Below, piece by piece: positions 1 to 30,412 of a stretch of 30,412 nucleotides of DNA. The notes beneath the pieces are model-generated. The model was not told where the DNA came from and did no database searches. It was given only the letters and a program-made list of their open reading frames with translations. The number at the start of each line of letters is the position of its first letter. The first letter of the stretch is position 1. The position numbers and the translations under genes were made by a program. Origin of the DNA: a virus; IMG/VR virus record IMGVR_UViG_3300032116_000936, positions 1 to 30,412 of that record; one strand, given 5' to 3'.

Positions 1-1
1 A

Positions 2-334
2 GTATATACGAGAATAAGTAAAGCCACTTCCTTCGAAAATCTCATTAGGTTCTTGTATTTCTAGATCATAAACAGCACTTTGAAAATTATAGTTTTGTGT
101 GGTTTTTGCCGGAATTTTTAAAGTAATATTGCCATTGCTGTCTCCACTTAATCTATAGTCTGCTTGTGTCTCACAGTTAGAGAACGAGTATGTAACTGAC
201 TGATTGGTCCTAAATCTTAAATAAATACCATAATTAGATAAATCAATATTATTCCCACTAGAATCTCTGTAAGTAAATATTGTTTGAAAATATGAGCCAT
301 TTTCTATAGAAAAATTAAGTTGAATTGCTGACAT
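2..334 (-). CDS. Partial structural/adaptor protein, paralogue of the gene at 15904-16308
   Basis: The gene starts at an ATG ending at base 334, ten bases after the stop of the gene before it, and runs off the left edge with about 111 codons visible. A weak TAGG ribosome site lies just upstream and overlaps the preceding stop region. I translated it by hand: it begins MSAIQLNFSIENGSYFQTIF and continues with a GNNIDLSNYGIYLRFRTN stretch, an IPAKTTQNYNF stretch and AVYDLEIQEP. These align in order with FPIEQGTSFKI, GNPIDLTGWCARLIWKTN, IPASVTNTYTF and AKYDLELQSP in the 134-aa protein at 15904-16308, so the two are paralogues. The beta-rich pattern resembles N-terminal adaptor domains of phage baseplate or fibre-associated proteins; that role is inference. 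The C-terminus is not in the window. Confidence 0.75.
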   Translation of the reverse strand, partial: MSAIQLNFSIENGSYFQTIFTYRDSSGNNIDLSNYGIYLRFRTNQSVTYSFSNCETQADYRLSGDSNGNITLKIPAKTTQNYNFQSAVYDLEIQEPNEIFEGSGFTYSRIY

Positions 335-344
335 ATTTGCCTAC

Positions 345-866
345 TTATGAGTAAAGTCTTCTGTCTCGGCCATCATTGTATGGTAACATATATGGGTCAA
401 ATTTATTGCCAACAAATGGACTGAAAATAGCTTTAATTGCTGTTGCGTTTTGTACATCCCAATGCTCTGTTAGTTCGGCATAAAGCTGACAAGGACCTTT
501 GTCTAATAATGTTTTATATCCAGCTAAACTTCCTGCCACACTTAAATTGGCTGGCCCTAATGAAGCCCTAATGCCTTCTAGGGCAGCTTTTGTTCTAAAA
601 GTACTTTGATCAGCCAGACATGCAGCCTTTAATCCAATAAGACTAATAAAAATTGTATCTTTTTCTGGTAGTTCAGTTGGGTCGGGGGTAATATTAGGTT
701 CAGATATATTTACTATATATTTATTTTCTAATACAACATCAAATTCAACATATTGTGCGGCAACTGCTATAAGTTGTAATAGTCTTTCGTCACTATATAC
801 TGGCTGATCTCCAAGATCATTAATAAGAGACCTGACAATAATTGGAATTTCAATTTGCCAAGACAT
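345..866 (-). CDS. Putative head-tail connector-like virion protein (173 aa)
   Basis: A 173-aa protein with no signal peptide or membrane segment. The N-terminal half is helical in character (IPIIVRSLINDL, YSDERLLQLIAVAAQYV), and a central part, LIGLKAACLADQSTFRTKAA, is followed by GPANLSVAGSLAGYKTLL. This pattern of a short helical bundle with a 'YSDERL..LI..AA' motif is what I associate with small head-completion or head-tail connector proteins of aquatic tailed phages, but the assignment is tentative. It is the first gene after a candidate promoter at 904-926. Its AAAGG ribosome site sits inside a small hairpin (874-886). The gene lies next to fibre genes rather than beside the portal, which is unusual for a connector; it could equally be a baseplate or neck component. 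Confidence 0.7.
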   Translation of the reverse strand: MSWQIEIPIIVRSLINDLGDQPVYSDERLLQLIAVAAQYVEFDVVLENKYIVNISEPNITPDPTELPEKDTIFISLIGLKAACLADQSTFRTKAALEGIRASLGPANLSVAGSLAGYKTLLDKGPCQLYAELTEHWDVQNATAIKAIFSPFVGNKFDPYMLPYNDGRDRRLYS

Positions 867-873
867 AATTTGG

Positions 874-886
874 CCTTTAATAAAGG
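874..886 (-). promoter_or_regulatory. Hairpin enclosing the ribosome-binding site
   Basis: CCTTT-aat-AAAGG forms a five-pair stem in the transcript. The minus-strand AAAGG that would act as the Shine-Dalgarno site, about eight to nine bases before the ATG at 866, is one arm of it. It could damp translation, but such a short A/T-rich stem may be fortuitous. Confidence 0.3.
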
Positions 887-903
887 TATTATAATTTATT
901 TAA

Positions 904-926
904 CTATATAGTTTTATATACACCCA
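904..926 (-). promoter_or_regulatory. Candidate phage promoter, GTGTAT-box class (copy A)
   Basis: On the minus strand GGGTGTATA is followed seven bases later by TATATAG, in the only gap of this region, directly after the stop of the 111-aa gene. The GTGTAT box ends 51 bases before the ATG at 866, matching the other five copies. Confidence 0.5.
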
Positions 927-934
927 TAAATTAA

Positions 935-1270
935 TTATGTATTATCTGTAGGTGTTTCTATTGTGACCGTTCCGTCTTCATTCATGGTGAATTGACCAAT
1001 TAAGCCTAATCCTGATGATATGTTTTCTGGTTTAATATTAGCTATTAATTGTCCAAGAGCATAGTGTAACTCAAATATTTCTTTCGCGTCAGTTCCTAAT
1101 GCTTCTGCTATTTCTAAGGGTGTCGCTCGTGGATTATTCCAAAAGGTTCGTGACCCCATATTAAAAGCATTAACCATATATTGAAATGTTTGTCTAGTAG
1201 TAACTTTTATATTGTTTGCTATAATTTCTGACGCGGGTTTTTGAGGTATCGAATTATCTAAAATACTCAT
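935..1270 (-). CDS. Small conserved virion-associated protein (111 aa)
   Basis: A 111-aa soluble protein with FQYMVNAFNMGSRTFWNN followed by a PLEIAEALGTDAKEIFELHYALGQLI stretch. This arrangement (FN.G...FW.NP...TP.EI..ALG...E.F.LH..LG) is familiar from small proteins encoded in tail-fibre regions of aquatic phages; no function is established that I can name. The C-terminus, GQFTMNEDGTVTIE, is beta-like. The start is supported by a GGAG site eight to nine bases upstream, inside the end of the preceding 58-aa gene, whose TGA overlaps this ATG. The two are therefore probably translationally coupled. A structural or assembly role is inferred from position only. Confidence 0.75.
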   Translation of the reverse strand: MSILDNSIPQKPASEIIANNIKVTTRQTFQYMVNAFNMGSRTFWNNPRATPLEIAEALGTDAKEIFELHYALGQLIANIKPENISSGLGLIGQFTMNEDGTVTIETPTDNT

Positions 1271-1443
1271 AAATTTTCTCCATCATTAATATTTTGTAAA
1301 TGGTTTGATACTAGTTCATTAACTTCTTCTTGAGTTGGATAATGGTCAAATTTAAAAAACTGACTTGAATTCTCATCAATAACCACTCTTGTCCTATATT
1401 TATTGGCTTCATCAAGAAAGACTTCAGTAATTTTATAATCCAT
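1267..1443 (-). CDS. Small protein of 58 aa between tailspike and virion protein
   Basis: An open frame of 58 codons translated by hand: it begins MDYKITEVFLDEANKYRTR and ends in LVSNHLQNINDGENL. The ATG is preceded at seven bases by GAGG, which overlaps the TGA of the tailspike gene. Its own TGA overlaps the next ATG (ATGA), a classic coupled arrangement in a packed phage operon, so I take it as real despite its size. The protein is acidic and mixed alpha/beta; I do not recognise the family. It may be an assembly helper or cofactor for the large tailspike before it. Confidence 0.65.
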   Translation of the reverse strand: MDYKITEVFLDEANKYRTRVVIDENSSQFFKFDHYPTQEEVNELVSNHLQNINDGENL

Positions 1444-1452
1444 ATTTTTACC

Positions 1453-4400
1453 TCATATTTGTATTATAGTAAGATCATCAACATATCCAGTAAATGTAGT
1501 GCCTCCCCAGCACTCTGCTAGTATTTCGACAACACCAGCTTCGGTAGGAGTGAAGCTTAAAGAAACTTGCTCCCAAGTATTAGCCGCAGCAGTCATATAG
1601 CCTGTCACGTCATTGGTTACTCCTGCTATTTGTCCACCTTTCACTCTTAATCTCATAACTAAACCAAGAGCACTTCTTCTCATCCAAGCCTTAACAGTAA
1701 CTTGACTGTTGGCGCTAACAGCAACCGTTGCAACGCTTAAGTCTAATGGAAAACCAATATATCTAACGCTTCCGTGTGTTGGCGCCATGGCCCATGCTAT
1801 TCCATTATTAGTATATCTTACAGACGTTGTACTGTATATCAAACCATAGTCGCACCATATGTAATGAAGATTATTTGTCTGATCATGATTGTGAGAAAAA
1901 ACCTTAGAATTGTTACCATATCCTGGACTTGCAACTACAACTTCGGTAGTATCATTCATAGCACAATCAATAAAATATGATGATGCTCCAACATTTGTTC
2001 TATGAGATGCTGTGGTGTTTGTTGATAAGGTTGTATTTTTGAAAATATTGTTATATCCAAGGCCGTTATTATCTATTCCATACTGCCAACTATTGGATAT
2101 AGTACCACTATTTGCTCTCAAATCATGAGCTTGGATAATTGATATTCCGTTTATGTTATTTTTAATTGTGAAATTATCTAGCGTATTAGACATACTATTG
2201 TAGTATGTGAAGCCCGACCCGTTGTTACTGCATATAATGCTATTTCTAAAAGTTGTTTGACCAACTTGAGCAAATGCCCAAACACCACCAATACTACTAT
2301 AGCAACAATAAATGGTATCATATGTTACGTTTTTGTGTTCTCTGGCATATAATCCATATTGATCACAATTATTACAATGACAGTTTGTTACATTAGAATA
2401 CATGCACCCTGGAATAAATAAACCATAAGCAAATCTAACAAAACACATTCTGTCTATTGAGATATTGCCGCCAGAAAGGTAATAAGAATAAGACCCATAA
2501 CCGAATCCATTTCTTCCATCAAACCAACTTTCTCCGGTTCTTGTGCTCATATCCGTTCTGTTCCAGCCAAAAGAATAAACTATAGGATTGCCCACACCAG
2601 CGGACTGAGGGGCAACTCCTCCTCTTTGAAAATTCAATAAAGATGTTGCCGTGGCGGTTAAGGTCGATGCCAACGGCACTTTTATCGTTTCTCTCTTAAA
2701 TGTTGTTACTGTTTCACTAGCTCCATAATATCCTGGTATTTGTATACTAGTTAGTCCAATTGCAACCGGACCAAATTGTCCACCAGTATCAAGCATTACT
2801 CTTGTTCCGTTAATGCTTTGGATACCACACCAAGTTTCTCCGCTAGTATTTTTGCCAATCAACGAACAAAGATTAAGACTATCGGCACTAGAACTTGCCT
2901 TGCAGGCAATAATATTAGATAACAGGAATGTTTGAGCGCCGTTATCAGTATTCACATAAAAACCTATACTCTGAATACTAGCTCCTAAATTAGTACCAAG
3001 ATCTATTGTTATTGGAATCCATCTATTAAGTGCTGTTAAATTCTCAATATTAAATGTATTTACTGCTGTGGCTCCGGCAGTATCAGAACATAGTCTGAGG
3101 GACAATGCCCCAGACGCTCCTATCGTCCCTGCGGTCTGCTTTATCCAAAAACTAAGTTGTTGATACCCGCTAAGATTAAGGGTACCAGTGGCTTTGTATG
3201 ATGCCAATCCTGTGGTGAAGTTCGCTCCAACAGCTATGGAGTCTGAGCAGTCACCCTCTTTAATGCCTCCTAAAGCATCTGTAGTAACCAGAGATGTTGT
3301 TACGTCGGCAGTTTGTGCTGTCCACGCTGTTCGTCCATTACCTCTATTTCCGTGGCTAGCAATATTAACTATTGGAGATGATGCTAGTATTACTCTTTGA
3401 TTAGAAACTTTTCTTAAAAATCCGCTAGTTCCTCCAACGCCATTGCCTGTGGATCCAACTAAAGTACAAGTTGATCCGCTAACACTAGTCACCTCCCATG
3501 TTCCGTTAGCATTAGTGTTAGTTGTATGACCTGTCACCACAACAGTATCTCCATTACTTATTCCTAAAGTTGCCATGGTGCTAGCACAACTTACAACAAT
3601 AGGAGAAGCATTGGTGCTACTATTTACGTTAGAACTTCCTTGCATTTTTGAACCAACCCAAGTGCCATTACCAATACTCGTAGGATCCGGACTACTCATT
3701 GTTCTGATTGTGTCATCAGAGGCTATTCTGGTAGCAGTCGCACCCCCGGTAAAGGTTTTCCATCTTCCTCCGATATAATACGTCCTATTAGTATAAGAGG
3801 CAACGACCTGGCCATTGGTTGGAGTTATGTTAATTCTTAAACTAGTAGAACTCAACCTCTGAACTATGTGATACATAGCAGTCTGGCCAGAAGGCAGAAG
3901 CATACTGATGCATTGTTCCGGAGGTTTTTCATATGCTGTTGCTGACGATGCTTGTTCTATTTGTAAGCCACATAAATATATTCCACTAATGCTATCTCCG
4001 TCATAGCTGCTAATGCCTAGTCCAGTATTACTGCTCGGTATTAGGATAATTTGGATATTATCAGATGCTCCAACAGTAGTTGCGGTTATGGATATTCTAT
4101 ACCATCCGTTTCCTATGCTACTTATTGATGATGTTGCACTTGCTCCTGTCTGCTCTACTGTTCCACTACTAAGATTAAATCTTGCGGCCTTGGCATCATT
4201 GTCTAGCCTTAAAATTACCTTATTTTTCTCAGCAGCTTTAACATACACAGATACCGTATATTGAGTTGTTGCAGCAAATGGATTGTACCATGTGGTGCTA
4301 GCCCACCAATGTCCTGAGCTAGTTTGAGAGTCTTCTGATAATTTATATACGGAGGCATCTACTCCGCTGGGTCCGGTTGTTAAATCTTTTTCTATAAATG

Positions 4401-4629
4401 ATGCATTGGCTACACTATTTAAAAACATGCAATTAGAATACCAAGCAAGATTTTTTGTTGGGGCCAATGTCCCATTATTTAAAAAGTTTGCGCTTGCAGA
4501 AGAGAATGTTCCAAAAACAGAACTAGATCCTGCTGTTGTTGCTCCGTCTGCCGCACTTGCTAACAAAGCAAAGCTAGTACCAGAATGAGCATCATTTCCT
4601 TGTTCATAATCTAAATAAAATGTTGGCAT
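1453..4629 (-). CDS. Tailspike with carbohydrate-binding-like and beta-helix domains (1058 aa)
   Basis: This large receptor-binding protein candidate opens with FYLDYEQGNDAHSGTSF, the 'Y.D...G.D...GTS' signature common at the start of pectate-lyase-like right-handed beta-helix proteins. Residues ~63-235 look like a jelly-roll carbohydrate-binding module (YTVSVYVKAAEKNKVILRL, GNGWYRISITAT, GLQIEQASSATAYEKP). Another sandwich-like stretch surrounds LSGYQQLSFWIKQTAG. Residues ~710-880 are a beta-helix with asparagine-ladder text (NVTNCHCNNCDQYGL, NTLDNFTIKNNINGISI). The last ~100 residues form another jelly roll ending in YVDDLTIIQI. The stop of the previous gene overlaps its ATG (TAATG), and AGGA lies eight bases upstream. 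Such proteins bind and often cleave host surface glycans; no catalytic residues can be assigned by eye. The helix region carries about nine cysteines, unusual for a tailspike. Confidence 0.85.
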   Translation of the reverse strand: MPTFYLDYEQGNDAHSGTSFALLASAADGATTAGSSSVFGTFSSASANFLNNGTLAPTKNLAWYSNCMFLNSVANASFIEKDLTTGPSGVDASVYKLSEDSQTSSGHWWASTTWYNPFAATTQYTVSVYVKAAEKNKVILRLDNDAKAARFNLSSGTVEQTGASATSSISSIGNGWYRISITATTVGASDNIQIILIPSSNTGLGISSYDGDSISGIYLCGLQIEQASSATAYEKPPEQCISMLLPSGQTAMYHIVQRLSSTSLRINITPTNGQVVASYTNRTYYIGGRWKTFTGGATATRIASDDTIRTMSSPDPTSIGNGTWVGSKMQGSSNVNSSTNASPIVVSCASTMATLGISNGDTVVVTGHTTNTNANGTWEVTSVSGSTCTLVGSTGNGVGGTSGFLRKVSNQRVILASSPIVNIASHGNRGNGRTAWTAQTADVTTSLVTTDALGGIKEGDCSDSIAVGANFTTGLASYKATGTLNLSGYQQLSFWIKQTAGTIGASGALSLRLCSDTAGATAVNTFNIENLTALNRWIPITIDLGTNLGASIQSIGFYVNTDNGAQTFLLSNIIACKASSSADSLNLCSLIGKNTSGETWCGIQSINGTRVMLDTGGQFGPVAIGLTSIQIPGYYGASETVTTFKRETIKVPLASTLTATATSLLNFQRGGVAPQSAGVGNPIVYSFGWNRTDMSTRTGESWFDGRNGFGYGSYSYYLSGGNISIDRMCFVRFAYGLFIPGCMYSNVTNCHCNNCDQYGLYAREHKNVTYDTIYCCYSSIGGVWAFAQVGQTTFRNSIICSNNGSGFTYYNSMSNTLDNFTIKNNINGISIIQAHDLRANSGTISNSWQYGIDNNGLGYNNIFKNTTLSTNTTASHRTNVGASSYFIDCAMNDTTEVVVASPGYGNNSKVFSHNHDQTNNLHYIWCDYGLIYSTTSVRYTNNGIAWAMAPTHGSVRYIGFPLDLSVATVAVSANSQVTVKAWMRRSALGLVMRLRVKGGQIAGVTNDVTGYMTAAANTWEQVSLSFTPTEAGVVEILAECWGGTTFTGYVDDLTIIQI

Positions 4630-5663
4630 TATACGTTCCTGGTTAAGGATGTTTGGAATGTTTGTATAGCATTGTAGTAGGCTGTGACCTGTGTACTGTC
4701 CATAGAAAGTCCTATGGAATAGGATGCTAATCTGCCAGTGGTCATACCATCGCCTGTGGCTCCGTTATCATTTAATGCAAATACCCAATAGGTCAAATTT
4801 TGAGCTGTCCTTGTTGACGGAGTGGCTGTTCCTTGTTGTATGCTATTTTTGTAGATGATACTGCTTGTGGCCGTAGAGTTGTTTCCAAGCCAAAAAGCTC
4901 CAGTTTCAGAATAAGAACTAGCTGATGCTCTATGATTTCCACCCAAAGAGGAACATCCATAAATCAAAGGAGCAGTAACAACATTAGTCAATAAGTGTTC
5001 ATTATTGACAGACGCTCCTCTGGAGCCTATTCTGGTTTTATAAGAACCAGATGCCTGTGATCTCTCATAAACAGATAAATGACAACTATTAACTCCTAAA
5101 TCAATTTGTGTAAGTCCAGTATCTAATCTTTTTAGGTTGTTACCATTTGGAGATAATCCTCCACTAGCCCCAGTTTCAGCATAATCAGAAGAAACAAAAT
5201 TAAAGTTCATATCAGATCCGTATCCATACCTCTGTAATCCGGCAAAATTCGATACTGGTCCAGTATAAAGTGGAACTAAGCAAGAGTTTAGATTATTACC
5301 ACAAAATAAATTAAGACGATAAAATTTATTTCTTATACCAGCATTGTCTATAGCCGCACAAAAAGTATTTAAAGCTGATATTGTGGTGCTACTCGCACTA
5401 CCTCCATTCCATGAAACATTATTTAACCAATTTTGAACATCTATATGGTTGTTTCCGCTTGAAATTGGTCCTGTTAATCTATTATTATAAGAAGCAACAA
5501 ATGGCTGGCCATTATATGCAAAATCCAAACCTATAGTATTTTCGTTTTTACCAACAACTTCTACAAATGGCTGACCTAGATAAGCAGTATTCATAGTCAA
5601 TAATTGACTTTTCTTTGGAAGTCGTGTTGATCGTTGTGTAAAATTTTGTCTTATACTAAACAT
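4629..5663 (-). CDS. Tail fibre protein with LamG-like C-terminal region (344 aa)
   Basis: I place the start at the ATG ending at 5663, just after the stop of the preceding gene at 5669, rather than at a TTG 39 bases further upstream that would add 13 residues overlapping that gene. No clear ribosome site supports either, so coupling is likely. The N-terminal part holds two copies of an AY.GQPFV motif (AYLGQPFVEVVG and AYNGQPFVASYN). The rest, with ALNTFCAAIDNAGIRNKFYR, LNLFCGNNLNSCLVPLY and a NLKRLDTGLTQ segment, matches the pattern of concanavalin/LamG-like phage virion proteins that bind glycans. It stands between a repeat-containing fibre protein and the tailspike in the same operon. Function as a fibre or adaptor is inferred. 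Confidence 0.75.
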   Translation of the reverse strand: MFSIRQNFTQRSTRLPKKSQLLTMNTAYLGQPFVEVVGKNENTIGLDFAYNGQPFVASYNNRLTGPISSGNNHIDVQNWLNNVSWNGGSASSTTISALNTFCAAIDNAGIRNKFYRLNLFCGNNLNSCLVPLYTGPVSNFAGLQRYGYGSDMNFNFVSSDYAETGASGGLSPNGNNLKRLDTGLTQIDLGVNSCHLSVYERSQASGSYKTRIGSRGASVNNEHLLTNVVTAPLIYGCSSLGGNHRASASSYSETGAFWLGNNSTATSSIIYKNSIQQGTATPSTRTAQNLTYWVFALNDNGATGDGMTTGRLASYSIGLSMDSTQVTAYYNAIQTFQTSLTRNV

Positions 5664-5668
5664 AATTA

Positions 5669-6616
5669 TTAACCATAATTTTGAGAAAAACTTCCATACC
5701 AATAAGTTCCATCACTAATGAAACTATATATATCAACTTTACTAGCAGTAATTGTTGCTGTTGGAATGGCACTATCGGCCCATCTTACTCCGCTGAAAGA
5801 TGCGGTATAATTTCCGCTGCCACTATTCAAGAACATGCTAAAGCTCTTTCCGGCAGTTGCTGTGGGCATTGTAAAAGTACAGTCTCCGGTTAGTGTACAA
5901 GTATGAACTGTTCCATTTGTTAAACTGAGAGTTTTACTAGTTCCACTATTACCATTAGCTACAACACTTTCAGTATAACTATCAAAGGTAAGATTACCAT
6001 CAATATTAACATCTCCAGACACATCCAATGCTCCAGAAGGAGTTGATGTTCCTATTCCAACGGTAGCATTACCATTGTTATTACTATTAATGATTAGTGT
6101 ATTTTCTAAAATAACACCATAATCACCAAGCAATTGACAAGCTGATCCTCCAAGACCGCCACCATTATTAACAACTAATCCATTGGTGCTCATAACAATA
6201 GCGTTACCAAATGCGTCTTGTTTTTCTCCTACACCCAAAGTATTAAATATGGCATCACCCGCTGATGTAATTCGACCTCGTTGATATTGATTTGTCTCAT
6301 TTGAATTATAAAAATCTATAGCGGTTTGTATCAGTAAATTGCCACTAATAGAAACCGCAGGAGTTGGAGCATTGGTTTCTACATCATAAAAATTAAAATT
6401 AGTAGTATTGATTCCCATCTGTCCATTATTATTTATTCGTAATCTTTCAACTCCACTGGTGCTAATAGCAAAAGTATTCGCTTCTGGAGAGAATAAGCCA
6501 GTATCAGGATCATCAATAAATTCAAAAGATGGACTACCAGCACTGCCCGGACCTACTATAAAAGATCCTGAGTTAGCAATGATTGATCCATTTATTTCAA
6601 AACTACTATTAGCCAT
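5669..6616 (-). CDS. Repeat-containing tail fibre protein (315 aa)
   Basis: The protein carries one copy of the DPDTGLFSP...ISTSGVERLRI module (residues ~17-62) that also occurs twice in the 1167-aa fibre. It also has a TVGIGTSTPSGALDVSG motif, one of the 'VGIGT.TPS..L.V.G' beta motifs frequent in phage fibres. The C-terminal ~100 residues (TCTLTGDCTFTMPTA, KSFSMFLNSGSG, DGTYWYGSFSQNYG) resemble a small terminal domain shared by many phage tail proteins. The start has AAGGTG six bases upstream and is the first ORF after candidate promoter B. There is no intramolecular chaperone (S74) domain, which often ends fibres with such repeats. Receptor binding or an accessory fibre role is inferred from these motifs and the context. 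Confidence 0.8.
   Translation of the reverse strand: MANSSFEINGSIIANSGSFIVGPGSAGSPSFEFIDDPDTGLFSPEANTFAISTSGVERLRINNNGQMGINTTNFNFYDVETNAPTPAVSISGNLLIQTAIDFYNSNETNQYQRGRITSAGDAIFNTLGVGEKQDAFGNAIVMSTNGLVVNNGGGLGGSACQLLGDYGVILENTLIINSNNNGNATVGIGTSTPSGALDVSGDVNIDGNLTFDSYTESVVANGNSGTSKTLSLTNGTVHTCTLTGDCTFTMPTATAGKSFSMFLNSGSGNYTASFSGVRWADSAIPTATITASKVDIYSFISDGTYWYGSFSQNYG
6434..6568 (-). repeat. Fibre module repeat, copy 1 (DPDTGLFSP...GVERLR)
   Basis: About 135 bases related at the DNA level to the copies at 8907-9041 and 9378-9511. All three share the short strings taagccagtatc, aatctttcaactcc and ataaattcaaa in the same order and spacing. It is the most diverged copy and lies in a different gene from the other two. 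Confidence 0.8.
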
Positions 6617-6651
6617 TCTAACACCTTAATGAATTATTATAAGCAAGGCTT

Positions 6652-6672
6652 GTTTATATTATTATACACCTC
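6652..6672 (-). promoter_or_regulatory. Candidate phage promoter, GTGTAT-box class (copy B)
   Basis: Directly after the stop of the glycosyltransferase gene, the minus strand reads GAGGTGTATAATAATATAAA. The GTGTAT box ends 47 bases before the ATG at 6616, and a TATAAA-like box lies five bases on. Confidence 0.5.
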
Positions 6673-6673
6673 A

Positions 6674-8461
6674 TTACATTTCTATCCTAAATACGCTCCT
6701 ATATTCATTTCCTATGTATGTTGTAGCATGATTTGAATTATCGTGTTGAGCCAAGTTATGATTCAATAAACATACTCCATTGGATGGCTCCCATAATCTC
6801 CATGCCCAATCTATTGGACAAAAAATTGTGCTAAAACCATTAACTATTTTTTGAAGACCTTTTTTACTAAAGCAAGTTAGTTGATTGCCCCATATTGGCC
6901 ATGTTACTATTGAACTAAACATACCATTACTAATATATGTTGGACGAACAACCGGATTATGCATTAGCATAACTTCAGTATTTTCATGCTCAAAAAAACC
7001 AAAAAGTAATAATTCATAAAAATGATTTTTATCATAAAAAGTACTATAGATATCATCCTCCATAAATATGTATATGGGAGCATTAGGATATTTATCTAAT
7101 GCATTTTTATAACAAGACAAATGGGAGATAGCACATGCTATTTCTCCGTCTGACATGGATCTTTCACATATCTCAAGACATTTCTCATCATTATATGATA
7201 TTGGTAAATTTTTATAGTCTATAGTTAATTTGTCAAAAGCATCAAAAAATTCAATATCCATTTTTTTATTTTTTATCCAAGTATCTTTAATGTATTGTTG
7301 TCTTTCAATAGCTCTTTTTAAGTTTATGCATTGAATGGGTGGTATCTCATTTACATTCAGTTTATTTATTTGTGAGAAAATTGCATTTATATTATAGCCA
7401 TCTTCTTTTCTATTAATAAAATAGTCATGTACATTTTTATTATATTTTTTATTTTTCCACTCATAAACATGATCTTTATTTTTAACTACGGCATTTTTTG
7501 TGTTCGGGATAAGGTTGATACGATCCTTATATTTTCTATTTTCTGAGGATCCATGATCAAGATGCATAGCTATACAATCTGTTATACAGTCAATCTTAAA
7601 TTCTTGTGTATTATATTTAGGATATTCATATTTGGTTCTTATATTAGCAATATCTTTTAGATCTATCTGTGATTCTTTTTCTACTAAAGATAACCAAAAA
7701 CAAACATCTCCGCCACCAATCAAGGCTTTATCAAAAAAATTATGCTGGTCAAAGAACTCTCGTTTCATACCGATAGAGAATCCAAAATGATGATTTTCAA
7801 CAGATATAGATTCGTTGTTTTTAATTCCAAAAGCTACAGATTTTTTAATAAGATTTCTGTGTGACCAATAACATTGAGACATAGGCTGTATAATATTGTT
7901 TGTTTCTAGCAGCTCTCTCGCTTCATTGTACCAATTAGGTTTATTAAATCTGATGTCAGCATCTAAAAATAATAATTTAGTATATGAACTAGGAAGTTTA
8001 TTAGCTAATATATTCCATAAGTTCTCTTTATGAAACATGTACGAATCTGCGTTAACAATGATATACGGGTCGGGAGCAGAACTTGTCTGCCCTGGATACA
8101 ATAGTTCAATAACAAAGTACGGTATGTTTGCAAGTTTAAGATCTTGTGTAACTGTTAATAAGTTAAATAGTGGTTTTTTGAAATTACCAGCATTAAAATA
8201 TGATATACATACTGCCATATCTTGAATTGATGGTTCTATATATTTTTGATAAAATAACTTTGTGTGTAGTAAATCATATGAATAAGAGTTTTTGCTTAAA
8301 AGATAATGAGCTATAGCATCTTGTCTAGATAATAAATTAATAGTTTTTATAGACTGTGAGTATTTTACCCAATCAAAATTGGGAGGTAAATATTGGATAA
8401 GTTTTCTAGCCTCTTGGGCTATTGAATTTGAGCAAGTCCAAGTGCTAGTAGCCTGTTCCAT
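6674..8461 (-). CDS. Two-domain glycosyltransferase: GT-A-like plus GT25-like (595 aa)
   Basis: Residues ~84-320 form a GT-A type transferase: VCISYFNAGNF, ELLYPGQ, a DxD-like FLDADI at 166-170 (metal and nucleotide-sugar binding) and LIGGGDVCFW. This half aligns with the separate 426-aa protein at 27453. Residues ~376-590 resemble glycosyltransferase family 25 (LPS transferases): CINLKRAIERQQ, MSDGEIACAISHLSCYKNAL and the acidic FMEDDI. A fusion of two transferases would add two sugars in sequence. I start it at the ATG ending at 8461, which has GGAGG nine bases upstream. A TTG 18 bases earlier is also open but has no such site. It sits inside the fibre operon, overlapping the end of the 1167-aa fibre gene by 17 bases, so fibre glycosylation is an attractive inference; host-glycan modification is the alternative. 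Confidence 0.85.
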   Translation of the reverse strand: MEQATSTWTCSNSIAQEARKLIQYLPPNFDWVKYSQSIKTINLLSRQDAIAHYLLSKNSYSYDLLHTKLFYQKYIEPSIQDMAVCISYFNAGNFKKPLFNLLTVTQDLKLANIPYFVIELLYPGQTSSAPDPYIIVNADSYMFHKENLWNILANKLPSSYTKLLFLDADIRFNKPNWYNEARELLETNNIIQPMSQCYWSHRNLIKKSVAFGIKNNESISVENHHFGFSIGMKREFFDQHNFFDKALIGGGDVCFWLSLVEKESQIDLKDIANIRTKYEYPKYNTQEFKIDCITDCIAMHLDHGSSENRKYKDRINLIPNTKNAVVKNKDHVYEWKNKKYNKNVHDYFINRKEDGYNINAIFSQINKLNVNEIPPIQCINLKRAIERQQYIKDTWIKNKKMDIEFFDAFDKLTIDYKNLPISYNDEKCLEICERSMSDGEIACAISHLSCYKNALDKYPNAPIYIFMEDDIYSTFYDKNHFYELLLFGFFEHENTEVMLMHNPVVRPTYISNGMFSSIVTWPIWGNQLTCFSKKGLQKIVNGFSTIFCPIDWAWRLWEPSNGVCLLNHNLAQHDNSNHATTYIGNEYRSVFRIEM

Positions 8462-11400
8462 TAGTCCCGACCTCCACAACTAAAAGATTAGCAACCCACC
8501 TGGTTGTGTGTCCTGTAAGGGTTTGACTATAAGCAGTAAAAGTCAGATAATTATCTGCTCCTACGCTTGTTATGCTAGCATTAATATCCCAATTAATATT
8601 ATCTTTTGCAAATACGGTTTTTACAGGAGTACCTACTATGGTGGATAATCCGTTCTGATCGGTCACAATTCCTTCTAATTTGAATCCTCCTATTAGTCCT
8701 GCTGAAGAACATTCTCTAGCTGTAACCAAAATACTAAAAGTATAAGTTTTATTAACATCTAGTTTTATAGCTTTATTTCCATTAGAAGACAATTCAGATG
8801 AATAAATAGTATTTGTTGTTTCTGTTGATAATAAATATGTTGTGGACTTGCGATCATCCAGGGTATTAAAATAGCCATTAGTCTGAACAACAGCTCCAAT
8901 ATTATTTATTCGCAATCTTTCAACTCCGCTAGTACTGATACTAAGAGTGTCTGACGCTGGACTAAATAAGCCAGTATCTGGATCATTAATAAATTCAAAG
9001 GAAGGCAAGGCGGCAGTACCTGATCCGCCAATAAAAGAATCACTAGATAAAATATTATTAGCAAATATATCTCCAACAACTTCAAGAGCTGCTGATGGAG
9101 TAGCTGTTCCTATACCTATTCTAGCATTAGCTCTATCAGTATATAAAAATGGGCTTCCTATAAAATCATATAATGTTAATCCATCATTATTAATGGTTAA
9201 AGTAGTATTTGGACCAGAGGTATCGTTAAAAGTTAAACTTGGAACTGAAGGATCAACATATAATCCCTGACCACCAGCAGCAGGATCGCCACCAGCTGTT
9301 CCACATGCGAATGTGCCTCTAACATCCAACTTAGAATTTGGAGAAGAGTTACCTATTCCAACATTTCCAGCATTATCTACTCGTAATCTTTCAACTCCGC
9401 TAGTACTAATAGCAAAAGTATTTGCTGCTGGAGAAAATAAGCCAGTATCTGGATCATTAATAAATTCAAAAGACGGTAATGACGCAGTGCCTGATCCACC
9501 AATAAACGATCCTGTTGCTAAAACGTCTCCAGCAACATGAAGTTTAGATGTTGGGGATGTTGTTCCAATACCCACCCCGCTAGATCCAATCACCATCCAA
9601 GAGGTATGATTGCCAGTAACATCATATCCCAAAGAGTGTTTATACCCAGAACTACTAACGCTATAGTTTAATGTAGAACCATCTGCTTTATATATTCTAG
9701 TATTATTATCTCCATATATACTAAATATAGAGCTACGCACAAAAGATCCTTGAGTAACTATTCCGCCATTAACTGTTAATGCTCCTTGGCCAGTAATGAC
9801 AGAATTATTAATATCAATACTAGTAAATAGACCTGTTCCAACAACGTGAAGCTGACCACTAGGAGTTGTGGTTCCAATACCAATATATCCACTATTAGTA
9901 ATTCTCATTCTTTCAGAGCCATAATCAGTATCGCTAGATCCTACTCCGTTTCTGGTGGAAAAAGTAATAGATCCACCAATACTATCATTTGTAGTAGAAA
10001 ATATATTAGTTAGTCTAGTATTAGCAAAAACAGCCATACCATTACGATAACTATTATCAAAAAATATTCCAACTCTTTGATCAGCCCAACTTTGTTCAAT
10101 TTTTCCAACACTACTCATATTGCCAGTAACATTAGCTGATCCATTAAAGTTTTGTCCCCAAAGGGTGCGAGTTGTTGTTAAAGTGGCTGCCGAACCTGTT
10201 GTATTTTGATTAAGCGTTGGAACGTCACCGGCTTGAATAGATGATGAAACAAAACGAGTACCATCTCCTCTTAAGTATTGTCCAGCTGTTGCTGAGTTAT
10301 TTATTCTTAATCCATTCGATCCTTCAATGTTTATGTCTCCAGATACATGCAATCTTTGTACAGGAGTGGCCGTATTGATACCCACATTTCCGCCCATAAA
10401 TACTGCACAATAATTATTATTTAATGTTCCGGTCACTAGTGTTGAATTATTTACATATAAACTATAGTGATTGGTTGTATTATACGTTCCACTATGGCTT
10501 GGTTGTAAATACAGTCCATAAGTATTAGCTAAATTACTAGAAGCTGTTAGAAATGTTGGACTAATATTAATAGAAGCATGATTTTGACCATTTGCGCTTT
10601 GAGAAGCGTGAGAATTTGATACTATTATTCCAGTAGTACCAATACTATTTCCTTGTAAAAGACCAGCAACATGCAACGCTCCACTTGGAGTGGTTGTTCC
10701 AATACCAACACCAGTAGGAGTAATTCTCATAACTTCAGTATTAGCGGGAACAAATCTAATATTCTGATTGGCCAGAGTCTGAGCAGAATTGTTTCCTATT
10801 CTAATTCCAGCATTACCGGCAGCAATGTCTACATCGGCACTTTGATTTCCGACTTTAACATAAGCACTTGAGGCATCAAGATACAGATTACTACTAGTAT
10901 CAGTTCTTAATCTCAAAGCTGTTTCAGATACTCCGGCCTGACCAGTTCTGATATAAAGATTATTAGCAACACCTGTGGTTCCGACATAAAGTGTTCCATT
11001 AACATCTAATTTACCAGACGGGCCGGCTGTTCCTATTCCAATGTTAGTTCCGCTTTGATAAATAACACTATTATCAATAGTGTTGGATGCATTAAATTTA
11101 CTTAAATATCCACTAGTATTACCACTGCTAACTACAACACCAGTATTATTAACACTCAAAGATGTAAAATTTCCACTACTACTAGGAAACCATAATCCAC
11201 TACCACTATTATACTGTAAAAATTGTCCATTAGTAACACCACTAATAGCAACATTATGTAATTCTTCTAGTTCGAATCCGTTTTGAACTCTTACTTCTAC
11301 AACTCCTTCGTTTTGATGGGTTCTTACTATAGTTCCAACATAAACCATATGATTAGGAGCTGTAGGTTTAGTTAGAGTTACATTACCAGAAACTGATGGA

Positions 11401-11948
11401 CTAAGCCATAAAGCAGAACCATTAACATCTCCAGTTGGCGCAGTAGGGTTGAATTGATCAGTATTAACCCCGGTTAGCGCCCCGGCAACAATAACTATAC
11501 CAGTACCCATACTTGATATAGCTTCCGAAGTGACGCCATAAGTTTTACTTGATCCGGCCTCATTACTAGCAATAGCCAAATTTATGGTTGGTTGATCACC
11601 CTGACCACCATTGATATAGACAACACTGAATTTGGGAATAGTGCTGCTAGTTTTGTTAAAGACAGCTGTTGTTAATGATCCGGCGCTTGTTACACGATCA
11701 TGATTATGGCCACTAACACTAACTTCAACCCCATTAACTTTTAAACTACTACTAAAATTACCACTAGCCGGAGTTATACTAGTTCCACTAATGCTAGTAA
11801 CTCCAAGATTAATTACATTATTTCCACTATTTTTAGTATATAATTTACCATCAGCAATATTTATTCCTAATTCACCTTGGTTTAGTCCAGTAGCTAACGG
11901 AATAGCACCAGGAGTGCTACTCCTTTTATGTTGTATAATATTTGCCAT
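8445..11948 (-). CDS. Large repeat-built tail fibre protein (1167 aa)
   Basis: The N-terminus (residues 1-50: IIQHKRSSTPGAIP, NQGELGINIADGKLYTKN) is the small virion-attachment domain also found at the start of many phage fibres and of Mtd-type receptor proteins. Residues ~90-235 match the central domain of the 233-aa protein at 14931 (FSVVYINGG, GALTGV, ALWLSPSVSGNVTLTKP). The shaft contains at least seven 'IGIGT.TPS..LHV.G' motifs and two DPDTGLFSP modules. The last ~100 residues form a jelly-roll-like tip (NKTYTFSILVTA, RWVANLLVVEVG). The ATG follows an A-rich weak ribosome site 19 bases after the previous gene. It is predicted to be a long trimeric fibre; no S74 chaperone is visible. Its end overlaps the glycosyltransferase gene. 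Confidence 0.85.
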   Translation of the reverse strand: MANIIQHKRSSTPGAIPLATGLNQGELGINIADGKLYTKNSGNNVINLGVTSISGTSITPASGNFSSSLKVNGVEVSVSGHNHDRVTSAGSLTTAVFNKTSSTIPKFSVVYINGGQGDQPTINLAIASNEAGSSKTYGVTSEAISSMGTGIVIVAGALTGVNTDQFNPTAPTGDVNGSALWLSPSVSGNVTLTKPTAPNHMVYVGTIVRTHQNEGVVEVRVQNGFELEELHNVAISGVTNGQFLQYNSGSGLWFPSSSGNFTSLSVNNTGVVVSSGNTSGYLSKFNASNTIDNSVIYQSGTNIGIGTAGPSGKLDVNGTLYVGTTGVANNLYIRTGQAGVSETALRLRTDTSSNLYLDASSAYVKVGNQSADVDIAAGNAGIRIGNNSAQTLANQNIRFVPANTEVMRITPTGVGIGTTTPSGALHVAGLLQGNSIGTTGIIVSNSHASQSANGQNHASINISPTFLTASSNLANTYGLYLQPSHSGTYNTTNHYSLYVNNSTLVTGTLNNNYCAVFMGGNVGINTATPVQRLHVSGDINIEGSNGLRINNSATAGQYLRGDGTRFVSSSIQAGDVPTLNQNTTGSAATLTTTRTLWGQNFNGSANVTGNMSSVGKIEQSWADQRVGIFFDNSYRNGMAVFANTRLTNIFSTTNDSIGGSITFSTRNGVGSSDTDYGSERMRITNSGYIGIGTTTPSGQLHVVGTGLFTSIDINNSVITGQGALTVNGGIVTQGSFVRSSIFSIYGDNNTRIYKADGSTLNYSVSSSGYKHSLGYDVTGNHTSWMVIGSSGVGIGTTSPTSKLHVAGDVLATGSFIGGSGTASLPSFEFINDPDTGLFSPAANTFAISTSGVERLRVDNAGNVGIGNSSPNSKLDVRGTFACGTAGGDPAAGGQGLYVDPSVPSLTFNDTSGPNTTLTINNDGLTLYDFIGSPFLYTDRANARIGIGTATPSAALEVVGDIFANNILSSDSFIGGSGTAALPSFEFINDPDTGLFSPASDTLSISTSGVERLRINNIGAVVQTNGYFNTLDDRKSTTYLLSTETTNTIYSSELSSNGNKAIKLDVNKTYTFSILVTARECSSAGLIGGFKLEGIVTDQNGLSTIVGTPVKTVFAKDNINWDINASITSVGADNYLTFTAYSQTLTGHTTRWVANLLVVEVGTNGTGY
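8907..9041 (-). repeat. Fibre module repeat, copy 2 (DPDTGLFSP...GVERLR)
   Basis: Closest in sequence to the copy at 9378-9511. Both share ctttcaactccgctagtact and the taagccagtatctggatcat string exactly. It encodes the module nearest the fibre tip. Confidence 0.85.
9378..9511 (-). repeat. Fibre module repeat, copy 3 (DPDTGLFSP...GVERLR)
   Basis: Third copy of the ~135-base module, in the same gene as copy 2 about 470 bases away. It also shares the aatagcaaaagtatt string with copy 1 at 6434-6568, so it links the two genes. Confidence 0.85.
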
Positions 11949-11966
11949 TTAATTTCTCTAACTATT

Positions 11967-14873
11967 TTAGAACGTTCCACCATCTAATGTGCAATCTGCG
12001 ATAGCAGCACATACTGTTCCAGCAGTTAAATAAGTTGCTGTAGTAACTGCTGTCACATGTCCCATTCCATCCACCGTAAAACTAGCAATACCATTTCCTC
12101 CTTGTGCTCCACTTAAAGTAGATGTATCTGAATGTCCAATAGTGATACTGCCAGCACCATTAGTAATATCTGTTGCTGTTCCTGCTGTCAATGTAGACTT
12201 ACTTAAAGTATTACCAGTACTATTACCTATTAATAATTGACCATCTGTAAATGAAGTTTGATTGGTTCCTCCGTTAGCAACAGGAAGCGTTCCACTAACA
12301 TGAGTTGTAAGACCAATCTTACCCCAACTAGGAGCCGTATTTACTCCACCAGCTAATAGTGCATTACCTGTAGCAACATCAGCCAATTTAGCTAATGAAC
12401 TAGTAGTATCGGCATATAGTAAGTCTCCTACAGCATATGAACTTTGGCCAGTTCCGCCCTTATTTGCTGCAATAGTAGTAGCGCTCCAAGTGCCAGTAGT
12501 CACTGTTCCAAGAGTTGTAATATTTGAGGTACCAGCCCATGTACTTAATGCTGTATTTTCTACATTATTAAGAGTAAGATCAGTTTTTAATTCAGAAGCG
12601 GTTCTTGTTGAAACAGTATTATCAGCATTCATTCTAATAAATGATACTGCGCTAGGGTTAGTTAATGTAAAGAAATTACTTCCAACAGTAGTAGCGCCTA
12701 ATGACCCTCTGAAGGTTGAAGCGCTTTCTGCTGATACTGTATTATTAGCATTAACTTTAAGAAATGTAATAGCTCCAGGATTAGTTAAACTAACTAAATT
12801 CTGACCAACTGTAGTTGCTGCAAAACCTGCATCTTTAACAATCTTACCAGTAGTTCCGTCAAACAATGCAAAATTACCACTAGTAGCACTAGTTGGACCA
12901 GTAACCAGTATACTAGCGTCTGTAATATTTGTTTGAAGAATAATCCAATTGCTTCCAACAGCAGCTTGTGTGCCGGCTGATGTGCTATCTGTGGTGCAGA
13001 TTATTGTGTCATTAACTTCAACTGTGGTTCCTGATGCTCCACCTATTTTACCAGCAACACTAATCTTATAAGTCCAACCTCTATCTGCTGCTGGATAATT
13101 AGGATTGGTCGAACAGTCTATAACTCCTTTAAATATCATAGCATCATTGGTTGCTATTCCACTACCAATAGCTAGTGAAACATAATTAACAATAGCATCT
13201 GCTCTTGAAATATAAGATGATCCACTATTAGCTGTTAAATCTGTTGATACGGCGTATCCTGTTGCTAATAAATCTCCAGTGGTGGAATTCCATGTTGGTA
13301 TATATCCAACTGTGGTACTAGCTATTTTTTTAACTTGAGCATCATTGGTGACATTACTTAATCCAATATCAGTTTTTACTTCAGAAGGAGTTCTAGTATA
13401 AACAGCTTGAGCTGCTGCACTAGGAGATGATGTAAAAACTGCAAACTGAGTAGCCGTACTAGCTGTTGATGCTACTTGTAAAGTATTTGTCCCAGATGAT
13501 GTTATACCAGAACCAAATACTGCTGTATTGCCAAATGTTTTAGATCCATTTACGCTTTGTGTTCCAGTTGTACGAACAACTGTGTTATTAACAGCAACAG
13601 CATCACTAACTATTTGTATACCATCTCCGGTGTTGATATCAAAACTTCTATTAGAAGCTAATGTTCCTCCTCCAGAAAGACCACTTCCAGCTGTAAATGT
13701 TACAGAGGATAGTGCTGTATTTTCAACATTATTCAAGCTAAGATCACTTTTAACTTGAGAGGTTGATCTGGACACTAAGGATCTGTCAGCGTTATTACTG
13801 CTAGGTGGTGAACCTCCACCATTTAACCCAACAAAATAATAAGTTGTGTCGCCTGTATTTGGAGCTTTTACTTTAATTACATCATCTGCATTACTAAATA
13901 AAACATAATTATTTGTAGAATCGTACAATGATTTTACACCGTTAATGCTTTGATCTCCTGTTGTTCTTACAACAGTACTATCTACAGCAATACTATCAGT
14001 ACTGACAGTAATTCCATCTCCCTGGCCAATATCAAAAGTTCTATTAGCACTAAGATTTCCTCCTCCAACAAGACCACTACCAGCACTAATAGTTAATCCG
14101 CTAGTGGCAGCCCCAATATCATCTAATATTTGATCTTTACTAACTGATTTAAGAGTAGTTAAAGAACTTGCAGGATTACTATCAAAAACAGCAAAATATC
14201 CAACACTATTACCACTAGTATTTGCTGCTTTAACTTCAAGATTAGCAACATCCACAGAAATTTTATTTCCATGAGCTATTGTCATTACTCCAGTATTAGA
14301 AGTTATATATGATGATTGTGTAGCCCCATCATAATTATTTCCATCAAAAACAATATTACCATAATTACCAGCATTAGAGCTTCTAAATAATAGATATTGT
14401 CCTAAAGTACCACTAATATTAACATTATTAGTAAAAGTTTTAGTACTGCTGATAGTTTGAGTACCAGTAGTTCGCACAACAGTGCTATCAACCGCAATAC
14501 TATCTGCTGATACAGAAATGCCGTCTCCCTGACCGATATCGAATGTTCTATCACTACTTAAATCTCCTCCCCCGACCAATCCGCTACCAGCAGTTAAGTT
14601 TCTTGATGTATAAACACCACTAGTTACTGTTGCAGCATTTCCTGTAATTCCGATAGGCCATGTTCCACTAGCATTAGCTCCTCCTCTTAAAGTAAAAGCT
14701 CCGCTACCACCGATAACAGGAAAACTCGTGGCCGCTCCGCCTACTCCGCTACCATATCCATAATAAAGAATATTATCATTTTCATTAAAAGCTAATTCAC
14801 CATTAAATAAAGATGATGGAGCACCGGCACTACCACTAGATGGTCTTCTTTTGATTCTTAATGTATTAGCCAT
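11967..14873 (-). CDS. Large repeat-built tail fibre protein (968 aa)
   Basis: It opens with the same kind of short attachment domain as the next fibre (NTLRIKRRPSSGSAG, SLFNGELAFNENDNILYYG). Three copies of a ~50-residue unit follow, built on AGSGLVGGGDL, RTFDIGQGDGI and DSTVVRTTG, then shorter units with SLNNVENTALS and RTASELKTDL. The C-terminal part has the glycine-rich GGTGQSSYAVGDLLYAD and VANGGTNQTSFTDGQLL units typical of phage fibres. AAGGA lies about ten bases before the ATG, and candidate promoter C lies further upstream. It is predicted to be a fibrous, trimeric tail protein; receptor identity is unknown. No enzymatic domain is visible. Confidence 0.85.
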   Translation of the reverse strand: MANTLRIKRRPSSGSAGAPSSLFNGELAFNENDNILYYGYGSGVGGAATSFPVIGGSGAFTLRGGANASGTWPIGITGNAATVTSGVYTSRNLTAGSGLVGGGDLSSDRTFDIGQGDGISVSADSIAVDSTVVRTTGTQTISSTKTFTNNVNISGTLGQYLLFRSSNAGNYGNIVFDGNNYDGATQSSYITSNTGVMTIAHGNKISVDVANLEVKAANTSGNSVGYFAVFDSNPASSLTTLKSVSKDQILDDIGAATSGLTISAGSGLVGGGNLSANRTFDIGQGDGITVSTDSIAVDSTVVRTTGDQSINGVKSLYDSTNNYVLFSNADDVIKVKAPNTGDTTYYFVGLNGGGSPPSSNNADRSLVSRSTSQVKSDLSLNNVENTALSSVTFTAGSGLSGGGTLASNRSFDINTGDGIQIVSDAVAVNNTVVRTTGTQSVNGSKTFGNTAVFGSGITSSGTNTLQVASTASTATQFAVFTSSPSAAAQAVYTRTPSEVKTDIGLSNVTNDAQVKKIASTTVGYIPTWNSTTGDLLATGYAVSTDLTANSGSSYISRADAIVNYVSLAIGSGIATNDAMIFKGVIDCSTNPNYPAADRGWTYKISVAGKIGGASGTTVEVNDTIICTTDSTSAGTQAAVGSNWIILQTNITDASILVTGPTSATSGNFALFDGTTGKIVKDAGFAATTVGQNLVSLTNPGAITFLKVNANNTVSAESASTFRGSLGATTVGSNFFTLTNPSAVSFIRMNADNTVSTRTASELKTDLTLNNVENTALSTWAGTSNITTLGTVTTGTWSATTIAANKGGTGQSSYAVGDLLYADTTSSLAKLADVATGNALLAGGVNTAPSWGKIGLTTHVSGTLPVANGGTNQTSFTDGQLLIGNSTGNTLSKSTLTAGTATDITNGAGSITIGHSDTSTLSGAQGGNGIASFTVDGMGHVTAVTTATYLTAGTVCAAIADCTLDGGTF
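13550..14598 (-). repeat. Three ~150-base internal repeats of the 968-aa fibre gene
   Basis: Three units at about 14446-14598, 13941-14095 and 13550-13701 each encode AGSGL.GGG...(DR)(S/T)FDI..GDGI...D..AV..TVVRTTG. Units 1 and 2 are closest; unit 3 has diverged (SFDINTGDGIQIVSDA). Spacing between units is irregular (about 500 and 390 bases), with non-homologous inserts between them, as expected of fibre growth by duplication followed by divergence. Confidence 0.8.
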
Positions 14874-14902
14874 TGTTTATTTTTCCTTAAGTAAGATATA
14901 GA

Positions 14903-14924
14903 GTATTATAAATATATACACCTG
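14903..14924 (-). promoter_or_regulatory. Candidate phage promoter, GTGTAT-box class (copy C)
   Basis: The minus strand carries AGGTGTATA and, five bases after GTGTAT, a perfect TATAAT. The GTGTAT box ends 42 bases before the ATG at 14873, the shortest of the six copies. Confidence 0.55.
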
Positions 14925-14930
14925 AGATAA

Positions 14931-15632
14931 CTAGATTAAGCCGCAATCTATTTGATCAGAATTTGTCCAAGAACTTGATGAATTATTATATTTTAAAAAA
15001 TTACTATTTAACGGATTATTAATATTGATACCATTTAATTGATCAAATCTAGGATTAATAAAAGATCTAATTAAAATGCTTCCATTAATATTAGCAGATA
15101 GTACGATGCCTACTAAAATAATATTTTTTTCTGGCTTAACTACTGTTAGTTTTCCGTGCTCATAGGGACTCACATATAAGACATCTCCGTTCTGCCAAGT
15201 CTCATCACCACAAGAGATATTCGTAATGGTCGATCCAGTGGTATCAATACCAGACAAAATTCCAAATGTATTAATAAAACAGTACTCTGTATCAGGACTA
15301 TAGGCTGATACTAAACCAGAAAATTTCTGTTCTGATATTGTGTCATTTGCTATATACAATTGAATTGATGGAATATTTTCTTCTGAGCTAAATCCGCTTA
15401 TATATACAGCTTGACCTTTGTATAAAGCATAGCCAGTATTATTTAAAACTTTTATGATATTTTCAGAAGATCCAACATAATCGAGAGTTTTCCAGCTATT
15501 ATTTCCATTACCAATTTTTAATTTGTTGGTATCTGTTTCAAAACCAAATTCTCCATCGGCCAAAACAGGATTCTGATCGATCCATTCAGATGATAAGCCT
15601 CTACGAATTTGTATTAGCGTGTCTCTTGGCAT
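14931..15632 (-). CDS. Fibre/adaptor protein with Mtd-like N-terminal domain (233 aa)
   Basis: Residues 1-52 (TLIQIRRGLSSEWIDQNPVL, ADGEFGFETDTNKLKIGNG) match the N-terminal domain known from the Bordetella phage major tropism determinant and many other fibres. This domain attaches the protein to the virion. Residues ~65-200 (YALYKGQAVYISGF, GILSGID, GDVLYVSPYEHGKLTVVKP) align with a domain of the 1167-aa fibre, so the two share a module. The previous stop overlaps its ATG (TAATG). It lacks the C-type-lectin variable domain of true Mtd. It could be a short fibre, a collar between long fibres, or a connector to the baseplate; context supports a virion role. Confidence 0.8.
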   Translation of the reverse strand: MPRDTLIQIRRGLSSEWIDQNPVLADGEFGFETDTNKLKIGNGNNSWKTLDYVGSSENIIKVLNNTGYALYKGQAVYISGFSSEENIPSIQLYIANDTISEQKFSGLVSAYSPDTEYCFINTFGILSGIDTTGSTITNISCGDETWQNGDVLYVSPYEHGKLTVVKPEKNIILVGIVLSANINGSILIRSFINPRFDQLNGININNPLNSNFLKYNNSSSSWTNSDQIDCGLI

Positions 15633-15907
15633 TATGGACTACCTCCATCAATACTATTAGGAGAACTATTTTGAATAACTTCAGATAATCCACTAATTCT
15701 ACTAGCAGGAAGATCTCCTATAGTGTCTGATATAAGATATCCATATGGCATATCGCTAGCAAGTAATTTTTCTGTATTAACAATTTCTACGATATTACTA
15801 GCTTGTGTTTCAATTGTTATATTATCGGTAACTGTATCTGATACTAATGTTTCAATTTCTATAGTATTGATAATTGGTTCTATAATTTCAATTATAAAAT
15901 CACTCAT
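15632..15907 (-). CDS. Small fibre-region protein (91 aa)
   Basis: I choose the ATG ending at 15907 because it overlaps the TGA of the preceding gene as ATGA, implying coupled translation. A GTG nine bases upstream would add three residues. The N-terminal half is a run of alternating Ile/Thr/Glu residues (EIIEPIINTIEIETLVSDTV) suggesting beta strands or a fibrous segment. The C-terminal half, YGYLISDTIGDLPASRISGL, contains 'LPASRISGLSEVI', a phrase common in phage fibre proteins ahead of a tip. Its function is not known; a fibre linker or adaptor is the likeliest reading from its place between two virion genes. Confidence 0.65.
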   Translation of the reverse strand: MSDFIIEIIEPIINTIEIETLVSDTVTDNITIETQASNIVEIVNTEKLLASDMPYGYLISDTIGDLPASRISGLSEVIQNSSPNSIDGGSP

Positions 15908-16308
15908 GTTGAACACTCTAGTTGTGTTAATGATTGACTAAATCTCTTAACAATAGATACTGTTCCATATAATAATCTTGTAGTGAATTTTCCTCCATTT
16001 TCATATAAATAATCTGGACTCTGTAATTCTAAATCATACTTAGCAGTATTAAAAGTATAAGTATTAGTTACTGATGCCGGGATCATTAAAACTAGTTTAC
16101 CTTCAAGATCATCGATAGTAAATTTATATAAAGTATAATTGGTATTTTCTGATGTAAATGTGTGAGTAGTACTAGTATTAGTTTTCCATATTAGCCTAGC
16201 ACACCAACCGGTTAAATCTATAGGATTGCCATTAGCATCTTTATAAATTAGGCTAATCTTGAATGATGTCCCTTGCTCAATAGGAAAATCATATTTGCTT
16301 GCTGCCAT
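15904..16308 (-). CDS. Virion adaptor-like protein, paralogue of the partial gene at the left edge (134 aa)
   Basis: This is the first gene after the capsid terminator and candidate promoter E, with AGG eight bases before the ATG. It is a beta-rich protein: FPIEQGTSFKISLIYKDANG, PIDLTGWCARLIWKTN, KLVLMIPASVTNTYTF and AKYDLELQSPDYLYENG. The layout of an early 'IEQG..F', a middle 'IDLTGW..R' and a late 'YDLE' strand resembles N-terminal domains of baseplate and receptor-binding adaptor proteins. The same four segments recur in the incomplete gene at the left edge, so the phage encodes two versions. Attachment of fibres to the virion is inferred. Confidence 0.75.
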   Translation of the reverse strand: MAASKYDFPIEQGTSFKISLIYKDANGNPIDLTGWCARLIWKTNTSTTHTFTSENTNYTLYKFTIDDLEGKLVLMIPASVTNTYTFNTAKYDLELQSPDYLYENGGKFTTRLLYGTVSIVKRFSQSLTQLECST

Positions 16309-16344
16309 TTTGATTACCTTTTTTTGGCTTATAAGATTAAAGAG

Positions 16345-16367
16345 GATCTATAAGTAGAATACACTTT
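16345..16367 (-). promoter_or_regulatory. Candidate phage promoter, GTGTAT-box class (copy E)
   Basis: The minus strand reads AAAAGTGTATTC followed by TATAGA, immediately downstream of the capsid terminator. The GTGTAT box ends 50 bases before the ATG at 16308. It would restart transcription into the fibre block. Confidence 0.5.
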
Positions 16368-16381
16368 TCATACAGGTATAT

Positions 16382-16412
16382 AAAAAAAGAAAGGCTAGTA
16401 TTGCTACTAGCC
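16382..16412 (-). terminator. Intrinsic terminator after the major capsid gene
   Basis: A perfect eight-pair stem, GGCTAGTA and TACTAGCC around a four-base loop, is followed on the minus strand by a U-rich tract (complement of the A-run at 16382-16392). It starts about 35 bases after the capsid stop and separates the head block from the fibre block. Confidence 0.85.
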
Positions 16413-16446
16413 CTTCTTATTCTTATCAAGTTGTTAGAGACAACTA

Positions 16447-17472
16447 TTATAGTGCGCCAAGTAGTACTCTACGATTATCGAGTACGGCAAAGCCTTGCTC
16501 TGCCCAGCCGTAGAAGCCGGCTCTCTTCTGACGATGTAGAGTATCGTCTTCGAAGATCTGGACTTGCTCACGCACTGGCATGATAAAGCTATCACGCTTA
16601 CGAAGATCTAGGCCAACAACAATTTCGGTCTTGTCATCAGCGGCTCCATTATCTGGAAGAGTTCCGCTTAATGAGCTGGTGTAGAATGTTTGATATTCTT
16701 GACCAACACCGAGTTCATCCAAGTCATGGAGGTTGACACTAAATACTCTGTTGATGGAACCATCAGCAGCGGTATAGATCTCGCGTCTTGTTACCTCATC
16801 AACCTGATCAAGACCCCAGCTACGAATATCTTCCATAGCCTCTGGAGAAACATATAGATCAGTTAACATACCGCGGTTGTTACTAGCAGAGTTACCACCG
16901 CCGTTACGACGCATAACTGTCTTCATCAAGCTAACAAGTCTCTTGGTGAATAGACCAGCAGCAGCATCACTATCATAAACAACGATATTACGATCAACAC
17001 CAGCAGCTAAGATGGTGTGCCATCCATCGTCATTCATTTTCTTAACAAACTGAGCTTCTAAAACTTCCATAGCACGACCAACAACATCCCAGCGAGCATC
17101 TCTGGCATATTTTAATAGCCAATCGATACTAGCTCCGATGTCATAGGTTGGAACCATAACGTAGTCACTTTCAACGTGACGCTCTGGAATATATCCATGA
17201 TTAGGAATTGTGTAAGCCACAAAGTCCTTCTCTGTTCCAGGAGATAGGAAATCTAGAGGAAATTCTGGAGTAGCACTTTGAGCAAGTTGAATTGGCTCGA
17301 AGATACCGTCTAGAATGTTTCCACTAAGAATTGCCTGTCTTAAAGGTAATTCGAGTGCTTTAGCAAACTCATTTGTAGCAGCTAAAGCTGTTTCTCTGTT
17401 CAATGAGCCAGAACGAACAAGAAGATCTGTTAATTCTGGGGTTGGTTGAAAAGCTTTGGTATTAACTGACAT
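16447..17472 (-). CDS. Major capsid protein, HK97-type fold (341 aa)
   Basis: The protein forms the icosahedral shell. At 341 aa it fits the HK97-fold capsid family. Visible traits are the helical N-terminal arm (ELTDLLVRSGSLNRETALAA), a long spine-helix region (YARDARWDVVGRAMEVLEAQ), LTDLYVSPEAMEDIRSW, and a C-terminal FGAW-like GFYGWAEQGFAVLDNRRV segment of the kind that ends many such capsid proteins. A strong ribosome site, GGGAG, lies before the ATG, matching the decoration gene upstream. Base composition is visibly less AT-rich than in the flanking genes, as expected for a very highly expressed product. It follows the protease/scaffold and decoration genes and ends at an intrinsic terminator, the usual head-module order. 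Confidence 0.88.
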   Translation of the reverse strand: MSVNTKAFQPTPELTDLLVRSGSLNRETALAATNEFAKALELPLRQAILSGNILDGIFEPIQLAQSATPEFPLDFLSPGTEKDFVAYTIPNHGYIPERHVESDYVMVPTYDIGASIDWLLKYARDARWDVVGRAMEVLEAQFVKKMNDDGWHTILAAGVDRNIVVYDSDAAAGLFTKRLVSLMKTVMRRNGGGNSASNNRGMLTDLYVSPEAMEDIRSWGLDQVDEVTRREIYTAADGSINRVFSVNLHDLDELGVGQEYQTFYTSSLSGTLPDNGAADDKTEIVVGLDLRKRDSFIMPVREQVQIFEDDTLHRQKRAGFYGWAEQGFAVLDNRRVLLGAL

Positions 17473-17496
17473 TTTTGTTTCTCCCTTTAGTTTAAA

Positions 17497-17952
17497 TTAT
17501 AGGTTAACTGATACTTTGGCGTAACCGTCTGCATCTTTGGAACTCAAGAACTGTCCAATCTTGACAGCGCCAGTAGCCTGTGTGGTGCTAATAACGCCGC
17601 TATTGGCTACGAAAGCATCAGCTCCAGCAGATGGTGTTCCGGCAACTTTATCAGTTACAACAACACCTTGACGAAGTACTGTTACTTTTCCACCCTTTTG
17701 AACTTCATCTTTATACCAATTGATATGCTGTCTTGTTAGATCAAGATCAACAACGTCGTTTAGTAAGATGCCTATTGGCTTAGCGCCAGATGCAGCAGCA
17801 GCATATGCTACAACAGCATTGGCGTCATCCATAGATGCTCCAACACCACTTGTGGCAGTTACTACGCTTACAACACCGCCGCGTTCTTCGGCTGTATTCA
17901 TGAAAAAGGAAACGTCTGTTAGATGTTCAATACGATCTGGTTTAAGAGCCAT
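17497..17952 (-). CDS. Probable head decoration protein (151 aa)
   Basis: A small, alanine- and valine-rich, beta-dominated protein: GGVVSVVTATSGVGASMDDA, GAKPIGILLNDVVDLDLTRQ, KGGKVTVLRQGVVVTDKVAG and GQFLSSKDADGYAKVSVNL. The pattern of 'G.P.GILLNDV' followed by 'V.VLR.G.V.T' resembles small capsid-stabilising proteins encoded between scaffold and capsid genes, for example the DUF2190-type group. It lies exactly there: three bases after the protease-scaffold gene and 24 bases before the capsid gene, with a strong GGGAG site. It would bind the outside of the mature shell. The exact family remains unproved. Confidence 0.7.
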   Translation of the reverse strand: MALKPDRIEHLTDVSFFMNTAEERGGVVSVVTATSGVGASMDDANAVVAYAAAASGAKPIGILLNDVVDLDLTRQHINWYKDEVQKGGKVTVLRQGVVVTDKVAGTPSAGADAFVANSGVISTTQATGAVKIGQFLSSKDADGYAKVSVNL

Positions 17953-17954
17953 TT

Positions 17955-18668
17955 TTATTCTCCCTTATTGAGTTTGTTGCCTAATCTGCTATAAACAAAG
18001 TCTACTAAAGCTGCTCGTGTAGATGCTACCGGAGATTCAACATCTCCTCCAACACCTAGTTCAACAGTTGCTTCTGGTTCTGCTGTTTCTAGAACAGCTT
18101 CATCAACTACTTCTTCGGATGCTTTCTTCTTTGCTGGAGCTTCTTCATCTTCCTTTTTCTTGATTTTCTCAAGCCAAGGAGGCATCTTACCAGCAAATAA
18201 ACTTGTCATAGCATCAAAAGCCTCGTCATCGAGTGCTTCAAATTTTTCTACTGTTGATGTTGCTAATTCGCTATCAACGCCAGCTTCCATTAGAGTTGCC
18301 ACTCTTTTCATTTTCTTTTCTTTTTTCATCATTTCATCTTCGTTGGCTTTGTATCCAGCGATTACTTCATTAGCGGCATCTAAAGCTGCTTTTAGATTTT
18401 TATTTTCTTCGTCTTTACTATTTTCATCTTCTTTTACTTTCAATGCAGCTTGTTCTTTTTCAGCATTGGCTAATTCTAAAGAAGCTGTTAGTTCAGCAAT
18501 CTTTGTTTCATTAGCTTTGATTGTATTTTCAAGTTCTAGTGTTTTGTCTTTTAATGTAGCAGCAGCTTCATAGGCTTCTTTAACAACTTCTGAGCAACCG
18601 CTCATAGCTTCAACCTTTGATTTTAGTTCTGCAACTTCATTAAGAACTGGGTCTAAGTCTAAACTCAT
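17955..18668 (-). CDS. Nested in-frame scaffold protein (237 aa)
   Basis: An ATG at codon 275 of the protease gene (protein start MSLDLDPVLNEVAELKSKV) has GGAG nine bases upstream, stronger than the site of the full gene. It lies precisely at the boundary between the protease domain and the coiled-coil scaffold. Base composition becomes visibly less AT-rich from this point on, as in the highly expressed decoration and capsid genes. This is the same arrangement as lambda C/Nu3, where a nested gene gives many scaffold copies per protease. The product is predicted to be a helical internal scaffold, removed by the protease. Expression from the internal start is inference. Confidence 0.6.
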   Translation of the reverse strand: MSLDLDPVLNEVAELKSKVEAMSGCSEVVKEAYEAAATLKDKTLELENTIKANETKIAELTASLELANAEKEQAALKVKEDENSKDEENKNLKAALDAANEVIAGYKANEDEMMKKEKKMKRVATLMEAGVDSELATSTVEKFEALDDEAFDAMTSLFAGKMPPWLEKIKKKEDEEAPAKKKASEEVVDEAVLETAEPEATVELGVGGDVESPVASTRAALVDFVYSRLGNKLNKGE

Positions 18669-19490
18669 AGTATTATTCTCCGAATTAAGGGTTGACTGAC
18701 AATTAGATACACCTGATAAATCAAAATCGTCTTTTTTTTCTGTCTCAATATTATTAATCAAATCTTTATTAAATATTATACTATCTGGATTTGCTGGTTT
18801 GTCAACAAATCCTTTGCCTGAAAAAGTAATATTTCTTAAAACACGACCTATTCTATAGTCTTCGTGCTCTCCTAGTCCTCCGTATGCTCTAAGATATTTT
18901 GTTAAGTGTGCGGTTTGTTCGTTTCTAGCTAAAATTTTATAGTTTCCGGTAACTTTATTAATTAATCCATAATCAAAACCCTTAAAGAAACATTCCATGC
19001 TAACATACTTTGTTCCTTCATTAATTTCTGCAATAAGTTTTTCTGCTCTACCTTTTAATTCAGGATTGGTATATGCTGTATAAATTACTGAACCAGTTAG
19101 TATATGATACTTTTCTGGTAATTCACTCATTGATATTTTTTCATCAATAAGCTCCCCATCTTCTGTAATTGGCCAATTAGAAGTAATATGTCCTATAATT
19201 ATACTTTCATCATGTTCTAAATTTGTGGGTTTGTCCTCAGGTGTGTGTCTAGCTGCCCAAACTTCATCTTTATCAAAAATATCATCATTTTTATTCCATG
19301 TGGTACTTACCAGAATAGATTGAACATAATAGAGATCTTCATCTCTTAAAGAGGCTAAACTCTTAATATTCTCTTTTAGTTTATTTTTTTCTTTTGATAA
19401 AGGATTAGCCTGAGAAGAATAAGAAAATGATGCAGAAGAATTGATCTTGTGTTCTAGTCCGTCGGCTATTTCTTGTTCGTAAATTATCAT
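17955..19490 (-). CDS. Prohead protease fused to scaffold (511 aa)
   Basis: Residues ~50-245 are a prohead protease of the S78/gp21-like group, which cleaves scaffold and capsid termini during head maturation. Visible motifs are YYVQSILVSTTWNKNDDIFD, LEHDESIIIGHITSN (candidate catalytic His), KYVSMECFFKGFDYG (candidate Ser) and RNITFSGKGFVDKPANPDSI. Residues ~275-511 are a charged helical scaffold: EVAELKSKVEAM, a long Glu/Lys/Ala coiled coil, and acidic low-complexity sequence near the end. The gene begins two bases after the portal stop. An internal start with its own ribosome site (18668) would make scaffold alone. The catalytic residues named are inferred from position in the family, not proved. 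Confidence 0.85.
   Translation of the reverse strand: MIIYEQEIADGLEHKINSSASFSYSSQANPLSKEKNKLKENIKSLASLRDEDLYYVQSILVSTTWNKNDDIFDKDEVWAARHTPEDKPTNLEHDESIIIGHITSNWPITEDGELIDEKISMSELPEKYHILTGSVIYTAYTNPELKGRAEKLIAEINEGTKYVSMECFFKGFDYGLINKVTGNYKILARNEQTAHLTKYLRAYGGLGEHEDYRIGRVLRNITFSGKGFVDKPANPDSIIFNKDLINNIETEKKDDFDLSGVSNCQSTLNSENNTMSLDLDPVLNEVAELKSKVEAMSGCSEVVKEAYEAAATLKDKTLELENTIKANETKIAELTASLELANAEKEQAALKVKEDENSKDEENKNLKAALDAANEVIAGYKANEDEMMKKEKKMKRVATLMEAGVDSELATSTVEKFEALDDEAFDAMTSLFAGKMPPWLEKIKKKEDEEAPAKKKASEEVVDEAVLETAEPEATVELGVGGDVESPVASTRAALVDFVYSRLGNKLNKGE
18678..18681 (-). promoter_or_regulatory. Internal ribosome-binding site for nested scaffold
   Basis: GGAG within the protease-scaffold frame, nine bases before the in-frame ATG at 18668. 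It is the feature that decides the nested start. Confidence 0.55.
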
Positions 19491-19492
19491 TT

Positions 19493-21697
19493 TTAAGCCT
19501 CAGATTGTATTTTTGAATATAGGGTTGAGTAGTACGCAGCTTTGGCCTGTTTTTGCTCATCCATACTTAATTGTTTATTAAGTTCATTGGCTAATTGCTT
19601 TAACCAACTATTATACCCCAATAGAATTGTTTTATATTCTTCTTTATTAATTTCTGCAAAAATTTTATTAATAGTATCTATGGTTATTTGACCAAAGGGA
19701 TCAAGACCGAATAGAATTTTGGTTTTTATAGACTCTACCTCTTTGGACTCGTCATTGGATAAACTTCTAAAATTCTTTTTGGAATAGAATTCTAGCAGTA
19801 TGGGATTTAGGATTTGACTAATCTTATCTTGAGCATCTGCAGCCCATATTGTTAGTCCGGCGCCGGTTTGGGGTTTGAATGTTTTTTGTTTTCGTTGATT
19901 AGTGTCTTTAGAATTCTTTGGTCTTCCGGCTCCTGGTTGTCCTGGCAAAGATTCTGGCGAATCTTTTGCCAACTTCGTTGGAGATGCAGGCAATGAGGGC
20001 TGCTTCATATCGAGTGCAGACTTTTCTCCTGCTGTTTTTTTATCTAGTTCTAGACCAACTTGACTAGGAGTAACAATGCCGCTTTGTAAAGCTATTTTTC
20101 TAAGAGCATTTTCAACTTGTGGATCGTGCCATGGACCAGATTTCCTGACCATTCTATCGCTTTCCCTTTCTCTTGATTCTCTATTGAGTCTTGATTTTTC
20201 CATATCTGAATCAAAACCAAATTTACTTTGTAGCAATTCATCTGATATGAGATTACGATCAGCTAATTGTATTAATAGGGCTTTTTCTGCGTCTTCATTA
20301 CTTAAGTCCATTCTATCAAATTCTATTTTTGCTGGATATTTAAATCCCATAGCTTTTTGAACTAATGCTATTTCTTTCTCCCAAAAATCTACTAATACAT
20401 CTCTACCATATTGTAGTCTTTGAGTTAATGTTTTAAGAGATATAAAATTATTAGTTGTACCAGCCGCGCCAAATGTTCCTGTTAAGGTAGGAGGAATACC
20501 TAAACCGGCATAAACACTATTTAAATGTGGAATATATTTTCCTTCTCCTAAGAATTGATGTACGGTAGTTTTACTTTCAATTAACTCAATATCTGGTCCC
20601 CAAACAAGATCCATGGTTCCGCCTCCAACATTATTTCCAAGAATAGAAGCTAGTTTTGCTGTTGCTGCTTTTGTAGGAGCTATTTTATGTTCTAGACTAC
20701 CTAATTTAAAAATTCTGATATTTGATATAGCTCCATCTAAAGCTGCCATATCTGCTAATTTTAATTTTTCAATAACTACAATATCGTCCATGATTGCGTA
20801 TATCATAGGGAACGACCAAGCTTGCCAATCATCTTTTTTGTAATGATAAACAATTGTTTTCTGTGGGTCTAATGGATAAGGTTTTTTATTTTTAGCTGCT
20901 TCAATAATTTGCGTTGGTAGTCCATTTATAATATTTTTTTCATTATCTGTTTTAGGACTATTTATAATTTTTCTAAGATTACCTGGTAATACTAATTCAT
21001 ATCTTTTGTTTGACACGAAAGAAGCTAAGGCTCCAGCCGATACTTCTACAAAATAAGGATCTATGAAAGTATATTTCCAAGGGACTTCTCTTTTTTCTAT
21101 TTTAATTTCATCTAATTCCTGAATAGTAAGATCGCTAGCTCCCATACTCTGATATAATTTATCTACGACCTTAACGCTTAATTTTGCTGTTTGTCTATTA
21201 ATAACAATATTTCCAGTTTTATATAAATTGTTTAAAAACCTTTCGCTTCTGTCTTTGCCAGAAACTTTTTTAAACCACTGTCTATAAAATCTTTCTATTC
21301 TTTTATTTCTATGAGATAGTTTGATGCCCTGTACGGCAAAATCACCCATAAGATCTATAACATTTTTGACTAATCCAACTCTTTGATAAATATCTTCTGC
21401 TCTTTTAATGATATCCTTAATTTTTGTTGGAATATCTTCATCTGGCCTAAAGTAGTAATAATCTGATCTAGTTAGTCCTGGGCGACCAGAAATATTAGGG
21501 GCAAGATTAGAGTAATCAAGACCATATCTTCGACTAGCTTCAGCTTTGTTAATTCCCGTGAATTCCTCTAGAGAACCCGACGAAGCTTTGATGGCTTCTT
21601 GTTTGCTTCCCAAATCATCCCCCCACATTACATATGCTTCTCCAACTTCGTTTACTGAGGTATGAATGCTTTCACTTTTAGGATATTTTTTAGCCAT
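19493..21697 (-). CDS. Portal protein (734 aa)
   Basis: The portal is the dodecameric ring at the packaging vertex through which DNA enters and leaves. Support: position right after the large terminase and before the protease, length in the usual range, and recognisable segments such as YRQWFKKVSGKDRSERFLNN, GNIVINRQTAKLSVK, a WKYTFIDPYFVEV stretch, a TIVYHYKKDDWQAWSFPMIY stretch and NSVYAGLGIPPTLTGTFG. From residue ~560 to ~635 is a Pro/Ser/Lys-rich linker (SLPASPTKLAKDSPESLPGQ, GRPKNSKDTNQRKQK). A helical C-terminal tail of about 100 residues follows, longer than in minimal portals. Candidate promoter D precedes it. No ribosome site is obvious before the ATG, only an A/T-rich stretch. Confidence 0.85.
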   Translation of the reverse strand: MAKKYPKSESIHTSVNEVGEAYVMWGDDLGSKQEAIKASSGSLEEFTGINKAEASRRYGLDYSNLAPNISGRPGLTRSDYYYFRPDEDIPTKIKDIIKRAEDIYQRVGLVKNVIDLMGDFAVQGIKLSHRNKRIERFYRQWFKKVSGKDRSERFLNNLYKTGNIVINRQTAKLSVKVVDKLYQSMGASDLTIQELDEIKIEKREVPWKYTFIDPYFVEVSAGALASFVSNKRYELVLPGNLRKIINSPKTDNEKNIINGLPTQIIEAAKNKKPYPLDPQKTIVYHYKKDDWQAWSFPMIYAIMDDIVVIEKLKLADMAALDGAISNIRIFKLGSLEHKIAPTKAATAKLASILGNNVGGGTMDLVWGPDIELIESKTTVHQFLGEGKYIPHLNSVYAGLGIPPTLTGTFGAAGTTNNFISLKTLTQRLQYGRDVLVDFWEKEIALVQKAMGFKYPAKIEFDRMDLSNEDAEKALLIQLADRNLISDELLQSKFGFDSDMEKSRLNRESRERESDRMVRKSGPWHDPQVENALRKIALQSGIVTPSQVGLELDKKTAGEKSALDMKQPSLPASPTKLAKDSPESLPGQPGAGRPKNSKDTNQRKQKTFKPQTGAGLTIWAADAQDKISQILNPILLEFYSKKNFRSLSNDESKEVESIKTKILFGLDPFGQITIDTINKIFAEINKEEYKTILLGYNSWLKQLANELNKQLSMDEQKQAKAAYYSTLYSKIQSEA

Positions 21698-21730
21698 AAT
21701 TTTTTAATTGTATTGTAATATGATTATAAT

Positions 21731-21756
21731 TCTATTATACGAACTCTATACACCCA
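21731..21756 (-). promoter_or_regulatory. Candidate phage promoter, GTGTAT-box class (copy D)
   Basis: Just after the terminase stop the minus strand carries TGGGTGTATA and, eight bases after GTGTAT, TATAATAG. The GTGTAT box ends 50 bases before the portal ATG. Box spacing is identical to copy F. Confidence 0.55.
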
Positions 21757-21757
21757 T

Positions 21758-23794
21758 TTATCTATATATTCCAGTATATATGTCATTATCATTAGCTCCA
21801 GAAACAAACCACTCTGGTCCTTTGTACATTTGGCCAGCATGTTTGACAACATTTCTAGTATCTTCTCCTATAATATCATATGTTACTGGTTGTAAAGTTC
21901 TCTGCATTTGTCTAGCTATCATATTGGCTATCAACAAAGAACTATACCTATCTTTTCTAAGTCTGCCCTTTTTACCATTTGGTAGTTTGATTTCTGGGGT
22001 ATCCCATCTATCTCTAGCATTTGGTCCTGTACTTGTCTGTGTCATTATAATAGTTGTAAGCTCATTTTTAAGTTCTTCTATTTCTAATATACATTCGCTT
22101 AGATTATCGTATATGGGATTTAGATCACTTTCCATAATGTCTCGTCCTTCTTGATCTAATGCTAATCCTAGTGTTAATCCATCAAATCTTGGAAAAAGTA
22201 ATGTTTTATCTTCAAAATCTTTTCTTAGTCCGTGATTAGCTTGAGCCGTCCATTCTGCTTTAGCAAATTGTATAAGTTCTATTAAATGTAATCCTTGTTG
22301 ATCATCAGTATCTCTAGGTTTATTATCATCTATGATTGGCCAAATTAAATTTTCTCCATCTTCTGTTTTTGATGGATCGTGTAATGCTTCTTCTATTGCT
22401 ACTCCTCCGCCCTGAGCATCTAGTCCTATTCTACTACACGGAAATGTTTTCATTAGATTTCTAATTTTTCTAACACAAAAGCCATAAAAATCATGTTCTT
22501 TAATTAGTCCAGTTTTTTGTCTTTCTTTAAAGTTACTTCTATTAGTAGTCCAACAGTAAACTATTCTGGAATGAGTAGGATGTATCTCTAAAACAACTAT
22601 ACTAAAATTATCTTGTTCACTAGCAGGATCTATTCCATAGACATACTTATGGTCTTGATGACCTTTAACGACAGCATCAAACACTATTGGTTTATTATCT
22701 ATTAATATTTGTCTAGTATCACTTGTAACACAACTTTCTATTAAGCTTCTTCTAAAAAATCCTTCACTATCTTCAGTAAAACATGCAGCGTATTCCATAT
22801 TATATATTCCAGTATGAATTGTTGCTTTAGCTCTACTGACCTGTTTGTCATCCATGAATCCTTTAGGAATTAATTCGTATGGTACTCTAATGATAGAATA
22901 ATCTTTCCAATTGAAATTATCTGGAACTTCTCCTTTAAATATTTCTTTTAATTTTTGAGGATCTCCTTGACTAGAGATAATCTGCTTATATCTTTTCCAA
23001 TACGAAGCAAAGTGTTTAAAAGCATAATCTGCTGTTCCCGAAATAATTGCCTGATTGCCCATTTTAATATCTAGAGCCGCTAGTTCTTCATTCCATACTC
23101 CGGATTCTATCATAGCTTTTTTCTTAGCTTCATCTTTTACATTTTGTATAGGATTAGCGCTAACGGCAGCGAATCCTGAAACTACAGTTTCGTAAATATC
23201 TGGAGATATAGACGCAAATTCGTCAGCTATAATAATGTGTGCTCTAAGTCCTCTAATTTTACTTCCATCACCCATCGGAATAGCCACCGTCCAACTATCT
23301 CCTAGTCGTATAGTACATCTATCTACATCTCTTCTTGGGCCATCATCATTACTATTAAATATACTTCTTAGTATCGGACTACTTTTCCAAATATTTTCCA
23401 TATATTCAAAAATAATTTTACTTTGTCTAAATGCTGCTCCGACAACAACAATTTTTGTACCAGGAACGAATGTGCATTTTAATATACAGTATAATGCCAT
23501 AAGGAATGATTTTCCAAAACCACGACTAGCAATAAACATCGGAAATGCTCGTATCCAAAATTCCTGTAAAATAGCAATTTGTATAGGATGAAGCTCTATA
23601 CCAAAAAGTAGTTTGCAAGTAGATCCTAAATATCTAGGATTATTTATAATTCTTAATAAATGTAAATCAGGATTTTCTATATCTTCTTTTAATCTATTGA
23701 TCATTAAATTTTGATCAATTTTTAATTCTGATAGATCGCCTAATCCTAACCAGGCATCTTCAAATATTTGTGTTTGTTGAGCTTTGGATTTCAT
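21758..23794 (-). CDS. terL: Terminase large subunit (678 aa)
   Basis: The ATP-driven DNA-packaging motor and nuclease. The ATPase half shows Walker A, ASRGFGKSFLMAL (SRGFGKS at residues 90-96), and Walker B, AHIIIADEFASI (185-196), with the catalytic Glu after Asp. The adenine-binding LHPIQIAILQEFW lies before Walker A. The nuclease half (RNase H-like) has YGIDPASEQDNFSIVVLE (Asp389) and RIGLDAQGGGVAIEEAL (Asp459), with a late RKDRYSSLLIANMIAR segment that could supply the third acid. Its start overlaps the ERCC4 nuclease gene by 35 bases. The set of HNH, ERCC4 nuclease, TerL and portal in that order is a packaging module. Size and motif order are normal. Confidence 0.92.
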   Translation of the reverse strand: MKSKAQQTQIFEDAWLGLGDLSELKIDQNLMINRLKEDIENPDLHLLRIINNPRYLGSTCKLLFGIELHPIQIAILQEFWIRAFPMFIASRGFGKSFLMALYCILKCTFVPGTKIVVVGAAFRQSKIIFEYMENIWKSSPILRSIFNSNDDGPRRDVDRCTIRLGDSWTVAIPMGDGSKIRGLRAHIIIADEFASISPDIYETVVSGFAAVSANPIQNVKDEAKKKAMIESGVWNEELAALDIKMGNQAIISGTADYAFKHFASYWKRYKQIISSQGDPQKLKEIFKGEVPDNFNWKDYSIIRVPYELIPKGFMDDKQVSRAKATIHTGIYNMEYAACFTEDSEGFFRRSLIESCVTSDTRQILIDNKPIVFDAVVKGHQDHKYVYGIDPASEQDNFSIVVLEIHPTHSRIVYCWTTNRSNFKERQKTGLIKEHDFYGFCVRKIRNLMKTFPCSRIGLDAQGGGVAIEEALHDPSKTEDGENLIWPIIDDNKPRDTDDQQGLHLIELIQFAKAEWTAQANHGLRKDFEDKTLLFPRFDGLTLGLALDQEGRDIMESDLNPIYDNLSECILEIEELKNELTTIIMTQTSTGPNARDRWDTPEIKLPNGKKGRLRKDRYSSLLIANMIARQMQRTLQPVTYDIIGEDTRNVVKHAGQMYKGPEWFVSGANDNDIYTGIYR

Positions 23795-24239
23795 AAACTT
23801 TCTTCATTAAGTAGAGAGCCATTTTTTCAGCATTACTAGGAGAACCACAAAATATAACATGAATATTAAAAAATATTTGTAGCTCTGTTATGTTCTTCAT
23901 AATGAATGCTGGAGATATTTTTAATTTATCCCACATTTTTTTAGGAACATTAGATCCGATAGGATATTGAAAGATATCTTGTAAATCAAATTCACATAAT
24001 AAATAAGCATATTTAAATGAAGACATTCTATTTACTACATCTTTAAATCTTTTTTCTGTAATGTTGTTAGCTATTTCACTAACACTTTTTTTACGCTCTA
24101 TACATAGGATATCTTCTAGTCCGCTCACAGAATAGTCTCCAGTATCTAATTTTTCCGATACGGTAGACACGGAGTGGAATTCCCAGGGTTGTTGTTCTCT
24201 GGTATCTATTATTATTTTAAAGTCATTGTAATTTATCAT
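23760..24239 (-). CDS. ERCC4/XPF-type nuclease (159 aa)
   Basis: A single-domain structure-specific nuclease candidate. The active-site pattern is intact: FKIIIDTREQQPW (Asp12, Arg14, Glu15), LDTGDYSVSG (Asp35) and CIERKKSVSEIANNI (Glu48-Arg49-Lys50), followed by RFKDVVNRMSSFKYAYLLCE. This matches the ERCC4 'D..RE...GD....ERK' signature of the XPF/Mus81 group, which cuts branched DNA next to junctions with metal. No helicase and no C-terminal HhH pair are present, so it is a minimal phage form. It is wedged between the HNH gene (17-base overlap) and TerL (35-base overlap). Resolving branched replicated DNA before packaging is the likely role, by inference. Confidence 0.85.
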   Translation of the reverse strand: MINYNDFKIIIDTREQQPWEFHSVSTVSEKLDTGDYSVSGLEDILCIERKKSVSEIANNITEKRFKDVVNRMSSFKYAYLLCEFDLQDIFQYPIGSNVPKKMWDKLKISPAFIMKNITELQIFFNIHVIFCGSPSNAEKMALYLMKKVYEIQSSTNTNI

Positions 24240-24495
24240 GATTCGCTACAATCTTTAAGAAAACAGCTTCGTAATTATCTTCCATGCCAGTTATCATTTT
24301 ATGATGATCTTTACATAAAGTGATTCCATTATTTATTTCGAATCTTAAACCAGGATATTCTGCCCATTTTTTGATATGATGAGCATTAAGTTTTTTATTT
24401 CTATTACACCCAGGCCATTGACAGCAATATTTATCTCTTTTATAAACTGACTCTCTCCATTTTTTATATTGAGGATCTTGATAATTTCTAAACAT
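24223..24495 (-). CDS. HNH endonuclease near the terminase (90 aa)
   Basis: A minimal HNH nuclease: YCCQWPGC (zinc cysteines, residues 24-30), LNAHHIKKWAEYP (His39-His40), RFEINNGITLCKDHH (Asn55-56, Cys61, His64-65). Pattern and length match the small HNH proteins that sit beside terminase genes in many tailed phages. In some of these phages, such as HK97, they work with the terminase to cut cohesive ends. It overlaps the end of the dehydratase gene by eight bases and the ERCC4 gene by 17. A packaging cofactor is the best reading; a free-standing homing enzyme is less likely because the gene is fully integrated in an overlapping operon. Confidence 0.85.
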   Translation of the reverse strand: MFRNYQDPQYKKWRESVYKRDKYCCQWPGCNRNKKLNAHHIKKWAEYPGLRFEINNGITLCKDHHKMITGMEDNYEAVFLKIVANHDKLQ

Positions 24496-25495
24496 GAGAT
24501 AAGGTTTCTATATCACTATCTACCATATCTTTTACCATATCTTCAAAAGAAATTTCAGGATGCCAATCTAGTTGATTCTGAGCTTTTGTAGTTTTACCTC
24601 TAAGATACTCTACTTCTGCTGGACGATATAGATTTTCATCAATTTCAACATGTTTAGTATAATCTAAACCAGCATATTCAAAAGCCATTCTTAAGAAATC
24701 AAATACGCTCCAAGTATCTTCGCTAGCTACAACATAATCATCAGGAACATCAGATTGCAACATAAGCCACATGGCTCTTACATAGTCCTGAGCATGTCCC
24801 CAATCTCTATGGGCGCTAAGGTTGCCTAACTTTAAGGAATCGTTTGTTAGATGATTAACTACTTGACCTATATATTTAGTTATTTTTCGTGTAACAAAAT
24901 TTTCTCCACGACGTGGACTTTCATGATTAAAAAGTATGCCGCTACAAGCGAATAATCCATATGCTCCTCTGTAAATTTGAACCATACGATGACTAGCTAG
25001 TTTTGCTACTCCATATGGACTCTGAGGAATAAATTCCGTATTTTCATCTTGATATGGTAGTCCATCATCTCCGATTTTAAAGTTTTTGCCAAACATCTCA
25101 CTGGTGCTAGCCTGATAAAATTTGGTGGTGTTAGAATAGTTTTTTATGCTTTCTAAGATATTAATTACTCCAATAGTATCTATCTCAAAAGTTAATGATG
25201 GCTGTTTGAAACTGGTTCCGACATGACTCTGAGCAGCCAAGTTATAGAATTCATCTGGCTGATATTTTGAGATAATAGAATTAACATTAGACGAATCTGT
25301 GATATCACATTCTTCTAATTTAAAATTAGTATTATCTAGAATATGAGATATTCTTTGAAAATTATTAGTACTATTTCTTCTATGTAATCCTATAACGTCA
25401 TATCCCTTGGAAAGCAAAAGATCACACATATATGATCCGTCCTGTCCAGTGACTCCGCTAACCATTGCTAGTTTATTAAATTTATTTGTTTTCAT
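24488..25495 (-). CDS. gmd: GDP-mannose 4,6-dehydratase (335 aa)
   Basis: This short-chain dehydrogenase converts GDP-D-mannose to GDP-4-keto-6-deoxy-D-mannose, precursor of GDP-fucose, GDP-rhamnose and related sugars. Features: the NADP-binding GVTGQDGS (residues 14-21), LHRRNSTNNFQRI, NLAAQSHVGTSF, the catalytic set in QASTSEMFG (Thr131, Glu133) and SPYGVAKLASH (Tyr161-x3-Lys165), and FNHESPRRGENFVTRKI. The length is slightly shorter than the ~350-370 aa of cellular enzymes, and all key residues are present, so it should be active. It lies between the candidate small terminase and the HNH gene with short overlaps on both sides. No reductase or epimerase (e.g. fucose synthase) is in the window, so the host or another phage region must finish the sugar. 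Confidence 0.92.
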   Translation of the reverse strand: MKTNKFNKLAMVSGVTGQDGSYMCDLLLSKGYDVIGLHRRNSTNNFQRISHILDNTNFKLEECDITDSSNVNSIISKYQPDEFYNLAAQSHVGTSFKQPSLTFEIDTIGVINILESIKNYSNTTKFYQASTSEMFGKNFKIGDDGLPYQDENTEFIPQSPYGVAKLASHRMVQIYRGAYGLFACSGILFNHESPRRGENFVTRKITKYIGQVVNHLTNDSLKLGNLSAHRDWGHAQDYVRAMWLMLQSDVPDDYVVASEDTWSVFDFLRMAFEYAGLDYTKHVEIDENLYRPAEVEYLRGKTTKAQNQLDWHPEISFEDMVKDMVDSDIETLSHV

Positions 25496-26300
25496 CTAAT
25501 TTTATACTTTCTGGAGTTAAAAAGGGTCTATCTACATTATGATCATTATATGAATGATATTCAAACAGGTTTTGTTTTGCTCTTTCTGTTGCTAATGCCA
25601 ATATTTCCATTTCCTTGCCTTCTCGTTCTCTGATTTGTTCGTCTTCTAACATTCTTATTAATCCCACCCAGCTACTTTTACCATCTTCGATTCTTTTAAT
25701 ACGTTGTTCACGAGTAGCTTTTAAGTCTTTGCTTATTTTTTGCTGTTCATTAAGTAATTTAGTATATTCATTAGTATAATTTGCTATACTATTACGAGCA
25801 AAGCTTAATTGAGTTTCAAGACTCATAAGTTTTGGTCCGTCTCTTTGATCTTCTGGTTTCTCGTATTCTTTATCCACCATGCGCTGCAGTTTTTCAGTAT
25901 CTGCAATATGTCTTTTCCTTTCTTTCATACTTCTATTGATTAGAATATCAATTGTAATAAACTGTTTAATTTGTAACTCTTCGGCCGGCAAAACATCTTC
26001 TCTAAACTGCTTGATAAGTCCTATCCAAGTATCTTCAAAATACTGAAGTTCTCCCGTATCAGCATCAAACTGTTTGGCTATTTCGCTCCAAAAGGTTTTG
26101 CTATGTAATTTATATCGTAATGTTTCGTGAGCTTGTTTATCATCTGTGGAAGAAAATAATTGATTTTCACTAATGTATCTTTTGATAGGAGCTTCGTGAC
26201 GATTAAGATACTCCGCAATTTGCTCTATAGTTAACTTGTCAAAATTTTCCGTTATAAACTTTTCTTCATCAAGACTTAGTTGTCCACGTTTTTTACTCAT
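25482..26300 (-). CDS. Candidate terminase small subunit, HTH plus coiled coil (272 aa)
   Basis: The N-terminus (residues ~7-48) reads as a helix-turn-helix: SLDEEKFITENFDKLTIEQI, AEYLNRHEAPIKRYISENQL. The remainder is almost wholly helical and highly charged, with coiled-coil text (NEYTKLLNEQQKISKDLKA, TREQRIKRIEDGK). A DNA-binding head plus an oligomerising helical body is the architecture of small terminases, and the gene is upstream of the large subunit in the same transcript, with dehydratase, HNH and ERCC4 genes in between. No other candidate is visible. A regulatory DNA-binding protein is the alternative. The start is eight bases inside the end of the sigma-like gene. I do not recognise the family by sequence. 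Confidence 0.55.
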   Translation of the reverse strand: MSKKRGQLSLDEEKFITENFDKLTIEQIAEYLNRHEAPIKRYISENQLFSSTDDKQAHETLRYKLHSKTFWSEIAKQFDADTGELQYFEDTWIGLIKQFREDVLPAEELQIKQFITIDILINRSMKERKRHIADTEKLQRMVDKEYEKPEDQRDGPKLMSLETQLSFARNSIANYTNEYTKLLNEQQKISKDLKATREQRIKRIEDGKSSWVGLIRMLEDEQIREREGKEMEILALATERAKQNLFEYHSYNDHNVDRPFLTPESIKLDENK

Positions 26301-26919
26301 CTAATATGCCCTCAATAAATTTTTGCAATTTTTTAATATCACTTTTATTTACTTTGGTTCCGTGTTTAATTTTTAGATAAATTTCACGATATTCGCCGGA
26401 TAAATTTGATTCTAATTTTTTAATTAACTCATTATCGCCCATTACATCTTGAAAATCTTTAGTAACTCGACCCTGAATAGATCCGCTATCTTCTATAGAA
26501 GTTGGTTTCATTATGTTTTTTTTACTGTCGTTCCTATTGATCCATTTTCGATATAGTTCGCAATCCATAACATTACTAAATTCTGAACACTGATTAATTG
26601 AGCAGGAAAACTTGGGATCATAAAAAGGACAACTCAAGCATGGTTTATCGGGCCTTTTGTAGTTATCTCTTTTATAATTAAAGAGGCGATTTCTAACGTG
26701 AGTCCAGAGGAAATTTTCAAGGGGGCGTTTGTTGTCATATTTTTCTAATCCTTCAAGAGCAAATATGGCGGCCTGTTGACACATATCTTCATAGCTATGA
26801 TAGCCAAATTTAAATTTGTGGCCTAATCTTTTGCTAATATTATCTAAAACAATTAAAAATTCTTCTTCGCTAACGTTATTAGGAAGCGGTGTTTTGCTCT
26901 TTTTCGGTTTTTTCTTCAT
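26293..26919 (-). CDS. Sigma-factor-like protein with cysteine cluster (208 aa)
   Basis: Residues ~20-90 resemble sigma-70 region 2, the part that binds RNA polymerase and melts the -10 box: YHSYEDMCQQAAIFALEGLE, KYDNKRPLENFLWTHVRNRL, FNYKRDNYKRPDKP. The same layout is seen in the T4 gp55 type of late sigma factor. An unusual insert follows with Cys94, Cys97, Cys106, Cys111 and Cys120 (CLSCPFYDPKFSC), plausibly a zinc site. The C-terminal ~40 residues (GEYREIYLKIKHGTKVNKSD) could be a reduced region 4. The gene overlaps the end of the 54-aa ORF by 41 bases. It would direct host polymerase to phage promoters, probably the GTGTAT class found here. Family membership is likely; promoter specificity is inference. 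Confidence 0.75.
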   Translation of the reverse strand: MKKKPKKSKTPLPNNVSEEEFLIVLDNISKRLGHKFKFGYHSYEDMCQQAAIFALEGLEKYDNKRPLENFLWTHVRNRLFNYKRDNYKRPDKPCLSCPFYDPKFSCSINQCSEFSNVMDCELYRKWINRNDSKKNIMKPTSIEDSGSIQGRVTKDFQDVMGDNELIKKLESNLSGEYREIYLKIKHGTKVNKSDIKKLQKFIEGILDE

Positions 26920-27043
26920 CTTCTAAGAGTTGTGCTATACTCTTTCCTTCTGTTAGAGTTAATTCATCCTCTGATAGTATTTCAACTCCTTCTGCGGCCT
27001 TAACATTGAGAACGGAAGGTATAATGTTATCAAATTCGCTCAT
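26879..27043 (-). CDS. Small acidic protein ahead of the sigma-like gene (54 aa)
   Basis: I start it at the ATG ending at 27043, which has a textbook AAGGAG eight bases upstream. A longer open frame to 27130 would run through the promoter region and has no ribosome site. The product, beginning MSEFDNIIPSVLNVKAAEGV, is strongly acidic (SEDELTLTEGKSIAQLLEDE) and ends in a charged tail. I do not recognise it. Its overlap with the sigma-like gene suggests coupled expression; a cofactor or inhibitor of that protein would be one possibility, with no direct support. Confidence 0.65.
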   Translation of the reverse strand: MSEFDNIIPSVLNVKAAEGVEILSEDELTLTEGKSIAQLLEDEEKTEKEQNTAS

Positions 27044-27054
27044 AAAGTTTCTCC

Positions 27055-27086
27055 TTGCATAAAGTGAGCAACAACCTACTATTATA
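27055..27086 (+). promoter_or_regulatory. Possible plus-strand promoter in the divergent gap
   Basis: TTGCAT at 27055 and an A/T-rich TACTAT/ATTATA stretch about 17-20 bases downstream could drive the plus-strand gene at 27133. It overlaps the minus-strand promoter F. The match to a sigma-70 promoter is only moderate. Confidence 0.3.
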
Positions 27087-27104
27087 TAGTTCAAATACAC
27101 TTTA
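27078..27104 (-). promoter_or_regulatory. Candidate phage promoter, GTGTAT-box class (copy F)
   Basis: Minus strand AAAGTGTATT and, eight bases after GTGTAT, TATAATAG. The box ends 51 bases before the ATG at 27043. It heads the operon containing the sigma-like gene. Confidence 0.55.
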
Positions 27105-27132
27105 GTCAATCTTTTAAGGAAAAGGAGCATTT

Positions 27133-27366
27133 ATGGCAACATATAAGAAGTGGACAAGTTCCGAACTAGATTTTATCAATAGTAATCAAAAACTACTTAG
27201 TGATGACGAATTGGCCGGAAAACTATCTCAAATTAGTGGACAATCTGTAACAACCGCTATGGTTCGTAGACAAAGACGCAAACTAGGAATTCAAAAGTCA
27301 AAAGGAAGACGTCCCAAGAATAGGGTTGTAGAGCCTGTAGTAGCTGGAAATACTGTTTCTGAATGA
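27133..27366 (+). CDS. Small DNA-binding (HTH/SANT-like) protein (77 aa)
   Basis: A basic protein with a three-helix, Trp-anchored N-terminal domain: KKWTSSELDFINSNQKLLSD, DELAGKLSQISGQSVTTAMV, RRQRRKLGIQKSKGRRPKN. This is the layout of Myb/SANT-like or homeodomain-like DNA-binding domains, with an AT-hook-like GRRPK tail. AAGGAG lies seven bases before the ATG, and an intrinsic terminator follows, so it is its own transcription unit. It is divergent from the sigma-like operon across a short shared gap, so it may regulate that gap, though this is inference. It faintly resembles the N-terminal domain of the candidate small terminase. Confidence 0.75.
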   Translation: MATYKKWTSSELDFINSNQKLLSDDELAGKLSQISGQSVTTAMVRRQRRKLGIQKSKGRRPKNRVVEPVVAGNTVSE

Positions 27367-27407
27367 TCTTGTTGAGTTTTATATCAAATATAGGTCAAAA
27401 GACAATT

Positions 27408-27439
27408 GGGTAGGCTAAATGCTTACCCTTTTGTTTTTT
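27408..27439 (+). terminator. Intrinsic terminator after the HTH gene
   Basis: GGGTAGGC and GCTTACCC pair as an eight-pair stem (one G-U) around a five-base loop, followed by TTTTGTTTTTT. It lies about 40 bases after the HTH stop and just before the ribosome site of the next gene, so that gene would be read mainly by leak-through or from an unseen start. Confidence 0.85.
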
Positions 27440-27452
27440 AAGGACAATTTTT

Positions 27453-28733
27453 ATGAAACAATTATGTGTTTGCTCAACATTCTATAATCCTACTAATGCG
27501 AAACTAAGAATTGATAACTATAATCGATTTTTAAAGTTTATGCAAGATAGTGGACTTGAGGATGATTTTTATGTGTGCGAAATATTATTTCCGGGACAAA
27601 TGTCTTCTATAAGCGGAAAGAATGTTTATACTCTAACTAATAGTAGCATTTTGTGGCATAAAGAATCTGGGTTGAATTATTTATTTGATAAGTTAAAAGA
27701 TAAGTATGAGAAAGTGGTAGTTGCGGATGCTGATGTTGAACTTCCTGATGGATGGGTAGAAAAAACAATAGATGCTTTAGACATTTATGAAATGATTCAG
27801 CTATATAGCAAGATATGTTATTTGCAACCTGATAATATCTATGTTGATGAAATCTTACCTGGTTGTGCAGCTATTCATAAAATCAAGAATAAAAAAGGAT
27901 CAGCTGGTGGTAATAGTGGGGCTATTGTTGCTTATAATATGGATTATATAAGATTCATGGGGGGACTTTTTGATAAAAATATTGTGGGGGGCGGAGACTA
28001 TATTAATATGATGCCGTTTTTAGACGGAGATTCTTTTGGTATTTCTACTATAAGCTATTTTTTCAATGATATATGTCATGAGTTTTTAAAATATTATGCA
28101 AGGGCGAGTCATTATCTGAACTATGTTTCAAAAAAGATCAATTATGGATATTTAGATTATTCTGCTAAGCATTATTTTCATGGAAGATTAAATAAAAGAT
28201 ATTACTTGGCTAGAAATAAAATTATAGAAAATAAAAATTTTTATGAGTATTTTTTGAAAGATGATAATAATTTATATTATTTTAAAGATAATGAGTGCGA
28301 TTTAGCTACTGATATAAAAAAGTATTTTTGGGACAGGTGTGAGAATGTGGAGCATCTGGGTTATAAGATTCATTCGTCAAATTTATATTATACCGAAAAT
28401 GATAGTTTCAGGTGGTGTCAACCAGATACTATTTTTTATATAAAAGATAAGATATTTTCAATTAAGTTGGTTTTTGAAAGAAATGAATACGTGAAAAATT
28501 TCAGAATGCATGATGCAGAAAAAGAGGCTGTTGGCTTGTCGGGGGACACTGGTATAATGTATGTAATTGACAACTATCCTGAGGTTCTAAAGATAGATTC
28601 TGATTTTTTCATTCCTAGCGTAACGGAAAATTCAACAGATACTAGGAAATTATCATATAAGTTAATTGATGTTTATATTAAGGTTAATGAGGATAGTGAG
28701 TGGGAAAAGTATTCATTAGACAAAATTTTATGA
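27453..28733 (+). CDS. Glycosyltransferase, GT-A-like (426 aa)
   Basis: The first ~260 residues are homologous to the N-terminal half of the two-domain transferase at 6674: CEILFPGQMSS against ELLYPGQTSS, LWHKES against MFHKEN, VVADADVELP against LFLDADIRF (the DxD metal and sugar-nucleotide motif, residues 92-94), FDKNIVGGGDY against FDKALIGGGDV, and YFHGRLNKRYYLAR against HLDHGSSENRKYKDR. The C-terminal ~160 residues (IFSIKLVFERNEY, YKLIDVYIKVNEDSEWEKY) look like a separate beta-rich domain without recognisable family. AAGGA lies nine bases before the ATG. No signal peptide or membrane segment, so it acts in the cytoplasm. Acceptor unknown; virion protein or host surface glycan are the main options. 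Confidence 0.8.
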   Translation: MKQLCVCSTFYNPTNAKLRIDNYNRFLKFMQDSGLEDDFYVCEILFPGQMSSISGKNVYTLTNSSILWHKESGLNYLFDKLKDKYEKVVVADADVELPDGWVEKTIDALDIYEMIQLYSKICYLQPDNIYVDEILPGCAAIHKIKNKKGSAGGNSGAIVAYNMDYIRFMGGLFDKNIVGGGDYINMMPFLDGDSFGISTISYFFNDICHEFLKYYARASHYLNYVSKKINYGYLDYSAKHYFHGRLNKRYYLARNKIIENKNFYEYFLKDDNNLYYFKDNECDLATDIKKYFWDRCENVEHLGYKIHSSNLYYTENDSFRWCQPDTIFYIKDKIFSIKLVFERNEYVKNFRMHDAEKEAVGLSGDTGIMYVIDNYPEVLKIDSDFFIPSVTENSTDTRKLSYKLIDVYIKVNEDSEWEKYSLDKIL

Positions 28734-28744
28734 GGAGAAATATC

Positions 28745-29047
28745 ATGTGGAAAATTGTTTTGTTTGTAGTACTGAGTGCGGGTTGTTATGCGTCAACAAA
28801 TGCTCAGCAAGTTGTTACTGAATATCAATTGCAGAATGTTCAGTATCCCGTTACTAATATGGTTCCTGTTACAACAATAGTAAATCAACAAGTGTGGGTT
28901 CCTGTTGTTAGAGTAATTCCTGTTCAGTATCTGGTTCCTATTCAAACACAAGTAATTCATAGAAGTTGTTTGTTGTTTGATAGATGGAATGATGCTAGAG
29001 TTCAAAATAATTATTGGATAACTCCCTATAGGGTCTATAACTATTGA
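28745..29047 (+). CDS. Small exported repeat protein (100 aa)
   Basis: I start it at the ATG with AGGAG eight bases upstream; the open frame extends 45 bases further into the previous gene but lacks a ribosome site. Residues 1-21 are a clear signal peptide (MWKIVLFVVLSAGCYASTNA) with a probable signal-peptidase I cut after TNA. The cysteine in LSAGC is a poor lipobox, so a lipoprotein is less likely. The mature part alternates Val/Pro/Gln/Tyr: NVQYPVTNMVPVTTIVNQQV, WVPVVRVIPVQYLVPIQTQV. I see about five loose V-P-V units and no catalytic motif. The style recalls short-repeat surface proteins of planctomycetes, a weak host hint. It lies directly after the glycosyltransferase stop, suggesting co-expression and a cell-envelope role, for example superinfection exclusion (inference). 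Confidence 0.75.
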   Translation: MWKIVLFVVLSAGCYASTNAQQVVTEYQLQNVQYPVTNMVPVTTIVNQQVWVPVVRVIPVQYLVPIQTQVIHRSCLLFDRWNDARVQNNYWITPYRVYNY

Positions 29048-29053
29048 AATAAT

Positions 29054-30160
29054 ATGTCAAGACCCAAAGGATCAAAAGATAAAACTAAAAGAAAAACCAA
29101 AAAAATATTGGGGGGAATTGATGAAAGAAATCTTATTAAAGATTATGAATCTGGAATATCTACAAAAATTTTAATAGAAAAATATAATGTTAGTAAAACT
29201 TTCATTAGTTCAATGTTTAAGAGAAGAGGATTATGCAGGAGGGTCGATCAATCTGTCATTAATTCGTGGGAATCTATAGATCAAAATATTTTAAATGATT
29301 TAGATAAAAATATAAGTGGCGTATATGCTATATATTTTATCAATAAGTATGATAACAACGATATTAAATTATATATTGGTAGTAGTGTTAATATTAAAAA
29401 TAGATTACGAGATCATTTATATCAATTAAAATGCAATAAACATTACTCTAAAAAATTATTTGAATTATATAATAATCTTAATTATAATTTAAATCTAGCT
29501 ATAGTGGAACGATGTTCTGAAGATATTATTTTGCAGAAAGAGCAGCAGTATCAGTCTAAGTGGTCAAAGAGCTGTTTATTAAATATGTGGAATAGTGTTA
29601 AAGAAGAAGATTTAAGGCCGTGGCTACAACAAGCTGTTAAAAATGATAGTTATGTTAAAAGATTTGTTATAAATGAACAAACATCATGTAAAGAAAGTTT
29701 ATTTATTCATAAAAGTGGCTATGCTAGAATGAGTGTAACCATTAATGGTTTTAGTGATGAGCCTGGAGAGACTAAGTATTTATATAAGCACAGGGTGGCT
29801 TATTGGGAAAAGTATGGAGAGTATCCTGAGTTGGTTAGGCATTTGTGTAATAATCCTAAGTGTTATAATGCTGATCATCTAGAAAAGGGAAACCACAAAG
29901 ATAATATGTTGGATAGAAGGGGCGATTTTCCTAATGAATTTGAAGAAAAGTGGTTAGAATTTGGTGGAGACATGGTTTTACTAAGTGAATATTTTAGAGA
30001 CAAATGGAGTTGTAACCAGGACATAGGCGGGAAAAAAGTATCATATTCGATATACGAATGGGAAAAAAAATTAGATTTAAGAAAAAAGTATCCTGATATT
30101 ATTAGGAATAATAAGAATCGTAGATACAATCATATGCGTTTAATAGATAGGTTTAGCTGA
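29054..30160 (+). CDS. Dual GIY-YIG and HNH_3 nuclease with HTH (368 aa)
   Basis: Residues 1-20 are a basic RPKGSKDKTKRK leader. Residues ~24-63 form a helix-turn-helix (SGISTKILIEKYNVSKTFIS). Residues ~88-175 are a GIY-YIG nuclease: SGVYAIYF (GIY), KLYIGSSVNIKNRLRDHL (YIG plus Arg) and Glu163 in QKEQQYQ. Residues ~220-290 match the HNH_3 group: YLYKHRVAYWEKYGEYPE, VRHLCNNPKCYNADHLEKGN, HKDNMLD (His263, Asn272, His275, His281). Both cores look intact. Free-standing phage homing endonucleases normally carry one such catalytic domain. It follows the exported-protein gene by six bases, without a clear ribosome site. Homing is the default role; anti-competitor cleavage is possible. Confidence 0.8.
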   Translation: MSRPKGSKDKTKRKTKKILGGIDERNLIKDYESGISTKILIEKYNVSKTFISSMFKRRGLCRRVDQSVINSWESIDQNILNDLDKNISGVYAIYFINKYDNNDIKLYIGSSVNIKNRLRDHLYQLKCNKHYSKKLFELYNNLNYNLNLAIVERCSEDIILQKEQQYQSKWSKSCLLNMWNSVKEEDLRPWLQQAVKNDSYVKRFVINEQTSCKESLFIHKSGYARMSVTINGFSDEPGETKYLYKHRVAYWEKYGEYPELVRHLCNNPKCYNADHLEKGNHKDNMLDRRGDFPNEFEEKWLEFGGDMVLLSEYFRDKWSCNQDIGGKKVSYSIYEWEKKLDLRKKYPDIIRNNKNRRYNHMRLIDRFS

Positions 30161-30412
30161 TACATTTATATTTTTAGGCGCTTATTGAATATGGATGTCC
30201 GCTGGTTTTTTCGAGAAATCTAGAACATGCCATCTAAAACAGAAAAACCCCCTGCCTCTAAAAGAGTAGATCGATTCGATCAGATAGTTAACGTAACTCG
30301 TTATAGGCTATAGAGTTATGGTAAATAAGAGTGGCGATTTTTGACGTAAAGTGTTGTGAGATAATGACTTACGACTAATACGATGATTGATACGATATTG
30401 TGTTTTAAAAAA
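30161..30412. other. Mostly non-coding right end
   Basis: About 250 bases after the nuclease gene with stops in all frames on both strands, apart from the doubtful 28-aa frame. It contains a small inverted repeat, GATCG-att-CGATC (around 30272-30284), and short ATACGAT repeats in the last 40 bases. No promoter, tRNA or terminator is convincing. Confidence 0.4.
30227..30313 (+). CDS. Doubtful 28-aa ORF at the right edge
   Basis: A short frame starts MPSKTEKPPASKRVDRFDQI and stops at TAG after 28 codons. The composition is gene-like (basic, Pro/Lys N-terminus then an amphipathic stretch), like the beginning of a longer phage protein, but all three frames are closed by stops just beyond and no good ribosome site is seen. 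It may be a decayed gene start or chance. Confidence 0.25.
   Translation: MPSKTEKPPASKRVDRFDQIVNVTRYRL

Follow-up and report, generated by a model that had tools for sequence, protein, structure and literature searches.

A predicted phage homing endonuclease with GIY-YIG and HNH_3 nuclease domains on a single chain

The usual description of a homing enzyme is that of a single nuclease joined to DNA-binding parts. The I-TevI family follows a layout of an N-terminal GIY-YIG domain, a linker and a C-terminal DNA-binding domain, with a single nuclease, and I-PpoI and I-HmuI are single-nuclease proteins as well. A GIY-YIG domain and a second enzymatic module are found on one chain in UvrC. The I-TevI and T4 Seg GIY-YIG enzymes are described as one nuclease domain plus DNA-binding parts (PMC2988022). 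With a single active site, I-BmoI, also of the GIY-YIG type, introduces two nicks in succession that result in a double-strand break (PMC3161791), and the HNH enzyme I-PfoP3I nicks one strand (PMC3428280). An archaeal GIY-YIG/endonuclease III fusion carries a second enzymatic module (PMC1564403), and in MegaTev and TevCas9 a GIY-YIG domain and a different nuclease on one chain make two breaks that excise the intervening stretch (PMC5751168).

Here we describe a gene from a stretch of viral DNA of 30,412 nucleotides (IMG/VR record IMGVR_UViG_3300032116_000936), called the window in the following. Its product shares with I-TevI and the T4 Seg enzymes the GIY-YIG fold and catalytic residues, the intergenic location, the presence or absence in relatives and an HTH DNA-binding part, but its GIY-YIG domain sits between the HTH and a second nuclease. 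With the HTH N-terminal and the second nuclease C-terminal, it falls outside the I-TevI family proper. It resembles I-HmuI, I-PfoP3I and I-PpoI in HNH_3 profile and fold; unlike in I-PpoI and I-HmuI, the HNH_3 domain shares its chain with a GIY-YIG domain. In the case of MegaTev and TevCas9, GIY-YIG is likewise joined to a second, different nuclease, but these proteins are man-made with LAGLIDADG or Cas9 as partner, whereas the present one is natural, old and has an HNH_3 partner. UvrC and the GIY-YIG/endonuclease III fusion differ in that they belong to DNA repair, have no homing context and carry a second domain unrelated to HNH_3. As in HEG-islands and exchange-boundary HEGs (PMC10448857), exchangeable cargo adjoins, DNA-binding parts are modular and the flanks show breakpoints; those HEGs are of the T5orf172 and HNH types, and the parts covered of that paper describe no GIY-YIG and HNH fusion. 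Among the papers listed by full-text searches of the open-access literature, no natural GIY-YIG plus HNH homing protein turned up.

Domain layout and conservation

The gene (29054 to 30160, + strand, as are all its parts) is an open reading frame from ATG to TGA encoding 368 aa, delimited with Pfam and an alignment of 23 members. It begins with a basic stretch, MSRPKGSKDKTKRKTK (29054 to 29101), identified in the alignment, missing in the L008/L018 and L223 members and presumably AT-hook-like. The N-terminal RPKGSKD stretch also resembles part of another phage protein, which we read as a common basic motif. Next comes an HTH at residues 20-64 (29111 to 29245), with helices at 21-32, 37-44 and 48-57 in an AlphaFold2 model and matches to HTH proteins at Z 4-5 upon structure comparison. 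The GIY-YIG domain occupies residues 86-181 (29309 to 29596), with a Pfam match at 91-169 (E 2e-5, 25.2 bits, cut-off 22.6) and a match to I-TevI at E 3.4e-10. The HNH_3 or His-Me finger domain, residues 182-289 (29597 to 29920), was assigned by the alignment, fold matches, Pfam HNH_3 at 244-285 (E 9.2e-8, 32.1 bits, cut-off 24.8) and PHROGs HNH families at 202-299 (best 7.7e-15). Finally, a conserved HTH-like region at residues 292-351 (29927 to 30106) was delimited by the alignment and the model, in which the C-terminal part is helical and HTH-like.

This model, built with 23 family sequences, has a mean pLDDT of 85.9, with both nuclease regions mostly at 80-96; an earlier model with 7 sequences had placed much of the HNH part below pLDDT 50, which the larger one resolved. 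Residues 86-181 superpose on I-TevI with Z 12.6 and an rmsd of 1.9 over 91 residues. For residues 182-289, the matches are the SMAD MH1 fold with Z 6.5, I-PpoI with Z 6.1 and I-HmuI with Z 4.9; these Z values are middling, and the HNH assignment is carried by the HNH_3 profile. Titles of entries among the structure matches of this region name I-PpoI H98 mutants.

At the residue level, the GIY-YIG motif comprises G89-V-Y91, Y107-I-G109, R117, H121, E163 and N177, and the HNH motif R262-H263-x-C265, C270, N272, H275 and N284. Except for N272 (at least 90%), all of these are invariant in the 23 aligned members, and C212 of the HNH domain is invariant together with H263, C265, C270, H275 and N284. 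We take the spacing H263-x-C265-x4-C270-x4-H275-x8-N284 to be that of the I-PpoI residues. The GIY and YIG motifs, the catalytic R, E and N and the fold place the first domain in the GIY-YIG superfamily; a general-base His, a metal-binding Asn and a beta-beta-alpha fold place the second among the His-Me fingers (HNH_3). Altogether, the original prediction of a single protein with two complete nuclease cores and an HTH is borne out, as profiles, model and invariant residues agree: Pfam detected GIY-YIG and HNH_3 in 23/23 members, down to 30% identity, the predicted structure contains both an I-TevI-like and an I-PpoI/I-HmuI-like fold, and none of the aligned homologues has lost catalytic residues. 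A chance match to nuclease domains is ruled out by the same agreement, and two overlapping genes were rejected because both domains, with their conserved residues, occur in every member.

For the pairs tested, dN/dS was 0.14-0.34 in the GIY half and 0.03-0.27 in the HNH half, the ratio being rough in two pairs whose HNH dS exceeds 2. Judged by these ratios, both halves are under purifying selection. It could nevertheless be argued that only the GIY-YIG domain cuts and that the HNH fold is a zinc-supported DNA-binding module like SMAD MH1, a non-nuclease relative of the I-PpoI-type fold, which the region matches about as well as I-PpoI itself. We consider this unlikely, since H263 and N284, both dispensable for a pure binder, are invariant in all 23 members along with four putative metal-site residues; the reading preferred here is that both active sites work.

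The age of the arrangement was approached by scanning IMG/VR with the whole protein, the GIY half and the HNH half, which yielded 25 distinct members by our own count. Every locus recovered by the two half-protein scans, 33 with the HNH half and 23 with the GIY half, encodes both halves, at identities as low as about 30%; several of these loci are repeat sightings of contigs already counted. The scan patterns are family-specific, so that single-domain cousins further off would be missed. It had been suggested that the protein marks a recent fusion of a GIY-YIG gene with an HNH gene, and stand-alone relatives do exist on both sides, namely the HNH-only MaMV-DL02 200L and the GIY-YIG genes L180 and L183. 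Such a recent fusion, or an annotation accident of two neighbouring homing genes, is nevertheless highly improbable given the joint occurrence at all these loci; in the decayed allele L134 the halves are now split, by a deletion of 106 bp. In another decayed allele, L041, a frameshift removes the C-terminal part of the nuclease.

No full-length relative was found in the phage isolates or plasmids searched, nor in the sequences of solved structures searched with the single protein, and two genome scans gave 0 loci and 1 locus (L260), respectively. L260 (NZWA01000009.1) carries the nuclease and, judging by its equal length, is probably the same contig as L214. Its assignment to a Flavobacteriales MAG points weakly to the host. 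The nucleases of L214 and L238 share about 78% DNA identity through HTH, GIY-YIG and HNH and differ in their C-terminal regions, so the C-terminal DNA-binding part has apparently been exchanged. Long C-terminal extensions occur in L008/L018, L214 and L223; by eye they consist of repeated HTH units, which resemble the small HTH-like gene next door.

Genomic slot, occurrence and inheritance

Two conserved neighbours lie to the left, both on the - strand: the 272-aa regulator reg272 (25482 to 26300), with a weak D5-like PHROG match, and sig208 (26293 to 26919), a sigma-70 region 2-like gene. The slot itself opens with a 77-aa gene that is HTH-like by eye (27133 to 27366, + strand), followed on the same strand by a 426-aa cargo gene (27453 to 28733; glycosyltransferase-like by eye only, no Pfam match) and a small, apparently secreted protein of 115 aa (28700 to 29047), similar small genes being present in other alleles. 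A reg272 homologue lies near the nuclease in 21 of the 25 distinct members, usually with sigma-like and small HTH-like genes, and these neighbours are kept even at only about 30-40% identity; the flanks examined of L011, L014, L018 and L223 contain none. Wherever the site can be seen in near members, a conserved intergenic block follows the nuclease immediately on its 3' side, and the left neighbours change. The cargo after the small HTH-like gene varies among GlmS-like aminotransferase, subtilase, epimerase and LamG/fn3 proteins. Across the slot in the window (27133 to 29047) and in L010-L112, GlmS-like, subtilase, epimerase, GNAT-like, glycosyltransferase-like and small secreted genes vary, and the slot behaves as if it were a hotspot for surface-chemistry genes.

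The nuclease is a gene of its own between genes and is in this sense free-standing. An intron-encoded endonuclease was ruled out, as no Rfam family matched in the window and no interrupted gene was seen around the nuclease. To the right of the slot, L010, L011, L012 and L053 show short intergenic repeats in several copies per genome. Contig ends lie within about 1.4 kb of the nuclease in the window, L010, L014, L015, L017 and L087, a pattern that polymorphism of the site within the population would produce.

A scan with reg272 gave 430 matches, from which 80 relatives were kept, some with contigs that stop short of the slot. The nuclease was found intact or decayed in 3 of the 80: L041 (frameshifted), L089 and L111. 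The contig of L087, 96% identical to L089, stops within the first codons of the gene; because it still includes the start of the nuclease, it was dropped from the empty alleles. When 16 nuclease-free records were searched for the nuclease elsewhere, no match appeared, although this search misses short stumps, as the L087 record among them went unmatched. The gene is therefore present or absent at one fixed site in related genomes, as is characteristic of homing endonucleases, and the empty allele for which a search had been proposed does exist.

Tree comparisons point in the same direction. Among 14 near phages the nuclease data reject the regulator tree (AU p 2.6e-76), and so does the reverse comparison (1.1e-6). 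The GIY and HNH halves each accept the joint nuclease tree (AU p 0.14 and 0.11), and each rejects the best tree of the other half. Both halves also reject the tree of the neighbour. Among 13 phages the nuclease data reject the trees of three neighbours by 358-420 lnL units. As a control, neighbour genes were found to reject each other's trees by 27-111 lnL, with the nuclease comparisons spanning 148-420; part of the incongruence is thus explained by general recombination, of which the nuclease is the extreme case. Distances of nuclease and regulator correlate over 20 phages (r 0.87), so much of the inheritance at depth is vertical, whereas within the 14 near phages r is 0.15 (p 0.08). Inheritance independent of the backbone was thereby found for the nuclease, and less strongly for its neighbours, which recombine too. 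Single cases illustrate this: L012 and L212 are sisters by three neighbours and have distant nucleases, and L017 and L089 show the reverse. The clearest breakpoint is that of L010. Its left flank follows nuclease-free L103 at 84% identity until 18 bp ahead of the start codon, and its right flank follows nuclease-free L098 at 95% identity from a point 92 bp past the stop codon; L103 and L098 both have the A-form of the block described below.

These patterns also bear on whether the nuclease is domesticated, with a phage task such as excluding competitors or cutting host or phage DNA in place of selfish homing. It keeps one position over deep divergence, adjoins sigma-like and regulator genes and is under purifying selection, and T4 marker exclusion (PMC2988022) is an example of exclusion and homing going together. 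Most close relatives, however, are without the nuclease, decayed copies occur and its inheritance is unlike that of its neighbours, which makes domestication improbable in our view; homing is the reading we retain.

The adjoining intergenic block as candidate target

The conserved intergenic block, ending in AAAACAGAAAAACCCCC (30180 to 30252, + strand), is the candidate target. It holds GGATGTCC at 30193-30200, where most nuclease-free relatives read GGACCACC, and it exists in two forms, an A-form TTAAACTGGCCAATT and a TTTAGGTGATACATT-like B-form. In the window, the B-form site TTTAGCTGATACATT (30152 to 30166, + strand) overlaps the nuclease stop codon. The reading of this site as the nuclease's own 3' end was rejected: many relatives without the nuclease have the site too, there placed behind unrelated genes such as a subtilase, an epimerase-like gene or, by eye, a GNAT-like acetyltransferase. 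No nuclease remnants were found upstream of these nuclease-free B sites. Both forms of the conserved site (window 30152 to 30252) also occur in nuclease-free genomes, so the B-form is by itself no footprint of the nuclease. The site may act as a promoter, an origin or a structured RNA.

Carriers and non-carriers differ in the block. The B-form was seen in 16/16 distinct carriers with a visible site, as against 22 of 44 nuclease-free alleles (the other 22 being A; p 1.8e-4); the nuclease-free B rows come partly from a scan for the B-form, a bias that works against the contrast. Of the 16 carriers, 12 have lost the motif ACCACC, which lies at about 40-55 bp within the block, and 35/44 nuclease-free alleles keep it (p 1.7e-4); among B-form alleles only, 4/16 carriers keep it versus 17/22 without the nuclease (p 0.0026). 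The best single column reaches p 1.9e-4, beyond the 1% quantile of permuted labels (5.8e-4). Three carriers are not counted among the 16: the block pattern did not match in L214, L134 had been merged with L122, and the contig of L014 stops at the gene. One distant carrier, L259, was mislabelled as a nuclease-free B row; recounted by hand without it, nuclease-free alleles are 21 B and 22 A, ACCACC is kept in 35/43, and the contrast is slightly stronger.

Site identity is 0.60-0.69 in pairs of carrier and non-carrier and 0.75-0.99 when neither has the nuclease, with downstream flanks alike (at least 0.83) in both; the two carriers L017 and L089 have a site identity of 0.71. The altered block in carriers hints at the target of the nuclease, and since the alleles share ancestry and the signal is correlational and post hoc, we treat it as a target prediction only.

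Homing model and its meaning

From these sequence comparisons we conclude that the gene probably encodes a free-standing homing endonuclease in which a single chain carries two functional active sites. The HTH-like modules at both ends would hold the protein on the conserved block beside the regulator and sigma cluster, and the GIY-YIG and HNH domains, whose active sites are intact and selected, would both cut or nick within it. When the break is repaired from a carrier phage, the empty allele would receive the gene, probably together with about 70-90 bp of altered flank, a step suggested by the present and absent alleles and by the breakpoints in the flanks. With its flank altered, the carrier itself would be resistant.

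How the two domains share the work can be framed in several ways. Two cuts or a nick plus a cut at a site chosen by the HTH had been suggested at the outset, and HTH-like parts lie at both ends of the protein. The options are one cut plus a nick, two cuts, or a division of the strands between the domains. As a first guess, the GIY-YIG domain might make a double-strand break and the HNH domain a nick within the block. It is also conceivable, though we regard it as doubtful, that the two nucleases cut two spots of one block and remove the stretch between them, as a natural MegaTev. If true, such a break would be very difficult to reseal, forcing repair to copy the gene and flank of the carrier; having two blades would then be a long-standing adaptation that makes homing efficient, maintained throughout the depth of the phage group.

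The stable and old two-nuclease form makes the benefit of a second blade testable, be it two-site cutting, forced repair or one strand for each domain. Known empty alleles and a predicted target accompany this compact natural protein, itself predicted to be a double nuclease on one chain. As judged from its sequence, engineered fusions of the MegaTev type have a natural parallel in architecture.
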